Below are positions 1 through 64,000 of a stretch of DNA of 64,000 nucleotides, piece by piece. Position 1 is the stretch's first letter. Each line of letters starts with the position of its first letter. The stretch comes from Haloglomus salinum (GTDB lineage Archaea > Halobacteriota > Halobacteria > Halobacteriales > Haloarculaceae): positions 3,038,001 through 3,102,000 of the forward strand of contig NZ_CP101153.1 of assembly GCF_024298825.1 (NCBI RefSeq). The letters are read 5' to 3'. The notes below the pieces were generated by a model. The model saw only the letters and a program-made list of their open reading frames with translations. It did no database searches and was not told where the DNA came from. Position numbers and translations under genes: made by a program.

Positions 1-123
1 CGGTTCATGCTGGCCCCCACGATTGCGCCCGGCGAAAAGCCGTCGCCGTCCGTGCGAAGGGGACACACGGCCCGTCGACCGCGACCCGCAACCGTTTCAA
101 GTCCCCCGCCGAACCGTGGCCCG

Positions 124-633
124 ATGACCGAGGCGGACCTCACCGACGAGGAGCGCGAACGACTGGGCGACGTGGTCGCGCTCCAGCCCACGAAGAACTC
201 CGAACTCGCCGACCGCTGGGGACTGGAGGGTGGCAGCGAGGTGCACTCCTACCTCGAGGAGCACCTGAAAGAGTACTACTTCCGCGACGAGAACAGTCTC
301 ATCCGGGCGACCGAGGAGGCTGCCGAGGTTTCCGGAGTCGCCCCCGGCGTCGAGGAGGCCGAGGACGGCAGTCGCGTCGTCCGCGTCCCGGACCTCCAGT
401 ATCACGTCCTCCGGGTTCTGTCCGACCAGGACGAGGACCCGCAGAGCGTCGTCGGCGTCCTGCAGGCCGTCCGCGGCCTCGACGGGGGACTCGACCCCGA
501 CAACGACGCTATCCGCGAATCCCTCCGCTCGCTCGCCAACAAGGGCGTCGTCGAGAAGGTCCAGTTGACCGTGCCGACCTATCGACTCGCGATGTCCCGG
601 GCGGACCTGCAGGTCGAGCGGCTGGACGACTGA
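124..633 (+). CDS. DUF5797-like haloarchaeal protein
   Basis: A 169-residue acidic soluble protein of a family I know only from haloarchaea (DUF5797, recalled, not searched). The N-terminal third (residues about 15-45, with the LQPTKNSELADRWGLEGGSE stretch) and the C-terminal third (an SLRSLANKGVVEKV helix followed by a strand) both read like winged-helix DNA-binding halves. No catalytic motif or membrane segment is visible. An in-frame ATG lies upstream at 7, but that extension is Pro/Arg-rich and unlike the rest, so the start at 124 is preferred. It is followed 89 bases later by a CBS-domain gene on the same strand. A transcription-related role is inference. Confidence 0.75.
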   Translation: MTEADLTDEERERLGDVVALQPTKNSELADRWGLEGGSEVHSYLEEHLKEYYFRDENSLIRATEEAAEVSGVAPGVEEAEDGSRVVRVPDLQYHVLRVLSDQDEDPQSVVGVLQAVRGLDGGLDPDNDAIRESLRSLANKGVVEKVQLTVPTYRLAMSRADLQVERLDD

Positions 634-722
634 CTGTCTTCGGGCCGTCACTGCACCGGCCCGCGTTCCCGGTTGGCGAGAACCAGCCATACATCCACTA
701 CCTCCGGGGCCCTCTCTCCGGT

Positions 723-1157
723 ATGGGACTCGAATCAGTGATGACGACGGACGTGGTGACGGTCGCCCTCGACGACACCGTGCTGGACGTGGCTGCGGTG
801 TTCCGCGAGCGTGATGTGGGGAGCGCCGTGGTCCTGAACGCCGACGACGAAATCGCCGGCATCGTCACCGACCGCGACCTCGTCGTCTTCGGTCAGGAGT
901 TCGTGGAGACGCTGGAGCAGACGCTCGTGAACCAGGTGCTCTCGCCCGTCGTGTTCACCGTCTCTCCGGACACGGACACGCACGAACTCGCCCGGATGAT
1001 GCGCGAGGAAGGGGTCAGACGGGTCCCCGTCGTCGAGGACGGAGACCTGCGCGGCATCGTGACGCTCGACGACCTCGTCGTCGTGCTGGCGGAGGACCTG
1101 GAGAACCTCGCGGCCCTCATCAGAGCCGAATCGCCGTCACGGATGGTCGTGGACTGA
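723..1157 (+). CDS. CBS-domain pair protein
   Basis: A 144-residue protein made almost wholly of two CBS motifs (about residues 5-60 and 75-130), which together form a Bateman module that usually binds adenosyl ligands such as AMP, ATP or SAM. Visible hallmarks are the GIVTDRDLV end of the first motif and GIVTLDDLVVVL of the second. There is no fused enzyme or transporter domain, so this is a stand-alone sensor whose partner cannot be told from the sequence. The ATG at 723 begins directly with the MGLESVMTTDVVTV start typical of such proteins. It converges on the next gene, which is on the opposite strand. Confidence 0.9.
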   Translation: MGLESVMTTDVVTVALDDTVLDVAAVFRERDVGSAVVLNADDEIAGIVTDRDLVVFGQEFVETLEQTLVNQVLSPVVFTVSPDTDTHELARMMREEGVRRVPVVEDGDLRGIVTLDDLVVVLAEDLENLAALIRAESPSRMVVD

Positions 1158-1276
1158 CGCTGCTCCCCGCCGTCGCGGAGGCGGTGTGCGCTCGCGACAA
1201 TAGTCTTATCTGAATTTTAGAACGACTATATGTCCGATAATTGTTGAGTTCCTGTATCTGGGTGTGTATACTTCTG
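1158..1276. other. AT-rich gap between convergent genes
   Basis: This 119-base gap separates the CBS gene and the converging nuclease-like gene. It is clearly more AT-rich than its surroundings and holds an inverted repeat, ATAGTC around 1200 and GACTAT around 1224, separated by roughly 20 bases. It probably serves as the shared transcription end region. No gene is visible. Confidence 0.4.
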
Positions 1277-2368
1277 CTATCTCCGGAACCGCTCGCGCTG
1301 CCGCTCCAGCAGCCGCTTCGCACCATTCCCGGGACCACCGTCGATAGGCCAGCCATTCGCCCGCCACACCGGTGGCTCCGGCTCGAACTGGGGGCACGAC
1401 CCCGAGCACTCGCGGGCGGTGACGCAGCGGCCCTTCGCGGCGCAGGCCGGGAGCGGTGCCTCGGCATCGGCCAGCCGGAAGTGCCGACAGTCCGTCCGGA
1501 CCTGCCCCATGTAGCCCCGCCAGCCGCGCTCGTAGGCGCGCTCGGCGATCTCACGGCGCTTGCCGGCCTTCCACTCGGCGTCGGCATACTCGAACCGGGC
1601 GGCCGACTGGTCGTGTGCGCCCCCGTCGGGCCGTTCGAGGATTTGCGTGCCTGGCGCATCGACCGCGAGCGACCGCGGGTACCAGACCGGCTCCACGTCC
1701 AGCCCCGCGGGGCCGCCCCCCTCGCGCACGGCGAGGATGCCGGCCTCGACGGGGAGTCGCTCCAGCAGGGCCGGTTCGACGCCTCGGCCGTCCGTGTCCC
1801 TGTCGGCGGTCGCGCGCGTGGCGACCCACACCTCGTCGGCGAGGCCCAGCGCCACGTCGCGCTCGAGCTGGTCGCCGAGGGCTCGTGCCGCGCTGGCGTC
1901 GAGGTCCGGCTTGTTCTCGATGGCGACAACCCGCTCGACCCACTCCGGGTAGCGCCACCGCCGTCGGAGCTCGATGCGGTTGCCGCGCTTGCGACGCTCC
2001 ACGAGGTCCCGGTCGGCGGCGGTGTGGACCGCCTCGCGGACGTACTGCCAGGGGTAGCCCGGATCGGGGAGCGCATCCCGGTACCACGCCCAGTCTGCCG
2101 GCGCGTTGCGGACGACGTGCAACAGGTCCGAGTCGAGCGCGCGCTCGCCGAATACCGCGCGCGCGCCGAGTTGCTCCCGGTCGCACTCCAGTACCAGCGT
2201 GTCCCACCGGCGGTTCCGGACCCCGAGCTGACGGGCGACCATGGCGACGCGATTCTCCGGCAGCTCACCGCCAGGAGGCCAGGACGCCTCGGTCCACCGA
2301 CAGACCCGCAGCTCGAAGGGGAACTCGCGGTCCGGGAGCGGCCAGCCGCTGACGGCGCCGTCGGTCAC
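1277..2368 (-). CDS. PD-(D/E)XK-like protein with C-terminal Cys cluster (DUF5787-like)
   Basis: A 363-residue soluble protein, probably the haloarchaeal family DUF5787 (recalled). Around residues 148-180 it carries VVAIENKPDLDA followed by DQLERDVALGLADEVWVAT. This is the E-x-K plus trailing helix and strand pattern of PD-(D/E)XK nucleases. Near the C terminus (about residues 295-335) five Cys occur in a short span (DCRHF, PAC, GRC, REC, SGSCPQF), which could bind zinc or an Fe-S cluster as in Cas4/AddB-type nucleases. The N-terminal part looks like winged-helix elements. No cas genes are nearby. Nuclease activity is inference from the motif alone. Confidence 0.65.
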   Translation of the reverse strand: MTDGAVSGWPLPDREFPFELRVCRWTEASWPPGGELPENRVAMVARQLGVRNRRWDTLVLECDREQLGARAVFGERALDSDLLHVVRNAPADWAWYRDALPDPGYPWQYVREAVHTAADRDLVERRKRGNRIELRRRWRYPEWVERVVAIENKPDLDASAARALGDQLERDVALGLADEVWVATRATADRDTDGRGVEPALLERLPVEAGILAVREGGGPAGLDVEPVWYPRSLAVDAPGTQILERPDGGAHDQSAARFEYADAEWKAGKRREIAERAYERGWRGYMGQVRTDCRHFRLADAEAPLPACAAKGRCVTARECSGSCPQFEPEPPVWRANGWPIDGGPGNGAKRLLERQRERFRR

Positions 2369-2474
2369 GCCTGGCCCGAAGCGGGCGGACGGCTAAACGG
2401 TTCCGTCGGCCCGCGACGTGTCGGGGGGACCCGATGGCGACAGGCCTTTCGCCTCCCCGGGCACGAGCGCTGGC

Positions 2475-4784
2475 ATGGACTGGGACGGTGACCGTCGTCG
2501 CTTCCTCCAGGCGGCCGGCGCGACGGGCCTCGCGGCCGGGCTCGCGGGCTGTGCCTCCCTCTCGGACTCCCCGGGTTCCGGGACGCTCACGGGTCGGCCA
2601 CCGGCGGTGACGTACGATGTCGGAGCGTACCGGGTGCTGTGGGCGCCCCCGGACGAGACCGGGAACGACGTGTCCGCCCTTCGGGTCCGCCACCCCGAGA
2701 GCGGAGCGACCGTCCTCCGGTCGGTTCCGGGCGAGAACGTCCTCGCGGCGGCGCGTGCGACGCTGGACGTGACCGAGCGGCGTGGCACGTTCGACCTCGA
2801 GGAGACCACCGACACGGCGTTCGTCGACCAGCGCGTGCGGTCCGTGACGCCCGGCACGGCGACCCATGGCGACCCGTTCCCGTCCGGCGTCGAGACGGTG
2901 ACGCTATCGGGACTGCTCGAGGCCGAGGACGGCGAACCTGTCGAGTACGACCTCGCGTTCGCCGCGCTCCCGGACGGCCACTGCGGCGTTCACGCGAGCG
3001 TCGGTGGCGAGGCCGAGCGCCTGCGCCTGCGCTACCGGACGCCCGCCGACGAGTGCGTCTACGGCTTCGGCGAGCAGTACAGCCACGTCGACCTGACTGG
3101 CCACGAGGTTCCCATCGTGACCCAGGAGCAGGGCATCGGCCGGGGGCGCCCGCTCGTCACGCAGGTCGTGAACGCCGCCGCACCTGGGGCCGGCGGTGGC
3201 CCCTTCTCGACGTACGCACCGATGCCGTACGCGCTCTCGGATGCCGGCTACGGCGTCTGCCTGGAGAACACCTCCTACAGCGTGTTCGACCTCCGCCGGC
3301 GCCGCGAGACATCCGTCCGGTGCTACACCGACGCCCTCGAAGCGCGCCTGTTCCCCGCCCCGACGCTCGCGGATGGCGTCGAACGGTTCACCGAGTACGC
3401 GGGTCGGATGCCCCCGCTCCCGTCGTGGCTGAACCGCGGTGCCGTCGTCGGGCTGCAGGGCGGCACCGAGAAGGTCCGAGAGGTGTGGGCCGAACTCCGG
3501 AAACGGGACACGCCGCTCGCCGGTGTCTGGCTCCAGGACTGGGTCGGCGCCCGCGAGACGAGTTTCGGCTCCCAGCTCTGGTGGAACTGGGAGCTCGACG
3601 AGGCCACCTACCCCGGCTGGGATGAGCTCGTCTCCGACCTCCACGACGCGGGCGTGGGCGTCCTCGGCTACGTCAATCCGTATCTCGCCGACGTGAGCGA
3701 GAAAGCGGGCGTGGACCGCAACCTGTTCCGCGAGGCACGTGAGGCCGGCTACCTCGTCACCGAGTCCGAGAGCGACGAGCCGTACATGCTCACCATCACC
3801 GACTTCGATGTCGGTATCGTCGACCTCTCGAACGACGCTGCGCGCGACTGGTTCCGCGTGGTCATGCGCGAGAACGTCCTCGGTAACGGGTTCGACGGCT
3901 GGATGGCCGACTTCGGCGAGGGACTCCCCTTCGAGGCCGACCTCGCGGACGCCGACGCCGCCAGCTACCACAACCAGTACCCCGTCGAGTGGGCCGCACT
4001 CAACCGGGAGGTCGTCGAGAACGCGAGCGAGGACGGCCCCGGCGGCGACCACCGGCTCGGCCGCCCGACGTTCTTCACCCGCGCCGGCTTCACCGGCTCG
4101 CCCGGCGAGAGCACACTGTTCTGGACCGGCGACCAGCTCGTCTCCTGGGACGACGACGATGGGCTCGGGACCGTCGTGCCGGCGCTGCTCTCCTCGGGAC
4201 TGTCGGGCATCTCGCTCAACCACCCCGACGCCGGCGGATACACCAGCGTCGTCCGTTCGGGCGTCGGTATCAGTCGCTCGCGCGAGGAGTTGCTCCGGTG
4301 GCTGGAGCTGTCGGCGTTCACGCCCGTCTACCGCACCCACGAGGGGAACCAGCCCGGTGAGAACGCACAGATATACGACGACGCGGGCACGTACGACGCG
4401 TTCGCCCGGTTCGCGAAGGTGTACGCCGCGCTCGCGCCGTACCGGGAGCGGCTGATGCGGGTCGCGGCGGGCCGGGGCCTGCCGCTGGTGCGGCCGCTCG
4501 CGATGCACTACCCCGACGACGACATCGCGGCGGGCCGTGACGACCAGTTCCTGCTCGGCCGGGACGTGCTGGTCGCCCCCGTCACCGCGCGGAACGTGCG
4601 CGACCCGTTCGTCTACCTCCCCGAGGGCGAGTGGCGCCACCTCTGGTCGGGCGAGATACGGCGAGGCCCCGGCTGGCGGCGGGAGCTAGCGCGACTCGGC
4701 GAGCCGCCGGTCTTCCTGCGCGTCGGGAGCGACGTGGCCGCGTCGCTCCCCGACCGCCTGCGGTCGCTGGGCCTGCTCGACTGA
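2475..4784 (+). CDS. GH31 glycosidase, sulfoquinovosidase-like, Tat lipoprotein
   Basis: A 769-residue family 31 glycoside hydrolase. The start at 2475 gives a Tat signal with lipobox (DRRRFLQ then LAGC, Cys26), so the enzyme is probably exported folded and lipid-anchored. An earlier in-frame ATG at 2418 would bury the signal. The catalytic domain follows E. coli YihQ closely. The nucleophile is Asp479 in GWMADFGEG and the acid/base is Asp553 in TGDQ. Residues matching YihQ Gln262, Gln288, Trp304 and Tyr508 are Gln328, Gln354, Trp370 and Tyr589. The position of YihQ Arg301, which contacts the sulfonate, is Gln367 here, so the substrate may differ. It stands alone, with no sulfoglycolysis genes nearby. 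Confidence 0.88.
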   Translation: MDWDGDRRRFLQAAGATGLAAGLAGCASLSDSPGSGTLTGRPPAVTYDVGAYRVLWAPPDETGNDVSALRVRHPESGATVLRSVPGENVLAAARATLDVTERRGTFDLEETTDTAFVDQRVRSVTPGTATHGDPFPSGVETVTLSGLLEAEDGEPVEYDLAFAALPDGHCGVHASVGGEAERLRLRYRTPADECVYGFGEQYSHVDLTGHEVPIVTQEQGIGRGRPLVTQVVNAAAPGAGGGPFSTYAPMPYALSDAGYGVCLENTSYSVFDLRRRRETSVRCYTDALEARLFPAPTLADGVERFTEYAGRMPPLPSWLNRGAVVGLQGGTEKVREVWAELRKRDTPLAGVWLQDWVGARETSFGSQLWWNWELDEATYPGWDELVSDLHDAGVGVLGYVNPYLADVSEKAGVDRNLFREAREAGYLVTESESDEPYMLTITDFDVGIVDLSNDAARDWFRVVMRENVLGNGFDGWMADFGEGLPFEADLADADAASYHNQYPVEWAALNREVVENASEDGPGGDHRLGRPTFFTRAGFTGSPGESTLFWTGDQLVSWDDDDGLGTVVPALLSSGLSGISLNHPDAGGYTSVVRSGVGISRSREELLRWLELSAFTPVYRTHEGNQPGENAQIYDDAGTYDAFARFAKVYAALAPYRERLMRVAAGRGLPLVRPLAMHYPDDDIAAGRDDQFLLGRDVLVAPVTARNVRDPFVYLPEGEWRHLWSGEIRRGPGWRRELARLGEPPVFLRVGSDVAASLPDRLRSLGLLD

Positions 4785-4787
4785 AGG

Positions 4788-5294
4788 TCAGGCGCCGTCG
4801 CCACGCTCGCCGCCGTCGGCCTCTGCCGTCTCCTCCTCGGTTCCGGCGCTCGCGTCCGCTTCCTCCTCGTCCTCCTCCAGTACCTCGTCGAGGAAGTCGT
4901 GGGCCTCCCGGAGGATGTCGCGGGGGCCGTCCTGGGTGATGGTGTTGATGGCCTGCTCGTAGTCGCGCCACTGCAGGTCGCGGTGCTCCTTCGATAGTTC
5001 GGCGGACGCTTCGAACGACTTCGCGATGAACAGGTGGACCGTCTTGTGGATGGTGTTCCCGTTCGCCTCGAACACGTAGTCGTAGTCCTCGCGGAAGCCA
5101 TCGATGAGCCGGAAATCCTCGATTCCGGCCTCCTCTTTCACCTCTCGGATTGCCGTCTGCTGTAACTCCTCCTCGCCCTCGACCCCACCCTTGGGGAACT
5201 CCCAGTCCCCCGGACGGGACTTGAGCAGGAGGTACTCACGACGGCCACGGGTATCACGGAAGAGGATGGCTCCCGAACTCGTGGCCTCTATCAT
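4788..5294 (-). CDS. Nudix hydrolase, Ap4A-hydrolase type
   Basis: A 168-residue Nudix enzyme that hydrolyses nucleoside diphosphate linkages. The Nudix box GGVEGEEELQQTAIREVKEE lies at about residues 35-54, preceded by LKSRPGDWEFPKG as in diadenosine tetraphosphate hydrolases of the MutT/Ap4A class. The last 35 residues are an acidic, low-complexity tail (Glu/Asp/Ala) typical of haloarchaeal adaptation. The ATG at 5294 (MIEATSSG) fits the family start better than one seven codons upstream. It converges on the GH31 gene, with only three bases between the stops. The likely role is clearing toxic dinucleotides; the exact substrate is not determined. Confidence 0.9.
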   Translation of the reverse strand: MIEATSSGAILFRDTRGRREYLLLKSRPGDWEFPKGGVEGEEELQQTAIREVKEEAGIEDFRLIDGFREDYDYVFEANGNTIHKTVHLFIAKSFEASAELSKEHRDLQWRDYEQAINTITQDGPRDILREAHDFLDEVLEEDEEEADASAGTEEETAEADGGERGDGA

Positions 5295-5424
5295 TGTTGG
5301 CGAGTAGACGACCATCCGTTAAATCGGTGTCGGACATCAGACCTGTCCGATTCCGGATGGTGCTTCCCGCCGGATGCGCGGGCCGTCTCCGCGTGGTCCC
5401 TGGTCGTCCCCCAAGAACCGACGT

Positions 5425-5430
5425 GTTTAG
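5425..5430 (+). promoter_or_regulatory. TATA-like box of first TFS gene
   Basis: GTTTAG begins 33 bases before the ATG at 5458, the spacing of a leaderless haloarchaeal promoter. The same element at the same distance precedes the second TFS gene. Confidence 0.6.
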
Positions 5431-5457
5431 TATCGATAGTCGACAAGCCCGTCCGTC

Positions 5458-5775
5458 ATGGAGTTCTGTGACGAGTGTGGGTCGATGATGCACACGGAGG
5501 GTGAAACCTGGGTGTGCCGGTCCTGTGGCCACGAGCAGTCGCGTGACGAGTCGAGCGACGCGGCGGCGACGACCAGCGAGGCCCAGCAGGAGGACGGGGG
5601 GCCGGACGTGGTCGACGCGACCGGCGGGACCGGGGAGGCCGTGCGGGAACCCTGCCCGGCAGACGGATGCGACAGCGAGCGGGCCCGCTACGAGATGCTG
5701 CCGAAACCCGGCGGGTCCTACGAAGTCCGGCTGTTCACCTGCGCCGAGTGTGGTCACAAGTGGCGCGAATCCTGA
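5458..5775 (+). CDS. TFS-like RNA polymerase factor lacking the catalytic acidic pair
   Basis: A 105-residue homologue of archaeal transcription factor S, the TFIIS/RPB9-like protein that enters the polymerase secondary channel and stimulates transcript cleavage. The N-terminal Zn ribbon has Cys4, Cys7, Cys20 and Cys23. The C-terminal ribbon has Cys66, Cys71, Cys95 and Cys98, with an unusual Cx4C first pair (CPADGC). The loop that should hold the Asp-Glu cleavage pair reads PKPGGSYEV at residues 82-90, so the pair is missing. It is a tandem duplicate of the next gene. It may be an inactive or inhibitory paralogue, as described for Sulfolobus TFS4; that is inference. Confidence 0.88.
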   Translation: MEFCDECGSMMHTEGETWVCRSCGHEQSRDESSDAAATTSEAQQEDGGPDVVDATGGTGEAVREPCPADGCDSERARYEMLPKPGGSYEVRLFTCAECGHKWRES

Positions 5776-5808
5776 CCTCGCCCGAGGCTGTGCTCCCGGG
5801 ACCGGTGC

Positions 5809-5814
5809 GTTTAG
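5809..5814 (+). promoter_or_regulatory. TATA-like box of second TFS gene
   Basis: GTTTAG begins 33 bases before the ATG at 5842. The flanking GTTTAGTA..GAGTC.ACAAG pattern matches the promoter of the upstream paralogue, so the promoter was duplicated with the gene. Confidence 0.6.
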
Positions 5815-5841
5815 TACCGGGAGTCAACAAGGGCGCCCATC

Positions 5842-6168
5842 ATGGAGTTCTGCGACGAGTGCGGTTCGATGATGCACACGGAGGGCGGCGAGTGGGTCTG
5901 CAAGTCCTGCGGCGCCACGAAGCCCCGCGACAGTGCCAGGGACGCGGCGATGACCACGACCGAGGGACAGGACACCGACAGTGGCCCCGTCGACATGTCG
6001 GAGGTCGACGACGAGGAGATCGGGCCGACGACGAAGGTGGTCTGTCCGGAGTGTGGCCACGACCGCGCTCGCTACGAGATGAAGCAGATCCGGGCCGCCG
6101 ACGAGTCCGAGACGCGCTTCTTCACCTGCACCGAATGCGGGAAGAAGTGGCGCGAGGACGACCACTGA
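5842..6168 (+). CDS. tfs: Transcription factor S (TFS)
   Basis: A 108-residue archaeal TFIIS-like cleavage factor with two Zn ribbons: Cys4, Cys7, Cys20 and Cys23, then Cys68, Cys71, Cys96 and Cys99. The C-terminal ribbon keeps the acidic pair Asp87-Glu88 in RAADESETRFF. This pair promotes hydrolysis of backtracked RNA in the polymerase active site. This copy is therefore the canonical functional one, in contrast to its upstream neighbour. The N-terminal 14 residues of the two are identical, while the linkers have diverged. It has its own promoter 33 bases upstream. It is a known essential-class archaeal factor. Confidence 0.93.
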   Translation: MEFCDECGSMMHTEGGEWVCKSCGATKPRDSARDAAMTTTEGQDTDSGPVDMSEVDDEEIGPTTKVVCPECGHDRARYEMKQIRAADESETRFFTCTECGKKWREDDH

Positions 6169-6234
6169 CTCCCGGAACGCCCGATACCGACAACTGGGGG
6201 CGCCCTACCGCAGGGTGCGTTCGGGGGCGACACG

Positions 6235-6240
6235 TTTTAG
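6235..6240 (+). promoter_or_regulatory. TATA-like box upstream of the Cys leader and cysE
   Basis: TTTTAG is centred near 6237. Transcription would begin near 6262-6265, only a few bases before the leader-peptide ATG at 6269, making that small frame the first translated unit of the cysE transcript. Confidence 0.55.
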
Positions 6241-6268
6241 CCGCTGGGCGGACCACAGTCGGCTAGCC

Positions 6269-6352
6269 ATGGGCAGCACGCGCCTCCCGCGTCGACCCCG
6301 CAACGTCCGCCAGCCCGCGGTCCGCGCGGCGCCGTGCTGTTGTTGTTGTTGA
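6269..6352 (+). CDS. Poly-cysteine leader peptide upstream of cysE
   Basis: A 27-codon frame that starts with ATG at 6269 and ends with TGC TGT TGT TGT TGT TGA, that is Pro-Cys-Cys-Cys-Cys-Cys-stop. The preceding residues are Arg/Pro-rich ([12 protein letters not shown]), unlike the acidic proteins of this genome. It lies just after a TATA-like box and 73 bases before cysE on the same strand. Five Cys codons immediately before a stop, ahead of the committed cysteine-biosynthesis gene, is the arrangement expected of a ribosome-stalling leader that senses charged tRNA-Cys. Poly-Cys leaders with that role are known in mycobacteria. Expression and function here are inference, but the frame and codons are seen directly. 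Confidence 0.7.
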
Positions 6353-6425
6353 CTCTTCTGTCCGCCTCTCCCCGGTGCCGCCGCGTCGTACCACCCGCCG
6401 ATTACGCCACTCCCACACTCACCAC

Positions 6426-7019
6426 ATGCTCGACCACGTTCGCGAGGACATCCGTACCGCCCGCGAGACCGACCCTGCAGCCACCAGCACCGTCGAGGTC
6501 CTGCTCTATCCCGGCCTGCATGCCGTCTGGTGTCACCGACTGGCCCACGCGCTCCATGCCCGGGGACACCCGTTCGCCGCTCGCCTGCTCTCACAGCTCG
6601 TCCGACTGTTCACCGGCGTCGAGATCCACCCTGCGGCCGACATCGGCCGTCGGTTCTTCATCGACCACGGCATGGGCGTCGTCGTCGGTGAGACGGCCGC
6701 TATCGGCGACGACGTGACCTGTTACCACGGCGTCACGCTGGGCGGTGACTCGCCGCGGCGCGAGAAGCGCCACCCCACCGTCGAGGACGGCGTCACGCTG
6801 GGCGCGAACGCGACGCTCATCGGCGATATCGCCATCGGACAGGGAGCCACCGTGGGTGCCGGCGCGGTCGTCTCGAAGGACGTGCCTGCCGGTGCAACCG
6901 TCGCAGGGAACCCCGCTCGCCGGATCGACGCTGGAGACAGCGTCGACGCCGACGAGTCCGCCGAGAGCGACGAACTGACGGTCTGTGGCCCCGACTGTCC
7001 CGCGGAGCCGGCCGACTGA
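6426..7019 (+). CDS. cysE: Serine O-acetyltransferase
   Basis: A 197-residue enzyme that acetylates L-serine with acetyl-CoA to O-acetylserine, the first step of cysteine synthesis. A short helical N-terminal part leads into a left-handed parallel beta helix of hexapeptide repeats (residues about 65-175). The catalytic Asp-His dyad is Asp80-His81 in [12 protein letters not shown], followed by the CYHGVTLGG turn. It is of the short class, lacking the long N-terminal domain of E. coli CysE. The C-terminal tail is acidic with two Cys (VCGPDCP). The ATG at 6426 is 73 bases after the stop of the Cys-rich leader, and no clear Shine-Dalgarno sequence is visible. Confidence 0.93.
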
Positions 7020-7040
7020 GCGGGCGGCGCCGGGAAGCTG

Positions 7041-7439
7041 TCAGCAACAGAACATGAACGGGAACATCAGCGCGACGCGGTCCCCGTCGTCGAGTTCGGT
7101 ATCGAACCCGTCCAGATGCTCGTTGAACGCCCCGTTGACGACGACACGGACGTAGGGACGGGTCTGCTCGCCCTCGGGGTTCTTCGCCCAGTCGCCCGGG
7201 AGGTCATCGACATCGACCCAGCCCTCCGTACTGGCCTCGGCCTCGGTTTCCGCGACGAGCATCTCCTGCAGTTCGGGATGCTCGGCGAACAGCGCGTCGA
7301 GGAACTCGCGGAGCGTCTCTCCCTCGAAGGTGTAGTCGAAGCGGTGCTCGCCGAGTTCACGCCGGACGTGGCCGGTCGCCTTCACGTCGACCGTGGTCGT
7401 CACCGCCTGTTCGCTCGATGCGTCGGTGGTCGTGCTCAT
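7041..7439 (-). CDS. MoaD/ThiS-like beta-grasp protein ending in Cys-Cys
   Basis: A 132-residue protein with a MoaD/ThiS (beta-grasp) core. It starts with TTTVDVKATGHVRREL, continues with YTFEGETLREFLDALFAEHP and RPYVRVVVNGAF, and ends LDDGDRVALMFPFMFCC. Classical sulfur carriers and SAMPs end in Gly-Gly, whereas this protein ends in Cys-Cys. The ATG at 7439 is preferred over one seven codons earlier. Its stop faces the cysE stop across 21 bases, and a paralogue lies upstream. A sulfur-carrier or metal-related role is plausible but unproven. The missing diglycine argues against ordinary E1-dependent thiocarboxylation. Confidence 0.82.
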   Translation of the reverse strand: MSTTTDASSEQAVTTTVDVKATGHVRRELGEHRFDYTFEGETLREFLDALFAEHPELQEMLVAETEAEASTEGWVDVDDLPGDWAKNPEGEQTRPYVRVVVNGAFNEHLDGFDTELDDGDRVALMFPFMFCC

Positions 7440-7574
7440 GACGGACCGTTCCGGCGGCATCCGCCTGTAGATACCCCCGAATATGTTCGGGTGGTGGCGC
7501 TGGTAGCGATTCGCGGTGCTGGCGGCCGAGAACGGGCGCGAGAAACAGCGGAAGCAGCACGCCAGCGGCGTGCC

Positions 7575-7979
7575 TCAGTAGGTCAGCGGTTCGACCAGCT
7601 CGATGCGGTCGCCGTCGGACAGTTCGGCCTCGGCGCCGCCGCGGTACTCGTTGAACGTGCCGTTGACCATCACGCGGACGAACGGTCGTTTGCCCGCCCC
7701 GAGGTCGTCCCGGATGTCGGTCCAGCCGGCGTCGTCCTCATGGCGCGTCTCGCCGATGAGGAGGTCGGCCAGCTCCGGCCGTTCGCCGAGGAGCGCCCCG
7801 ACGAACTCGCGGAGCGTGTCCCCCTCGAAGGTGAACTCGAAGCGGTTCTCATCGAACTGTCGCCGGAACCGGCCACACGCGCGGACATCGACGGTCGTCG
7901 TCTGCGCCGTGGTCGTCCCTTCGGCCGGTGCCTCCGCACCGGGCGGTGTGTCGGTGAGGCCTGTGGCGTTGGGGGTCAT
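7575..7979 (-). CDS. MoaD/ThiS-like beta-grasp protein without diglycine
   Basis: A 134-residue paralogue of the neighbouring ThiS-like protein. It has the same order of elements (TTTVDVRACGRFRRQF, FTFEGDTLREFVGALL, RPFVRVMVNGTF, LSDGDRIELVEPLTY) and ends Leu-Thr-Tyr, with neither Gly-Gly nor Cys-Cys. The N-terminal 35 residues are Thr/Pro/Ala-rich and variable. The two genes lie 135 bases apart on the same strand, which suggests duplication and divergence of tails. Its biochemical role is unknown. It would need C-terminal processing, or act without conjugation, if it were a sulfur carrier. Confidence 0.82.
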   Translation of the reverse strand: MTPNATGLTDTPPGAEAPAEGTTTAQTTTVDVRACGRFRRQFDENRFEFTFEGDTLREFVGALLGERPELADLLIGETRHEDDAGWTDIRDDLGAGKRPFVRVMVNGTFNEYRGGAEAELSDGDRIELVEPLTY

Positions 7980-8226
7980 ACATTATCGTTGTGAGGCCCG
8001 CATCATGAAGCTGCTCCCGGTTCTCGACGCCCGGGAATAAGTGGGTACAGCGGCGCTCGCGCCTCGATAGCGTTTCCCACACGGCGGCGACGGTCCCGGT
8101 CGGGAAGCGGACTCGACCGGGGGTCGCCGGTGTCGGGTCGGAGACGCGCTGTGCCGCGGCAGGTGGCTGGGCGTCCCCGCCCGCCGCCTTCGCATGGGTT
8201 TTCAACCGGGGCTCCGAGTAGTTGAT

Positions 8227-8601
8227 ATGGCGCGGAACCCGCGCTCGGAGTCGGACCCCCCTCTTGGCGATGTCCTCACGGCGCTCGATGACGCGGACTG
8301 TCGAGCGATCATCCGAGCGCTCGACGAACCGCTATCCGCTGGAGAGGTGTCCGACCGGTGCGACATCCCCTCCTCGACGGCCTACCGGAAGCTCGACCTC
8401 CTGACGGAGGCCGACCTGCTCCGGGAAGCGACCGAGGTGCGGCCGGACGGCCACCACACGACGCTGTACGAGGTCGATTTCGAGCGTGTGGTCATCGCAC
8501 TCGACGAGGAACGCTCGCTCGAGGTCGGTATCGACCGGCCGACACGGTCGGCGGACGAACAGCTGGCGGCGATGTGGAAGGAGGTACGGAGGGAAACCTG
8601 A
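8227..8601 (+). CDS. Winged-helix transcriptional regulator (ArsR-like)
   Basis: A 124-residue DNA-binding protein with an ArsR-type winged helix. Helices run over ALDDADCRAIIRALDEPLSA and EVSDRCDIPSSTAYRKLDLL, followed by a wing ending in HTTLYEVDF. No metal-binding Cys cluster is seen. The ATG at 8227 is chosen over an in-frame ATG at 8194 because the region before it looks like a promoter. The next gene, a small membrane protein, starts two bases after this stop, so the two form an operon. Such HTH plus small membrane pairs are common in haloarchaea, and the signal they respond to is unknown. Confidence 0.87.
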   Translation: MARNPRSESDPPLGDVLTALDDADCRAIIRALDEPLSAGEVSDRCDIPSSTAYRKLDLLTEADLLREATEVRPDGHHTTLYEVDFERVVIALDEERSLEVGIDRPTRSADEQLAAMWKEVRRET

Positions 8602-8603
8602 CC

Positions 8604-8876
8604 ATGGTACATCCGATAGGAATCACAGTAGCGAAGACGGTGACCCTGCTCCTGGGCGGGCTCATCACCTACATGACGGCGAAGGCGTATCGACGGACCG
8701 GTGCCCCGTCGCTCCGAGCGCTCGCGATCGGCTTCGGCATCATCACCATGGGCGGCGTCATCGCTGGGGTCGGCGACCTCGCGGGAATCGTCGACCTCCG
8801 CACCAGCGTGCTGGTCCAGAGCGTCATCACGGCAATCGGGTTCGGCGTCATCACGTACTCGCTGTACCAGGAGTGA
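8604..8876 (+). CDS. Small membrane protein (DUF7521-like)
   Basis: A 90-residue integral membrane protein with about three hydrophobic segments (residues 8-25, 41-60, 68-86). It has a conserved loop AYRRTGAPSLRALAIGFGI between the first two. It starts two bases after the regulator stop and is surely cotranscribed. I recall this family as DUF7521 in haloarchaea, adjacent to HTH regulators, but could not search. A tandem paralogue follows at 8957 with the same AYRRTG.xSLRALA loop. A membrane sensing or anchoring partner of the regulator is inference. Confidence 0.75.
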   Translation: MVHPIGITVAKTVTLLLGGLITYMTAKAYRRTGAPSLRALAIGFGIITMGGVIAGVGDLAGIVDLRTSVLVQSVITAIGFGVITYSLYQE

Positions 8877-8956
8877 TCGCCGCGGCCCCGGCGCCCGTTC
8901 CCAGCGGCTGGGAGCCGGCAGCCCGTGCTATTATCTCACGTGGCATCTACTCTGAT

Positions 8957-9286
8957 ATGTTCCCTAGCGAACCCCTGCTGGTGGCCACCAAACTGGCGAC
9001 GCTCGCGCTCGGCAGCGTCATCGCGGTGGTCGCCCATCGGGCATACCGTCGCACCGGCAACCAGTCGCTCCGTGCGCTCGCTCTCGGCTTCGGCCTGCTG
9101 GCTACCGGGGCGGTCGCCGCCGGACTCCTCCACATGTCCGGCGCCCTGTCGCTGGCCGAGAGTCAGACCATCCAGAGTCTCTGCACCGCTGCCGGCCTGG
9201 CCGTCATCGTCCACTCGCTCCTCATCGACGACGCCCCCCGGCCGGGCGTGGGACAGGACCAGTGCTCGACCGGCGGCCACAACTGA
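8957..9286 (+). CDS. Small membrane protein, tandem paralogue
   Basis: A 109-residue paralogue of the preceding membrane protein. It keeps the AYRRTGNQSLRALALGFGLL loop between the first and second membrane segments and adds a short hydrophilic tail ending in CSTGGHN. It starts 80 bases after the upstream gene, behind an AT-rich TATTATCTC stretch that may be its own promoter. The duplicate suggests either a dimeric partner or an alternative sensor for the same HTH protein. Function is unknown. Confidence 0.72.
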   Translation: MFPSEPLLVATKLATLALGSVIAVVAHRAYRRTGNQSLRALALGFGLLATGAVAAGLLHMSGALSLAESQTIQSLCTAAGLAVIVHSLLIDDAPRPGVGQDQCSTGGHN

Positions 9287-9292
9287 CACGCG

Positions 9293-9946
9293 TCAGCCGT
9301 CGGTCGGCACGTTCGGGCTCCCGTCCTCGTGGTGGTGCCACAGGTAGAGCGCGGCGTACGACCGGAACGGCCGCCATGGCTCGGCGCGCTCGACCATCTC
9401 CGCGCGAGTGAGGTCCCCGTGCAGTGACTCCATCGCGCGCCGGATGCCGAGGTCCTCGACGGGGAACACGTCCTCACGGCCGAGGGCGAACATCGCGAAC
9501 ATCTTGCCGGTCCAGTCGCCGACGCCGCGGATGTCGGTCAGGTCGTCGACGACGGCCGTGTCGTCCATCGCGGCGAAGCGGTTGCGGTCGAGGCGACCCT
9601 CCCGTGCGGCCTCGGCGGCGCTCTGCACGTAGTCGACCTTCTGCCGGGAGAGTCCCACATCCCGGAGCGCGTCCTCGTCGGCCGCGAGCAGGCCCTCGGA
9701 TGTCACCTCGAAGCGGTCGAACAGTCGCTCGCGGATCGCCGCCGCGGAGGCCGAGGAGAGCTGCTGATTGACCAGCGAGACGACGAGCCGCTCGAACGGG
9801 TCGCCGGTCGGGTCGAGTTCGAGGGGGCCGTACGACTCGACCAGCGGTGCCAGCGTCTCGTCGCCGGCGAGGTGAGCGTGCGGGTCCTGCGGCTCATCGG
9901 AGGTTCCGTGGGAGACCGCGTCGTCATCGTCGGCGTCGGGGGCCAT
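9293..9946 (-). CDS. DNA-3-methyladenine glycosylase, AlkA type (HhH-GPD)
   Basis: A 217-residue base-excision enzyme that removes alkylated purines from DNA. The helix-hairpin-helix is LTDIRGVGDWTGKMFAMFAL. The GPD motif with catalytic Asp is FPVEDLGIRRAM (Asp at about residue 166). The N-terminal LVVSLVNQQLSSASA helix matches the AlkA/MAG family. The first 30 residues are acidic and probably disordered. No Fe-S cluster loop is present, which separates it from MutY and Nth. It is transcribed toward the membrane-protein genes and ends six bases from them. A repeat element lies upstream of its start. Confidence 0.92.
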   Translation of the reverse strand: MAPDADDDDAVSHGTSDEPQDPHAHLAGDETLAPLVESYGPLELDPTGDPFERLVVSLVNQQLSSASAAAIRERLFDRFEVTSEGLLAADEDALRDVGLSRQKVDYVQSAAEAAREGRLDRNRFAAMDDTAVVDDLTDIRGVGDWTGKMFAMFALGREDVFPVEDLGIRRAMESLHGDLTRAEMVERAEPWRPFRSYAALYLWHHHEDGSPNVPTDG

Positions 9947-9987
9947 CGACGCCGACTCGGTGGCCGGGGCGGATATGCCTCTCGCTC

Positions 9988-10183
9988 GTGGCGAACAGGC
10001 GGCACGACAGCGTCCCGAACCGTGTGCTGCGCTGGCGGAACCGAGCGGGGAGTGGCGTCCTTCCCGCTCGGGTCGGCGGTCCGGGAGCGACTCGTCAGGG
10101 CATGGGGGCGCTGGTCCCGGAATCTGCCTTCAAATATCGGACGGTGTGGGGCCGCGCCGGCGTGGCTGGTGGAGAATAATTCT
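9988..10183 (+). repeat. Dispersed repeat, copy A
   Basis: This stretch of about 195 bases, from GTGGCGAACAGGCGG to GAATAATTCT, recurs in inverted orientation at 46786-46968. The best-kept blocks are GCGCTGGCGGAACCGA, the CTCGGGTCGGCGGTCCGG block and GGGGGCGCTGGTC. It occupies most of the 305-base gap between the glycosylase and the ATP-grasp gene. Short open frames cross it in several phases, but none stands out as a gene. Confidence 0.75.
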
Positions 10184-10251
10184 GATAATCGTCGAACAAT
10201 CGAGGTCAGGGCCAAATTTCTGCCGTAGGTCGGAATCTGGAACGCTGACTT

Positions 10252-11634
10252 CTACTCTTCTGAGAGCTCCTCTTCTTCGGCGTTCTCCCCGGGGCCGAGG
10301 TCGCTGTCCGCGCGCCGCCGGACGTCGACCCGGTAGTGTTCGAGGATGTCCCGGCCCAGCAGCATCGGGTAGTCCATGTGCGAGCGGTCCTCGACGGACG
10401 CGGCGACGGTGTGCTGGGTGCCCCCGACGCCGACGACCACGTCGACGACGGGACGGGACTTGCCGGACTTGAGGCTGCCCGATTTGATCTTCACGATGTC
10501 CTTGATGGGGCCGGTCCCGACATCGGCCGCGAGGCGGGCGTCGATGCTGGTCCTGGTGGCGCCCGTGTCGGATTTGGCCATGATGGACTTGCGCCCGCTG
10601 GTGCCGATGACGTCGACCTCCTCGATGTAGCCGATGACGGCGGGTTCGCTCGCCTCCTCTGTCTCGATGCGCGGCGCACAGGAGGGCCGGGAGTCGTCGA
10701 GCGTGGTCTCCAGCCGTCGGACGGCCTCCTCGTCGACGGTCGCGCCGGCGCAGTCGAGTGCCAGCCGGGCGATGTGCGGTGCCGGCGAGCGCCCGGTCGC
10801 CTCGAACAGCCCCTTGAAGCCGGCTGTGGGGTTCACCTCCAGGATGTACCAGCCGGCGTCACCCTCCACGAGGTCGACGCCGGCGTAGTCCAGCCCCACC
10901 ACGTCCGTCGCACGGGTCGCGATGTCGACCACCTCGTCGGTGAGCGCGTCGCCGGCGTTCTCGACGTCGCCGCCGAGCGCGACGTTCGTCCGCCAGTCGT
11001 CCTCCGGGGCGTGTCGCCGCATCGCCCCGACCACCTCGCCACCGACCACGTACACCCGGAGGTCGGTGTGGCTCTCGGGGTCGCGTTCGAGGAACTGCTG
11101 GATGAACGCCTGCCGGGTCCCGACCTTCGGGTTGATACTGTCCTCCTCGCCGAGCTTCCATGTTCCGCCGCCGTGCGTGCCGATGGCGGTCTTGTAGACG
11201 AACTCCGGTTCGAACCGGTCCCGGCCCTCCTCCATCCGGTCCTTCGAGAGCGCCATCAGCGCGTCCGGGACGGGGAGGCCCGCGTCCGACAGCGCCGCAG
11301 CACTGGCGAACTTGTGGAGCGCCGTCAGTGTCGCCGGCGGCCGGTTGAGCATCGGCGCCAGCCGCTCGACGGTCGCGGCGAGTCCCAGCAGCTCGGCCGG
11401 GTGCCCCTCCTTCGACAGCAGCAGCCGGTTCACGACCACGTCCACGTCCGGCTCGAGCCGTGGTTCGCCGTCCTCGATCTCGACCGCGAGGTTCTCGGCC
11501 CGGAGCCACTCTGTCCCGTGGCCCAGATCATCGACCGCGTTCAGAATCGCCTTCGTCTCCTTCGAGTTGTGGAGACTCAGGACACCGACCGTCGTCTCGC
11601 CGGCATCGCCACCGGGCGGGGTTCCCGTACTCAT
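10252..11634 (-). CDS. RimK-type ATP-grasp ligase fused to a retropepsin-like domain
   Basis: A 460-residue fusion. Residues about 12-310 form a RimK-family ATP-grasp ligase, which joins an amine to a carboxylate using ATP. It contains ALHKFASAAALSDAGLPVPD, TAIGTHGGGTWKL and the metal-binding DLVEGDAGWYILEVNPTAGF. Residues about 330-445 are a RimK-associated aspartic-protease-like domain (once called putative zinc protease, DUF785) with KSDTGATRTSID, whose Asp-Thr-Gly is the retropepsin signature. The two are usually separate neighbouring genes. The start at 11634 is preferred over an upstream in-frame ATG at 11688. An AstE-like hydrolase, the usual third member of the set, lies at 13540. Confidence 0.88.
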   Translation of the reverse strand: MSTGTPPGGDAGETTVGVLSLHNSKETKAILNAVDDLGHGTEWLRAENLAVEIEDGEPRLEPDVDVVVNRLLLSKEGHPAELLGLAATVERLAPMLNRPPATLTALHKFASAAALSDAGLPVPDALMALSKDRMEEGRDRFEPEFVYKTAIGTHGGGTWKLGEEDSINPKVGTRQAFIQQFLERDPESHTDLRVYVVGGEVVGAMRRHAPEDDWRTNVALGGDVENAGDALTDEVVDIATRATDVVGLDYAGVDLVEGDAGWYILEVNPTAGFKGLFEATGRSPAPHIARLALDCAGATVDEEAVRRLETTLDDSRPSCAPRIETEEASEPAVIGYIEEVDVIGTSGRKSIMAKSDTGATRTSIDARLAADVGTGPIKDIVKIKSGSLKSGKSRPVVDVVVGVGGTQHTVAASVEDRSHMDYPMLLGRDILEHYRVDVRRRADSDLGPGENAEEEELSEE

Positions 11635-11714
11635 ACCTCTAGCCGTTCGGGGGTCGGACCCTAATCCTGACGGTGCGTACGGCCGCACTGTCGTGGGACA
11701 GCGCCATTCGTCCG

Positions 11715-13355
11715 TCAGTTCTCAGTCAGCGGGACGCCGACCGAGAGGTCTTCGAGCACGACCGTCCCGGGGGTGCGGATGGAGCCGTGTATCGGGAACA
11801 TGTCCGAGACCGCGGTGACCGTGAGATAGAGCTGTTCACGTGGGCCGATATCGGCAGCGACGCCGGGCAGTTCGACGGTCCGCTCGACACCCATCACCGG
11901 GTCGGCCTCGTGCAGTGGCATCACGTTGTTCTGGAGGACCTGTGCTGTGGCCGGGCTCTCGCCGACCGAGAGCCCGAAGAACAGCCGCTGATCGACGCCG
12001 AGGGCGGTGACCGTCGCCGACAGCTCCGGGACGCCGGCGACCGTCAGCGGGCCGTCGTCGAGGGGCAGGTGGATCGGTGCCCCGGCTCCCGTGGTGGTGG
12101 CGACCGTGTCCGTGTTCGCGACGCCGAGCCCACCAGCGCCGTCACCGTACACCGAGAGGTCGGCCTCCCCGTACGGCGTCCGGTCGTCGACCCGGTCGAC
12201 GGCGACCCTGCGTTCCCCGGAGGCGGTCTGGAGCAGGTACGGCGAGCCGACGACCGAACGGGCGTCGCCGCTGTCGCTGCTGTCGCCGCGTATCGCCTCG
12301 AAGAACGTCAGCCGGGCGTCCTCGTAGAACGTCGGCCCCGAGACGACGCCGCCGAAGCTCCCGTCGCCGGGCGGGAACGTGTTCGGCAGCGCGTGGCCCC
12401 CGTTGTAGCCGACGACCGCACTCTGCCCGCGTGCGCTGTCCGTGAGCCCTCGCTCGAAGTTCTTCCACGCCTGGTTGAAATTGAACAGGTTGTCGGACAG
12501 TCCCTGACCGAAGAGGACGGGCACGTCGAGCCGGATGTCGCGCTCGACGAACCCGACCGGCCCGTTGTCGAAGAACCGCGATTCGAGGTCCGGTTCGCCC
12601 AGTGGCTCGCCGTCGGGCCACTGGCCGGTCGTCGCACCGTAGGCGAGTCCTTCGTGGACGTGTTGCGGGACCATTCCCGCCCCGAGGGTGTAGAGTGCCA
12701 GGACCCAGGTCGAGCGGACCACCTTCTCGGGTGCGAGCGACTCCGTGAGGTCGAACCAGGTGATCTGTGGCGCGAGCGCGTCGAAGCGTGTGTAGCCCTT
12801 CACCGCGGTCTCGGTGAACGCCCCGACGAGCTGGTAGCCGCCCCCGTAGCTCCTGCCCATCGCGAAGACGGCCGGGTTGTCCTTCTTCGGGATGGGGAGC
12901 CCCTTCGGCTCGCTCCGGGCGACCCACGGCAGGTCGGCGACGTGGTCCAGCACCGCGATGACGTCCTGGCCCTCGCGCTCCGGGCTCTGGACGTACGCCT
13001 GTCCGCCGGACTCGCCGTGGCCGCGCTGGTCGAAACTCAGCACGCCGAAGCCGGCGTCGAGCTCCGTCCGGAACGCGCCCTCGCTCGAGGTCCGCGAGCC
13101 GCCCCACCCGTGTGAGTGGAGAATCATCGGGACCGGGTCGTCGGCCGACGCACCTCCCGGTCGGTACACCGTCGCCGCGATGTCGACCGGGTGTGGGGAG
13201 TTGTCGCTCGTGATCGTGACGTTCTCCCTGGTGTGGTCTCGCGCTGCCGCGCCGGCCCCCACTCCGAGGCCGAGTGCGGCCCCGCTCGCCGCGGTGAGTG
13301 TCAGGTAGCGCCGTCGCGTTACGCCGTCGGTCGTCCACTGGGGGTCGTCGGTCAT
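11715..13355 (-). CDS. CocE/NonD-type alpha/beta hydrolase, Tat-exported
   Basis: A 546-residue secreted hydrolase of the Xaa-Pro dipeptidyl-peptidase/CocE superfamily. The N terminus has a Tat signal (TRRRYLTLTAASGAALGLG). The alpha/beta core has the HSHGWGG oxyanion-region strand, SFDQRGHGES, and the nucleophile elbow GRSYGGGYQ with Ser near residue 168. A likely Asp lies in GQGLSDNLF and His in NGGHALPNTF. The last 150 residues form a beta-rich jelly-roll domain as in CocE. It is transcribed away from the AstE-like gene and follows the ATP-grasp gene on the same strand. The substrate is unknown; an ester or an amide is possible. Confidence 0.85.
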   Translation of the reverse strand: MTDDPQWTTDGVTRRRYLTLTAASGAALGLGVGAGAAARDHTRENVTITSDNSPHPVDIAATVYRPGGASADDPVPMILHSHGWGGSRTSSEGAFRTELDAGFGVLSFDQRGHGESGGQAYVQSPEREGQDVIAVLDHVADLPWVARSEPKGLPIPKKDNPAVFAMGRSYGGGYQLVGAFTETAVKGYTRFDALAPQITWFDLTESLAPEKVVRSTWVLALYTLGAGMVPQHVHEGLAYGATTGQWPDGEPLGEPDLESRFFDNGPVGFVERDIRLDVPVLFGQGLSDNLFNFNQAWKNFERGLTDSARGQSAVVGYNGGHALPNTFPPGDGSFGGVVSGPTFYEDARLTFFEAIRGDSSDSGDARSVVGSPYLLQTASGERRVAVDRVDDRTPYGEADLSVYGDGAGGLGVANTDTVATTTGAGAPIHLPLDDGPLTVAGVPELSATVTALGVDQRLFFGLSVGESPATAQVLQNNVMPLHEADPVMGVERTVELPGVAADIGPREQLYLTVTAVSDMFPIHGSIRTPGTVVLEDLSVGVPLTEN

Positions 13356-13539
13356 GGCTGGTGTGGTCGTGTGTCCGTGCCGGCCCCGGTCGGGACGGCC
13401 GGTCGTACACGGAGTGCGGGCAGGGCCGACGTGGCGGTTGCGCCGGGCAACAGGGGTTGCTTAAGACGCTCCGGGGTCCGGGCACGTTGCCCCGGCCGTG
13501 AGTTGGGGGCTTTTGTAGTTGCGCGTCCCCGGTGTGGGC

Positions 13540-14619
13540 ATGACCGACGACGCCGCCGCGGACGACGAGGGGCAGTCGCTCCTCCCGGGGCCCGAGGACG
13601 AACCCGAACCGTTCACCTACGACGGCGGGCGCGTCGACCCCGGCGAGACCCAGAACGTCCGGTACGGCGTCAGCGAGACCTACCTGGGCGAACCGGTCCG
13701 GTTGCCGGTCACCATCGTCAACGGCGAGCGAGCCGGGCCCACGATGTTCCTCTCGGCGGCCGCGCACGGCGACGAGCTGAACGGTATCGAGGTGGTCCGC
13801 GAGGTGGCCCACGAGTGGGACCACACCGACCTCGCGGGGACGCTGGTCTGCCTGCCCGTGTTGAACGTCCCGGGGTTCATCGCCCAGCAGCGCTACCTCC
13901 CCATCTACGACCGCGACCTCAACCGCTCGTTCCCGGGCGACCCCGAGGGCACGTCGGCCAAGCGCATCGCCAACCGTATCCACCGCAACTTCCTCGAGCC
14001 CTGCGACCTCGGCCTCGACTTCCACACCTCGACTCGGGGGCGGACCAACACCCTGCACGTCCGCGCGGACATGGAGCACCAGCGGGTCGCCCGCGTCGCC
14101 AACGCGTTCGCCTCCAACGTCATCATCGCGGGCGAGGGGCCGTCGGGGGCGCTCCGGCGCGAGGCGACCGAGGCCGGCGTTCCGACCATCACCGTGGAGA
14201 TGGGCGAGGCCCACCGCTTCCAGCGCGACCTCATCGACCGAGCGCTGGCGGGGACGCTCTCGGTCATGGCGGAGTTCGGTCTGCGCGACGAGGAGGCGGT
14301 CGCCTGGCCCGGCTGGCGGACCGTGGTCGACGGCTCGGCCGAGAAGACGTGGCTCCGCGCGGACGCCGGCGGCCTCGTCGAGATGCACCACGAGCGCGGC
14401 TCGCTCGTCTACGAGGGCGACACGGTCTGCACCATCACGAACCCGTTCAAGACGGACTCTGCGGTCGTGAAGGCGCCGTTCACCGGACTCCTCGTCGGCG
14501 TGCTGGAGAACCCGCTCGTCTACCCGGGTAACCCGCTCTGTCACCTCGTCGAACTCGACGGGCGGACCCGGCGCGCGCTCGAACGGGAGGGTGAGCGTAC
14601 GTCGGGCGGGTCTGCCTGA
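13540..14619 (+). CDS. Succinylglutamate desuccinylase/aspartoacylase family hydrolase
   Basis: A 359-residue zinc amidohydrolase of the AstE/AspA (M14-like) family that cleaves acyl-amino acids. Zinc ligands are seen as His76 and Glu79 in AAAHGDELNG, plus the His in GLDFHTST near residue 155. A catalytic Glu is probable in TITVEMGEAH. The last 80 residues form a barrel-sandwich-like beta domain (VVKAPFTGLLVGVLENPLVYP). The ATG at 13540 follows a TATA-like CTTTTGTAG about 28 bases upstream. RimK-like ligases and AstE-like hydrolases co-occur in many genomes, and here the ligase lies two genes away. A role in trimming or recycling ligase products is inference. Confidence 0.9.
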   Translation: MTDDAAADDEGQSLLPGPEDEPEPFTYDGGRVDPGETQNVRYGVSETYLGEPVRLPVTIVNGERAGPTMFLSAAAHGDELNGIEVVREVAHEWDHTDLAGTLVCLPVLNVPGFIAQQRYLPIYDRDLNRSFPGDPEGTSAKRIANRIHRNFLEPCDLGLDFHTSTRGRTNTLHVRADMEHQRVARVANAFASNVIIAGEGPSGALRREATEAGVPTITVEMGEAHRFQRDLIDRALAGTLSVMAEFGLRDEEAVAWPGWRTVVDGSAEKTWLRADAGGLVEMHHERGSLVYEGDTVCTITNPFKTDSAVVKAPFTGLLVGVLENPLVYPGNPLCHLVELDGRTRRALEREGERTSGGSA

Positions 14620-14670
14620 GACGACGTCCTGCCTGCGACGACCCCTCGCCGATACGACCGCCCGGAGTGG

Positions 14671-14934
14671 TCAGTCGTAGTCGTCGAACTCGAACTCCTC
14701 CTCTTCCTCGTCCTCGTCGCTCAGGAACCGTGTCTTCACCAGGTAGGCGACGACCGCGAGGAACATCAGTCCGACGAGCGCGCCCACGACCGCCTTCTTC
14801 GAGCTGCCGCCGCTCCCCGGCGGGATGTCCTCTCCCGCGGCCTCGAACGAGACGTCCTCGGCGTCGCGCCCGTCCTCCCCCTTCGTGAAGGAGGCGTCCT
14901 GTACGTGGACCTCCAGGAACGTGATGTCGACCAT
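14671..14934 (-). CDS. Small single-TM protein with acidic tail
   Basis: An 87-residue protein I do not recognise. An N-terminal beta-rich segment (MVDITFLEVHVQDASF) leads to a Gly/Ser linker and Lys-Lys. One membrane segment (AVVGALVGLMFLAVVAYLV, about residues 48-66) follows, then a strongly acidic C-terminal tail (DEDEEEEEFEFDDYD). The topology suggests a membrane-anchored small protein with the N-terminal part outside. It converges on the AstE-like gene and is divergent from the lsm gene. No function can be assigned. Confidence 0.72.
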   Translation of the reverse strand: MVDITFLEVHVQDASFTKGEDGRDAEDVSFEAAGEDIPPGSGGSSKKAVVGALVGLMFLAVVAYLVKTRFLSDEDEEEEEFEFDDYD

Positions 14935-15057
14935 GGTCGGGATTCAGTCGGCGAGGGTTTAGCGGTTGTGGGGAATCCTGGTCGGCGTCTCTGCACTCCT
15001 ACGTCCGGCGGTACGCCGACACGCCGGGCGGGCCCACCGGAGACCGGGTGTCGGTGC

Positions 15058-15064
15058 GTTTATC
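15058..15064 (+). promoter_or_regulatory. TATA-like box of the lsm-rpl37e operon
   Basis: GTTTATC lies about 28 bases before the lsm ATG at 15089, consistent with a near-leaderless transcript. Confidence 0.55.
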
Positions 15065-15088
15065 CGGTCGGCCCGCGCGTTCTGTGGT

Positions 15089-15280
15089 ATGCCGGGGCGA
15101 CCGCTCGACGTGCTCGAAGAGACGCTCGGAGAGGAAGTGACGGTTCACCTGAAGGGCGGCGAGGTGTACGACGGCGTCCTCGAGGGGTACGACCAGCACA
15201 TGAACCTCGTCGTGGCCGACGGGGAGAACACAACGATTATCCGCGGCGATAACGTCGTCTCGATTCAACCAGAACCATGA
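15089..15280 (+). CDS. lsm: Archaeal Sm-like protein (Lsm)
   Basis: A 63-residue Sm-fold RNA-binding protein that forms a heptameric ring on U-rich RNA. The Sm1 motif covers [28 protein letters not shown] and Sm2 is [10 protein letters not shown]. Its length and overlap with rpl37e (ATGA, the lsm stop inside the L37e start) match the conserved archaeal lsm-rpl37e operon. The start at 15089 is set by the family start ([14 protein letters not shown]) and the promoter spacing. Confidence 0.95.
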
Positions 15281-15453
15281 CTGGAGCCGGCACGCCCTCT
15301 CAGGGGAAGAAGAACAAGACGACCCACGTGAAGTGCCGCCGCTGCGGCGAGAAGTCCTACCACAAGCAGAAGAAGCAGTGCGCGTCCTGTGGCTTCGGGA
15401 AGTCCGCGAAGCGACGGGACTACGAGTGGCAGGGCAAGACCGGCGACAACTGA
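15277..15453 (+). CDS. rpl37e: Large ribosomal subunit protein eL37
   Basis: A 58-residue basic zinc-ribbon ribosomal protein of the large subunit. It starts [20 protein letters not shown] and carries the two Cys pairs CRRCG and CASCG with the RRDYEWQGK end typical of eL37. Its Lys/Arg richness contrasts with the acidic neighbours, as expected for an rRNA-binding protein. The start codon overlaps the lsm stop by three bases (ATGA), so the two are translationally coupled. Confidence 0.97.
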
Positions 15454-15589
15454 ACGCGGGCCACACGACGACCGAACCGCGATCCTTCTGTTCGCGGCTA
15501 CCATCGACAGCCGCGGCTCATCCGGCATGTATGAACCCGCCGGTGGTGCCCGGTGACGGCTGTGTCACCGGGAACGACCCAGTTGCGAA

Positions 15590-15596
15590 TCTTTTT
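15590..15596 (+). promoter_or_regulatory. TATA-like box of purF
   Basis: TCTTTTT ends about 27 bases before the purF ATG at 15623. No riboswitch-like fold was seen in this gap. Confidence 0.5.
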
Positions 15597-15622
15597 GCCG
15601 GTCCGGTCGCTCCCTCCGCACA

Positions 15623-17098
15623 ATGACAGGCCGGGACCACCGGGACCTGGGCGGCCCGACGGAGAAGTGCGGCGTCGTCGGGGTGTCCCTGGACGAGCGG
15701 GCCGCTGCACGGCCCCTCTACTACGCGCTGTACGCGCTCCAGCATCGGGGGCAGGAGTCCGCCGGAATCGTCACCCACGACGGCTTCCAGCAGCACTCGC
15801 ACGTGGAGATGGGCCTCGTCGGCGACGCCTTCGACGAGGACGATATCGACCAGTTGAACGGGCCCGTCGGCATCGGGCACGTCCGCTACCCGACCGCCGG
15901 GAGCGTCAACGCGTCCTGTGCGCAGCCGTTCTCCGTCTCGTTCAAGTCCGGCTCGCTGGGGCTCAGCCACAACGGCAACCTCGTCAACGCGGGCGAGATT
16001 CGCGACGAACTCGCGAATCTGGGTCACGCCTTCACCTCCGACGGCGACACGGAGGTCATCGCCCACGACCTCGCGCGCAACCTGCTGGAGGAGGACCTGG
16101 TCCGCGCGGTCAAGCGCACGATGAGCCGCATCCACGGCTCCTACTCGCTCACCATCATGCACGACGACACGGTGATGGGGGTGCGCGACCCGCAGGGGAA
16201 CCGGCCGCTCTGCATCGGTGAGATCGACGACGGCTACGTCCTGGCCTCCGAGTCCGCGGCCATCGACGTGCTGGACGGGGAACTCGTCCGCGACGTGAAG
16301 CCGGGCGAACTCATCATCCTCCAGCCCGACGGCGAGGGATTCGACGCCTACCAGCTGTTCGAGCAGGAGAACACCGCGCACTGCTTCTTCGAGCACGTCT
16401 ACTTCGCGCGGCCGGACTCGGTCATCGACGACCACCTCGTCTACGACGTCCGGCGTGACCTCGGGCGCGCGCTCTGGGACGAGAGCGGTGTCGACACGGA
16501 CGTCGTCATGCCCGTCCCCGACTCCGGGCGCGCGTTCGCCTCGGGCTACGCCGAGGCCGCCCAGGAGGAGGACGCCAGCGTCGAGTTCGCGGAGGGGCTG
16601 ATGAAGAACCGCTACGTCGGGCGGACGTTCATCATGCCCACGCAGGACGCTCGCGAGCGCGCCGTCCGCCTCAAGCTCAATCCCATAAAGGATGTCGTCG
16701 AGGACCGCACCGTCACCATCATCGACGACTCCATCGTCCGGGGCACCACCTCGACGCAACTGGTACAGCTGATGCGCGACGTGGGGGCCGCCGAGGTCCA
16801 CGTCCGTATCGGTGCGCCGCCCATCATCGCGCCGTGCTACATGGGCATCGACATGGCCTCGCGCGAGGAGCTCATCGCCGCCGACAGGACCGTGCCCGAG
16901 ATCGGCGACGAGATCAGCGCCGACTCGCTGGAGTACCTCTCGATCGACGCGGTGGCCGACGCGCTGGACCAGTCGCGTGCGGACCTCTGTCTCGGCTGTG
17001 TCACCGGCGAGTATCCCTACGATATCGAGGGCGAGACGACCGACCGCGACGTGGAGCGGCCCGTCATCGGCAGCGAGCCGGCGGCGGCCGACGACTGA
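15623..17098 (+). CDS. purF: Amidophosphoribosyltransferase
   Basis: A 491-residue enzyme of purine synthesis that converts PRPP and glutamine to 5-phosphoribosylamine. The N-terminal nucleophile Cys16 sits in EKCGVVGV after a 15-residue propeptide that must be removed. The glutaminase domain contains ALQHRGQESAGI, IGHVRYPTAG and LSHNGNLVN. The PRTase domain has the PRPP loop VTIIDDSIVRGTTS. Late Cys residues (LCLGCVTGEYPYD) match the region that binds an Fe-S cluster in Bacillus PurF. It stands alone behind its own promoter; no other pur genes are nearby. Confidence 0.96.
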   Translation: MTGRDHRDLGGPTEKCGVVGVSLDERAAARPLYYALYALQHRGQESAGIVTHDGFQQHSHVEMGLVGDAFDEDDIDQLNGPVGIGHVRYPTAGSVNASCAQPFSVSFKSGSLGLSHNGNLVNAGEIRDELANLGHAFTSDGDTEVIAHDLARNLLEEDLVRAVKRTMSRIHGSYSLTIMHDDTVMGVRDPQGNRPLCIGEIDDGYVLASESAAIDVLDGELVRDVKPGELIILQPDGEGFDAYQLFEQENTAHCFFEHVYFARPDSVIDDHLVYDVRRDLGRALWDESGVDTDVVMPVPDSGRAFASGYAEAAQEEDASVEFAEGLMKNRYVGRTFIMPTQDARERAVRLKLNPIKDVVEDRTVTIIDDSIVRGTTSTQLVQLMRDVGAAEVHVRIGAPPIIAPCYMGIDMASREELIAADRTVPEIGDEISADSLEYLSIDAVADALDQSRADLCLGCVTGEYPYDIEGETTDRDVERPVIGSEPAAADD

Positions 17099-17117
17099 CC
17101 TCCGGTCCCGTTCTCAG

Positions 17118-17378
17118 TCACTCCTCCCCGCCCGTCAGCGTCCGGTACTCGTGTCGCAGCGGGTCCACCAGCGTCGGCAGCAGGACGAACGCCGCCCCCA
17201 GCGCCACCAGCGCTATCCAGAACGGGCGGGTCCCGTCCGTGACTCCCTGCGGCAGGAGGGCGAACGTCCCGAGGAGCAACACCGCGACGGTGGTCAGTTC
17301 GCCGAGGCCGCGGACCACCACCCGGGGGTGCTCGCGGAACTGCTCGCGGAGTTCCGCGAGTTCGGCACCAAGGTTCAT
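17118..17378 (-). CDS. Small two-TM membrane protein
   Basis: An 86-residue protein I do not recognise by family. A charged N-terminal helix (MNLGAELAELREQFREHP) precedes two membrane segments (about residues 26-44 and 54-70) separated by a short loop. A short charged tail ends in GGEE. It is on the strand opposite purF and its stop is 20 bases from the purF stop. It is 68 bases downstream of the DUF420 gene on the same strand and may be cotranscribed with it. Confidence 0.65.
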   Translation of the reverse strand: MNLGAELAELREQFREHPRVVVRGLGELTTVAVLLLGTFALLPQGVTDGTRPFWIALVALGAAFVLLPTLVDPLRHEYRTLTGGEE

Positions 17379-17445
17379 GCGCGAGGATGTGGCGGCACGC
17401 CTCTTAGCTCCCGGGGACCGCGGCGCGTTCCACTCCTCGTCCGGT

Positions 17446-18030
17446 TCAGTACACCAGATACAGCATCGCGTAGACGCCGATGCCCAGCGAGAACGAGACC
17501 AGCCACAGCGACGCCGCGACGCGGCCGACGCGCGGATGGAGCGAGCCGAACACCTCGCTCGTCGGCCGCGTCGCGGCCACGAGTAGCACGTAGTACAGCA
17601 GCGGCACGCAGACGATGGCGAGCAGGATGTGGATGCCCAGCATCGGGAGGTAGACGAACTGCTCGACGGCCGCTGGCCCGGGGAACGGGGTCGGACCCAG
17701 CAGCGCGACCCGGTAGAGGTACAGCACCAGGAAGGCCGCGAACAGGCCGAAGCTCGCCACCATCAGGCGCGCGTGGCGCTGGACGTTGCCACGGCGGATG
17801 GCCCGCCACCCGGTCACGATGGTACCGATGGCGACGAGGCTGATACCGGCGTTCACGGGTGGGATGGCCCCCAGTACGCTGTCGGGTGCTCGAGGGAGCA
17901 GGCCACGTGGGACGACCCCGAGCGCGGCCGCGAAGACGAGTGCCAGCGAGACAACCGTCAACAGTGCCGTGGCTTCCGGCACGCGGTCCCGGGGGAGGAG
18001 CGATCCCTGTCCCGGCTCTGAGGTGGTCAT
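17446..18030 (-). CDS. DUF420 family membrane protein
   Basis: A 194-residue integral membrane protein with about five membrane helices. It shows the DUF420 pattern of conserved His residues in QRHARLMVASFGLFAAFLVLY and MLGIHILLAIVCVPLLYYVLL. A third motif is HPRVGRVAASLWLVSFSLG near the end. DUF420 proteins often neighbour heme-copper oxidase genes and may take part in cytochrome oxidase assembly, but no oxidase genes are visible here. The start at 18030 (MTTSEPGQG) avoids an odd Pro-rich extension from an ATG at 18090. Confidence 0.85.
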   Translation of the reverse strand: MTTSEPGQGSLLPRDRVPEATALLTVVSLALVFAAALGVVPRGLLPRAPDSVLGAIPPVNAGISLVAIGTIVTGWRAIRRGNVQRHARLMVASFGLFAAFLVLYLYRVALLGPTPFPGPAAVEQFVYLPMLGIHILLAIVCVPLLYYVLLVAATRPTSEVFGSLHPRVGRVAASLWLVSFSLGIGVYAMLYLVY

Positions 18031-18119
18031 GCGTGGCCGTACGGGCGGGGGGATTATCGGTGCCGTGAGACGTGTGCCAACATTTATCATGGCTGGGCAG
18101 CAACGATACCATACGAGGA

Positions 18120-18263
18120 ATGACGTACTCAGACCCGCACCACGCCGACGACCCCATCTACGAGTGCATGGACTGCGGTGACCGTCCGTCGGACGTGGAT
18201 GGCCGCCTCTGCCCCAAGTGTGGTGGCTACCTCACGAACCTCGGCGTCGCGCGTGACCGGTGA
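18120..18263 (+). CDS. Rubrerythrin-like zinc-ribbon small protein
   Basis: A 47-residue protein with a rubredoxin-like zinc knuckle pair, YECMDCGDRP and GRLCPKCGGYL. It belongs to the haloarchaeal rubrerythrin-like-domain small protein group. The two CxxC pairs probably bind zinc, and there is no diiron domain. An AT-rich region with TTTATCATGG lies about 40-50 bases upstream. The zinc-ribbon nature is clear, but the partner and role are unknown. Confidence 0.85.
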   Translation: MTYSDPHHADDPIYECMDCGDRPSDVDGRLCPKCGGYLTNLGVARDR

Positions 18264-18375
18264 GGCGTCGAGCCGCCGAGATAGCCGACATGGTGGCCGC
18301 GCCCGGGATGAATCGATGCAGTTCTCCAGCTACGGTTCCGACTCCGGTGGTCTGGCACCCATCGTCTCGTAATCG

Positions 18376-18651
18376 ATGAGCGAAACGAGAGCACTCCGCC
18401 TCAAGACGGACGGAGATTTCCACCGACTCGGTGACGAGATCACGGTCGAGGTACGGGACGAGCGCGGCGTCCCCGTCGCCGGCGCCGTGGTACGATTCCC
18501 CGATGGAGGCACGGTGGTCACGGACGCCGATGGGACGGCCACGGTCGTGGCCGATACGACCGGAATCCTGCGGCTTCGGGCCACCAGGGAGAACGAGGAC
18601 GGGGTGTCGTACGCGCCCGACGAGCACCTGGTTCGTGTCGAGGAGGCCTGA
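18376..18651 (+). CDS. Carboxypeptidase-regulatory-like (Ig-type) small protein
   Basis: A 91-residue soluble beta-rich protein. VEVRDERGVPVAGAVVRFPDG and TVVTDADGTATVVAD are the repeating strands of a carboxypeptidase-regulatory-like or Big-type beta sandwich, and the chain ends EHLVRVEEA. There is no signal peptide, so it is presumably cytoplasmic. No enzymatic motif is present. Such single domains normally decorate larger proteins, so a stand-alone copy is slightly unusual. No conserved partner is adjacent. Confidence 0.72.
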   Translation: MSETRALRLKTDGDFHRLGDEITVEVRDERGVPVAGAVVRFPDGGTVVTDADGTATVVADTTGILRLRATRENEDGVSYAPDEHLVRVEEA

Positions 18652-18663
18652 CCCTGCGTCGTA

Positions 18664-18790
18664 GCCACCGCTGTCGGGGTAGCGTTCGGAGAGAGTCTGC
18701 GTGGGTGCCGCCCCAAAGGGACGGCACCTGCACTGCCTGGGGCGACGCCCCAGGTTATGGCAGTGCGTGGGACCGGATTTGAACTTCCGT
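18664..18790. repeat. tRNA-Leu downstream repeat, copy 1
   Basis: This is a direct repeat of about 110-125 bases with 18988-19114. Both copies read GTCGGxGTAGCGTTCGG, then GCGTGGGTGCCG, AAAGGGA, GGCACCTGCACTG, a variable hairpin, CAGTGCGTGGGACCGG. They include the 3' end of tRNA-Leu and its downstream flank (tRNA on the minus strand). Each copy holds two hairpins. The hairpin between GCACTG and CAGTGC differs completely in sequence between copies (CCTGGGGC/GCCCCAGG here) yet folds in both. Confidence 0.75.
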
Positions 18791-18990
18791 CGTTCCGCTC
18801 GCTTCGCTCGCTCCACGACGACCCTCGGCCCACGGGCCTCGGCGGAGGAAGACGTTCCGGGCGTGCGGCGCGCGAAGCGCGCCGTTCCGGGCTGCGACTT
18901 CCAGGGCTCGCGCCCTGGCGGGCGCTCACCGGCGGACCCCTACGGGACAATGCCCTCACTGCGCGTCGCGGTTCGGCTTGGAGCCGAGCG
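18764..18990 (-). pseudogene. Interrupted, decayed tRNA-Leu copy
   Basis: The 3' end matching tRNA-Leu(GAG) (TGCGTGGGACCGGATTTGAAC on the plus strand) starts at 18764. The variable-arm part (CGGCGGACCCCTACGGGACA) resumes only near 18929. About 144 bases of GC-rich hairpins lie between them (for example GGCGCGC-GAA-GCGCGCC and CCAGGGC-TCGC-GCCCTGG). The anticodon and D-arm parts are mutated and the acceptor 5' strand cannot be recognised. The insertion falls in the T arm, away from usual tRNA intron sites, so this is a broken duplicate of the intact gene at 19094-19178. Confidence 0.65.
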
Positions 18991-19093
18991 ACGCGGCCGT
19001 CGCTGTCGGAGTAGCGTTCGGTAGGATTTGCGTGGGTGCCGTCCCAAAGGGATGGCACCTGCACTGTCGTTGCACCACGAGGGTGCGATGCAG

Positions 19094-19114
<21 letters not shown>
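18988..19114. repeat. tRNA-Leu downstream repeat, copy 2
   Basis: The second copy of the repeat at 18664-18790, overlapping the 3' end of the intact tRNA-Leu. Its variable hairpin is built from TTGCACC and GGTGCGA rather than the sequence used in copy 1. The shared GGTGCC/GGCACC hairpin differs at two stem positions from copy 1 and still folds. Confidence 0.75.
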
Positions 19115-19178
<64 letters not shown>

Positions 19179-19345
19179 ACGCGTTGCGTGCCGAAGCCAA
19201 TCGAACCGACGAGAGATTTGCTGATATGGTTTTCGTTCCGCGGACGGGGCGAGGTAGTGTGACACGGTGCCGGCGTGGGCGTGGAATCGCCCGGAGAATC
19301 GGGCCGAACGCGAATTTGAAGTGGCTGGGTCGGCTCAGTGGCGCC

Positions 19346-19843
19346 ATGGCGAAGTATTCGACCGGGGGCCGAAGCGGTGGCGCCAGCGACAGTTGTGAGC
19401 TGTGTGGCGCCGAGGACCGCGACCTCCGGACGGCGACCGTGGCGGGCGCGAAACTGGAGGTCTGTGGCGAGTGCGCCCGGCACGCCGAGGACGGCGACGA
19501 CCGCGAGCAGGACGACGGCGAGCAGGAACGTCGGCGAGAGGCCGCGCGTAACACCGCGAAGCTCAACGACGCCCGCAAGGGCAACCCCGAACACTGGGAG
19601 CAGGGTGGCACGGACTACGACGACGACCCGCTCCCGTACCTCGTGCGCGACTACGGTGACCGACTGGAGGCGGCCCGACAGGAGGCCGGCCTCCAGACCG
19701 ACGAACTCGCGGGCGAACTCGGTGTCGACGAGGCCGACGTGCTGGCCGTCGAGCAGGGTCGTGCGACCCGCGCGGGCGTCGGTGGCTCGCTCATCACGGC
19801 GCTCGAAGAACGGCTCAACGTCCAGCTCGCCGAGGACACCTGA
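19346..19843 (+). CDS. mbf1: Multiprotein-bridging factor homologue (aMBF1)
   Basis: A 165-residue archaeal MBF1, a transcription or translation accessory protein. The N-terminal zinc ribbon has CELCG and CGEC pairs (residues about 17-48). A long charged linker leads to a Cro/CI-type HTH at about residues 100-160 (YGDRLEAARQEAGLQTDELA, LGVDEADVLAVEQGRA). aMBF1 binds the small ribosomal subunit in Sulfolobus. The start at 19346 fits the MAKYSTGG family start and lies about 30 bases after an AATTTGAA promoter-like stretch. Confidence 0.92.
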   Translation: MAKYSTGGRSGGASDSCELCGAEDRDLRTATVAGAKLEVCGECARHAEDGDDREQDDGEQERRREAARNTAKLNDARKGNPEHWEQGGTDYDDDPLPYLVRDYGDRLEAARQEAGLQTDELAGELGVDEADVLAVEQGRATRAGVGGSLITALEERLNVQLAEDT

Positions 19844-19934
19844 GACGCCCGCCCGTGCCGTGGCCCGCCGGCTCGTGACCACTTCCAGCTCGGGGTCCGA
19901 ACGTTGAAACGGCTCGCTCGCATCCCTCGGCACG

Positions 19935-21437
19935 ATGGAAGGAGGGTCGGCCCGGTTGCTCGCACTCCCGCCGGCGGTCGTCGCAGACCGTTCGCCCGAT
20001 GCCGTCGCGGACGCCTGTGACTACTTCGACCCCGACGGCGTCTGGGTGCTCGCGACCGAGCGCGCCCCCCGCGCGCATGCGACCGTGCGCTCGGCCACGG
20101 GCGGAGCCGAAGCAGTCCCCGTCGTCCACACGCCGCTCGCGCGTGACGACGCGCCCCGACACGACCGACTCGGCAGTGCCGACGGTGGCGTCGACGTGGT
20201 GAGTGTCCGCGACCCGTCCGCGCTCCTCGAGGTCGGGCGACAGCTCCGGGACGGCGTCATCGACGCCGCGCCCGAGACCACGACGTTCGTCGCCTGCCCC
20301 GTCGCGGTCGAGGTGGACGCAACGCAGCTGTCCGCGACACTCCCGGTCGCTGCCGACCTCGCCGCGCTCGTCGCGACCGCCCCCGGGAACGTGGTGGTCC
20401 TGAGCGACCTGCTGCCAGCCGACTACGACCACGAGTGGACACTCGACGCGCCCGACGGTGCGGACGAGACGGATGGACCGCTCACGGTCCGTCTCCACGG
20501 GCTCGGCGCGGCGGAGGGGTACGGCAGCCGTGACGTGGCCTGTCTCACGCTCTCACCCTCGGGCGCGGTCGGGACCGAGCGCGTGGGTGCGGACCGGTTC
20601 GGCCTGCGCGCGCTGGAGGGGGTCGGTCCGCGGACCGCCGACCGGCTCCGCGAGGCGGGCGTCCGCTCGCGCGCGGACGTTCGGCGGACACCGCTGCGAC
20701 AGTTGACCGACGTGACCGGTGTCGGGCGCGACACCGCCGAGCGCGCGACACGGCACGCGGAGGTGCTGGATTCGGGTGACCCACTCCGCCTGAGCACGAG
20801 CGCGCTCCCCGGCGAGCCGGCCGCTCGGCCCCCACTCTGTCTCGACATCGAGACGGACGGGCTCTCCCCGACGATCATCTGGCAGGTCGGCGTCTACGAC
20901 CCCTCTGCCGACGAGCACCACGCGTTCACCGAGCGCGAGGACCCGGACGACCCCGGCCGCGTCGTCGAGCGATTCGTGACGTGGCTGCTCGCCGACCACC
21001 CGGAGCGCGACCTGCTCACGTGGAACGGCAATCGATTCGACTACCGGCACCTGACGAGCTTCGTCGAGCGGTACTGCCCCGAGTACGCCGCGGCGTGGGA
21101 CGGCTACTGGAAGCACGACCTGTACGACTGGGCCGTCCGGCAGGACAACGCGCTGCTCCCGGGGCGCACGAACAAGCTCGACCACGTCGCGCGCAAGCTG
21201 GGGTACGCGGGTGCCGACACTGGCCTCGACGGGGCCGCGACCGCCGCCGCGTACGGCCGGCTCATGCGCACCGGCGAACCCCTGGACTGGGCCCGCCACG
21301 AGGCGTACTGCGAGGACGACTGCCGCGCGCTGTGGCACGTCTACGAGGCGCTCAAGGCGGCCGACCGCCGGGACAGTGTCGCTGGCGCGGCCGAGCGAAC
21401 GACCGAGTCCGAACAGACGGGGCTGGGTGACTTCTGA
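19935..21437 (+). CDS. RNase H-fold 3'-5' exonuclease with HhH (MrfB/YprB-like)
   Basis: A 500-residue protein. The C-terminal half is a DEDD-type exonuclease of the YprB_RNaseH-like family: Asp304 and Glu306 in LDIETDG, Asp369 in WNGNRFDYRHL, and Asp461-Asp462 in YCEDDCRALW. Residues about 222-275 hold helix-hairpin-helix motifs (LRALEGVGPRTADRLREAGV), which bind DNA. The N-terminal 200 residues are of unknown fold. The helicase gene follows after one base, so the two are cotranscribed. In Bacillus subtilis the equivalent pair MrfB and MrfA repairs mitomycin-damaged DNA. A similar role is inference from homology and linkage. Confidence 0.82.
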   Translation: MEGGSARLLALPPAVVADRSPDAVADACDYFDPDGVWVLATERAPRAHATVRSATGGAEAVPVVHTPLARDDAPRHDRLGSADGGVDVVSVRDPSALLEVGRQLRDGVIDAAPETTTFVACPVAVEVDATQLSATLPVAADLAALVATAPGNVVVLSDLLPADYDHEWTLDAPDGADETDGPLTVRLHGLGAAEGYGSRDVACLTLSPSGAVGTERVGADRFGLRALEGVGPRTADRLREAGVRSRADVRRTPLRQLTDVTGVGRDTAERATRHAEVLDSGDPLRLSTSALPGEPAARPPLCLDIETDGLSPTIIWQVGVYDPSADEHHAFTEREDPDDPGRVVERFVTWLLADHPERDLLTWNGNRFDYRHLTSFVERYCPEYAAAWDGYWKHDLYDWAVRQDNALLPGRTNKLDHVARKLGYAGADTGLDGAATAAAYGRLMRTGEPLDWARHEAYCEDDCRALWHVYEALKAADRRDSVAGAAERTTESEQTGLGDF

Positions 21438-21438
21438 G

Positions 21439-24135
21439 ATGACGGGCGACGACCCATCGGCGGCAGCCACCGACGCGCTGCCCCTGACGGGTCGGGAACT
21501 GGTCGAGACGTTCCCCCGCTACGCCGACCTCGACGAGCACGTCTCCGTCCGCGAACTCGAGCCACGGGCGGCCCGCACGGTCCCGGTCGATGAGGTCCTG
21601 CGCCCGGAACTCGCCGCGAACTACCCGTACGACCCCTTCGTCCACCAGGCACGGGCGCTGGCGGCGCTCGACCGGGGCGAGAACGTCTGCGTCGCTACCA
21701 GCACGTCCTCCGGGAAGACGGACGTGTACGCCCTGCAAATCGCCCGGAACGTCCTCGACGCGCGGGCCCGGGACGCCGAGTCGACGGCGTACGTCGTCTA
21801 CCCGATGAAGGCACTCGCGCAGGACCAGCAACGGGAGCTGTCGTCCCTGTACGACCGCCTCGGGCTGGACATCGAGGTGGCCGTCTACGACGGCGATACG
21901 GAACTGGGCGAGACGCGCCGGCGCATCCGCGAGGAGGCCGACGTGGTCATCTCGAACTTCATGGGCGTCAACACGTACCTCCACAACCACGATGTCTGGT
22001 CGCGGTTCTTCAACGCGTGCGACCTCGTCGTGGTCGACGAGTCCCATACCTACACCGGCGTTCAGGGGATGCACGTCGCGTGGATACTCCGCCGGCTGAA
22101 GCGCGTCCTCGACTACTACGGGAGCGACCCGTCGTTCGTCTGCTCCTCGGCGACCATCGGCAACCCGGGCGAGCACAGCGAGGCGCTGCTGGGTGAACCC
22201 GTCACCGTCGTCGACGAGGACGGGAGCCCACGCGGGCGCCGGGACCTCGTGCTGTGGAACCCGCCGCCGACGGAGCGGCGAGCCGACGCTGGCGGGGAAG
22301 ATACGGGGGGTGAACGCGACGACGGAGAATCCTTCGAGCGCCAGCCCGCCTCCGTCGAGGCGCCGCGCGTCTTCTCGCACCTGACGTACCACGACGTGCG
22401 CACGCTCATGTTCACGCCGTCGCGGAAACTCGCAGAGCTGTCCGTCGGCCGCGCCCGCGAGCACCGCCGGGAGCATCCGCGCTCATACACCGCCAGCGAG
22501 CCGAGCCCCATCGAGCCGTACCACGCGGGCCAGGGCAAGCGCAAGCGCCACACGACCGAGCAGTCGCTCAAGTCAGGCGCGCTCGACGGGGTCGCGGCCA
22601 CGTCGGCGCTCGAACTCGGCATCAACGTCGGCGAGATCGACGCGACGCTCCTGATGGGCTACCCCGGCCAGCGCCAGTCCTTCTGGCAGCGCGTCGGCCG
22701 CGCCGGGCGCGATGCCGCGGACGCCCTCTCGGTGCTCGTCGCTGACTACGCCACGCTCGACCAGTACATCGTCGACAACCCGGTGTACCTGCTGGAGGGC
22801 GACGTGGAGGACGCCGTGGTCGACACCACCAACGACCGCGTGTTCGCCCAGCACCTCCTCTGTGCGGCCGACGAGGTGGCCATCGACGAGACCGACGCGG
22901 GCGAGGGCCCCGACGACGCCTTCGCCGACCGGGACCGCCTCGAACGCGCGGTCGAGATGTGGCGCCGAGCCGGGAAGCTGACGGGCCACCTCGAGACGGG
23001 CGTCTCCTACGTCGGCCCGCCGCGCCCGCAGACGGACGTGAACCTCTACGCGACCGACGACGAGCAGTACCAGGTTCGCGTGACCGAGGACACGCCGCCC
23101 GAGCAGGAGCCGGACCTCGAACCGCTCGCGCGAGAGCGGGCCTTCCGGGACTACCACGAGGGCGCGGTCCGGGTCCACGGTGACCAGCAGTACGAGGTCG
23201 TCGATATCGAGCACGGGCGCGATGGCGGCACCAGCCAGCCGTACGTCCGCCTCCAGCCCGTCGACGTGGACTACTACACCCGTACCCGGTCCGAGGTGAC
23301 CGTGCTCGACGCCGAGAGCGAGGAATCGCGCGAGGTGAACGGCTTCCGACTCCACTTCGGCACCGGGAGCGTCCTCGTCCACCACGCCGAGTACGACCGC
23401 GTCCGCATCAGCGACAACGAGCGCATCGGCACGCCCATCCCCACCGAGTTGCCGCCGCTGACGATGGACACGCAGCTCTGCTGGGTCGAAGTTCCCGAGC
23501 AGGTCGAGCGCGGGCTCGTCGAGCGGTACGCCGACTACCGGGTGCCCGACCTCCCCGAGGAGCAACAGTCACCGCATCTGGGCTACATGGGCGGGCTCCA
23601 CGCGGCCGAGCACGGGATGATCGGCGCCGCGCCGCTCGAGTTGATGCTCGACCCCGGCGACCTCGGGGGCCTCTCGACGCTCCTGCTCGACGGGCATCTC
23701 GCCGAGGCCGAGCGCGCGGGAAGCGTCGACGAAGGCGGAGCCACAAGCGCAGACAGTGACGGCGACGCCCCCGGCAGCGTCGAGGCAGTCCGCACCGCGC
23801 TCGAGGCCCGCCAGCGCGAGGGGTCCCTGGAGCGCTCGGCGTCGGGCTGGTTCGTCTACGACGGTGTCGAGGGTGGGCTCGGCTTCTCCCGGGCCGTCTA
23901 CGAGTCGTTCGAGGCGCTCGCGCGGCGCACCCGCGAGCGCATCGCGGCCTGTACCTGCGCCCGGACGGAGGGCTGCCCGGCCTGCGTGATGGACGAGAAC
24001 TGCGGCAACGACAACCGGCCGCTCCACCGCGAGGCCGCCGTCGACGTGCTCGACCACCTGCTCGGCGACGCGGACGAGCGGGCGCTCGCCCCCGAGGAGA
24101 CCGACGAGCGCCGGCCGCCGCTGTTCTACTCGTAG
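21439..24135 (+). CDS. DEAD/DEAH helicase with DUF1998 Cys cluster (MrfA/YprA-like)
   Basis: An 898-residue superfamily 2 helicase of the YprA/MrfA and Hrq1 type. Walker A is TSTSSGKT with Lys93, motif II is DESH at Asp200-His203, and motif III is SSAT. Motif V/VI appears as ATSALELGINVGEIDATLLM and QRVGRAGR. The C-terminal MZB/DUF1998 region has the four-Cys zinc site around residues 838-855 (CTCARTEGCPACVMDENC). The family unwinds 3'-tailed DNA and works in interstrand-crosslink repair in bacteria. The ATG at 21439 follows the exonuclease stop by one base. The length fits the family. Confidence 0.9.
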   Translation: MTGDDPSAAATDALPLTGRELVETFPRYADLDEHVSVRELEPRAARTVPVDEVLRPELAANYPYDPFVHQARALAALDRGENVCVATSTSSGKTDVYALQIARNVLDARARDAESTAYVVYPMKALAQDQQRELSSLYDRLGLDIEVAVYDGDTELGETRRRIREEADVVISNFMGVNTYLHNHDVWSRFFNACDLVVVDESHTYTGVQGMHVAWILRRLKRVLDYYGSDPSFVCSSATIGNPGEHSEALLGEPVTVVDEDGSPRGRRDLVLWNPPPTERRADAGGEDTGGERDDGESFERQPASVEAPRVFSHLTYHDVRTLMFTPSRKLAELSVGRAREHRREHPRSYTASEPSPIEPYHAGQGKRKRHTTEQSLKSGALDGVAATSALELGINVGEIDATLLMGYPGQRQSFWQRVGRAGRDAADALSVLVADYATLDQYIVDNPVYLLEGDVEDAVVDTTNDRVFAQHLLCAADEVAIDETDAGEGPDDAFADRDRLERAVEMWRRAGKLTGHLETGVSYVGPPRPQTDVNLYATDDEQYQVRVTEDTPPEQEPDLEPLARERAFRDYHEGAVRVHGDQQYEVVDIEHGRDGGTSQPYVRLQPVDVDYYTRTRSEVTVLDAESEESREVNGFRLHFGTGSVLVHHAEYDRVRISDNERIGTPIPTELPPLTMDTQLCWVEVPEQVERGLVERYADYRVPDLPEEQQSPHLGYMGGLHAAEHGMIGAAPLELMLDPGDLGGLSTLLLDGHLAEAERAGSVDEGGATSADSDGDAPGSVEAVRTALEARQREGSLERSASGWFVYDGVEGGLGFSRAVYESFEALARRTRERIAACTCARTEGCPACVMDENCGNDNRPLHREAAVDVLDHLLGDADERALAPEETDERRPPLFYS

Positions 24136-24151
24136 CTGGCTCGCCCGATGG

Positions 24152-24157
24152 CTTATG
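24152..24157 (+). promoter_or_regulatory. TATA-like box of HTH/zinc-ribbon regulator
   Basis: CTTATG lies about 28 bases before the ATG at 24182. This spacing supports that start over an in-frame ATG at 24155, which would lie inside the promoter. Confidence 0.5.
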
Positions 24158-24181
24158 ACCACGCCGTCGCTCGTGTCCGCC

Positions 24182-25165
24182 ATGAGCGAGAATCCGGCGG
24201 CGTCACCGCTGGAGGCGGCGGTGGGGGGCGACATGGAGCGTGCGACGGATGCGTTCGCCGTGCTCAGCAACGAGACGCGGCTGGCGATCCTGCTGGCGCT
24301 CTGGGACGCCCACGACTCCGTGAACCCCGAAGACGGCATCTCGTTCTCGGACCTCCGCGAGCGGGTCGGCACCACCGACTCCGGCCAGTTCAACTACCAC
24401 CTCGAACAGCTGGTCGGGCAGTTCGTCCGCAAGGTCGACGATGGCTACCTCCTCCGGCGAGCCGGCCAGAAGCTCGTCCGCACCGTCATCGCGGGCGCGG
24501 GCATCGAGGAGCCGACGCTGGAGCGCACGCCCATCGACGTGCCCTGTCCGTACTGCGGGGGTCAGACCGCGGTGCTGTACGACGACGAGTGGCTCTACCA
24601 CGTCTGTACCGAGTGCGAGGGTGGTTTCGCGGGGACCAACGAGCAGCCGGACGGCTACCTCACCGGCGCGGCGCTCGACCCGGCGGGGTTCGGCGACCGG
24701 TCGCCGGAGGAGCTGTGGGCGGCGGCCCTGAGCCGCGGCTACCAGGACATGAAGACGATGCTCGAGGGCGTCTGCAACGAGTGCTCCGGGCCGGTGAATC
24801 TACGGCTCAAGGTGTGCGAGGACCACGACGAGGACGGCGTCTGCGAGACGTGTGGCCGCACGCCGGCCGCGCTCGTCATCCTGGGGTGTACGGTCTGCAA
24901 GAACTACCACGCATCGTCGCCACGGAGTCTCGTGCTGCACCACCCCGCGGTCGTCGCGTTCTACTACGAGCGGGGTGTCGAGGTCGGCTACAGCCACGGT
25001 GCGTTCGAGCAGATACGCCGGCGTGACCGACTCGCCACCCGGAACGAGCAGCGCGTCGTCTCGGCAGACCCACACCGGGTCGAGGTGACTGTCCGACACG
25101 AGGGCGACGAACTGCAGCTGACGATGGACGAGGACGCCGAGGTGGTGGCCGTCGAGGAGCATTGA
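24182..25165 (+). CDS. ArsR-type HTH regulator with zinc ribbons
   Basis: A 327-residue regulator. Residues about 20-95 form an ArsR/HTH_20 winged helix (FAVLSNETRLAILLALWDAH, SDLRERVGTTDSGQFNYHLE). A middle region has the Cys pairs CPYCGG and CTEC. Later come CNEC, CEDHDEDGVCETCG and CTVC, so at least two further zinc sites are likely. The last 100 residues are beta-rich (VEVTVRHEGDELQLTMDEDA). This architecture is common in haloarchaea (recalled as DUF7351 or similar), with unknown regulated genes. It has its own promoter and does not overlap neighbours. Confidence 0.87.
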   Translation: MSENPAASPLEAAVGGDMERATDAFAVLSNETRLAILLALWDAHDSVNPEDGISFSDLRERVGTTDSGQFNYHLEQLVGQFVRKVDDGYLLRRAGQKLVRTVIAGAGIEEPTLERTPIDVPCPYCGGQTAVLYDDEWLYHVCTECEGGFAGTNEQPDGYLTGAALDPAGFGDRSPEELWAAALSRGYQDMKTMLEGVCNECSGPVNLRLKVCEDHDEDGVCETCGRTPAALVILGCTVCKNYHASSPRSLVLHHPAVVAFYYERGVEVGYSHGAFEQIRRRDRLATRNEQRVVSADPHRVEVTVRHEGDELQLTMDEDAEVVAVEEH

Positions 25166-25222
25166 GGGTCGCGCCCGCCACCGACGGAGATTTGTCGTCC
25201 GGCCCCGACCCGTCGCCCGACC

Positions 25223-25705
25223 ATGACCGACGCACGCGGCTCCCTCCGGCGCGCGTTCATCGAATCGGACGCCTCGCCCGACGGCAAGTGGTGGGTGGAT
25301 GTGCCCGCTGGCCTCTCGCTGGGCGAGGAGGGCGACCACTACACGGTCGACGCGGTCTGCCTCACCGACCGCGAACAGGAACTCCCGGAGGTGTACACGG
25401 CCCACGCCGGCACGGAGTACGTCAACCCGGAGGCGGACGAGGCGTTCGGCGTGACGAAGGCCGACCTGTTCGAGACGCTCCGCGGGACGGAGAGGTTCGC
25501 CGAGGAGACGGTGACGCTGGTGGCGTTCGACCCCGGCGCCGCCCGCGTCGGCACCGTCGGCGACCTGCTGGCCGCTCGTGAGCTGATTCGGGCCGACTGG
25601 CCCGGCTGGACCGTCGACGAACTCGTCTACGTCAGCGACACCGACCGAGCGCACGTCACCCGAGCGGCGAAGGAACTGGACGTACGGGTCGTGCGAGTGG
25701 CGTAG
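25223..25705 (+). CDS. Haloarchaeal protein of unknown function
   Basis: A 160-residue acidic soluble protein I do not recognise. The N-terminal half has GKWWVDVPAGLSLGEEGDHY and YTVDAVCLTD; the C-terminal half has LIRADWPGWTVDELVYVSD and HVTRAAKELDVRVVRVA. Alternating helices and strands suggest a compact alpha/beta domain. There are no membrane segments, Cys clusters or nucleotide-binding loops. It lies between the zinc-ribbon regulator and gltX on the same strand, with gaps of 57 and 77 bases, so a shared transcript is possible. Confidence 0.65.
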   Translation: MTDARGSLRRAFIESDASPDGKWWVDVPAGLSLGEEGDHYTVDAVCLTDREQELPEVYTAHAGTEYVNPEADEAFGVTKADLFETLRGTERFAEETVTLVAFDPGAARVGTVGDLLAARELIRADWPGWTVDELVYVSDTDRAHVTRAAKELDVRVVRVA

Positions 25706-25782
25706 CGCCGGCTGCCGGTGGCGCCGGCCGCCCCGCACAATCCACACCCGTTTTCACCCCCACCCGCGAAGTCCCGGACAAC

Positions 25783-27498
25783 ATGAACGACGACCTTCGC
25801 GAGCGGGTCGAACGTGAGGCCGAGACGGCCGCGCTGTTCAACGCGCTCAAGCACGGCAGCGACGCGCAGGTGGGGGCCATCATGGGCCCCATGATGGGCG
25901 AGAACCCGGAGTTCCGCGAGCACGGCGACGAGATTCCGGGCATCGTCGCGCCCGTCTGCGAGCGCGTCAACGGGCTCTCGGACGAGGAGAAACGCGAGCG
26001 ACTCGCCGAACTCGACCCCGACGCCGTCGCGGAACTGGAGGCCGAGGACGAGGAAGACGACCAGGTCCTCCCGGACCTCCCGAACGTCGAGGAGTACGAC
26101 GAGGTGCGGATGCGCCTCGCGCCGAACCCGAACGGGCCGTGGCACCTCGGCAGCGCCCGGATGCCGGCCGTCATCGGCTCCTACAAGGAGCTGTACGGCG
26201 GCTGGATGCTCTGTCGGTTCGACGACACGGACCCCGAGACGAAGCGGCCCGACCTCGACGCGTACGACGGTATCCTCGACGCCATCGACTACCTCGGCTT
26301 CGAGCCCGACGAGGTCGTCCGCGCCAGCGACCGGGTGGAGACCTACTACGAGCACGCCCGCGACCTCATCGACGCGGGCGGCGCGTACGCCTGCTCCTGC
26401 CCGCAGGCGGAGTTCTCGGACCTGAAGAACAGCGGCGAGGCGTGCCCACACCGCGACCAGGACCCCGAGACCACCCACGAGGAGTTCGACCGGATGGTCG
26501 CCGGCGAGTACGAGTCCGGCGAGAAGGTCCTCCGGGTGCGGACCGACATCGAACACAAGAACCCCGCGCTGCGCGACTGGGTGGCGTTCCGGATGGTCGA
26601 CACGCCCCACCCCCGCGAGGAAGCCGCCGAGTACCGCTGCTGGCCGATGCTGGACTTCCAGTCGGCCATCGACGACCACCTGTTCGGCGTCACGCACATC
26701 ATCCGCGGCATCGACCTGCAGGACTCCGCGAAGCGGCAGGGCTTCCTGTACGACTACTTCGGCTGGGAGTATCCCGAGGTCACCCACTGGGGCCGTATCG
26801 AGGTCGACGAGTACGACGTGCCGCTCTCGACGTCGAGCATCAAGCAACTCATCGCCGACGGCGAACTGGACGGCTGGGACGACCCCCGCGCACCGACGCT
26901 CGCGTCGCTGGAGCGCCGGGGTATCCGGGGCGACGCTGTCGTCGAGGCGATGACCGACCTCGGCGTCTCCACCACGAACGCGGACCTCGCGATGTCGTCG
27001 GTCTACTCGGCCAACCGCGACCGCGTCGACGACGAGACCGACCGCGCGTTCCTGGTCCGGGACGGCGAGCGCCTGCCCGTCGAGGGCGGGCCGGACGCGG
27101 GGCATCCGCCGGTGCATCCGGAACACGAGGACCGGGGCGACCGTGATGTCCCGCTGGGGGACGCGGTGTTGCTGGAGAGCGATGACGTGCCTGCCGACGG
27201 CGAGCGCGTCTGGCTGAAGGGCTGGGGTCCGGTCCGGAACGACGGGGGGACGCTCGAGTTCACCGACGAGGGCATCGACCTGGTGCGGGAGGAGGGCGTG
27301 GACGTGGTCCACTGGGTCGACGCCGACGAGAACGTGCCCGTGACGATGCGCACGATGGACGGCGACGTCGAGGGACACGCCGAGCCCGGTGTGGAGGGGT
27401 ACGCCGCGGACGACCTACTCCAGTTCGAGCGCGTCGGTTTCTGCCGGCTCGATGCGTTCGAGGATGGGGAACTCACTGCCTACTTCACGCATAAGTAG
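25783..27498 (+). CDS. gltX: Glutamate--tRNA ligase (archaeal type)
   Basis: A 571-residue class I aminoacyl-tRNA synthetase of the archaeal/eukaryotic GluRS-GlnRS group. It charges tRNA-Glu and, in archaea, also misacylates tRNA-Gln for the transamidation route. An archaeal N-terminal helical extension (about 100 residues) precedes the catalytic core. The HIGH equivalent is WHLGSAR (His121) and the KMSKS equivalent is LSTSSIKQL (Lys354). CSCPQAEF and CPHRD may bind zinc. The C-terminal beta-barrel anticodon domain ends FCRLDAFEDGELTAYFTHK. The start at 25783 gives MNDDLRERVEREAE, typical of haloarchaeal GltX. Confidence 0.96.
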   Translation: MNDDLRERVEREAETAALFNALKHGSDAQVGAIMGPMMGENPEFREHGDEIPGIVAPVCERVNGLSDEEKRERLAELDPDAVAELEAEDEEDDQVLPDLPNVEEYDEVRMRLAPNPNGPWHLGSARMPAVIGSYKELYGGWMLCRFDDTDPETKRPDLDAYDGILDAIDYLGFEPDEVVRASDRVETYYEHARDLIDAGGAYACSCPQAEFSDLKNSGEACPHRDQDPETTHEEFDRMVAGEYESGEKVLRVRTDIEHKNPALRDWVAFRMVDTPHPREEAAEYRCWPMLDFQSAIDDHLFGVTHIIRGIDLQDSAKRQGFLYDYFGWEYPEVTHWGRIEVDEYDVPLSTSSIKQLIADGELDGWDDPRAPTLASLERRGIRGDAVVEAMTDLGVSTTNADLAMSSVYSANRDRVDDETDRAFLVRDGERLPVEGGPDAGHPPVHPEHEDRGDRDVPLGDAVLLESDDVPADGERVWLKGWGPVRNDGGTLEFTDEGIDLVREEGVDVVHWVDADENVPVTMRTMDGDVEGHAEPGVEGYAADDLLQFERVGFCRLDAFEDGELTAYFTHK

Positions 27499-27553
27499 GA
27501 GGGTACCGGGATATTCCAGATATCTGGGGTTTTGGGCTGTTGCCCGTGCTCGC

Positions 27554-28216
27554 CTACTCCCACAGCGCCCGGGGAACCACGGAGGGAATCAGTTTCGCCT
27601 GGATCCGCCGCAGGTGTTCGCCGATGGTCGCCGTGGACACATCCAGCGCCTCGGCGATTTCCTCCTGGTTCGTCTCGCGAGGTGTCTCGAAGTAGCCCAG
27701 TTCGAGTGCGGTCAGGAGGATCTCCTGCTGGCGCTCCGTGAGCGAGGCGAACGGGTCCGAGCGGTCGGGGTCGTAGGCACCCATCGACTCCAGCGACAGC
27801 GCCAGCGACTCGGGCATGTCGTCGACGGCCTGGCTGATGGCAGCGTCGTTGCCGATGACGGTGACGCGGACACCGCCGTCCGGCAGGCACTCGATAGGGA
27901 GGTCGAGTGCGATGGCCTGGCTCCGGCCGACCGCCAGCAGGTCGCGGACGGTGTCGTTGGGCTCGAAATGCACGAGGGTGACGCCGTTGGTCTCACCGAC
28001 GTAGTCGACGTCGTAGATGTCGTCGCGACCCTCCAGCAGTTGCTTCCCGCGTTCGAGGTCGCCACGCGACGCGTAGAGGACGATACCGGTACCGTCGTCG
28101 AGGATATCGATCTGCCGGATGGAGAGCCGCTGTATGTTCGGCTCGGCGGCGATGGCGGCGTCCGCAGGATGGAGTCCTCCCCGTCCGGCACTGATGACGA
28201 ACGTCGCCTGGCGCAT
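27554..28216 (-). CDS. Bat-type HTH regulator (HTH-10 family)
   Basis: A 220-residue transcription regulator with the C-terminal HTH_10 bat domain (LTERQQEILLTALELGYFETPR, then EEIAEALDVSTATIGEHLRR). The N-terminal 150 residues hold a beta-rich sensor region (ILDDGTGIVLYASRGDLERGK). A paralogue of identical length lies at 62040-62702, with matching GGLHPAD/GGLHPAE starts and the same domain order. The gene converges on gltX. Relatives regulate phototrophy, DMSO respiration or metabolic genes in haloarchaea; the target here is unknown. Confidence 0.9.
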   Translation of the reverse strand: MRQATFVISAGRGGLHPADAAIAAEPNIQRLSIRQIDILDDGTGIVLYASRGDLERGKQLLEGRDDIYDVDYVGETNGVTLVHFEPNDTVRDLLAVGRSQAIALDLPIECLPDGGVRVTVIGNDAAISQAVDDMPESLALSLESMGAYDPDRSDPFASLTERQQEILLTALELGYFETPRETNQEEIAEALDVSTATIGEHLRRIQAKLIPSVVPRALWE

Positions 28217-28284
28217 ACCCCCACCTCACGCTGGGGTATAAAGGGACTTTCGCCGCAGCGATGAGGGCTGTCCGGGCCGCCGCC

Positions 28285-29298
28285 TCACTCCACGAGGTCG
28301 TCCGGGTCGTCGTCGGCGAGGACGAACGGCCCGGCCGAGAGGGTGCTGATCGCGATGGTCGAGACGCGGACGACGTACGCCGTGAGGACGGCGAACGGCG
28401 CGAGCGCGAGGGTGTACGCGCCGCCGGCCAGCAGGAGGAGCCGCGAGACGCCGATTGTCGTGCCGCCGACCATCTCCGCGTCGATGGCGAGGATGGCGTA
28501 CGAGACCAGCACCAGAGCGGGAAGCGAGACGAACAGCAGGTCACGCGAGAGCGTGGCGAACTCCCGCTCGAAGTAGAGCGACTTGAAGTACTCGCGGGCG
28601 GTGACGAAGAACTCCAGCGCGGCCACCACGTCCTCGAGTCGGGCGTCGACCTCCTCGGTCAGTTCGGTCCCGTGGCGGGAGCGAAAGCGCCGCAGCGCGT
28701 ACAGCTGACCGGCGTAGTCGTACTCCAGCCCCGCCAGCAGGATGCCGAAGGTGCCCGCGCCGTCGGACAGCCGCCGGTTGACCGCCTCGACATCCGCGGC
28801 GACGCGTTCGCGGAACGCGTCGATCTCCGCGGCGGGGTCACCCTCGGTCCCCTCGTCGAGCCCCGGGTGGCCCGGCGCCATCGCGTCGACGGCGTCCTGC
28901 AGGTCCTGGGTCCGCTCGAGGATGCCCTGCGTGACCGCCCGCAGGAACGCCGACGGCCGGGCCGGGGACACCTCGCGGTCGAGGATGTCCTCGGTCGACT
29001 CGCGGAACTCGCGGGCCCGCTCGACGCGCTCGCGCTGGCGCCCCACCGGACTGAGTTCCTGCGAGACGAACAGCGACGTGACGGAGACGACGATGGAGAC
29101 CAGAAGGATGACGCCCGAGAGCAGCGTGTTCAGTAGACCGGCGATGGTCCCACGCGCGGCCAGCAGTTGCTCGGAGCCCAGGAAGACGAGGGCCATCGGT
29201 ACCAGCGCCACGTACACCACCCCGAGCAACAGCAGCGTGACAGCCCGGCGGTTGCCGGTCAGCAGGAACCAGCGACCAGGGGCGCCTGCAGGGCTCAT
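28285..29298 (-). CDS. Four-TM membrane protein of unknown function
   Basis: A 337-residue integral membrane protein I do not recognise. There are two membrane segments at the N-terminal side (about residues 17-40 and 52-75). A long soluble helical domain of roughly 170 residues follows (RQRERVERAREFRESTEDIL and EIDAFRERVAADVEAVNRRL). Two more membrane segments (about 255-280 and 290-315) lie before an acidic tail DDDPDDLVE. The helical middle part may form a coiled-coil or DUF-type sensor. The start at 29298 excludes an unlikely extension. No nearby gene hints at a role. Confidence 0.72.
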   Translation of the reverse strand: MSPAGAPGRWFLLTGNRRAVTLLLLGVVYVALVPMALVFLGSEQLLAARGTIAGLLNTLLSGVILLVSIVVSVTSLFVSQELSPVGRQRERVERAREFRESTEDILDREVSPARPSAFLRAVTQGILERTQDLQDAVDAMAPGHPGLDEGTEGDPAAEIDAFRERVAADVEAVNRRLSDGAGTFGILLAGLEYDYAGQLYALRRFRSRHGTELTEEVDARLEDVVAALEFFVTAREYFKSLYFEREFATLSRDLLFVSLPALVLVSYAILAIDAEMVGGTTIGVSRLLLLAGGAYTLALAPFAVLTAYVVRVSTIAISTLSAGPFVLADDDPDDLVE

Positions 29299-29420
29299 TG
29301 CCCGGCCAGAGGGCCGTTTCCGGTTAAAAACCCGTGGAACGCCCCCCTGGACGACCACACCGTGGGCCGGGCACGTATCGGTCGACCGGACGCGAACCGG
29401 TCGGGCGCCGACCCGGAACC

Positions 29421-29427
29421 GTTTAAG
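29421..29427 (+). promoter_or_regulatory. TATA-like box
   Basis: GTTTAAG lies about 28 bases before the ATG at 29452, a good leaderless promoter. Confidence 0.55.
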
Positions 29428-29451
29428 TTGTACGGGGGTGAACGGGCACCC

Positions 29452-29781
29452 ATGACGAACGACACCGAGGAGGCGGGGGGTATCGGCGGCAAGAAACTGG
29501 CCATCGGCGCGGTGCTCGTGGTCGGGGTCGTGCTCCTGGTCCGCGCACTCCGTGGCGGTGACGGCGACGAGGACGACACGACGGTCGATACGGCATCGAC
29601 CGACACCGGCACCGTGGCCGGGGAGTCGGGCGGCGACGCGACCGACGCGCTCCCGGTCGACACGGATGTGGAGGGACGCTTCGACGAGATCGACATCGTG
29701 GATGCGGTCTACATCCTCGTCGCAGGCCTGAAGGCCGCCCGCGAGGAGTACCAGCAACGGACGGACGACGGCGGCGCCTGA
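29452..29781 (+). CDS. Small single-TM anchored protein
   Basis: A 109-residue protein with a short N-terminal cytoplasmic part and one membrane helix (KLAIGAVLVVGVVLLVRALR, about residues 14-33). A Thr/Asp/Gly-rich linker follows, then a short C-terminal helical domain (IVDAVYILVAGLKAAREEYQ). I do not recognise the family. It has its own promoter and is followed 42 bases later by another exported-looking protein on the same strand, so the two may be cotranscribed. Confidence 0.7.
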   Translation: MTNDTEEAGGIGGKKLAIGAVLVVGVVLLVRALRGGDGDEDDTTVDTASTDTGTVAGESGGDATDALPVDTDVEGRFDEIDIVDAVYILVAGLKAAREEYQQRTDDGGA

Positions 29782-29823
29782 ACGGCCGGATTTTTCTCCC
29801 TGCAGTACCTCGAAGCGGGCAGC

Positions 29824-30330
29824 ATGCGTACCACCAGTCCCCGGTGGCGGCGGCTCGTGGAGTGCCTCATCCTCCTCGTCACCGCGGCCTACGTGTCTTC
29901 AGGTCGGCGCGCCCTTGACACCGGCGTCGGGGGCGACGGCCCCACCGACGGAACCGACGCCCCCGAGATGGAGGTCGAACTCGAGCGGGTGACCGTCGGC
30001 GACGACCTCTCGGTGACAGGGGCTGGTCTCGACCCGACACTCATCGCGGACGTGCTGGAGTTGAACGAGGGCGCCGCGGAGCTCGTGGACGCGGCCGAGG
30101 ACGAGTTCATCCGGGAGCCTATCGAGACCGCGACGGGCGGCGCCGTCGAGGTGCCCGACGTAGAGGACGAACTCGCGCGCCGAGTTCGCGAATCGAACGT
30201 CTCAGAGACGGCCATCGACGAACTCGACGCGCTCGGTGGTCTCTTCGGTTTCGGGAGCCGTCGCCGGCGTCGTGACCGGGAGACGGCTGACGAGGACGAG
30301 TCGACCGACGATACGACCGGCGACGAGTAG
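29824..30330 (+). CDS. Membrane-anchored acidic protein of unknown function
   Basis: A 168-residue protein with a basic N terminus (MRTTSPRWRRL) and one hydrophobic segment (about residues 12-25), which may be a signal anchor. The rest is very acidic, with ELNEGAAELVDAAEDEF and helical stretches. A basic patch SRRRRRDRE near the end precedes an acidic tail. I do not recognise the family. It lies 42 bases after the preceding gene and 48 before the SDR gene on the same strand. Confidence 0.62.
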   Translation: MRTTSPRWRRLVECLILLVTAAYVSSGRRALDTGVGGDGPTDGTDAPEMEVELERVTVGDDLSVTGAGLDPTLIADVLELNEGAAELVDAAEDEFIREPIETATGGAVEVPDVEDELARRVRESNVSETAIDELDALGGLFGFGSRRRRRDRETADEDESTDDTTGDE

Positions 30331-30378
30331 GTCGCCCCTTCCGGTAGACACTTCCTCCCACCGGCCGCCGACCCGTCC

Positions 30379-31188
30379 ATGTCACTCCACAGTGCGGAGT
30401 TCGGCGTCGAAGGGAAGCGGGCCATCGTCACCGGCGCGAGTCAGGGTATCGGCCGCACCGTCGCGGAGACGCTCGCGGCCGGCGGGGCCGACGTGGCCAT
30501 CTGCTCGCGCTCGCAGGACCGGGTCGACCCGGTCGCCGAGGGCATCAACGAGGACCCGGACGCGGGCGACTGCCTGGCCGTCGAATGCAACGTCCGCGAG
30601 CGCGAGGAGGTCGAGGCGTTCGTCGAGGCGACCGTCGAGGAACTCGGCGGGGTCGACATCCTCGTCAACAATGCGGGCGGCGAGTTCGTCGCCGCGTTCG
30701 ACGACATCTCCCCGAACGGCTGGGAGGCCATCGTCGACCTCAACCTGCACGGTACGTTCCACTGCACGCAGGTCGCAGGCCAGGCGATGCGCGAAGACGA
30801 CAACCCCGGCGGCGTCGTCATCAACATGTCCAGCGTGAACGGCCAGCACGCCGCCCCCAACGAGAGCCACTACTCCGCCTCGAAGGCGGCCATCATCCGG
30901 CTCACGGAGACGCTGTCGGTCGAGTGGGCCGACCACTCGATCCGTGTCAACTGCGTCGCGCCCGGCCTCATCCAGACGCCCGGCGTCGCGGAGACGCTCG
31001 GCATCGACGAGTCAGACATGCCGCCGCGCGACCAGGTGGACCGCCGCATCGGGCACACGGAGGATATCGCGGACGTGGTCCAGTTCCTCGCCTCGCCCGC
31101 GGCGGCGTTCGTCAACGGCGAGACGTACACGGTGAAGGGGGTCCCGCGTGCCGGCAACTCGATGAGCGCCGACCTCGGCCTGCAGTAG
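30379..31188 (+). CDS. Short-chain dehydrogenase/reductase
   Basis: A 269-residue classical SDR. The NAD(P)-binding TGASQGIG is at about residues 19-26 and the NNAGG motif follows in the core. The catalytic Ser lies in MSSVN and Tyr-x-x-x-Lys in HYSASKAAI. CSRSQDR after beta 2 (Arg following Ser) suggests NADPH preference. The order of motifs and the length match FabG-like 3-oxoacyl reductases and 2,4-dienoyl-CoA-type SDRs. The substrate cannot be told. It ends 169 bases from a convergent membrane protein gene. Confidence 0.92.
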   Translation: MSLHSAEFGVEGKRAIVTGASQGIGRTVAETLAAGGADVAICSRSQDRVDPVAEGINEDPDAGDCLAVECNVREREEVEAFVEATVEELGGVDILVNNAGGEFVAAFDDISPNGWEAIVDLNLHGTFHCTQVAGQAMREDDNPGGVVINMSSVNGQHAAPNESHYSASKAAIIRLTETLSVEWADHSIRVNCVAPGLIQTPGVAETLGIDESDMPPRDQVDRRIGHTEDIADVVQFLASPAAAFVNGETYTVKGVPRAGNSMSADLGLQ

Positions 31189-31357
31189 TCGAGCGTTGCG
31201 CGGGTATCCGTCGAGAACCCTCTTCTCCGGCCGCATAAGCCGTATCGTCGGGTCTTGTTCCGATCTGCTTCCCGGTGGCGCTCGTTCGGAGTAGCTACTG
31301 CGTCGTCGTATCGCGCGAAAGAAGCGGGGAATCGGTCGGTCGTGCGGTTCTGTGTGG

Positions 31358-32770
31358 TCAGCCGAGCAGGCCGCCGTCACCACCGCTGTCGCCACCGTCA
31401 CCGCCGCCCCCACCGATCATGCCACCACCGATCGGCGTCTGGGTCGGAGTCGGCGTGGGCTCGGGCGTCGGGGTTGCCGTCGGCGTCGGGGTTGCCGTCG
31501 GCGTCGGGGTTGCCGTCGGCGTGGGCGTGGGCGTCGGTGTCGCCGTGGGTGTCGGCGTCGCGGTCGGCGTCGGCGTCGGCGACGCAGTTGGCGTCGGCGA
31601 GTCCGTCGCGGTCGGCGTCGGCGAGTCCGTCGCGGTCGGCGTCGGCGAGTCCGTCGCTGTTGCCGTCGCGGTCGGCGTCGCAGTCGCGTTCGCAGCACCG
31701 CCACCACCGGCCGAGCCGGGGTTCGCCTGGACGCCGCCCTGGCCGGGGGCGACGACGCCACCGGCGCTCAGGACGGTGAACGCGACCGCCACCGCGCTCG
31801 CCGCGAACAGGGCGAACGCGGCCAGCTTGATGGGCGGCATCTCGTCGCCCGTTCCGGCAGTCGGCGAGGGCTCGCCGAAGCCGGGGTCGGACGCGGTCGG
31901 ACCACTCGCGGTGGCGCTCTGCGCAGCACCGGCCGTTGTGCCGGCCGCAGCGCCTGTCGCTGCCGCACCGGCGGGCTCGGCCTCCGCCGCTGGCGCCGGT
32001 TCGGGTTCGGGATCGGGAGCGGTGAAATCGGTGTCGCCGGCCGCGAGCCAGCCGTCGAAGTCGAAGCCACCGTTCTCGAACTCGAAGGTCCCGGCGGCCG
32101 CCGCGGCCCCGGTCGTCGCGGTCTCGGTGGCGGCTCCGGCCGCCGCGACCGACTCCGTCTCCGAGACATCGAGCGACTCGGCGCCGAGCCAGCCGTCGAA
32201 GTCGAAGCCACCGTTCTCGAACTCGAACGCCCCCGCGGCGTCGGCGTGCTGTGTGGTCGTCGTGGTCGTCGCGCTTCCCGAACTAGTAGAGATGCCGGGA
32301 ACGGCGCCGATGACGCGGCTCAGCGCCTCGACGATGATGGCCCCGATGAACCCGATGACGAGCAGGGGGATGGCCTTCGGACCGGACGGAAGCTCCGCCC
32401 GGTCGCGCCCGAAGGTGACGACACGCGGTCCCTCGCCGCCGAGCCCGACGCTCGATGGGAGCTCCGAGGGCCGGTAGACTGGGTCTGGGGCACCGTCTTC
32501 GCCCTCGCCGGTGCCCGTGTTCTCTCGCGGGTCGACGTTCTGCATCCACTGGTTGAAGTCGAACCCGCCTGCGCTGGTCCCACCACTCGGACCAGCCCCG
32601 ACCGGCTCACCACCGTCGCCGGCCAGGCCATCGTGGTCGGTCGTCCCGCCTGTGCCTGGTGGTGGGTTCGACTCCGGCGCGTTACCGAACTCGAACTCAC
32701 CCCCGTCTCCGTCGTCCCCGTTGTCGTCCCCACCGGGCGTCCCCGACGGGCTGTCGTTGTGTCCTGTCAT
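31358..32770 (-). CDS. Two-TM low-complexity protein with repeated FDF-W motif
   Basis: A 470-residue protein I do not recognise. Two membrane helices (about residues 132-155 and 315-340) separate disordered acidic/Ala/Gly regions. The motif [14 protein letters not shown] occurs twice between the helices. A looser copy (FEFGN, then GGFDFNQWM) lies near the N terminus. The last 90 residues are Pro-Thr repeats followed by a Gly-rich tail ([14 protein letters not shown]). The Pro-Thr part is probably outside the cell and may be glycosylated. The repeated FDF-x-W motif looks like a short docking motif, which is inference. Confidence 0.72.
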
Positions 32771-32898
32771 GCGCTACGGTCGTCTCTACTGGCATCCAGT
32801 ACAGGAGTCGCTTAAAGACACTGGTGGTTACTATCGGTGATTTATAACCTCTCCGGCCGTCCGGGCCGTCTACCCGACCTCCGGACCGTTCCGTTCGG

Positions 32899-33546
32899 TT
32901 ACCCGAAGTTCTCCACCTTGGCGTCGTCGGGCGTGGCGCCGACAGCAGCCATCGCGTCGGTGGCGGCGTCGAGGAACGTCTCGAAGCCGTAGACGAACAG
33001 CTGCTCGCCCGGCTCGCCTGTGACGACGGCGCTGACGGCATCGGCCAGCGGTTCGTCGGCGCCGAGTACGTACACCGCCGCGCCAGCGGCCGCGAGGGCA
33101 GCGAGGCGCTCCTCGTGAACCGGTGCGTCGTCACGGTAGACGACGGCGGCCTCGTTGCCCTCGGCCAGCGCGCGCTCGGCGATTCCCACTGCGGGGCCGA
33201 TACCAGGGCCGCCGGCGAGTACGACCGCACGCGGCTCGCTCTCGTAGAAGTCGCTCCCGAACGGCCCGGCCATCCGCACGCGGTCGTCAGCCGCCAGCGC
33301 GAGCAGGTACTCGCTGAATGGGCCCCCTTCGTCGGGGTCGTAGCCGACCGTAATCTCGAATGTCCCCTCCACGTCGGGCGAGGAGATGGTGTAGAAGCGG
33401 GAGACCGAGTCCCCCTCGACCTCGGCGGTGAGTTTCACGAACTGTCCCGGCTGGGCGTCCAGTTCGGGCGGCGTCTCGAACTCGATGGCGACCGTGTCCG
33501 GGCCGCACTCGCGAACGGCGACGACGCGGAGGTCGGATTCGTCCAT
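32899..33546 (-). CDS. Ferredoxin-NADP reductase-like FAD/NAD(P)-binding protein
   Basis: A 215-residue protein of the FNR superfamily. An N-terminal FAD-binding beta barrel has SRFYTISSPDVEG (the RxYS/T motif). The C-terminal nucleotide-binding part has LAGGPGIGPAVGIAERAL and ends YGFETFLDAATDAMAAVGATP. There is no CxxC iron-sulfur tail, so it is the simple oxidoreductase type. It moves electrons between NAD(P)H and another carrier. It is divergent from korA, separated by 189 bases. A link to the ferredoxin-dependent KorAB neighbour is possible but not shown. Confidence 0.88.
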   Translation of the reverse strand: MDESDLRVVAVRECGPDTVAIEFETPPELDAQPGQFVKLTAEVEGDSVSRFYTISSPDVEGTFEITVGYDPDEGGPFSEYLLALAADDRVRMAGPFGSDFYESEPRAVVLAGGPGIGPAVGIAERALAEGNEAAVVYRDDAPVHEERLAALAAAGAAVYVLGADEPLADAVSAVVTGEPGEQLFVYGFETFLDAATDAMAAVGATPDDAKVENFG

Positions 33547-33735
33547 GGGTCGTCTCCGGGAGCGACTGGCAACCACTTTTCGTTTCGCTGTTCGACCGAC
33601 GGTGGCCCCGTGGCTCGCTCCCGACGCCCGGCGTCGCGGGGCTCCGGCCCGCTCCCGGTTGGACCCCGCGGAATCCGGAGGTTACGGCAATATTCAGAAG
33701 GCTTAACGTGCGTCCACCGGAACCCGCTCCTAGTT

Positions 33736-35505
33736 ATGCCAGACGACCTGAACTGGGCCATCGGCGGCGAAGCCGGCGATGGGATCGACTCCACCGGGAA
33801 GATCTTCGCACAGGCACTCTCCCGGGCGGGTCGACACGTCTTCACGTCGAAGGACTTCGCGTCCCGGATTCGGGGCGGGTACACCGCGTACAAGGTCCGG
33901 ACCGCTGTCGACCGTGTCGAGAGCGTCGTGGACCGACTCGATATCCTCATCGCGCTGACCGAGCGGACGGTCGATGAGAACATGGACGAACTCCACGACG
34001 ACTCGGTCATCATCTTCGACGGCGAGCGGACGATGATGTCCGACTTCGAAGCGCCGGGCGAGATGACCGGCCTCGACGTGCCCCTGAAACGACTCGCGGA
34101 GGAGGCCGGTGGGGCCATCGTCCGCAACATCGTCGCGCTGGGGGCGGCCTGCGAGGTCGCGGGCTTCCCCATCGAGAACCTCGACGAGGCCCTCGAGAAG
34201 CGCTTCGGGGACAAGGGCTCGGCCATCGTCGACACCAACAAACAGGCCGCCCGGCTCGGCCAGGAGTACGTCCAGGACGAGTACGACCTGACCACCGACT
34301 ACGAACTGGAGACGACCGATAACGACTACGTCCTGCTGAACGGCGACGAGGCCATCGGGATGGGCGCCATCGCCGCCGGCTGCCGGTTCTACTCGGGCTA
34401 TCCCATCACGCCCGCGACGGACGTGATGGAGTATCTCACCGGACGGGTCGACCGCTACGGCGGGAAGGTGGTACAGGCCGAGGACGAACTCTCGGCGATC
34501 AACATGGCGCTGGGTGCGGCCCGTGCCGGGGCGCGCTCGATGACCGCCACGTCCGGCCCGGGTATCGACCTGATGACCGAGACGTTCGGCCTCATCGCGC
34601 AGACCGAGACGCCGCTGGTCATCTGTGACGTGATGCGCTCGGGTCCCTCGACCGGGATGCCGACGAAGCAGGAGCAGGGCGACCTCAATATGACCCTGTA
34701 CGGCGGACACGGCGAGATTCCGCGGTTCGTCCTCGCGCCGACGAGCGTCGCGGAGTGTTTCCACAAGACCATCGAGGCGTTCAACCTCGCCGAGAAGTAC
34801 CAGACGCCGGTCTTCCTGGTGAGCGACCTCGCGATGGCGGTCACCGAGCAGACCTACGAGCCCGAGCAGTTCGACATGGACGCCGTCGAAATCGAGCGCG
34901 GGCGCGTCGTCGACGAGGACGACGTCGAGGAGTGGACCAACGAGAAGGACCAGTTCACGCCTCATGCCGCGACGGACGACGGCGTCTCGCCCCGGACGTT
35001 CCCGGGTGTGGAGGGTGGTGCCCACATGACGACCGGGCTGGAGCACGACGAGCTCGGGCGCCGGACCGAGGAGGAGGAGATACGCGTCGAGCAGGTCGAC
35101 AAGCGCCAGCGGAAGGTCGAGACAGCCCTCGAGCGCGAGGACTGGTCGCCCCGCGAGTTCGGCGACTCCGACTCGGACAACCTCGTCATCTCCTGGGGCT
35201 CGAACGAGGGCGCGATGCTCGAGGCCATCGACTTCCTCGAGGAGGAGGGCGTCGACGTGCGTTTCCTCTCCTGTCCCTACATCTTCCCGCGCGAGGCCCT
35301 CGCCGAGGAGATCCGCGAGGCTGACGAAGTCATCGTCGTGGAGTGTAACGCGACCGGCCAGTGGGCGGACGTGCTCGAACACGACGCCCTCGAGCGGGTC
35401 AAGCGCATCAACAAGTACACCGGCGTGCGGTTCAAGGCCGACGAACTCGCAGAGCGGGTGAAACAGGAACTGGCGGGCGAGACCGCCGAGGTGGAAGCAG
35501 AATGA
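33736..35505 (+). CDS. korA: 2-oxoacid:ferredoxin oxidoreductase, alpha (gamma-alpha fused) subunit
   Basis: A 589-residue subunit of 2-oxoglutarate:ferredoxin oxidoreductase. The N-terminal gamma domain (IGGEAGDGIDSTGKIFAQAL, RIRGGYTAYKVR) is fused to the alpha/pyrimidine-binding domain starting near residue 200. That domain includes CRFYSGYPITPATDVMEYL, MTATSGPGIDLMTE and PSTGMPTKQEQGDLNM. The length and partner size (287 residues) fit haloarchaeal KorA/KorB better than PorA/PorB, as I recall them. The enzyme converts 2-oxoglutarate to succinyl-CoA with reduction of ferredoxin in the haloarchaeal TCA cycle. The start at 33736 gives MPDDLNWAIGGEAG. Confidence 0.9.
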   Translation: MPDDLNWAIGGEAGDGIDSTGKIFAQALSRAGRHVFTSKDFASRIRGGYTAYKVRTAVDRVESVVDRLDILIALTERTVDENMDELHDDSVIIFDGERTMMSDFEAPGEMTGLDVPLKRLAEEAGGAIVRNIVALGAACEVAGFPIENLDEALEKRFGDKGSAIVDTNKQAARLGQEYVQDEYDLTTDYELETTDNDYVLLNGDEAIGMGAIAAGCRFYSGYPITPATDVMEYLTGRVDRYGGKVVQAEDELSAINMALGAARAGARSMTATSGPGIDLMTETFGLIAQTETPLVICDVMRSGPSTGMPTKQEQGDLNMTLYGGHGEIPRFVLAPTSVAECFHKTIEAFNLAEKYQTPVFLVSDLAMAVTEQTYEPEQFDMDAVEIERGRVVDEDDVEEWTNEKDQFTPHAATDDGVSPRTFPGVEGGAHMTTGLEHDELGRRTEEEEIRVEQVDKRQRKVETALEREDWSPREFGDSDSDNLVISWGSNEGAMLEAIDFLEEEGVDVRFLSCPYIFPREALAEEIREADEVIVVECNATGQWADVLEHDALERVKRINKYTGVRFKADELAERVKQELAGETAEVEAE

Positions 35506-36365
35506 GCTCCGATATCCGATTCACCGACTTCAAGTCCGACGCACAGCCCACCTGGTGTCCCGGTTGCGGTGACTTCGGCACCATGAACGGGATGATGAAG
35601 GCCCTCGCGAACACGGGCAACGACCCGGACAACACGTTCGTGGTCGCCGGCATCGGCTGTTCCGGCAAGATCGGGACGTACATGCACTCGTACGCGCTCC
35701 ACGGCGTGCACGGGCGCGCGCTCCCGGTCGGCATCGGCGTGAAGATGGCCAACCCCAACCTGGAAGTGATGGTCGCCGGCGGCGACGGCGACGGGTACTC
35801 CATCGGGGCCGGCCACTTCGTCCACGCCGTCCGCCGGAACGTCGACATGTCCTACGTCGTGATGGACAACCGCATCTACGGCCTCACGAAGGGCCAGTTC
35901 TCGCCGACCTCGCGCGAGGACTTCGAGACCTCCACGTCGCCGGAGGGCACGAAGCAGCAGCCGGTCAACCCGCTCGCGCTGGCGCTCTCGGCCGGTGGGA
36001 CGTTCATCGCGCAGTCGTTCTCCTCGGACGCCCAGCGCCACGCCGAGATCGTCCAGCAGGCCATCGAGCACGACGGCTTCGGCTTCGTCAACGTCTACAG
36101 CCCGTGCGTGACGTTCAACGACGTCGACACGTACGACTACTTCCGCGACACCATCGTGGACCTCGAGGACACGGACCACGACTCGACGGACTACGACGAC
36201 GCCAAGGAGAAGATCCTCGACGCGGACAAGGAGTACCAGGGCGTCATCTACCAGGACGAGAACTCCGTCGGCTTCGAGGAGCGCGAGGGCATCACCGAGT
36301 CGATGGCCGACATCCCGGACGGGGCTCCCGACGACGCGATGGACCTCGTCCGCGAGTTCTACTGA
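35502..36365 (+). CDS. korB: 2-oxoacid:ferredoxin oxidoreductase, beta subunit
   Basis: A 287-residue TPP-binding subunit paired with the preceding gene. CPGCGDFGTMNGMMKAL and GIGCSGKIGTYM match the TPP-binding N-terminal part. The TPP/Mg motif is VAGGDGDGYSIGAGH, followed by VVMDNRIYGLTKGQFSPTS. Its ATG overlaps the korA stop (ATGA), so the subunits are translated in a coupled manner. There is no Fe-S domain beyond the N-terminal Cys motif. Specificity for 2-oxoglutarate rather than pyruvate rests on size and context, not on a diagnostic residue. Confidence 0.92.
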   Translation: MSSDIRFTDFKSDAQPTWCPGCGDFGTMNGMMKALANTGNDPDNTFVVAGIGCSGKIGTYMHSYALHGVHGRALPVGIGVKMANPNLEVMVAGGDGDGYSIGAGHFVHAVRRNVDMSYVVMDNRIYGLTKGQFSPTSREDFETSTSPEGTKQQPVNPLALALSAGGTFIAQSFSSDAQRHAEIVQQAIEHDGFGFVNVYSPCVTFNDVDTYDYFRDTIVDLEDTDHDSTDYDDAKEKILDADKEYQGVIYQDENSVGFEEREGITESMADIPDGAPDDAMDLVREFY

Positions 36366-36727
36366 CGGCGACCGCCGATCGTTTCGGGGTTTCTCTCCTG
36401 TTGTCTCAAGAAACGACCAGAGGCCACAGTTCGAATCGAACGTCTGGATTTCGTGTGATGTGTTGCCAGTCCCCTCCGCCGTTATCACGACCTGAAAACG
36501 CTCGAAACGGCATTACCCTATGCCATCAAAGGGGCAGATGGGGTCAGAGGCTGACCCAGTGCCGGTGTCATGGTGGTGCCAGCGGGGTCTCCACGTGAGA
36601 GGGGCGGGGTGCACCCGCGCGACGGATTGTGGGTCCGTCGTTCGCGCGAGCCGGTGGTGGCTGGTGGGCCTGCCGAACCCGCCTTCACGACAGTACGCTT
36701 TTGATGGCAGAGATGCTCCCCACTCGT
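36366..36727. other. Hairpin-rich gap after korB
   Basis: A 362-base stretch without a protein gene. It holds GTTCGA-A-TCGAAC near 36428, the hairpin GGGTCAG-AGG-CTGACCC near 36540, the palindrome GGGTGCACCC near 36608, and CGACGGA-TTGTGGG-TCCGTCG near 36620-36640. The last looks like a tRNA-His anticodon arm but has no matching acceptor or T arm. The density of strong hairpins suggests a structured RNA or complex terminator. Confidence 0.4.
36698..36703 (+). promoter_or_regulatory. TATA-like box of nac
   Basis: CTTTTG lies about 28 bases before the nac ATG at 36728. It supports that start over an in-frame ATG at 36629. Confidence 0.5.
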
Positions 36728-37135
36728 ATGTTCGGAGGAGGCGGCGGACTCAACCCCCGCAAGATGAAGCAGATGATGGAGCAGATGGGTATCGACCTCG
36801 AGGACCTCGACGCCGAGGAGGTCATCATCCGGACCCCCGACGAGGACCTCGTCTTCACCGACGCCCAGGTGCAGAAGATGGACGCGCAGGGGCAGGCAAC
36901 GTATCAGGTCGTCGGCTCGCCGGAGTCCCGCCCGCGTGGAGAGGGCGGTACTGCGGCCGCCGTCGAGGGCGACACCGGCGCCGAGACCGAGTCTGACGCC
37001 GACGCTGGCGGGGCGATTCCGGATTCCGACGTGGAGATCGTCGCCGCGCGGACGGGTGCGAGCGAGGCCGACGCACGCGAGGCGCTCGAAGCGACGGACG
37101 GTGACCTCGCGGCCGCCGTCGAGATGCTGGAGTGA
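36728..37135 (+). CDS. nac: Nascent polypeptide-associated complex protein (archaeal alpha-NAC)
   Basis: A 135-residue ribosome-associated chaperone that contacts nascent chains. The start [20 protein letters not shown] is the archaeal NAC signature. The NAC barrel covers [20 protein letters not shown]. The C-terminal UBA domain is [20 protein letters not shown] plus [16 protein letters not shown], and an acidic linker joins the two. The next gene, trmI, begins with a GTG that overlaps this stop, so the two are coupled. Confidence 0.95.
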
Positions 37136-38013
37136 ACGACACCGACCCGACGGCGGACCCGTCGCCGACCGGAGCGGACGGCACCGGGGCGGACAGCGCC
37201 GACGCCGAGGCCACTGATGCTGCCGAGGCCGACCGGTCCCCGGTCCTGCTCGTCCGTGAGAACCGTGAGTACCTGCTCCAGCCCGGTGAGCGGCTGGAGA
37301 CCGACCTCGGTATCCTCCGGGTCCCCGACGATGTCCAGCCGGGCGACACCGTCGCGACCCACCTCGACACCGAGTTCGTCGTCCGGCGGCTGCGCGGCCC
37401 GGACCTGTTCCACCACTTCGAGCGGACGGGCGCGCCGATGGTGCCACGCGACATCGGCCTCGTCCTCGGTGAGACGGGGGTCGGCGCGGGCGACCGCGTC
37501 CTCGACGCCGGTACCGGGACCGGGGTCCTCGCGGCCTATCTCGCCCGTGCCGGTGCCGAGGTACTCACCTACGAGCAGGACCCCGAGTTCGCCGACGTCG
37601 CGCGCGAGAACATGGCCATGGCCGGCGTCGCCGACGCCGTCACGGTCCGCACCGGCGACGTGACCGACGACCTCGACGCGCTCGCCGACGGGAGCGACGA
37701 CGCGGCGGCGGCCGGGTTCGACGTCGTCACGCTGGATACGGCCGACGCACCGACGGTCGCGGCGCGGGCCGACGAGTTGCTCGTGCCGGGCGGCTACCTC
37801 GCCATGTACGTGCCGTTCGTCGAGGGCTCGCGCGAGGCAGCACTCGCCGCCGAGGATGCCGGCCTGGTCGACGTGACGACCCACGAGACCATCCAGCGTG
37901 AGTTCACGTTCGGCGAGCGCGGCTCCCGCCCGGACACCGCGCCCGTCGGGCACACCGGGTTCCTGACGGTCGCGCGGGCGCCCGACGCGCCGACGCTCGT
38001 GGACGAGGGCTGA
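37132..38013 (+). CDS. trmI: tRNA (adenine-N1)-methyltransferase, TrmI family
   Basis: A 293-residue SAM-dependent methyltransferase that makes m1A in tRNA (positions 57/58 in archaea). An N-terminal beta domain precedes the Rossmann core. Motif I is [16 protein letters not shown], motif II is [18 protein letters not shown] and motif IV is [10 protein letters not shown], where the bacterial and eukaryotic forms read DVV.LD. The first 35 residues are acidic and variable. The GTG start at 37132 overlaps the nac stop (GTGA). The nac-trmI pair is a conserved archaeal arrangement as I recall it. Confidence 0.9.
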
Positions 38014-38052
38014 CTCTGGACCGCCGTCCGAGCGCCTCGCCCCTGCCACCGG

Positions 38053-38058
38053 GTATAA
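38053..38058 (+). promoter_or_regulatory. TATA-like box
   Basis: GTATAA lies about 28-30 bases before the ATG at 38084, a near-consensus archaeal TATA box. Confidence 0.6.
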
Positions 38059-38083
38059 GGTCGGGACGACCCTACTCGGAGGC

Positions 38084-38296
38084 ATGAGCGAGGCCGTCCC
38101 CGAGACCGAGGAGACCACGACGTGGCCCGAGCTGGCGATCACCATCTACGACCGGCTGACCGGGCGCGGCGCGGAGATCACCTACGAGTTCGACGACATG
38201 GAGGTCGCCGTCCCGAACCGGACGGGTCCGGATGCGGAGCACGCCCACTGGCGTATCGACGGGACCCTGCGGGTCTCGACGCGGGAACGTGAGTGA
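38084..38296 (+). CDS. Small conserved haloarchaeal protein
   Basis: A 70-residue protein I do not recognise. A short acidic N terminus leads to a compact fold with LAITIYDRLTGRGAEITYEF and WRIDGTLRVSTRE. It has its own strong TATA-like box. Its stop lies inside the next gene, an overlap of eight bases, so the two are translated together and may form a complex. There are no Cys clusters or membrane segments. Confidence 0.72.
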   Translation: MSEAVPETEETTTWPELAITIYDRLTGRGAEITYEFDDMEVAVPNRTGPDAEHAHWRIDGTLRVSTRERE

Positions 38297-38690
38297 CGCT
38301 GGTGACGCGGCGTCGCTGGTGCAGGCCATCAGACGCGTCGCGGAGATGCCGCTCGGCCTCGACGTGAGTGCGGACCTCACGGTCCGGGTCGACGGCCACG
38401 AACTGGCGGTCGAGGCGTACACGGACCGCGTGTTCGTCGATTTCCCGTCGCTCCCGGTCGCCATCGACGTGCTCCGCTCGGCTCCCGGAAGCGCTGGCGG
38501 GTCCGGTTCGGGTGCGAGTGGGTCGCTCCCCGCGACGCTCGCGGCAGCGGACCTGACCGCCGTCGCGCGCATCGACTCGCGCGAGGTCGCAACGATGGGG
38601 GCCGAGGCCGACAGCCCGCTGAAGCATCTCGGCTACGAGCACGTCTCGGTCGCACCGCGAGAACTCCTCTTCGCCGGCCTCGGGCTCTGA
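38289..38690 (+). CDS. Conserved haloarchaeal protein coupled to the preceding gene
   Basis: A 133-residue protein with a GTG start at 38289 that overlaps the previous gene by eight bases. Its core has LDVSADLTVRVDGHELAVEA and RVFVDFPSLPVAIDVLRSAP. A Gly/Ser-rich spacer separates this from LAAADLTAVARIDSREVATM. The beta-rich pattern resembles its partner's strands, so both may be halves of one small domain family. I do not recognise a function. Confidence 0.68.
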   Translation: MSDAGDAASLVQAIRRVAEMPLGLDVSADLTVRVDGHELAVEAYTDRVFVDFPSLPVAIDVLRSAPGSAGGSGSGASGSLPATLAAADLTAVARIDSREVATMGAEADSPLKHLGYEHVSVAPRELLFAGLGL

Positions 38691-38726
38691 GACGCGGCCG
38701 CCATCGCGCCGTCTCCGACCCCCCCC

Positions 38727-39329
38727 TCAGGTGCCGACCGACCGGATGAGGTCCAGTAGCTGCTCCCGGTAGGCGCCGGCGTCCGCCTCGACGCCATGGA
38801 CCTCGTCGAGCACGGCATCGAGGTCCGCGGGGTAGGCGCCGCCCGCGATGACGAAGCCGTCGTCGAACCAGACCGCGAGGAACCCCTCCATGTCCAGCAT
38901 CCGGCCCGTGGGGAGTTCGAAGCGGGCCTTCAACGGCGTGAACTCCGCTCGGGCGCCGCTCCGGACCCGGGCTCGTCTCCGCTCGCCCTTCGCGACCTTC
39001 TCGAAGCCACGGTCCAGCAGGTCGTCGGCGAACGCGGCCCGCGCCTCGCTGGCCACACGCGACTTGATGAGCGGCGCGATGCCGGGAGCGAGCGCCGGCG
39101 TGAACGACACCCGTGTCGCGAAGAAGAACCGCCACATGTGGTCGACGCCGGTCGCTTCCCGGACTGCAGCCCGGAGGGCAGCGTCCTCGAACACCTGCGT
39201 GTGGCCCTCCACCCGTGCCGCCGACAGGCTGAACAGGGTCTCGACCTCGTCCTCGACGAGCGACCAGCCGTCGTCATCCAGGCGGTCGCGCGGGAGCGAC
39301 GGCGGTCCCACGCGCGACTGTGCACTCAT
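38727..39329 (-). CDS. Haloarchaeal protein of unknown function
   Basis: A 200-residue soluble protein I do not recognise. Segments such as DGWSLVEDEVETLFSLSAAR and LKARFELPTGRMLDMEGFLA alternate with helical parts. A Trp/Phe-rich stretch WRFFFATRVSF lies in the middle and the C-terminal helix ends EQLLDLIRSVGT. There is no signal peptide; a weak hydrophobic patch is not a membrane helix. It is divergent from the MscS gene and converges on the preceding pair. Confidence 0.65.
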   Translation of the reverse strand: MSAQSRVGPPSLPRDRLDDDGWSLVEDEVETLFSLSAARVEGHTQVFEDAALRAAVREATGVDHMWRFFFATRVSFTPALAPGIAPLIKSRVASEARAAFADDLLDRGFEKVAKGERRRARVRSGARAEFTPLKARFELPTGRMLDMEGFLAVWFDDGFVIAGGAYPADLDAVLDEVHGVEADAGAYREQLLDLIRSVGT

Positions 39330-39490
39330 ACCAGTACGCAGGAGGAGCGGACGTATATGACTGCGGCAACCGGACGGCGTCGGGGACGGTCCCCCGGACC
39401 CTGGTTCGGAGCATCGGGCTCTCCGGTCCCGTTTGGCCGCGCCTGCCCGCCGTCGAAACCCTCTTGCCCGGTCCCGGTGTCGTCCTGGCC

Positions 39491-40567
39491 ATGACAGGCG
39501 GCTGGGGGTTGTTGCAGGCTGGCAACCAGGCCATCAACGACGGGCTGGCACTCCTCCCGTCGTGGTTCCACGAGGGGCTGGCGCGCTTCCTCGCCGCCAT
39601 GGGCGTGCTGGTGGTCTTCTACTACGCCTCGACGGTCGTCCAGCAGCTGCTCGGTCGGCGAATCGCCCGCCGGTTCCGCCGGCCGTCGCTCACCCGGACG
39701 GTGCTGCGGGGCATCCAGGGCGCGGTCATCCTGCTCGGCATCCTCATCGCGCTGCGTATCCTGCAGGTCCCCATCGGCGACCTCGCGCTCTCGGTGACCG
39801 TCTTCTCCGCGGTGGCCGGGTTCGTCCTCGCGCCCATCATCGGAAGCGTCGTCAACGGGCTGTTCGTCCTGAGCGAGCAGCCCTACGAGATCGGCGACAT
39901 GATCCACCTCCCCGAGACGGACGTGTACGCCTTCGTCGAGGATGTCACGCTGCGGTACACGAAGGTGTTCACGCTGGACAACACCTTCCTCATCATCCCG
40001 AACGGCAACATCCGCGAGCGGGACGTGGTGAACTTCTCGGCGGAGGACTCCCGGACCCGGCTCTCGCTGGATATCCTGGTCACCTACGAGTCCGACATCC
40101 AGGCGGCCCGTGACCTCATCGAGGAGTCGGCCCGTCAGGTCGACAAGGTCGTCGAGGGGGGACCGGACATCCGTATCGGGAGCGCCCGGTATCCGGCGGG
40201 CCCGACCTGCTATATCGAGAACTTCGCGGACCACGGCATCAACCTGCGCCTGCGCTACTGGGCGACGGAGCCGTACAAGCTGCTGGCGCTGCGCTCGAAC
40301 GTGCAGACGCAGGTCTGGGAGCGGCTGGCGGACGCCGACGTGGAGATCGCTTACCCGCACTCACATCTGGTTTTCGACGACACGAGCGGCGAGATGCGGG
40401 TCGCGACACGGTCGGCCGACGCCGGTGGGAACGGTGCGCCGGGCGACCCTCGGGGGGCTCCCGTCGAGCACGATGTCGGGCGTGAGCAGTCGCCAGGTCG
40501 CACGCGGTTGCGGCCGGAGGAGCCCGGTCCCGTCGATGGAGACGGCGACGCGAGCCCGGAGGAGTAG
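39491..40567 (+). CDS. MscS-type mechanosensitive ion channel
   Basis: A 358-residue small-conductance mechanosensitive channel. Three membrane segments lie at the N-terminal side (about residues 8-30, 33-55 and 75-100). The third is followed by the pore-lining helix SAVAGFVLAPIIGSVVNGLF, rich in small residues. The MscS beta domain has IGDMIHLPETDVYAFVEDV and FLIIPNGNIRERDVVNFS. The cytoplasmic alpha/beta domain ends with EIAYPHSHLVF. The last 60 residues are a charged disordered tail. It releases solutes on hypo-osmotic shock. The start at 39491 is preferred over upstream ATGs that lack membrane-protein character. Confidence 0.9.
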   Translation: MTGGWGLLQAGNQAINDGLALLPSWFHEGLARFLAAMGVLVVFYYASTVVQQLLGRRIARRFRRPSLTRTVLRGIQGAVILLGILIALRILQVPIGDLALSVTVFSAVAGFVLAPIIGSVVNGLFVLSEQPYEIGDMIHLPETDVYAFVEDVTLRYTKVFTLDNTFLIIPNGNIRERDVVNFSAEDSRTRLSLDILVTYESDIQAARDLIEESARQVDKVVEGGPDIRIGSARYPAGPTCYIENFADHGINLRLRYWATEPYKLLALRSNVQTQVWERLADADVEIAYPHSHLVFDDTSGEMRVATRSADAGGNGAPGDPRGAPVEHDVGREQSPGRTRLRPEEPGPVDGDGDASPEE

Positions 40568-40568
40568 G

Positions 40569-40976
40569 TCAGTTCGTCGCGGTCGCGGTGACGACGGTGC
40601 AGTCGAGCTTCTCGCGGAGGTAGGTCTCGATATCGGGGTCGTCGACGAGGCTGCGGAGCATCCGCCGCCAGCGCCCCGCCTGTTTCTGCCCGATGACGAC
40701 GAAGTCAGCGCGCTCGGCGGCCACCTCCTCGAGGATGGTCTCCTCGACGAGGAACCCGGACCGGACGACGAAGCGGACATCCGGGAGGTCGCCGAATTCG
40801 CGGCGGACCGCCCGCTTCAACTCCGTCCGGCTCACCCGGCCGCTGTCCTGGTAGAGGTTGACATGGAGGACCGTCAGCTCGGCGTCGTGCTCCTCGGCCA
40901 CCTCGATGGCGCGGGCGAGCGTCGCCTTCGAGTGGTCCGTCAGCGGATAGCGCACCGGCACCACGACCAGGGTCAT
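40569..40976 (-). CDS. Universal stress protein family
   Basis: A 135-residue UspA-fold protein. It starts MTLVVVPVRYPLTDHSKATL (beta 1 and helix 1), followed by ELTVLHVNL and VEETILEEVAAERADFVVIG. The ATP-binding loop GxxG-9x-G is only partly kept (IGQKQAGRWRRMLRS), so it may belong to the non-ATP class. The C-terminal strand is DCTVVTAT. The start at 40976 matches the family start, while an ATG 21 codons upstream gives a non-homologous tail. It converges on the MscS gene, with one base between stops. Confidence 0.85.
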   Translation of the reverse strand: MTLVVVPVRYPLTDHSKATLARAIEVAEEHDAELTVLHVNLYQDSGRVSRTELKRAVRREFGDLPDVRFVVRSGFLVEETILEEVAAERADFVVIGQKQAGRWRRMLRSLVDDPDIETYLREKLDCTVVTATATN

Positions 40977-41028
40977 CGTGCTGGACTGCGGTGGGGTATC
41001 GCCTGAACCTTTCCGTTCGGGAGCGCCG

Positions 41029-42417
41029 TCACAGTCCACGCCGTTCGACCCGGCCCTCGATGGTCGGGACGATGCCGCACGCCCGGGCGTAGTCGACGAG
41101 GAGCTGGTACTGTGTGTCCAGCGTCGCGACGCGCTCCAGTCCGGTCAGGGTCGGGAACTCGTCGGCGGTGTGGAGCAGGTAGGCCGCCGTCACGAGCCGG
41201 TACGTCCGGTCGTCGTCGATGGGATCGCCGCCGACGCGCGCGTCGACGAGGTCGTGGCCGGCGTAATCGTAGACGAGTTCGGCGCCCGCGACGTGGCCGT
41301 GCCACCAGTCGGGGGCGCCGAATCCCACGTCGGAGCCGCCGGATTCGGCCAGCACCGCCCGGAGCGCGGCGCCGTCGAGTTCGAGCACGACCGCCGGCTC
41401 CTCGAACGGGACGACACTGATGAGGTCACCGACCGTCACGTCGCCCGTCAGTGGCGGGCCCGACCGCACGCCACCGCTGTTCTGGAGCGCGAGGTCGACG
41501 CCGTCCTCGACGGCGCGGTTCCCGGCCCAGCGGTACGCGTCGGCGACGAAGTTGCCGATACGCGACTCGCCGTGGAAGCAGGCGGCCTCCGTCCGCTCGA
41601 CGGGTGTGGCGACGTGCGCGACGACCTCGTCGAGGCCGGCCGCGGCCATCCGGTCGCGGAGGTGGTCGGCGAGGTCGGCGTGGAGCGGTCCGTCGTCGAC
41701 GGCGTGGCGCCGGACCTCGCCCGTCGCGGGGAGCACCTCGAAGCAGACCGCGCCGTTGACGCCCGGGCGCGTGAGGACGGTATCGTCGAACCGCTCGACG
41801 GTCTCGGCGTGGAGGTGGCCCCCCAGGACCACGTCGGCGTCTGTCTCGGCCGCAAGGCGTTCGTCAGCCCGGCCGAGATGCGACAGCGCGACCACGTAGT
41901 CGGGGTCGCGCTCGGCCCGGAGGTCGGCGATGGCCTCGCGGGCGGCGCGGACGGGCTCGGTGAAGCCCAGATCCTTCGCCTCGGGGTTGATGGAGGCCGT
42001 CAGGGCGCTCGTGACGCCGACGAAGCCCACGGTCGCGCCACCGGCCGCCCGGACGGTCCACGGGAGGGTGTGCTCGGCGGCGAAGCGCGAGCCGGCCTCC
42101 TCGACGTTGGCGGTCACCCACTGCTGTGGCGATTCGGCGACGAGTTCGCGCGTGCGCTCGGGGCCGAAGTCGAAGTCGTGGTTGCCGAACGTCTCCACGT
42201 CGGTTCCGACCGCCCCGAAGAAGTCCAGCGCCTGGCCCCCCTTCGTGGTCAGCGCCAGCACGCCCGGCGCGACGTTGTCGCCGGTCCCACAGACCAGCGC
42301 GCTCTCTGGGTCGGCGGCGCGGCGCTCGCGCAGGGTGCCCGCCAGCCGCCCGATGCGCTCGGGCGTGTCGTAGGCGTTCTCGATGTCGGAGTAGTGGAGC
42401 AGCCGGGGGCCTGTCAT
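41029..42417 (-). CDS. 5'-nucleotidase/2',3'-cyclic phosphodiesterase family metallophosphatase
   Basis: A 462-residue UshA-like enzyme. The N-terminal metallophosphoesterase domain has LHYSDIENAYD, CGTGDNVAPG, GNHDFDFG, LSHLGRADE and GGHLHAET, which together supply the two-metal ligands. The C-terminal 5'-nucleotidase domain has ALQNSGGVRSG (the NSGG/R substrate loop) and a late DTQYQLLVDY. No signal peptide is seen, so it may be cytoplasmic, unlike bacterial UshA. It hydrolyses nucleotides or related phosphoesters. It lies upstream of the Usp gene on the same strand. Confidence 0.92.
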   Translation of the reverse strand: MTGPRLLHYSDIENAYDTPERIGRLAGTLRERRAADPESALVCGTGDNVAPGVLALTTKGGQALDFFGAVGTDVETFGNHDFDFGPERTRELVAESPQQWVTANVEEAGSRFAAEHTLPWTVRAAGGATVGFVGVTSALTASINPEAKDLGFTEPVRAAREAIADLRAERDPDYVVALSHLGRADERLAAETDADVVLGGHLHAETVERFDDTVLTRPGVNGAVCFEVLPATGEVRRHAVDDGPLHADLADHLRDRMAAAGLDEVVAHVATPVERTEAACFHGESRIGNFVADAYRWAGNRAVEDGVDLALQNSGGVRSGPPLTGDVTVGDLISVVPFEEPAVVLELDGAALRAVLAESGGSDVGFGAPDWWHGHVAGAELVYDYAGHDLVDARVGGDPIDDDRTYRLVTAAYLLHTADEFPTLTGLERVATLDTQYQLLVDYARACGIVPTIEGRVERRGL

Positions 42418-42538
42418 CGTCGTCTCGTCGGACGAAGCGAGGCGCCCGGCGCGTTTGACGGCTTCGGCTCGCAGGGCACACGGCCCACACGCTCCCCGCG
42501 TGGGAAGGCTTTAGCCGCCGAGTCCGCTACCGGGGCGT

Positions 42539-42850
42539 ATGACCGATGCCGACGCCGATGCCGACGCCGACGGTGATGCGGCCCCGGACCTCGAACCGGC
42601 ACCCGACGACCGACTGGAGGAACACGAGGGGCCGGACGGGACGCTGTACGTCGCGCTCGACGAGGCCGAGCGCGGCCAGAAGGGTCCGTTCCTGGTCGCG
42701 TACGCCTCTCCGGCGCGGGAGGAACGGTGGGGCTACTACTGCACCAACTGTGGGACGTTCGATAACGCGATGGACTCGATGGGCCGAGTGCGGTGTAACG
42801 TGTGCTCGAACTACAAGAAACCGGACGAGTGGGACGCTGCGCACGAATAG
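42539..42850 (+). CDS. DUF5816-like zinc-ribbon protein
   Basis: A 103-residue protein with an acidic N-terminal tail. Its conserved core is GPFLVAYASPAREERWGYYC, then CTNCG, and VRCNVCSNYKKPDEWDAAHE at the end. Two CxxC pairs bind zinc. I recall the family as haloarchaeal DUF5816 (unknown function). It is divergent from the 5'-nucleotidase gene across 121 bases. The DEWDAAHE end is strongly conserved in my recollection and suggests a fixed partner. Confidence 0.8.
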   Translation: MTDADADADADGDAAPDLEPAPDDRLEEHEGPDGTLYVALDEAERGQKGPFLVAYASPAREERWGYYCTNCGTFDNAMDSMGRVRCNVCSNYKKPDEWDAAHE

Positions 42851-43318
42851 ACGGATCATAATCGTTCGAAAAGCGCACTGACCCTACAACGTCCAATATA
42901 TCTGGCATCTATCGCGATGTTTCGGGGGTGATGCTCCGAAGCCCTCGCGTTCTCTGCCGGTGACTGCGACGATGGAGACACCTCCGAAGCCCTCGCGCTC
43001 TCGCCCTTCGAGTCCGCCAGGACCGCAGATTCGTCAGTCGGGGAGCGTGAGCCTCACACCTCCCCAGCCGCCTGCGGTGGTCGCGGCCGTGCCGCGACCT
43101 CGGGAGAGCTTCGCTCTCCCGGCGCTCGCCGTGCTCGCATTGCTGCGCGCGGCTGCGCATCTCGGCCCTCGCGCGCTTAGAATCGGCAGCCCCGCCACGT
43201 GAGCGAGCGACACGAGGTCGCTCGCGGGTTCCGGGGCTGCCGCCAGCGCACGCCGGTACGATTGACGGCCGGCACGAAACAGACATCGAGAGCGGTGCCG
43301 GCCGTCTCGCGGTGTCGT
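42851..43318. other. Repeat- and hairpin-rich gap between convergent genes
   Basis: A 468-base gap with no convincing gene. The phrase CTCCGAAGCCCTCGCG occurs at 42934 and again at 42982. The hairpin GGGAGAGC-TTC-GCTCTCCC lies near 43103, and GGCAGCCCCG at 43185 pairs with CGGGGCTGCC at 43232. Such GC-rich, palindromic stretches occur in several gaps here. They may be termination signals or remnants of mobile DNA. Confidence 0.45.
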
Positions 43319-44632
43319 CTACCCCTCGACGGCGGCGTCCTCGTCGACGGCCGCGTCGGTGCCGTCCTCGTCCAGTACGGCCTCCTGCAGCCGGAGGCGA
43401 CCCACGCACAGCAGCCCCAGCAGGACCGGGATAGCGACCGTCATCGCGGACTCGGCGACCGCGGGGACGCCGGGGATGAAGTCCGCGTGCTCCAGCACCT
43501 GCGCGCCGAGGACCGAGGCGACGGTGGCGCCGATCTGTCCGAGCGAGAGGATGACGCCGGCCATCGTCCCGACGTGGGCGTTGTCGATGTCCGCGAGCGC
43601 GCCGGGGAGGAGGTAGAACATGGCGTTGAGGCCGCCGCCGAACAGCCCCGCGACGACCATCCCGAGGACGAAGACGGGGAGCGACGGCGCGAAGCCGGTG
43701 AGCAGGATGCCCGTCGCGAGGCCGACGACACCGACCCGGAGAATCGGGCCGCGGCCGAAGCGGTCCGACAGGACCGGGAGCGTGAGCGCACCTAGCGTCG
43801 CGAGGAACAGCGGCGTCCCGAGGATGAGTTCGGGCACGTCGAACGCCATCGCGTCGGCGAACTCCGGGAGGACCGAGAGCGAGCCGATGATGGCCCAGAA
43901 CGAGAGGATGGAGAGGAGGACGACCCACGGCGTCGAGGGGGAGCGAGCCACGGCACTCAGCGACTCGCGCAGGGGGACGCCGCTGTCGGTCTGGAACGGC
44001 AGCCCCGTCTCGGGGTTCGTGGGGCGCTCGGTGTCGCGCGGCGAGCGCACCGTGAGCAACCAGAGGAGGCCGGCGACGACCGTGAGGCCGCCGTAGAGGA
44101 CGAAGACGTACTGCCACGACCCGACCGCGCCGAGGATGACGCCGGCCGACAGCGAGAACGCGAGGCCGGAGGCGAGCGTGTTGCCCGACATGAGGAGACC
44201 CTGCCCGAGCCCGAGCTGCTCCGGCGGGAACCACTCGGTCACGATTTTGATGAGGTTCGGGTTGACCAGGCCCATCCCGATGGTGGCGACGAGGCTGAGC
44301 ACGACCTGCCCCGTCAGTGTCGGGGCGAGCGCGCGGATGGCCGTGGCGACGCCAGCGAAGACGGCTCCGGCCCCGACCACGTACCGGAGCGGGTACTTGT
44401 CACCCAGCGTGCCGCCGGGCAACTGGGTCAGCATCATCCCGAAACTGAAGGCGGCGTACACGACGACGACGGCCCCCCACTCCGTTCCGAGCGTGGGCGC
44501 CATCGCCTGCTTCAGCGGCGGGACGGCCTGCCAGATGAGTGCGATACAGGTCGCGTGGACGAGGAAGGCGACCCCGAGGACACCCCACCGGTACGATTCG
44601 GGACCCAGGCTCGGCCGCGTGGAGAATGCCAT
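43319..44632 (-). CDS. Major facilitator superfamily transporter
   Basis: A 437-residue membrane carrier with about 12 helices. The MFS signature between helices 2 and 3 is GGTLGDKYPLR (G-x3-D-x2-R type), repeated as LSDRFGRGPILR between helices 8 and 9. Helix 1 has LGVAFLVHATCIALIWQAVP and the chain ends in an acidic tail. The substrate cannot be inferred from motifs; anions or organic acids are possible for this subgroup. The start at 44632 is chosen over one six codons earlier. A perfect inverted repeat sits just upstream of the ATG. Confidence 0.9.
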   Translation of the reverse strand: MAFSTRPSLGPESYRWGVLGVAFLVHATCIALIWQAVPPLKQAMAPTLGTEWGAVVVVYAAFSFGMMLTQLPGGTLGDKYPLRYVVGAGAVFAGVATAIRALAPTLTGQVVLSLVATIGMGLVNPNLIKIVTEWFPPEQLGLGQGLLMSGNTLASGLAFSLSAGVILGAVGSWQYVFVLYGGLTVVAGLLWLLTVRSPRDTERPTNPETGLPFQTDSGVPLRESLSAVARSPSTPWVVLLSILSFWAIIGSLSVLPEFADAMAFDVPELILGTPLFLATLGALTLPVLSDRFGRGPILRVGVVGLATGILLTGFAPSLPVFVLGMVVAGLFGGGLNAMFYLLPGALADIDNAHVGTMAGVILSLGQIGATVASVLGAQVLEHADFIPGVPAVAESAMTVAIPVLLGLLCVGRLRLQEAVLDEDGTDAAVDEDAAVEG

Positions 44633-44646
44633 AGTCTCACAGACTA
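44632..44646. promoter_or_regulatory. Inverted repeat at the MFS start, possible operator
   Basis: TAGTCT-CAC-AGACTA is a perfect six-base inverted repeat abutting the MFS start codon on the minus strand. Its position over the expected transcript start suggests regulator binding. Confidence 0.4.
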
Positions 44647-44871
44647 GCATGGGGACGTAACTCTTTCCCCGGCCAATGCTATCGATTTAAGTGTCTTTAC
44701 CGGCCGGACGCCGGCAACCGCCGCCCCGTTCATATCCTGGGCGCTCCCGACAGTGAGGCCGGGCCCCGAAAACCCGCCCCCACCAGTACCTATTTGCCGG
44801 CGCGCGGGGTAGCTGTTCACACGAATCGGTGCAACTTTGAACTCGCGTATAGTTGCCCGAAGTATCCACCC

Positions 44872-46578
44872 ATGGAGATAACCATCGAGGACGAGACGGA
44901 CGAGGAGATCGCACAGGCCATCGCGACGGCCGTCTCCGAGCATCTCGGGGTCCCCGTCGAACTGCGGGACCGCGGCGGGGGCGACCTGGCAGCCGCGGGC
45001 GAGAACTGGGACGAGGAGGCGGCCGTCGTCACGGAGCGCGAGGAACGCATCCGCGAGGAGATCGAGAACATCATGTCCGGCGGCCCGGACCGCGGCTTCG
45101 ACAAGATCGACGAACTGGGCAAGGTGTTCGTCCGGGACCGCCTGAACATGATCTTCGACCGCATCGAGTACGAGGACGGCACCTTCGCGCGCCACACCGA
45201 CGACGACGACCTGCCCGGCGACGGCCTCCTCACGGGCATCGGCACCATCGACGGCCGGAAGGTCGCGTTCACGGCCAACGACTACACCGTCAAGGCCGGC
45301 TCGCTCGGGCAGATGGGCGTCGAGAAGGTCATCCGCATCCAGGAGCGCGCGATGGACCTGGACATCCCGATGCTTCGGCTGGTCGACTCGACGGGTGCCC
45401 GGCTCAACGCTGACGAGCGCGAACCCGGTGACACCCACATGGACCGCTACCGGGGCGGGAAGATGTTCTACAACCAGTGTATCATGTCCGGGCAGATTCC
45501 GCAGATCGGCGTCCTCTACGGCCCGGACGTTGCGGGCTCGGCCTACACCCCGGTCTTCTGTGACTACCTCATCATGGTCGAGGACATCTCCGGGATGGCC
45601 ATCGCCTCGCCGCGCATCGTCCGCGCGATGACCGGCGAGAACGTCTCCGGGATGCAGGAACTCGGCGGTCCCCACCTCCACGCCCAGCACTCCGGGTCCT
45701 GCGACATCGTCGTCCCCGACGAGGAGACGGCGGCGGAGAAAGTCAAGGACGTGCTGGGGCTCATCCCGCAGAACTACGCCGAGCAGCCCCCGCAGGTGCC
45801 CGGTCAGCCGCCGAAGAAGAACCCGAAGGGCCTCGACCAGGTCATCCCGGACGAACCGAACAAGGCCTACGACGTCCACGATGTCATCGACCGGGTCGTC
45901 GACCGCGACTCCTTCCTCGAACTGAAGCCCGACTTCCGGCCGGAACTCGTCACCGGTCTCGGCCGCATCGACGGCCGCACCGTCGGTATCGTCGCCAACC
46001 AGCCCAACCACGTCTCCGGCGCCATCTTTCCGGACTCGGCGGACAAGGGTGCGGGCTTCGTCTGGACCTGTGACGCCTACAACATCCCCCTGGTCTACCT
46101 CTGTGACACGCCGGGCTACATGATCGGCTCGGCCGTCGAGAAGGAGGGCGTCCTCCGCAAGGGCCGGAAGTTCATCTACGCCACCTCCAACGCACAGGTC
46201 CCGAAGTTCTGTGTCATCACGCGGAAGGCGTACGGTGCCGGTATCTACGCGATGGCTGGCCCCTCGTTCGGCCCGGACGCGACGCTGGCGCTCCCCTCGG
46301 CCGAAATCAGTGTCATGGGACCCGACGCGGCCGTCAACGCCCTGTTCGCCGACACCATCGAGGACATGGAGGGCGATGCGAAGGACGCCTTCATCGAATC
46401 GGCCAAAGAGGAGTTCGACAAGTACATCGACATCCGCGCGCAGGCCAGTCAGATGGAGGTCGACGAACTCCTCCCGGCCGGTGACCTCCGCAAGCAGCTC
46501 GAACGACGACTCGACACCTACTGTGGCAACAAGCGCCGCGAGGAACGGCCGCGACACCACGGGACCGTCTTCTTCTAA
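44872..46578 (+). CDS. pccB: Acyl-CoA carboxylase carboxyltransferase subunit with N-terminal extension
   Basis: A 568-residue carboxyltransferase (crotonase fold, twice repeated) that moves CO2 from carboxybiotin to an acyl-CoA, most likely propionyl-CoA given the neighbouring mutase and epimerase. Core motifs are RLVDSTGARLNADE, EDISGMAIASPRIVRAMTGE, LGGPHLHAQHSG, LCDTPGYMIG and KAYGAGIYAMAGP. The first 50 or so residues (MEITIEDETDEEIAQAIATA, then a beta strand) form an extra domain not found in usual 515-520 residue subunits. They resemble a fused small epsilon-like subunit. The biotin carboxylase partner is not in this window. The start at 44872 follows ACC CATGG. Confidence 0.9.
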   Translation: MEITIEDETDEEIAQAIATAVSEHLGVPVELRDRGGGDLAAAGENWDEEAAVVTEREERIREEIENIMSGGPDRGFDKIDELGKVFVRDRLNMIFDRIEYEDGTFARHTDDDDLPGDGLLTGIGTIDGRKVAFTANDYTVKAGSLGQMGVEKVIRIQERAMDLDIPMLRLVDSTGARLNADEREPGDTHMDRYRGGKMFYNQCIMSGQIPQIGVLYGPDVAGSAYTPVFCDYLIMVEDISGMAIASPRIVRAMTGENVSGMQELGGPHLHAQHSGSCDIVVPDEETAAEKVKDVLGLIPQNYAEQPPQVPGQPPKKNPKGLDQVIPDEPNKAYDVHDVIDRVVDRDSFLELKPDFRPELVTGLGRIDGRTVGIVANQPNHVSGAIFPDSADKGAGFVWTCDAYNIPLVYLCDTPGYMIGSAVEKEGVLRKGRKFIYATSNAQVPKFCVITRKAYGAGIYAMAGPSFGPDATLALPSAEISVMGPDAAVNALFADTIEDMEGDAKDAFIESAKEEFDKYIDIRAQASQMEVDELLPAGDLRKQLERRLDTYCGNKRREERPRHHGTVFF

Positions 46579-46584
46579 CGCACC

Positions 46585-46636
46585 TTTTTTGCGCTCGGGT
46601 TCCGCGCCTCCGGCGCGGAACCGCTCCCGCAAAAAA
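46585..46636 (+). terminator. Strong hairpin terminator after pccB
   Basis: TTTTTTGCG and CGCAAAAAA flank the perfect inner hairpin GTTCCGCGCC-TCC-GGCGCGGAAC. It lies seven bases after the pccB stop. The T runs on either strand could end transcription both ways. A further hairpin CCGGCAC...GTGCCGG follows at 46651-46683. Confidence 0.65.
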
Positions 46637-46785
46637 TCTGCATCAAAAACCCCGGCACGAGGGCGCGCAGCGCCCGAGTGCCGGAGAACCGCGCTCGCTG
46701 CGCTCGCGTGGGTGCAAACGAATATTCTATGAACGTGTGTTTATTGGTGCATTATGATTACTATTCGAGGTTAATTCGGGGTTTT

Positions 46786-46968
46786 GAATTATTCTGCAAG
46801 GAATATCGCTCACGTACATTCAAGTATGAATACGCGACCAGCGCCCCCGTGACCTGACGAGCCACCGCCGGACCGCCGACCCGAGCAGCCAGCACGCCAC
46901 TGACTGGTCGGTTCCGCCAGCGCGGTACCACGGTCCAGCGTCCGGGAGCGGTACCGCCTGTTCGCCAC
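46786..46968 (-). repeat. Dispersed repeat, copy B
   Basis: The inverted counterpart of the repeat at 9988-10183. Read on the minus strand it starts GTGGCGAACAGGCGG, shares GCGCTGGCGGAACCGA, the CTCGGGTCGGCGGTCCGG block and GGGGGCGCTGGTC, and ends AGAATAATTC. It lies in the 448-base gap between pccB and the next gene. An unusually AT-rich stretch (about 46720-46800) lies just beyond its end. Confidence 0.75.
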
Positions 46969-47026
46969 CCCCCGATACATCGCCGCCGTCGCACGTCTTT
47001 TCGCCCGCCCGTTCGTAGCCTGCTGC

Positions 47027-47770
47027 ATGACCGACGAGTTCGCCGTTCTCGGGGACTGCGTGGCCCGCGAGCGCCGGAGCGACAGGCCCGCGCTCCGGCA
47101 CCCGGCGTCCGGCCGCGCCTACGACTGGCGGCGCTGCTGCACGACGGCGTGGAAGGTCGGCAACTACCTGCGCAACGAGGGCGTCCGGGAGGAGGCTGCC
47201 GTTGGCGTGGCGGCGGACCCGGTTCCGGAGTCCGTGCTGACGCTGCTCGGAGCGTCGATGCTCGGCGCGACCGTCCAGTTCGACCCGCCAGCGACGGGTG
47301 AGCAGGGTGTTCTGAAGGCGCTGGTCGTGCCAACAGCACGCGTCGACGACTACGACTACCCGCCCGGCACTCGCTACGTCGCGTACGGTGACGAACCGAC
47401 CGACCCCTCGTACGCCTACTTCGAGCGCGAGGTCTGGAGCGAGAATCCGACCGCGCCGCCCGATATCGTCCGTCCCGAAACGGCTCTGCTGGCCGCCCAG
47501 GAGTGGACCGTGAGCCACGGCGCCGTCATGAACGCGGCCCGCGAAGTAGTCGAGGCGCTGGGTCTCGACGCGGACGACACGGTCGCCGTCCGGGGACCGC
47601 TCACGCACCCTGGTGTCGTCGCGGCCGGTATCGCGGCACCGCTGCTGGCCGGCGGCGAGATACTGCTCCCCGACGACGAGGTACGGGGCGACTGTGCCGT
47701 CCTCGGGCCCGACCGGACCGCGGACGGTGTGGCCGAGGGTCGGACCCTGCCGGCCGACCGCGTGCTGTAG
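47027..47770 (+). CDS. Truncated AMP-ligase-like protein
   Basis: A 247-residue protein that resembles only the N-terminal part of acyl-CoA synthetases (ANL family). RPALRHPASGRAYDWRRCCT and GNYLRNEGVREEAAVGVAAD match the start, and a later AREVVEALGLDADDTVAVRG part looks like a second domain copy. The P-loop-like SSGTTGxPKG and the C-terminal hinge domain are absent, so adenylation activity is doubtful. I recall similar short proteins in other haloarchaea, so it may be a conserved non-catalytic family rather than a recent pseudogene. It converges on the epimerase gene. Confidence 0.65.
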   Translation: MTDEFAVLGDCVARERRSDRPALRHPASGRAYDWRRCCTTAWKVGNYLRNEGVREEAAVGVAADPVPESVLTLLGASMLGATVQFDPPATGEQGVLKALVVPTARVDDYDYPPGTRYVAYGDEPTDPSYAYFEREVWSENPTAPPDIVRPETALLAAQEWTVSHGAVMNAAREVVEALGLDADDTVAVRGPLTHPGVVAAGIAAPLLAGGEILLPDDEVRGDCAVLGPDRTADGVAEGRTLPADRVL

Positions 47771-47776
47771 CTCGGC

Positions 47777-48163
47777 TCAGTGCTCGACGAACTCCACCAG
47801 CACGCCGCCCGTGTCCCGGGGATGGAGGAAGGCGACCTCGTGGCCCCACGCACCCTCTCTGGGCTCCTCGTCGATGCACTCGATGTCCAGCCCGCGCGCG
47901 CGGTCCAGCGCTGCGGCGGCGTCGTCGGTGGCGAACGCGAGGTGCTGGATGCCCGGCCCGTTGTTCTCCAGGTAGCGCGCGATGGCACCCTCCTCCTCGA
48001 CCGGTTCCAGCAGTTCGAGGTAGCCGTTCCCGCAGTCGAGGAAGTGGACATCCATCCCGTCGAACGTCTCGCTGTGGACCGGCTCGCATCCGAGCAGGGC
48101 GACGTACAGGTCGGCGAGCCCGACAGCGTCGTTGGTCGCGATACCGGCGTGGTCGATATGCAT
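47777..48163 (-). CDS. mce: Methylmalonyl-CoA epimerase
   Basis: A 128-residue enzyme of the vicinal oxygen chelate fold that converts (2S)- to (2R)-methylmalonyl-CoA. It starts MHIDHAGIATNDAVGLADLY (metal-ligand His), with YLELLEPVEEEGAIARYLEN, the second His in GPGIQHLAFATDD, and a final Glu in GGVLVEFVEH. The length fits the family. The start at 48163 is preferred over an ATG eight codons upstream. It lies 63 bases downstream of the mutase on the same strand, a typical pairing. Confidence 0.94.
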   Translation of the reverse strand: MHIDHAGIATNDAVGLADLYVALLGCEPVHSETFDGMDVHFLDCGNGYLELLEPVEEEGAIARYLENNGPGIQHLAFATDDAAAALDRARGLDIECIDEEPREGAWGHEVAFLHPRDTGGVLVEFVEH

Positions 48164-48226
48164 ACCGACCGTTCCGGGGGTAGCCACTAATCGCTACCGT
48201 CGTCGGCACTGACGGTCCGGGAACCG

Positions 48227-49909
48227 TCAGACCGTTGCGCCGCGGTACTCTCCGAACACGTCGCGCATGGCATCGCAGATCTCGCCCGTCGTCGCGTACG
48301 CCTTCACCGCCGTCACGATGTACGGCATCACGTTCTCATCGCCCTCGCAGGCCGTGCGAAGGTCGTTCAGTGCGTCCTCGACGGCTGCGTCGTCGCGCTC
48401 TTCGCGGAGCTGCTGGACGTTCCGACGCTGGCGCTCCTGGTCCTCTTCCGAGACCTGCTCGATGTCCTCGGATTTCTCCTCGTCCTCGACCCGGTACTCG
48501 TTGACGCCGACGATGGTCCGCTCGCCGGCCTCGATCTCGCGCTGGCGCTCGAAGGCGGTGTCCTGAATCTGCCGCTGGACCCAGCCGGCCTCGACGGCCT
48601 GGCGCATGCCGCCGCGCTCGTCGACCTCGTCGAGCAGGTCGAACGCCTCCTGCTCGAGTTCGTCCGTCAGCGACTCCACGTAGTACGACCCGGCGAGCGG
48701 GTCGATGGTGTCCGCGGCGCCCGATTCGTGGGCGAGAATCTGCTGGGTCCGTAGCGCCGTCCGGACGGACTTTTCGGTCGGGAGCGAGAGCGCCTCGTCC
48801 TTCCCGTTGGTGTGGAGGCTCTGGGTCCCACCGAGGACGGCCGCGAGCGCCTGGTACGCCACGCGGACGACGTTGTTCTCGATCTGCTGAGCGGTGAGCG
48901 TCGACCCGGCGGTCTGGGTGTGGAACTTGAGTTGCTTCGAGGCCTCCGTGTCGGCGTCGAACCGTTCCTCCATGATCTTGTACCACATCCGGCGGGCGGC
49001 CCGGAACTTCGCGACCTCCTCGAGGATGTTGTTGTAGGAGGCGAAGAAGAAGGAGAGCTGCGGGGCGAACTCGTCGACATCCTGCCCGGCCTCCACCGCG
49101 GCCTCGACGTACTCGATACCGTCGCCGAGCGTGAAGGCGATCTCCTGGGCGGCCGTGGAGCCGGCCTCGCGGATGTGGTACCCCGAGATGGAGATGGTGT
49201 TGAAGTTGGGGACCTCCTCGGCGCAGAACTCGAAGATATCCGTGATGAGTCGCATCGACGGCTCCGGCGGGTAGATGAAGGTGTTGCGCGCGATGTACTC
49301 CTTGAGCACGTCGTTCTGGATGGTCCCGCGGAGCTCCTCGCGCGGCACGCCCTGCTTGTCCCCGACGGCGATGTACATCGCGAGCAGGACCGACGCGGGC
49401 GCGTTGATGGTCATGCTCGTGGAGACCTCGTCGAGCGGGATGCCGTCGAAGACGGTCTCGAAGTCGTCGAGCGAGTCGATGGCGACGCCCGACTTCCCGA
49501 CCTCGCCCTCCGCCATCGCCGCGTCCGAATCGTATCCCATCTGGGTCGGCAGGTCGAACGCCATCGAGAGGCCGGTCTGCCCCTCGTCCATGAGGTAGTG
49601 GAACCGCTCGTTGGTCTCCCGGGCTGTCCCCATCCCGGCGTACTGGCGCATGGTCCACAGGCGCCCGCGGTACATCGTCGAGTAGACGCCACGAGTGTAC
49701 GGCGCCTCGGCCGGGTTGCCCAGGTCCTCCTCGTAGTCGAGGTCGGCAACATCGGCGGGCGTGTACAGCGGGTCCACCTCGGTCCCGCCGGTATCGGTGG
49801 TGAACGTCTCCTTGCGCTCCCCGAAGCGGTCGACCGTCGAGCCGTACGTCTCCTCCTTCCACTCCTCGTGGCCCTTCTGAATCGCTTCGAGGTCCTCCTC
49901 GTCGAACAT
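48227..49909 (-). CDS. mcmA1: Methylmalonyl-CoA mutase, catalytic (large) subunit
   Basis: A 560-residue catalytic subunit of B12-dependent methylmalonyl-CoA mutase, which makes succinyl-CoA. The TIM-barrel part has [40 protein letters not shown] and [20 protein letters not shown], and [20 protein letters not shown] matches substrate-binding parts. The B12-binding domain is absent and is presumably encoded as a separate small subunit elsewhere, as is usual in archaea. The start at 49909 ([17 protein letters not shown]) fits the family. With mce and pccB nearby it forms the propionyl-CoA route. Confidence 0.95.
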
Positions 49910-49994
49910 GCATCCGGCTACCACGGCGGGCCGCTTGAATGGTCGGGACCGCCGCCGACCCCCATCGGCCACGGGAGTCATCGCGTCGGCGCGC

Positions 49995-50945
49995 CTACGG
50001 GGCCGTGAACTCGCCCAGCACGGCACCGCTGTTCCCGTCGCTGCTCTGCCAGACGACCCGGAGCGTCGCGCCCGAGGCGATGGGTCGGCTCGTGGTGAAC
50101 GAGTCACCCGCGGTGACCCTGCCGTCGTCGTCCTGCCATCGTTCGACCGCCCTGCTCCCGTCGCTCTCGTAGACCACCTGCAGTTCGTTCGCATCGACGC
50201 TGTCGCCGCCGTCGTGGGTGATGGTCACGCGCTGGGTGTCGGCGCTGTACTCGAACGAGAACGCGACCTGTGGGACCTCTCTCGCGCTACCACCCCCGCT
50301 GCTGCTGCCACTCGTACTGCTGCCCAGCCCCAGCACGAACGTCCCGACGACGGCCGCGAGGACGACCAGTAACAGCGCGAGGACGAACGGTTGCTCGTCG
50401 TCCCGGTCCGCGACGCCGGCGTACAGCGCGAGGTCGTCGCCGTCCCGGACGGCGAACGGGTCCAGCGCGGCGACCGGGAGTCCGGCCGCCGCGAGCGCGT
50501 CCAGCGCCTCCGCCCGGGCGGGTGCGCCCTCGGAGCCTGTCACCCGCGCCCGAACGACGGGTCCGCGAGCGGTGAAGTCGACGCCGACGGCGAGCGCGGC
50601 GACGCCGCCGATGGCTGGGGCGACTGTCTCCACGTGCAGGGGCGCGTCCGCGAGCGAACCGAGTGCGCCGTCACGCGCCGCGAGCGTGTCGGCGGTCGAT
50701 GGAAGTCGCCCGGCGACGTTGTCGGCCACCGCTGGTGCCTCGGCCGCGACGCGGTCGGCGGCTGCACCGATTCGCGGGAGCGAACGGGGCGCGATGCGAC
50801 CACTGACGGCACCGGAACCGAACGCGTTCAGGGCGGCGTCCACGTCGGCGGTCGGGCGACTGGGGCTGGCGGCGGCGGCGGTGCCTGGGAGGGTCGCCGC
50901 GCCGAGTGCTGCGCTACTCAGCAGGAACTGCCGTCGAGAGGGCAT
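49995..50945 (-). CDS. Tat-exported protein with pilin/archaellin-like C-terminal domain
   Basis: A 316-residue protein. The N terminus [19 protein letters not shown] is a Tat signal. An Ala-rich helical middle part follows, then a hydrophobic segment ([20 protein letters not shown], about residues 187-206) and a Ser/Gly linker. The last 90 residues ([20 protein letters not shown], then [13 protein letters not shown]) match the beta domain of archaeal type IV pilin N-terminal-family proteins (DUF1628-like). Having the membrane helix in the middle rather than at the N terminus is unusual. Function is unknown. Confidence 0.75.
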
Positions 50946-50999
50946 GTTCCCACACTCTGACCGGGGTAACTAAACCGTACCGACGAGTCCCCGGTCGCG

Positions 51000-51587
51000 C
51001 TACGAGCCGGTGTCGTACTTGTAGGTGGCCTCGTCCGGGTCGATGCCGAAGTCCTCGGCGGTCTCCTCCGGTTCCTCCGGTTCGTCGACGGCTTCGGCGG
51101 CCTGCTTGAACCGCTCGCGCAGTTCGTCGGGCATCCGGAACCGGTCGGGGTCGATGGCCATCGGGATGGCCTCGGGGTCGAGTTCCTCGCGCTTGGCCTC
51201 GAGTCGGTCCCGGAGCAGGTCGGGCAGGTCCTCGGTCTCGACGGGGCGGAAGCCGAACTGCGAGAGGTACTCGTGCTGGGAGGTCAGCGAGTACACCCGG
51301 TCGAACCCCTCCATCTCCGCGGTGTCGACGAGGCGCTCGATGACGTGGGCACCGACACCCTGGTTCCGCCAGCCGTCCATCACGCCGATACTGGTCAGTT
51401 CGGCTACCTCCGGGTCGCTCGGGGTCGGGTGGTAGCGCAGGCGCCCGAACCCGGCTCGCGTGTCGGACTCGTCGTCGACCGCGATGACGTAGTCCCGTGA
51501 CCGGAACGCGGTCTCGTCGAGCCCCATAGCCTCGATTCCGTCCAGCAGCCACGCCTCGTCCCGGTTGCGCGCGTCCCGAACGTACAT
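51000..51587 (-). CDS. GNAT family N-acetyltransferase
   Basis: A 195-residue acetyltransferase of the GNAT fold. The acetyl-CoA loop is seen in LTSIGVMDGWRNQGVGAHVIERL (R/Q-x-x-G-x-G/A form) at about residues 65-87. Helix DTAEMEGFDRVYSLTSQ and the strand YLSQFGFRPV follow. The C-terminal 60 residues are acidic and helical, ending ATYKYDTGS. The substrate is unknown. It sits upstream of the pilin-like gene on the same strand with a 54-base gap and is divergent from the acyl-CoA synthetase. Confidence 0.9.
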   Translation of the reverse strand: MYVRDARNRDEAWLLDGIEAMGLDETAFRSRDYVIAVDDESDTRAGFGRLRYHPTPSDPEVAELTSIGVMDGWRNQGVGAHVIERLVDTAEMEGFDRVYSLTSQHEYLSQFGFRPVETEDLPDLLRDRLEAKREELDPEAIPMAIDPDRFRMPDELRERFKQAAEAVDEPEEPEETAEDFGIDPDEATYKYDTGS

Positions 51588-51752
51588 GCCCGACCCTTGA
51601 CGCCTGCATGGTTAAAGTGTGCAGGCCGTGGGGCCCGTGTCGACACGGCCACCCACGGCACGGCGCTGCCGACGCCGGGTACACGCTAAACTCGTTGTCT
51701 ATTGTACGATTCGGAAGGTTTCTTGTCGGGGCCGGTCCCACCACGGGACACG

Positions 51753-53732
51753 ATGGCGCCCGACACCACACTGGAGGAAACCGACCGGGTGGTCTACGAA
51801 CCACCCGAGGGGTACGTCGAGGAGACGAACGCCTACGAGTTCGCACAGCAACACGGCTACGATTCGCTCGACGACCTCATCGCGGCCTCGGCCGACGACG
51901 TGGAGTGGTTCTGGGACGCGCTCCCGGAGCATCTCGGCGTCGAGTGGTACGAGGAGTACGACACCGTGCGCGACGACAGCGACGGCCCACAGTTCACGGA
52001 GTGGTACCCCGGTGGGTCCATCAACGTCGCGCACAACACCGTGGACCGCTGGGCCGAACTCGACGCGCCCGAGCGCAACCGTGTCGCCATCACCTGGGAG
52101 GGCGAGGACGGCGAGGTCCGCGAGACGACCTACCACGAACTCGCGCGCCAGTCCAACCAGGTGGCCAACTGCCTCCGCGAGCGTGGCATCGAGAAAGGCG
52201 ATACGGTGGGTCTGTACATGCCGATGGTGCCGGAGGTGGCCAGCATCATGTACGGCATCTTCATGGCCGGCGCCATCGCGGTGCCCATCTTCTCGGGCTT
52301 CGGCGTCGACGCCACCGCTACCCGTATCGAGGACCCCGAGGTCGACCTCCTGTTCACGGCTGACGGGTTCTACCGGCGCGGGAGCGAGGTCGGCCTGAAG
52401 GACCCGGCCGACGAGGCCATCGAGGCGGCCGACACCGACGTGGGCAGCGTCGTCGTCTACCGGCGCTTCGACGAGTCGGACCCACCGATGACCGACGGCC
52501 GCGACGAGTTCTGGAGCGACGCCGTCGAGAGCCAGGACGACCAGTTCGACACCGTCGAGACCGACGCCCAGGACGAGTGCATGCTCCTGTACTCGTCGGG
52601 AACCACGGGCAAGCCGAAGGGCATCGTCCACACGCACGCCGGCGCGCAGATGCAGGCGGCGAAGGAGATTTACTTCGGCTTCGACCACCAGGACTCGGAC
52701 CGCTTCTTCTGGGTCAGCGACATCGGCTGGATGATGGGCCCGTGGACCCTCATCGGGAACCACACGTTCGCCGGGAACATCTTCATGTACGAGGGCGCGC
52801 CGGACCATCCCGAACCCGACCGCTTCTGGGAGATGATAGACCGGCACGACCTCACCGTCTTCGGCATCTCGCCGACGGCCATCCGCGCGCTCCGCAAGAA
52901 GGGCGACGAGTGGGTCGAGGACCACGACCTCTCCTCGCTCCGTCTGCTCGGCTCGACCGGCGAACCCTGGGACCCCGAGTCCTGGCTCTGGTTCCACGAG
53001 CACGTCGGCGGCGGGGAGTGCCCCATCATCAACATCTCCGGCGGCACGGAGATATTCGGCTGCTTCCTGATGCCGTTGCCCGGTCAGTCGCTCAAGCCCT
53101 GTACGCTGGGCTCGCCGGGGCTGGGGATGGATATCGACATCGTGAACGCGAAAGGCGAGTCCATCCGCGACAGCCACGAACGGGGCTACCTCGTCGCGCG
53201 CGATTCGTGCCCCTCGATGACCAAATCGCTCTGGTCGGGCGACGAGCGCTACCTCGAGGAGTACTGGAGTCGATTCGACGATATGTGGGACCACGGCGAC
53301 TGGGCCCAGGAGGACGAGGACGGCTTCTGGTTCCTCCACGGCCGTGCGGACGACGCGCTCAACGTGGCCGGCCGGAAGGTCGGCCCCGCCGAGGTGGAGG
53401 GCGCGCTCATCGACCACGACGCCGTCAACGCCGCCGCCGCCATCGGCGTCCCCGACGACACGACCGGCACCGCGGTCGTGACGTTCGCCCAGCTCGAAGC
53501 CGGCTACGAGGAGTCCGACGACCTTCGCGAGGAGCTGCGCGACCACGTCGGCGAGGAGCTGGGCAAGCCGTTCCGCCCCCGCGAACTCCTGTTCGTCGAC
53601 GACTTCCCGATGACCCAGTCCGGGAAGATCGTCCGTCGCGTCATCCAGGCCACCCACGTCGGTGAGGACCTCGGTGACCTCTCCTCCATCGAGAACCCCG
53701 GGGCTATCGAGGAGATAGAGGACGCGCGGTAG
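51753..53732 (+). CDS. AMP-forming acyl-CoA synthetase (acetyl-CoA synthetase-like)
   Basis: A 659-residue ANL-family ligase that activates a carboxylic acid with ATP to an acyl-CoA. The P-loop motif is LLYSSGTTGKPKGIVHTH, the gate region has FFWVSDIGWMMGP, and the A5 motif is INISGGTEIFGCFL. The A7/A8 parts have GDWAQEDEDGFWFLHGRADD and the catalytic Lys is in FPMTQSGKIVRR. Acetate-specific enzymes read WQTETG at A5; here SGGTEI replaces it, so a longer substrate such as propionate or butyrate is possible. The start at 51753 avoids a non-homologous extension. It may feed the propionyl-CoA route nearby. Confidence 0.88.
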   Translation: MAPDTTLEETDRVVYEPPEGYVEETNAYEFAQQHGYDSLDDLIAASADDVEWFWDALPEHLGVEWYEEYDTVRDDSDGPQFTEWYPGGSINVAHNTVDRWAELDAPERNRVAITWEGEDGEVRETTYHELARQSNQVANCLRERGIEKGDTVGLYMPMVPEVASIMYGIFMAGAIAVPIFSGFGVDATATRIEDPEVDLLFTADGFYRRGSEVGLKDPADEAIEAADTDVGSVVVYRRFDESDPPMTDGRDEFWSDAVESQDDQFDTVETDAQDECMLLYSSGTTGKPKGIVHTHAGAQMQAAKEIYFGFDHQDSDRFFWVSDIGWMMGPWTLIGNHTFAGNIFMYEGAPDHPEPDRFWEMIDRHDLTVFGISPTAIRALRKKGDEWVEDHDLSSLRLLGSTGEPWDPESWLWFHEHVGGGECPIINISGGTEIFGCFLMPLPGQSLKPCTLGSPGLGMDIDIVNAKGESIRDSHERGYLVARDSCPSMTKSLWSGDERYLEEYWSRFDDMWDHGDWAQEDEDGFWFLHGRADDALNVAGRKVGPAEVEGALIDHDAVNAAAAIGVPDDTTGTAVVTFAQLEAGYEESDDLREELRDHVGEELGKPFRPRELLFVDDFPMTQSGKIVRRVIQATHVGEDLGDLSSIENPGAIEEIEDAR

Positions 53733-53837
53733 CGCGTCGGCTCCGGTACCGTCGCTGTATCTTGGCTGTGGGAGATATATGGCTGGTAACTAGCGAACTA
53801 TTGTATTATGCGCGTGTTCTGAACTATCTCTGCCAGG

Positions 53838-54311
53838 TTACCGGCTGGGCTCGGACTCCGCCGACACCACCCACAGTCCCCACCCGAGCAGCGCGTAGCC
53901 AGTGCCCATCAGGGGTGCGACGACCGGGTAGGTGCAGCCGGTTCCACTCCGGAGGACGAGCGAGAGCCCCCGGAAGTCCACCTGCGGGAGCAGCGAGAGC
54001 AGACCGCTCCCGCCGCTCGCCACCTCACAGCCGCCACCGAACGGGATGGAGGCCGCGAGTACGACGGCCAGCCCGAAGGCGAGCGGGAGCGCCCGGGCGC
54101 CGTGGTAGTGGAACCCGGCGGCGGCGACCAGCCCCAGCGCCGCGAGGTAGCCCAGCAGCAGGACCCACGGGACGAAGCCGGGGACGATACCGGCGTTCGC
54201 GCCGTCGAACAGCCGCATGAAGGCTCCGAACACGACCAGCTGCGTCAGCACCGTCGCACCCATCGCTCCCCCGATGGCTGTCGCCCGGCGCGCACGCGTG
54301 GTCAAGGACAC
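53838..54311 (-). CDS. Membrane protein of unknown function
   Basis: A 157-residue protein with about four membrane helices. It begins with a basic stretch (SLTTRARRATAIGGAMGATV) after a GTG start at 54311. An ATG at 54263 would cut into the first helix, so the GTG is favoured. Two Cys lie in GGGCEVASGG and SGTGCTYPVV in what may be an outside loop and could form a disulfide. I do not recognise the family. It is divergent from the FMN reductase gene and shares its control region. Confidence 0.65.
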   Translation of the reverse strand: MSLTTRARRATAIGGAMGATVLTQLVVFGAFMRLFDGANAGIVPGFVPWVLLLGYLAALGLVAAAGFHYHGARALPLAFGLAVVLAASIPFGGGCEVASGGSGLLSLLPQVDFRGLSLVLRSGTGCTYPVVAPLMGTGYALLGWGLWVVSAESEPSR

Positions 54312-54439
54312 GGGTCGGTGTACGGCTGCGACCCCCGTCGCTCCACCGGGTTTGCACGTGTGCAACCGCAGCGTGGCACCGCGTGTCGTGAAACGAATAT
54401 CACCGTGGAGATAAGACCGAGAGCGTCCAACCCCGGTCC

Positions 54440-55021
54440 ATGAGTCAGCAGCCACACGTCGTCGGCATCGCCGGGAGCCTCCGGGACGCGAGTTACACCC
54501 GTCTGTCGGTCGAGCGCGCCCTCCGCGCGGCCGACCGGTCGGGCGCGACCACGGAACTCCTCGACCTCCGCGAGTTCGACCTGCCGGTGTACGACGGGGA
54601 CGCGGACGAACCGGGCGACGCCGCGGTGTTCACCGCCGAGGTCCGGCGGGCCGACGCGGTCGTCCTCGGGACCCCCGCCTACCACGGGTCGTACTCCGGC
54701 GTCCTGAAGAACGCACTCGACTACTGCGGGTTCGACGAGTTCGAGGACACGACCGTCGGCCTGCTCTGTGTCGCGGGTGGCTCGTTCCCCACCTCGCCGC
54801 TGGAGCACCTCCGGTCGGTCTGCCGGGCGCTCAACGCGTGGGTCGTCCCCCACCAGGCGGCGCTCCCCCGCGTCTCCAGCAAGTACGAGGACGGTGAACT
54901 GGTCGACGAGGGACTCGCCGAGCGCGTGGACGTCCTCGGGAAGCGGGTGGTCCAGTACGCCACCATCGAGCCGGACCCACGGACGGTCGAGGCAGTCGAG
55001 AACGTCGGCGCGGGTGACTGA
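54440..55021 (+). CDS. NADPH-dependent FMN reductase family flavoprotein
   Basis: A 193-residue flavodoxin-fold protein. The FMN phosphate loop is VVGIAGSLRDASYTRL at residues 7-22, followed by LLDLREFDLPVYDGD. The flavin-binding loop is GTPAYHGSYSGVLKNALDY. These are the marks of the NADPH-dependent FMN reductase/azoreductase group. It reduces FMN or quinone-like acceptors with NAD(P)H. It is divergent from the small membrane protein and converges on the DUF433 gene. Confidence 0.92.
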   Translation: MSQQPHVVGIAGSLRDASYTRLSVERALRAADRSGATTELLDLREFDLPVYDGDADEPGDAAVFTAEVRRADAVVLGTPAYHGSYSGVLKNALDYCGFDEFEDTTVGLLCVAGGSFPTSPLEHLRSVCRALNAWVVPHQAALPRVSSKYEDGELVDEGLAERVDVLGKRVVQYATIEPDPRTVEAVENVGAGD

Positions 55022-55027
55022 CCAGCG

Positions 55028-55306
55028 TCAGTCGGCGCCGTTCGCGGCACGCTCCTCGCGGAACTCCTCGAAGGCGGCCTCGCGCTCGGCGCGGACACTG
55101 GCCATCTCGCCCGGATTGTCGTGGGCGTACGCGAGCGCCCGGTGGACCGTCGCCGGTTCGATGTCGAACTGCGCGGCCACAGCCGACGGCGACGCGCCCG
55201 ACTCCTCGACCGCCGTGTACAGCGCCCGGACCGGGACCCGACGGCCGGCTACGTGTGGTTCGTCCAGCAGTTCACGCTCGATGACGCCGTCGGTCGTCTC
55301 GGCCAT
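55028..55306 (-). CDS. DUF433 family protein
   Basis: A 92-residue protein with the DUF433 HTH pattern: PHVAGRRVPVRALYTAVEES, then PSAVAAQFDIEPATVHRALA and YAHDNPGEM. DUF433 proteins often act as antitoxins beside VapC-like nucleases, but no toxin gene lies next to this one. The C-terminal helix (ASVRAEREAAFEEFREER) may be a dimer or toxin-binding tail. The start at 55306 (MAETTDGV) fits the family. Confidence 0.87.
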   Translation of the reverse strand: MAETTDGVIERELLDEPHVAGRRVPVRALYTAVEESGASPSAVAAQFDIEPATVHRALAYAHDNPGEMASVRAEREAAFEEFREERAANGAD

Positions 55307-55484
55307 GGAGGAACGCACGGCCCTACCGCCGGTAGTTGTTGGCACGGCATAACACGCACACTTATCAGCCACGACGCTGCCCGCTGCCGGTTCTCGTGAT
55401 GACGCCCCGCCCTCCGCCCCCGTCCCCCGCGTCCGCGCGCCGGACCCCGGAACCCTCAAACGGCGGTCGCGCCTACCCTCGGAC

Positions 55485-56132
55485 GTGACAACCTGGGTCG
55501 AGAACCCGGAGGGTGGGCGCGCACGCGGGCCTGTCGGCCTCGCGCGGGCGTGGGGCGAGGTGCTGGTGCGGCCGCGCCGGTTCTTCGAGAACGGCGTCGC
55601 ACCCGGTGACCAGGCTCCCGGCCTCGTCTTCGCCATCGTGGTCACGCTGGTCCACGTCGCGCTCCGAGGGGTGTTCACGCCCGGCTTCTTCCCCGTCTAC
55701 GGTGGCCGGCCGGTTCTCTCGGCGGTGTTCACCTTCGTCGTCGCGGGACTGTTCGTCGCGCCGGTGCTGCTGCATCTCACCGCGGCCATCCAGACCGTCC
55801 TGCTCCGGCCGTTCGTCCCCGACCGCGCGGGCGTCTCCGAGACCGTGCAGGTGGTCGCCTACGCCGCAGCGCCGGGCGTGTTCGCTGCGGTCCCGGTCCC
55901 CGGCGTCCGACTCGTGGCCGCGCTGTACGGCGCGACGCTCCTCGTTATCGGGCTGGTCGTCGTCCACGACACCACCGTCGCGCGGGCCGCGGCCGCGGGT
56001 GCCGTCCCGGCGCTGCTGGTGTTCGGCTACGCCTTCGGTGGTCTCCCGGCGTTCGAGACGCTGGCCGGTGTCGACCTCGTGCCGGACCCGCGGGTGGGCG
56101 CCGGGAACACCGCCGACCTGTCCCGGCCCTGA
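55485..56132 (+). CDS. YIP1 family membrane protein
   Basis: A 215-residue integral membrane protein with about five helices. The cytoplasmic N terminus has ARAWGEVLVRPRRFFENGV, the YIP1 domain signature (L.xP..FF). The following parts have VVAYAAAPGVFAAVPVPGV, a typical YIP1 element near helix 3. It starts with GTG at 55485 (VTTWVENPEGG). No clear function is known for the prokaryotic family. It precedes the aldo/keto reductase by 82 bases on the same strand. Confidence 0.85.
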   Translation: MTTWVENPEGGRARGPVGLARAWGEVLVRPRRFFENGVAPGDQAPGLVFAIVVTLVHVALRGVFTPGFFPVYGGRPVLSAVFTFVVAGLFVAPVLLHLTAAIQTVLLRPFVPDRAGVSETVQVVAYAAAPGVFAAVPVPGVRLVAALYGATLLVIGLVVVHDTTVARAAAAGAVPALLVFGYAFGGLPAFETLAGVDLVPDPRVGAGNTADLSRP

Positions 56133-56183
56133 GCGCGCGGGCAGTGGCGCTCCGCCCCAGACGGGCGCGGCCACGCCGGGCTA

Positions 56184-56189
56184 CATTTT
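56184..56189 (+). promoter_or_regulatory. TATA-like box of aldo/keto reductase
   Basis: ATTTTT lies about 29 bases before the ATG at 56215, typical leaderless spacing. Confidence 0.5.
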
Positions 56190-56214
56190 TGCCGTCGCCC
56201 CGAGTCCCCCCGCC

Positions 56215-57189
56215 ATGGAGTACACCACCCTCGGCGATACCGGCGTGACCGTCTCGCGACTCTGTCTCGGTTGCATGAGTTTCGGCGACTCGGACTGGCG
56301 CGAGTGGGTCCGGGGTGAGGAGTTCGGCCACGAGCTCGTCGAGCGGGCCCGCGACCTCGGCATCAACTTCTTCGACACCGCCAACATGTACTCTCGGGGC
56401 GACTCCGAGCGTATCCTGGGTGACGCACTCGGCGAGGACGCCACCGAGCAGGTCATCGCGACGAAGGGCTTCTTCCAGATGGACGACGACGACCCGAATT
56501 CGGGCGGCCTCTCGCGGAAGGCCATCGAACAGGAACTCGACGCCTCCCGCGAGCGCCTCGGTGTCGACACCATCGACCTCTACCAGACGCATCGTTACGA
56601 CTACAAGACGCCCGTCGAGGAGACGATGCGGGCTCTCTCGGATGCCGTCCGGCGCGAGAAGGTCCGCTACCTCGGCGGCTCCTCGATGTGGACCCACCAG
56701 TTCGCCGATATGCTCCACACGAGCGACCGGCTCGGGCTGGAGCGGTTCGCCACGATGCAGAACCACTACAACCTCGCGTACCGCGAGGAGGAGCGCGAGA
56801 TGCTCCCGCTCTGCGAGCGCGAGGGCATCGGCGTCATGCCGTGGTCGCCGCTGGCCCGTGGGTTCCTCGCACGCCCCCACGAGGAGTATCTCACCACGAC
56901 CCGCGCCGAGACGGACGACTACGCCCAGGCCCACCCCTACGCCGACAACGGGGGCAAAGAGGTCAACGAGCGCGTGCAGGAACTGGCCGACGAGAAGGAC
57001 GCCTCCATGGCACAGATCGCGCTGGCGTGGCTGCTCCACAAGGACCGGGTCGACGCGCCCATCATCGGCACGTCGAGCATCGAACACCTCGAGGAGGCCG
57101 TCGCCGCACTGGACATCTCGCTCTCGGACTCCGACATCGAGCATCTCGAGGAACCGTACGAGCCGGTCCCCGTCTCCGGCCACGAGTGA
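56215..57189 (+). CDS. Aldo/keto reductase
   Basis: A 324-residue TIM-barrel NADPH-dependent oxidoreductase. It starts MEYTTLGDTGVTVSRLCLGC. The catalytic tetrad is seen as Asp and Tyr in FFDTANMYS, Lys in VIATKGFF and His in LYQTHRYDY. The C-terminal NADPH motif is GTSSIEHLEEAV. This subgroup (YghZ/YajO-like) acts on a range of aldehydes; the natural substrate is unknown. It converges on the first PGF-CTERM gene with a 16-base gap. Confidence 0.94.
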   Translation: MEYTTLGDTGVTVSRLCLGCMSFGDSDWREWVRGEEFGHELVERARDLGINFFDTANMYSRGDSERILGDALGEDATEQVIATKGFFQMDDDDPNSGGLSRKAIEQELDASRERLGVDTIDLYQTHRYDYKTPVEETMRALSDAVRREKVRYLGGSSMWTHQFADMLHTSDRLGLERFATMQNHYNLAYREEEREMLPLCEREGIGVMPWSPLARGFLARPHEEYLTTTRAETDDYAQAHPYADNGGKEVNERVQELADEKDASMAQIALAWLLHKDRVDAPIIGTSSIEHLEEAVAALDISLSDSDIEHLEEPYEPVPVSGHE

Positions 57190-57205
57190 CCGCGGGGACG
57201 GCCGG

Positions 57206-58291
57206 TCACGGCCGCCGGGTAGCGGCCAGCAGTCCGCCCCAGAGAAGGGCCAGCACAGCACCGACCGCGCCGAAGCCGGGTCCCTGGGCCGTTGTCGGCG
57301 TCCGCTCGACCACGGATGACCAGCTGTCGGCCGCCGTCGGCGTCCGTACGGGGGTTGACGAGGCCGTCGACGCCGCTCGTGCCCGCTCGGAGCGCCCTGC
57401 GTTCGTCTGCGTGCTGGCCGCCTCCGGTGCGGTGGTACTCGGAGTCTCCCTCCCCATCGGCGAACTGGTGGTGACGGTCGCGGTCGGTGGCGACGGCGTC
57501 GTCGGTGTCGTCGGTGTCGTGTCCGTCGTGGCCGACCCGACCGTCATATCCGGTGCTGCGGTCGGCGTCGTGGTCGGTGCCGCGGTCGGCGTCGGACCTG
57601 TGGCCGTGCTCGGTGTCGTGGTCGGTTCCGGTGTGGCCGGCACTGGTGTAGCGGTGGTGGGCGATGCTTCGGAGGGCGGTGGACCGAGCTGCCGTCGGGC
57701 CTCGGCCTCGTCGGCGCAGTCACAGACCCAGAAGTAGTCCGACACTGCGCTGAACTCCGCATCCGACCCATCGACGGTCGAACGGAGCCGGTACCAGCCG
57801 GGCTGGTCCGGTGTATCGATGCAGTCGGTCACCTGAGCGACGAACTGGTCCCCCTCGTCGAGTCGGAGCGTGTCTCCGACGAAATCGTCCTCCCCGTAGA
57901 AGGTGGCTTCGAGGCGGTTGTCGGTGATATCGACCGACTTGATGCTGGTGAAGAGACTCTCGTCGACCGCGGTCCCGGCGTCGTCGCCTCCGCGGTCGAC
58001 CCCGAACACCTTGGCGTTGGCGGGGCCACAGCCCGACGACCCACCGACCGGCCAGCTCACCGTGATGGAGTTGACGGTCCCGACAACCTTCGGGGACGCG
58101 CCGCGGACGACCACGGCGCCGCGCGTCAGTCCCGGCTCGTGGCTGGGGTCGAGCGTGAGGTTCTCGTCGGTGTCGTCGGGCCCTGTCGCGGCGGCGCTGG
58201 CTGAAGGTACCAGCGCGAGTACTGTCACCGCTAGCAGCAGTGTCATCACGCACAGTGCCTGCCGGCTCGTGCGTTCGCGTTCCGACTCCAT
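57206..58291 (-). CDS. PGF-CTERM surface protein, paralogue 1
   Basis: A 361-residue exported protein. A signal peptide (LCVMTLLLAVTVLALVPSAS) is followed by a roughly 170-residue beta-rich domain with conserved Cys motifs: GGSSGCGPANAKVFGVDRGG, DCIDTPDQPGWYRL and YFWVCDCADE. A long Pro/Thr/Ser stalk of about 140 residues leads to the sorting end GPGFGAVGAVLALL plus a basic tail, the PGF-CTERM signal cut and lipidated by archaeosortase. Two paralogues lie at 58383 and 60738. This copy has the most degenerate stalk (Thr-rich rather than strictly Pro-Thr). Function is unknown; a cell-surface role is inferred. Confidence 0.86.
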   Translation of the reverse strand: MESERERTSRQALCVMTLLLAVTVLALVPSASAAATGPDDTDENLTLDPSHEPGLTRGAVVVRGASPKVVGTVNSITVSWPVGGSSGCGPANAKVFGVDRGGDDAGTAVDESLFTSIKSVDITDNRLEATFYGEDDFVGDTLRLDEGDQFVAQVTDCIDTPDQPGWYRLRSTVDGSDAEFSAVSDYFWVCDCADEAEARRQLGPPPSEASPTTATPVPATPEPTTTPSTATGPTPTAAPTTTPTAAPDMTVGSATTDTTPTTPTTPSPPTATVTTSSPMGRETPSTTAPEAASTQTNAGRSERARAASTASSTPVRTPTAADSWSSVVERTPTTAQGPGFGAVGAVLALLWGGLLAATRRP

Positions 58292-58382
58292 CCTCTGGTC
58301 GTACGTTCGTGGCGGACTGCCGCGTATGAATCTGTCCCTCAGGGGAGTCCGGGAGGGGAATCGCCATGGCTCCGGGGCGGGC

Positions 58383-59414
58383 CTACTCCCGCCGGCGAGC
58401 GAGCAGCCCCGCGACGAGCGTGGCCGCGACAGCCATGCCGGCGCCGAAGCCGGGGCCCTCGGCAGCCGTCGGCGACCGCCTGACCACGTCCGACCAGTTC
58501 CCCCCCTCCGTCGCCGTCGGCGAGGGCGTTGCGACGCTCGCGGCCTCGTTCTCGTCGGCGTCGCTCCCCTCGTCGGCGGCCACGGTGGCTGTCGGGGCTG
58601 GCGTCGGCGTCGACTCGGGCGTTGCCCCGGGCGTCGGTGATGGTGTCGCCGTGGCGGTGGGGGTCGGGGACGGGAACGGCGTGCCGTCGTCCGGCGGCGT
58701 CCGGGTCGGGGTCGGCTCCGGCGTGGGTGTGGGCGTGGCCGTCGGGGTGGGCGTCGGGGTCGCCGTCGGCGTCGGGGTGGGCTCGGACGGCGGCGGCCCC
58801 AGTTGCTCCCGGGCCTCCTGCTCGCTCGCGCAGTCGCAGATGTAGAAGTAGTGTGACTTCACTTTGGCCTGGTCGTCGGTGCCGGCGATAGTGGAGGTGA
58901 GCTGGTACCAGCCGGGTTCGTCGGGCGTGTCGATACAGCCGGTGACGTAGTTGACGAACTCGTCGCCCTCGTTGAACGTCGGGGGCGAGCCGCCGAAGTC
59001 CCCCTCGTCGTAGAAGTCCGCCTTGAACACGTCCTCGTTGATCGTCGTCGCCTTGACGCTCGCCGTCAGGCTCTCGTCGATCTCCGTGCCGGGGTCGTCG
59101 TTGCCACGGTCGATGCCGAACGCCTCGGCGTTTCCGGGGCCGCAGCCTGTGAAACCGCCTTCCTTCCAGGTGGCCCTGAGGAAGTCGACCTGCGGGATGT
59201 TCCGGTTCGGGATACCGAAGCTCTTCATCTCTGCGTCGTCGAGCCCAGGTTGCGGGCTCGGCCGGACGGTGAAGTTCCCCCTCTCGATGCCGTGGTCGGC
59301 CGCGGCGACGCCACCGGTCCCGTCGAGCGACGGGCCGACGAGCGTCGGTCCCACGAGCCCCGCCGCCACGACGGTCACCAGCACCAGTACCGCGAGTGGT
59401 TGCATCCTGTCCAT
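58383..59414 (-). CDS. PGF-CTERM surface protein, paralogue 2
   Basis: A 343-residue paralogue of the preceding gene. A signal peptide (MDRMQPLAVLVLVTVVAAGL) comes first. The folded domain has GGFTGCGPGNAEAFGIDRGN, GCIDTPDEPGWYQL and YFYICDCASEQEAREQLGPP. A Pro-Thr stalk of about 100 residues follows and the C-terminal sorting signal is GPGFGAGMAVAATLVAGLLA plus RRRE. The stalk would be O-glycosylated and the C terminus processed by archaeosortase. The start at 59414 is preferred because the upstream in-frame region lacks signal features. It is divergent from the AI-2E-type carrier. Confidence 0.88.
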   Translation of the reverse strand: MDRMQPLAVLVLVTVVAAGLVGPTLVGPSLDGTGGVAAADHGIERGNFTVRPSPQPGLDDAEMKSFGIPNRNIPQVDFLRATWKEGGFTGCGPGNAEAFGIDRGNDDPGTEIDESLTASVKATTINEDVFKADFYDEGDFGGSPPTFNEGDEFVNYVTGCIDTPDEPGWYQLTSTIAGTDDQAKVKSHYFYICDCASEQEAREQLGPPPSEPTPTPTATPTPTPTATPTPTPEPTPTRTPPDDGTPFPSPTPTATATPSPTPGATPESTPTPAPTATVAADEGSDADENEAASVATPSPTATEGGNWSDVVRRSPTAAEGPGFGAGMAVAATLVAGLLARRRE

Positions 59415-59580
59415 GTTCGTCTCGCTTGGACTGACAGTCGGGCTATCCCCGGGTATGGGTTGTCCCCCGTATCGGGGGGGAGTTGAAAGTGCGGACGATT
59501 CCGGCCCGGTGACCGCGTGGCGCTCCCCGTCACCGTGGTCGCCCCCGCCCGTTTTCAGGGAGCCGGTATTCGCCCCCGGC

Positions 59581-60717
59581 ATGGACCTCGCTGCCGACCG
59601 GAAGCGCGACCGGCTGGCCTGGTGGCTGGCCGTTGGTGCGCTGGCCGCCCTCCTGGCCTTCGTCGCACTCAACGTCCTCGGAACGCTCGTCCTCGGGCTG
59701 TTCATCTACTACGTCGTCCGTCCGCTCAACGAGCGGGTCGACCGGCACCTGCCCTCACACACCGCCGCGACGGTGACCTTCCTGGGTGTCATCCTCCCGC
59801 TGGTCGCGGTCGTGGCCTACATCGTTGTCGTGGCGTCGCGCGAACTGCTCGCGACCTTCGCGGGCCGGTCGCTCACCGTGAGTGCGCTGCTGGCCCCGTA
59901 TCTGGACCGGTCGGTCGCAGAGTCCCGCGAGACGACCGTTCAGGCCGTCCTGAACCAGCCGATGTCCTTCTTGACCAGCAACGCCGGGACAGCACGCGAG
60001 GTCGCCGACGCCGCCCTCGCGCTGGTCGGAGCCGCGAGCGGCATCCTGTTCATCCTGCTGGTGGCGGCGGCGGTCGCGTACTTCCTCCTGCAGGACGGCG
60101 ACCGGCTCTACCGCTGGTCGCGGGCGAACCTGTTCGCCGAGGAATCGACGCTCGATGCCTTCCTCCAGGCCGTCGACCACGACCTCGAGACGGTCTATCT
60201 CGGCAACGTCTTCACCGTCGGGCTGGTCGCCGTCGGCGCCGCCGTCGTCTACAACGGCTACAACCTCCTCGTGCCCACGCCCGTCGAGATACCGATTCCG
60301 ACGGCGCTCGCGCTCGCGACCGGACTCGCGAGTTTCGTCCCCATCGTCGTCGGCAAACTCGTCTACGTTCCGCTGACGGGAGCGCTGGCGATCTCGGCGC
60401 TCGGGAACGACACCGGGCTCCTCGTCTACCCGGTCGCGCTGTTCCTCGTGGCGCTCGTCTTCCTCGACATCCTCCCGCAGACCGTCGTCCGGCCGTACCT
60501 CTCCGGACGAGAGCTCCACACGGGCGCGACGATGCTCTCGTACGTCCTCGGCGCCACCGTCTTCGGCTGGTACGGCATCTTCCTCGGCCCGCTGGTGCTC
60601 GTGCTGGTGGTGCATACGTCTCGCATCGTCCTCCCGGAACTCGTCGCCGGCGAGGAGCTGACACCGGGCGTCAGTGCGCCGTCCAGCCTCGGCACCGAGG
60701 AAGGTGGGACCGAATAG
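59581..60717 (+). CDS. AI-2E family transporter
   Basis: A 378-residue integral membrane protein of the AI-2E (UPF0118/TqsA) family with about eight helices. Conserved parts are IYYVVRPLNERVDRHLP, LQDGDRLYRWSRANLF, SFVPIVVGKLVYVPL and FLDILPQTVVRPYLSGRELH near the end. These match the family core, including the DxxPQ.xxRP motif in its C-terminal half. The family includes the E. coli autoinducer-2 exporter and Na+/H+ antiporters; the substrate here is unknown. It sits between two PGF-CTERM paralogues in opposite orientation. Confidence 0.9.
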   Translation: MDLAADRKRDRLAWWLAVGALAALLAFVALNVLGTLVLGLFIYYVVRPLNERVDRHLPSHTAATVTFLGVILPLVAVVAYIVVVASRELLATFAGRSLTVSALLAPYLDRSVAESRETTVQAVLNQPMSFLTSNAGTAREVADAALALVGAASGILFILLVAAAVAYFLLQDGDRLYRWSRANLFAEESTLDAFLQAVDHDLETVYLGNVFTVGLVAVGAAVVYNGYNLLVPTPVEIPIPTALALATGLASFVPIVVGKLVYVPLTGALAISALGNDTGLLVYPVALFLVALVFLDILPQTVVRPYLSGRELHTGATMLSYVLGATVFGWYGIFLGPLVLVLVVHTSRIVLPELVAGEELTPGVSAPSSLGTEEGGTE

Positions 60718-60737
60718 CACGCGCACATGTCGCCGCC

Positions 60738-61793
60738 TCACTGTTCGCGCCGCGCGAGCATCCCGGTGGCGAGAACCCCCGCGGCCGCAGCGGTCGCTCC
60801 GAATCCGGGGCCACTGGAGGCAGTCGGCGAACGCTCGACGACGGCCGACCAGTTCCCCGGGTGGGTGGGGGTCGGGGTCGCGCCGGCTGCGCCGTCACCG
60901 GCGTCCCCCCCGCTGCTGCCTGCACCTGCACCCCCAGCGCCGCCCTCGCCTGGGGTGCCTGTCCCGGCCGCGGTCGCTGCGTCGGCCGCCACGGCGGTCG
61001 GCGTGGGAACGTGTTCGGGCGTGGGTGTGGGGGTCGGTGTGGGCGTTGGCGAGGGGAACGACGTACCCTCGGCCGGTGGCGTCCGGGTCGGTGACGGCTC
61101 CGGCGTGGGAGTGGCCGTGGCCGTCGGTGTCGGGCTCGCCGTCGGGGTGGGCGTGGATTCGGAGGGCGGTGGGCCCAGTTGCTCCCGGGCTGTCTGCTCG
61201 TTCGCGCAGTCACAGACCCAGAAGTAGTGCGATTTCCCCTCGAAGTTGCCGTTCTTCGAGGCGATGGTCGACTTGACCTGATACCAGCCAGGGGCGCCGG
61301 GCGTGTCGATACAGCTGGTCGTCTTCCCCACCAGCTGGTCTCCCTCGTTGAAGGTGGGCGGAGAGCCGCCGAAGTCGCCTTCGTCGTAGAAATCCGCCTC
61401 GAACTCGTCCTCGTTCACCCTCGTGGATTTGATGCTGGAGAAGAGGCTCTGGTCCACCTCCGTGCCGGGGTCGTCGTTCCCCCGGTCGATGCCGAACACC
61501 TCTGCGTTACTGGCGCCACACCCGGCGAACCCGCCGTCGACCCAGGTGACGCTGACGTAGTCGACCGTCCGGAAGCCCCGCGGCGGGACGCCGTAGTTCT
61601 CCATGTCCCCGTCATCAAGCCCCGGCTGTGGCGTCAGCATCACCCACGTCAGGTTGCCGTCGCCCCCGTGCCCCGTCGTCGCGGCTGGTCCCTCTGCCGC
61701 CCCGGACGCAGGTCCTCCCGCCACCGCGGCCAGTGCGACCGCCACGACCGCGAGGGAGACAGCACGACGTGTGTGCGTGCCAGTCACGGCCAC
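60738..61793 (-). CDS. PGF-CTERM surface protein, paralogue 3
   Basis: A 351-residue paralogue of the two genes at 57206 and 58383. A GTG start at 61793 gives a signal peptide (AVSLAVVAVALAAVAGG). The folded domain has GGFAGCGASNAEVFGIDRGN, SCIDTPGAPGWYQV and YFWVCDCANEQTAREQLGPP. The stalk is Pro-Thr followed by a Gly/Ala-rich part, then GPGFGATAAAAGVLATGMLA plus RREQ. Upstream in-frame codons to an ATG at 61988 lack signal features. It converges on the AI-2E-type carrier with 20 bases between. Confidence 0.86.
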   Translation of the reverse strand: MAVTGTHTRRAVSLAVVAVALAAVAGGPASGAAEGPAATTGHGGDGNLTWVMLTPQPGLDDGDMENYGVPPRGFRTVDYVSVTWVDGGFAGCGASNAEVFGIDRGNDDPGTEVDQSLFSSIKSTRVNEDEFEADFYDEGDFGGSPPTFNEGDQLVGKTTSCIDTPGAPGWYQVKSTIASKNGNFEGKSHYFWVCDCANEQTAREQLGPPPSESTPTPTASPTPTATATPTPEPSPTRTPPAEGTSFPSPTPTPTPTPTPEHVPTPTAVAADAATAAGTGTPGEGGAGGAGAGSSGGDAGDGAAGATPTPTHPGNWSAVVERSPTASSGPGFGATAAAAGVLATGMLARREQ

Positions 61794-62039
61794 TCTTCCC
61801 GGTGACCTACGTAAAACGGTTGTCCCGGGTGTCTCCCCGGATTCAAATGCCAGCACCGGAATCGCCCTGGCCCGGTCGTTCGCCGACTCCCTGTCGCCGT
61901 CACCGAGCTGTCTGCCACCCATCCGCCGGCCGTCGGGCGATATGTGGACGATTACACACTCGACCCCATTTAATAGAGTATAAAACACACCACCATTTCA
62001 CACGGTAGTTATTTGTGACGCGCACCGTACCTCTCGGCC
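61794..62039. other. Divergent control region
   Basis: A 246-base gap between the PGF-CTERM gene and the divergent bat-type regulator. It is AT-rich near 61965-62010 (TTTAATAGAGTATAAAACAC and GTAGTTATTTGTG), which probably holds TATA elements for both genes. The regulator could act on this shared region. No gene is seen. Confidence 0.45.
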
Positions 62040-62702
62040 ATGCGGTACGTCAAAATCGTCCTCATCCCGGAGTCCGGCGGGCTCCACCCGGCAGAAGAGC
62101 GGCTCAGGAACGACCCGGATATCCAGGAGGAGGCCATCCTCCACCTGAACCTGCTCGACGACGGCACGGCCGTGTCGCTCGCGACCCACCGCGGGGACTC
62201 CGAGCGACTCCGGGAGATCCTCGGCGGGAGCGGGGACGTGCTCGACTTCGAGGTACTGGACACCGACGACGGTATCCAGACCTACATCCACTTCACCCCA
62301 AACGAGACGACCGAGGCCCTGCTCCGGCTCACCCGCGAGTACGAGTTCGTCATCGACACACCCATCCGATGGGATGCCGACGACAGCGGCGCCGTCCGTG
62401 TGGGGCTCATCGGCGACGACGACACGGTCCAGCGAGCCATCGAGAGCGTTCCGGAGAACATCCGCCTCGAGCTGGAGCAGCTCTCGGAGTACAGCCCGGA
62501 GTCACAGGAGCTCTCGGCGATGCTCACCGAGCGTCAGAAGGAGATCCTCGATACGGCCGTCGACGTCGGCTACTACGAGGTCCCGCGCCGGGCGACCCAC
62601 GAGGACATCGCCGAGGCACTGGACCTCTCGACGACGACCGTCGGTGAGCATCTCCGGAAGATCGAGGCCCGGATGCTCTCCGAGATCGCCAAGTCCCACT
62701 GA
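62040..62702 (+). CDS. Bat-type HTH regulator, paralogue
   Basis: A 220-residue regulator equal in length to the one at 27554-28216. The N-terminal part begins ESGGLHPAEERLRNDPDIQE. A sensor-like middle has LNLLDDGTAVSLATHRGDSE. The C-terminal HTH_10 bat domain is LTERQKEILDTAVDVGYYEV and DIAEALDLSTTTVGEHLRK. The match to the first copy runs the whole length, so they are true paralogues. It is divergent from the third PGF-CTERM gene and may control it. Confidence 0.92.
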   Translation: MRYVKIVLIPESGGLHPAEERLRNDPDIQEEAILHLNLLDDGTAVSLATHRGDSERLREILGGSGDVLDFEVLDTDDGIQTYIHFTPNETTEALLRLTREYEFVIDTPIRWDADDSGAVRVGLIGDDDTVQRAIESVPENIRLELEQLSEYSPESQELSAMLTERQKEILDTAVDVGYYEVPRRATHEDIAEALDLSTTTVGEHLRKIEARMLSEIAKSH

Positions 62703-62747
62703 ACGGCCCCGGACGTACCGCACGCGGTTCGGTCTCCCGTCTCTGCC

Positions 62748-63230
62748 TCAGGCCGGCTCGGCCCACAGCGGCCCGACCCATGCCATCCCGCCGTCCCGCT
62801 GGACGACCCGGAGATGGTAGGCGTCGGCGTCGGTGCCCCGTTCGGCGTCGTACCGCATCCCGGCGACAGGTGTCTCGTCGACGAGTGTCGTCTCGACGAC
62901 CCAGTTCTCGTACCCGTCCGGCCCGTCTCCCGGCGTGACCGTGCGCCACGTCTCTGTGTTCTTCACAACCTCCACGCAGTCGATGGGGGCGTCCCCGGCG
63001 ACCCGGAGCCACACCTCGCGGGTGCCGTCCGGGTCGACGCTGACGGTGTGGTCCGGGTCGTCGAGCCGGCGGCCATCCAGCGAGAACGCGACCTGGATGC
63101 GGTTGGGCTGGGTCGTCCCGTACACCCGTCTGGTTCGCAGGGCGTCGAAGACGGCGTCGCGCGTGAGTTCGGACGCCCGGAACGCCGTGAGGCCGCCCCG
63201 ATAGGAGTCCTCGTTCATCAGCCGCCACAC
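62748..63230 (-). pseudogene. 5'-truncated DUF3604-like gene fragment
   Basis: About 160 codons of the C-terminal part of a DUF3604/PHP-like protein. ASELTRDAVFDALRTRRVYG, TTQPNRIQVAFSLDGRRLDD and YHLRVVQRDGGMAWVGPLW are the recognisable parts. The upstream in-frame residues up to an ATG at 63434 come from the antisense of a transposase fragment and are not homologous. The 5' two-thirds of the gene are missing, so it was cut by insertion or deletion at about 63230. Confidence 0.65.
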
Positions 63231-63419
63231 GTCTGCGATGAGTGCGGGACGGTGGCGAACGCAGACGTGAACGGTGCTGAGAACATTCGGCAGAAAGTAT
63301 CTCCGAGTCTCGCCTGTGATGGGGGAGATAGGAGTAACGGCTGGTTGGCACAGCCATCGACGTTCTTGTTTGACAAGGAAACTGGTGCGTTCGCACCTCA
63401 AGAACACGTAACGTCGTAA
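63231..63419 (+). pseudogene. TnpB (IS200/IS605) C-terminal fragment
   Basis: About 62 codons of the C-terminal end of an IS200/IS605-type TnpB. The end of the zinc finger (VCDECGTVANADVNGAENI) with the final Asp and the RQKVSPSLACDGGDR tail are recognisable, ending at TAA 63417-63419. Codon use is less GC-rich than the host genes. The start and the RuvC core are absent, so the protein is inactive. It overlaps the cut end of the DUF3604 gene. Confidence 0.82.
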
Positions 63420-63477
63420 ACCACAATATCCCAAAGCGGTCGGGAATCCTCGCCCTTCAGCGCGGGGAGGATGTCAA
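63420..63477 (+). mobile_element. Right end of a decayed IS200/IS605-type element
   Basis: After the TnpB fragment comes GGGAATCCTCGCCCTTCAG, then CGCGGGGAGGATGTCAA. This is the subterminal hairpin and terminal motif typical of the right end of haloarchaeal IS1341/IS605-type elements (also where the omega RNA guide scaffold ends). The hairpin is imperfect. The final TCAA overlaps the sucD stop on the minus strand. No left end is present in the window. Confidence 0.7.
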
Positions 63478-64000
63478 AGGAAGTCCTCGATGTGGTCCGC
63501 GACCTCCTCGGGCGTGTCCCCGACCGGGACGCCGGCGTCGTTGAGCGCGTTGATCTTCGACTCGGCTGTTCCGGCGCCGGAACTGCCGACGATGGCGCCG
63601 GCGTGGCCCATCCGCTTGCCCGGCGGCGCCGTGCGCCCGGCGATGAAGCCGGCGACGGGCGTGTCCATGTACTGCGAGATGTAGCGGGCGGCCTCCTCCT
63701 CGTCCTCGCCGCCGATCTCGCCGCACATCACCACGGCCTCGGTGTCGGTGTCGGCCTCGAACCGCTCGAGAGCGTCGACGAAGTCCGTCCCGATGATGGG
63801 GTCGCCACCGATGCCGACGGCGGTGGTCTGCCCGATGCCGCGTTGCGTGAGGCTGTCGACGACCTGGTAGGTCAAGGTGCCCGAGCGCGAGACGAGGCCC
63901 ACGTCGCCCTCGGAGAAGATGTTGCCCGGAAGGATACCGAGTTTGGCCTCCCCGGGCGTGATGACGCCGGGGCAGTTCGGGCCCACCAGGGCGGTGTCCG
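63474..64000 (-). CDS. sucD: Succinate--CoA ligase, alpha subunit (3' part, continues beyond window)
   Basis: The C-terminal 175 or so codons of succinyl-CoA synthetase alpha, which with SucC interconverts succinyl-CoA and succinate with formation of ATP or [43 protein letters not shown] and [20 protein letters not shown] match the family. [20 protein letters not shown] holds the catalytic His. The gene runs off the end of the window at 64000. Its stop TGA is formed at the edge of the inserted element end, yet the EDFL terminus looks natural. It connects with korAB and the methylmalonyl route, which also yield succinyl-CoA. Confidence 0.95.

Follow-up and report, generated by a model that had tools for sequence, protein, structure and literature searches.

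A conserved leaderless-type polycysteine reading frame upstream of haloarchaeal cysE as a candidate cysteine-codon control element

Introduction

Sensing of amino acids through a translated leader open reading frame is textbook knowledge for bacteria. The bacterial trp, his and leu leaders rely on alternative hairpins and an intrinsic terminator, and in tnaC-type control a ribosome held at the leader stop codon bars a termination factor. The closest described system to the one considered here are the polycysteine leaderless sORF attenuators of mycobacteria, first noted in PMC4633059 and characterized by Canestrari et al. 2020 (as described in PMC9094748 and PMC9031893). Mycobacterial leaderless small frames may end upstream of the next start or overlap it, and coupled cases occur as well (PMC4633059).

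Leaderless transcripts account for 72% of the protein-coding ones in Haloferax volcanii (PMC4983044). The portions of the 2016 Haloferax transcription start site study that were available list 16 small ORFs in long leaders and do not mention amino-acid sensing. Our literature search, with most subscription papers being outside its scope, yielded no archaeal leader peptide and no precedent for a cysE upstream reading frame (uORF). The factor FttA (aCPSF1) favors U-rich RNA at a distance of 30-36 nt behind the RNA 3' end; that FttA and the ribosome sterically exclude each other has been published as a hypothesis, which the same paper calls untested (PMC11616081).

Here we analyze the region upstream of cysE in a stretch of 64,000 nt of Haloglomus salinum (contig NZ_CP101153.1, positions 3,038,001 to 3,102,000, forward strand), hereinafter the window. 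The preliminary description of this region had likened it to the mycobacterial poly-Cys leaders, and the analogy is apt: the structural features of the mycobacterial type, that is, a short leaderless first frame (predicted), a conserved C-terminal Cys cluster in an otherwise variable frame, and a cysteine or sulfur gene, here cysE, immediately downstream, are all present. Unlike the mycobacterial system, the haloarchaeal leader comes with an archaeal promoter, ribosome and terminators, has no conserved hairpin but a pyrimidine tract after the stop codon, and has a single target gene (cysE), with the cluster fixed at codons 21-26. We assume that the two arose by convergence, mycobacteria being another group rich in leaderless mRNAs; no sequence homology is claimed, and none that could be aligned is expected beyond the Cys runs. 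As in the trp, his and leu attenuators, a run of end-product codons is placed just before a biosynthetic gene, whereas alternative hairpins and an intrinsic terminator were not found in the haloarchaeal leaders.

Results and discussion

The cysE leader in the window

Direct reading of the sequence confirms the layout given in the preliminary description: a 27-codon frame with five Cys codons and TGA at its end, a TATA-like box ahead of it, and cysE on the same strand (Table 1). The frame begins with ATG GGC AGC and ends with CCG TGC TGT TGT TGT TGT TGA, the TTTA of the box begins 33 nt 5' of the ATG, and the spacer between the frame stop and cysE is exactly 73 nt. The downstream gene is identified as cysE by its match to TIGR01172 (223.9 bits, with the curated cut-off of 210.65).

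Table 1. Features of the cysE leader region, in window coordinates
Feature	Position	Strand	Remarks
TATA-like element TTTTA, promoter predicted to place the transcription start at or adjoining the uORF ATG	6235..6239	+	spacing as in family loci
Leaderless-type uORF, 27 codons	6269..6352	+	comparable frames in 116/165 cysE loci
Cys codons 23-27 (TGC TGT TGT TGT TGT), proposed sensor	6335..6349	+	Cys peak at codons 21-26
uORF stop TGA	6350..6352	+	TGA in 65/73 class A loci
Pyrimidine-rich tract CTCTTCTGTCCGCCTCTCCCC, directly 3' of the stop, putative conditional termination signal	6353..6373	+	
C/A-rich, SD-less region immediately 5' of the cysE start	6406..6425	+	
cysE, serine O-acetyltransferase, 197 aa, proposed regulated gene	6426..7019	+	TIGR01172

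The neighboring genes deserve a brief mention. Upstream of the leader there are tandem genes for transcription factor S-like proteins on the same strand (5458-5775 and 5842-6168). The second, at 74.7 bits, exceeds the TFS_arch cut-off; the first, at 43.7 bits, falls below it, and its C-terminus has no TFIIS zinc-ribbon match. Adjoining cysE on the opposite strand are genes for two ThiS/SAMP1-like proteins (7041-7460 and 7575-7979), whose C-termini, ...FPFMFCC and ...VEPLTY, lack the Gly-Gly with which a ubiquitin-like modifier or a sulfur carrier is expected to end.

Four consecutive TGY codons followed by a stop occur at two sites in the 4.19 Mb genome, both strands being scanned, and at the second site these codons are read as Leu in its ORF. 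The pattern TTTA-(23-29)-ATG-(36-66)-TGY x3 has four matches in the genome and none in the control, with an in-frame Cys run only at cysE. A looser TTTW-ATG-TGYTGY scan of the genome revealed no further Cys leader, with 21 matches compared to 26 for the control. None of the cysteine synthase-like genes of this genome has a Cys uORF, and the pattern scans of the genome found none on any other cysteine gene. A similar scan for Trp-Trp uORFs returned mostly GTGGTGG-type matches.

Conservation among haloarchaeal cysE loci

We compared 165 cysE upstream regions, 90 from the family of the window and the other 75 from the rest of the order, a uORF being defined as an ATG frame of 15-75 codons with a TATA-like element 27-35 nt ahead of it. 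The loci are taken to be haloarchaeal in view of the GC-rich genome, the promoters of haloarchaeal type, and the neighboring genes for transcription factor S and SAMP1-like proteins. Such a frame precedes cysE in 116 of the 165 loci. It contains Cys within codons 19-29 in 113/116 cases and at least two Cys in 99/116; the latter span 33 genera and 6 families, these tallies of genera being the safer measure, as the genomes are related and the counts are not independent. The preliminary description had considered the chance of a Cys run in front of this very gene to be low, and had made its interpretation depend on conservation of the run upstream of related cysE genes. The low chance is borne out by the rarity of the run in the genome and by its conservation, and the latter comparison speaks strongly for the interpretation: since the Cys5 leader has counterparts in other genera and families, it is not a chance product.

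The Cys codons follow the phase of the uORF. Among the first 150 loci, 282 of 3508 codons are Cys when read in the uORF phase, compared to 76/3405 and 83/3405 in the other two phases, and the respective numbers of Cys-Cys frames are 68, 0 and 1. In the same set, the Cys peak is sharp at codons 21-26 (31 genera), codon 23 being Cys in 56/103 frames, and at least two Cys fall in a 5-codon window in 86% of uORFs vs 3.9% of shuffles.

Two further comparisons did not involve the uORF definition given above. When promoters were disregarded, a Cys-clustered ATG frame was found in 101/165 haloarchaeal vs 2/80 bacterial cysE loci, the latter being a control set subjected to the same test. A pattern scan for TTTA, ATG, CCC and TGA over 242 genomes, made without any information about cysE, gave nine matches; two of them are in-frame leaderless CCC-stop frames, both located before cysE, and one of these belongs to a family in which cysE-based sampling had shown none by then.

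Some members retain a single Cys, so that the natural range is from five codons to one, and a recognized Cys uORF is absent from 52/165 loci; therefore cysE can manage without the leader. All uORF counts are lower bounds, because the leader of L286 was missed by the TATA filter. This locus, the third member from genus g34, has ATGGTCGTC...ACGTGTTGTTGCTGA upstream of cysE, with a CCC-stop end.

The promoter geometry is uniform. Among the family loci of the first pass (n = 62), the last TTTW begins 28-34 nt before the uORF ATG in 60/62, and alignment by the ATG reveals a T-rich segment spanning -31 to -28; position -1 is a pyrimidine in 56/62. Both the spacing and the -1 pyrimidine are as in leaderless haloarchaeal genes, and the uORF is thus predicted to be the leaderless first frame of the mRNA. 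A TATA-like box of cysE's own is present in 1/73 class A and 0/40 class B loci (the classes are described below) vs 17/52 loci without a Cys uORF. Being nearly devoid of such a box in the uORF loci, cysE appears to depend there on the leader promoter, while one third of the loci lacking a Cys uORF seem, by sequence, to possess a separate leaderless promoter for cysE.

Two architectures of the leader

The leaders fall into two classes, differing in where the frame ends. Class A, the type of the window, comprises 69 loci of the same family and two confirmed ones in another family; among the automatic assignments to this class, L200 and L192 probably do not belong to it. Here the Cys run ends the frame (0 or 1 codon after the last Cys in 61/73), and the stop mostly lies 48-104 nt upstream of cysE. 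An SD-like sequence precedes cysE in 1/73, and C and A constitute 78% of the last 20 nt before cysE (72 class A-type loci). A TTCTC/TTTTC-type motif is found within 28 nt after the stop in 50/69 class A loci vs 7.3% of shuffles, the motif being short and defined post hoc after inspection. In genus g15 of the same family (L108, L111, L115, L117), the spacer contains a strong hairpin, GGCCGTCGCT...AGTGACGGCC, after an CTCTTTTC tract directly 3' of the uORF stop. This hairpin is genus-specific, the other genera being without it.

Class B comprises 40 loci from four other families. The frame runs on past the Cys cluster, out of phase with cysE, the cluster itself occupying the same codons as in class A (median 22.5 vs 24.0). 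In all 40 loci the frame stops 0, 1, 4, 8, 14 or 20 nt into cysE, vs 64% of shuffles, and an SD-like sequence precedes cysE in 23/40. In family f5, all eight loci (L181, L191, L187, L202, L178, L183, L213, L284) have the uORF stop at +8, formed via T at base 6 of cysE; the overlap there reads ATGCTTGA, ATGTTTGA or ATGTTTAG, so that the stop is retained while the encoded amino acids vary, as does the type of stop codon. A CGT codon yields the +20 stop in 16/16 class B loci, which is partly circular, and since the group is defined by that very stop, we do not rely on this observation.

Proposed mechanism and alternatives

Judging from the sequence comparisons, the haloarchaeal cysE leader is very probably a functional cysteine-codon control element. 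We are also fairly confident that it acts in cis as a cysteine sensor, where the position of the ribosome would set cysE expression, and it is likely to raise cysE upon cysteine shortage. This direction (on when Cys-tRNA is scarce) is deduced from end-product logic, since a sensor of the end product of a biosynthetic gene is expected to work in this way.

Translation of the frame, its response to cysteine and both downstream steps would, as we infer, proceed as follows. Transcription would begin at the uORF ATG, and ribosomes would load onto the leaderless 5' end. With ample charged tRNA-Cys, the ribosome would pass the Cys codons and be released; with scarce charged tRNA-Cys, it would pause at them, approximately 65-80 nt from the 5' end. 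Pausing (low cysteine) would lead to higher, and full translation (high cysteine) to lower expression of cysE. In class A, where the Cys run is the last part to be translated, a paused ribosome would cover the pyrimidine-rich tract directly after the stop, and RNA polymerase would be spared termination by FttA (aCPSF1), while a released ribosome would leave the tract exposed. In class B, an unpaused ribosome would run into the cysE start and block it, and a paused one would leave the start free and keep later ribosomes away from it.

Factor-dependent termination is preferred for class A because of the pyrimidine-rich tract after the stop and the lack of a conserved hairpin, and by analogy with other archaea the factor may be FttA, though we suggest it tentatively. 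As in tnaC-type control, the class A ribosome at the leader end would shield a factor-dependent termination signal, but the stall would be caused by the lack of Cys-tRNA and not by a ligand, with FttA in place of Rho as the presumed factor. Considered jointly, these elements could form the first archaeal ribosome-mediated attenuator sensing an amino acid: in place of a hairpin switch, ribosome position on a leaderless poly-Cys uORF would gate premature termination by FttA (aCPSF1), the site being a pyrimidine tract, and in the sister architecture found among related families the same sensor codons would gate the cysE start. Such a composite reading is rather doubtful as a whole. Natural model loci are lacking for the coupling of transcription with translation in archaea and for how it relates to FttA termination, and a leader present in 33 genera, with its natural variants (five to one Cys, two architectures, absences), makes the question directly testable by simple reporters.

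Among the alternatives is translational control via the RNA fold, by which a paused ribosome would open a structure hiding the cysE start, a mode known from many bacterial leaders. In 100 leaders (69 of class A and 31 of class B), no excess of folding over dinucleotide shuffles was observed (mean z of +0.5 for A and 0.0 for B; -0.24 for the class A spacer), and an Rfam search of the leader gave no match. Masking the leader segment expected to lie under a paused ribosome slightly raises the predicted accessibility of the class A cysE start, from 0.55 to 0.62 (p = 3e-5), as this explanation would have it, but with the masked part shuffled the accessibility is nearly equal (p = 0.08), indicating no specific hiding of the start. 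Clear hairpins after the stop do exist in some genera, but they vary from genus to genus. We consider this alternative unlikely. A hairpin-based transcription attenuator was rejected on the same grounds: no excess structure, a weak masking result, no conserved hairpin and no Rfam family.

Even less probable is translational coupling, by which ribosomes finishing the uORF would reinitiate at cysE and the Cys codons would meter their delivery, with more CysE at high cysteine. The positions of class B stops relative to the cysE start and the SD-like sequences in more than half of these loci agree with it, and overlaps do drive reinitiation in Haloferax (PMC10666635). Still, coupling in Haloferax volcanii is almost lost at a spacing of about 20 nt (PMC10666635), making reinitiation unlikely in class A, and the predicted direction is contrary to end-product control. 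Overlap or near contact of stop and start, a feature of termination-reinitiation pairs, is seen only in class B loci, which belong to other families, and not in the window with its 73 nt. Thus, the known Haloferax coupling (PMC10666635, PMC6728339) resembles class B in the overlap with the cysE start, but it would not work over a spacing as long as that of class A, and the expected direction of control is opposite.

Codon run versus peptide

Within genera, non-Cys codons of the uORF differ at positions 1, 2 and 3 by 0.19, 0.21 and 0.23, respectively, showing no coding constraint. For codons in which at least one partner has Cys, the values are 0.27, 0.07 and 0.11, the contrast being somewhat inflated, as these codons were picked for Cys in one partner. 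Cys codons are constrained at positions 2 and 3, and the difference at position 1 reflects the TGY-CGY (Cys-Arg) exchange. The within-genus codon comparison gave no sign of purifying selection on the amino-acid sequence of the uORF: all that is retained is the Cys cluster, in its phase and at its distance from the start. As the rest of the peptide is unconstrained, the uORF is a regulatory codon run and not a small protein, and short haloarchaeal leader frames can be functional despite having no conserved peptide sequence.

It is accordingly very improbable that the frame codes for a small Cys-rich protein with a function of its own, binding metals or thiols and located ahead of cysE by coincidence. 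Cys clusters can bind metals, and haloarchaea have many zinc-binding small proteins, but the constraint is confined to the Cys codons, the peptide is wholly different between genera and architectures, and the class B tails are unrelated and of varying length; a functional small protein is rejected for this lack of coding constraint. Equally improbable is a TGY repeat acting as a protein-binding motif in DNA or RNA rather than as codons, since, although GCTGTTGTTGA-like strings recur, the clusters are essentially always in the phase of the uORF ATG, their third positions are T or C, and the Cys-Arg interruptions vary between genera. In class A uORFs, Cys is mostly swapped for Arg (TGY to CGY), giving ends such as CCRC, CRC and CCR.
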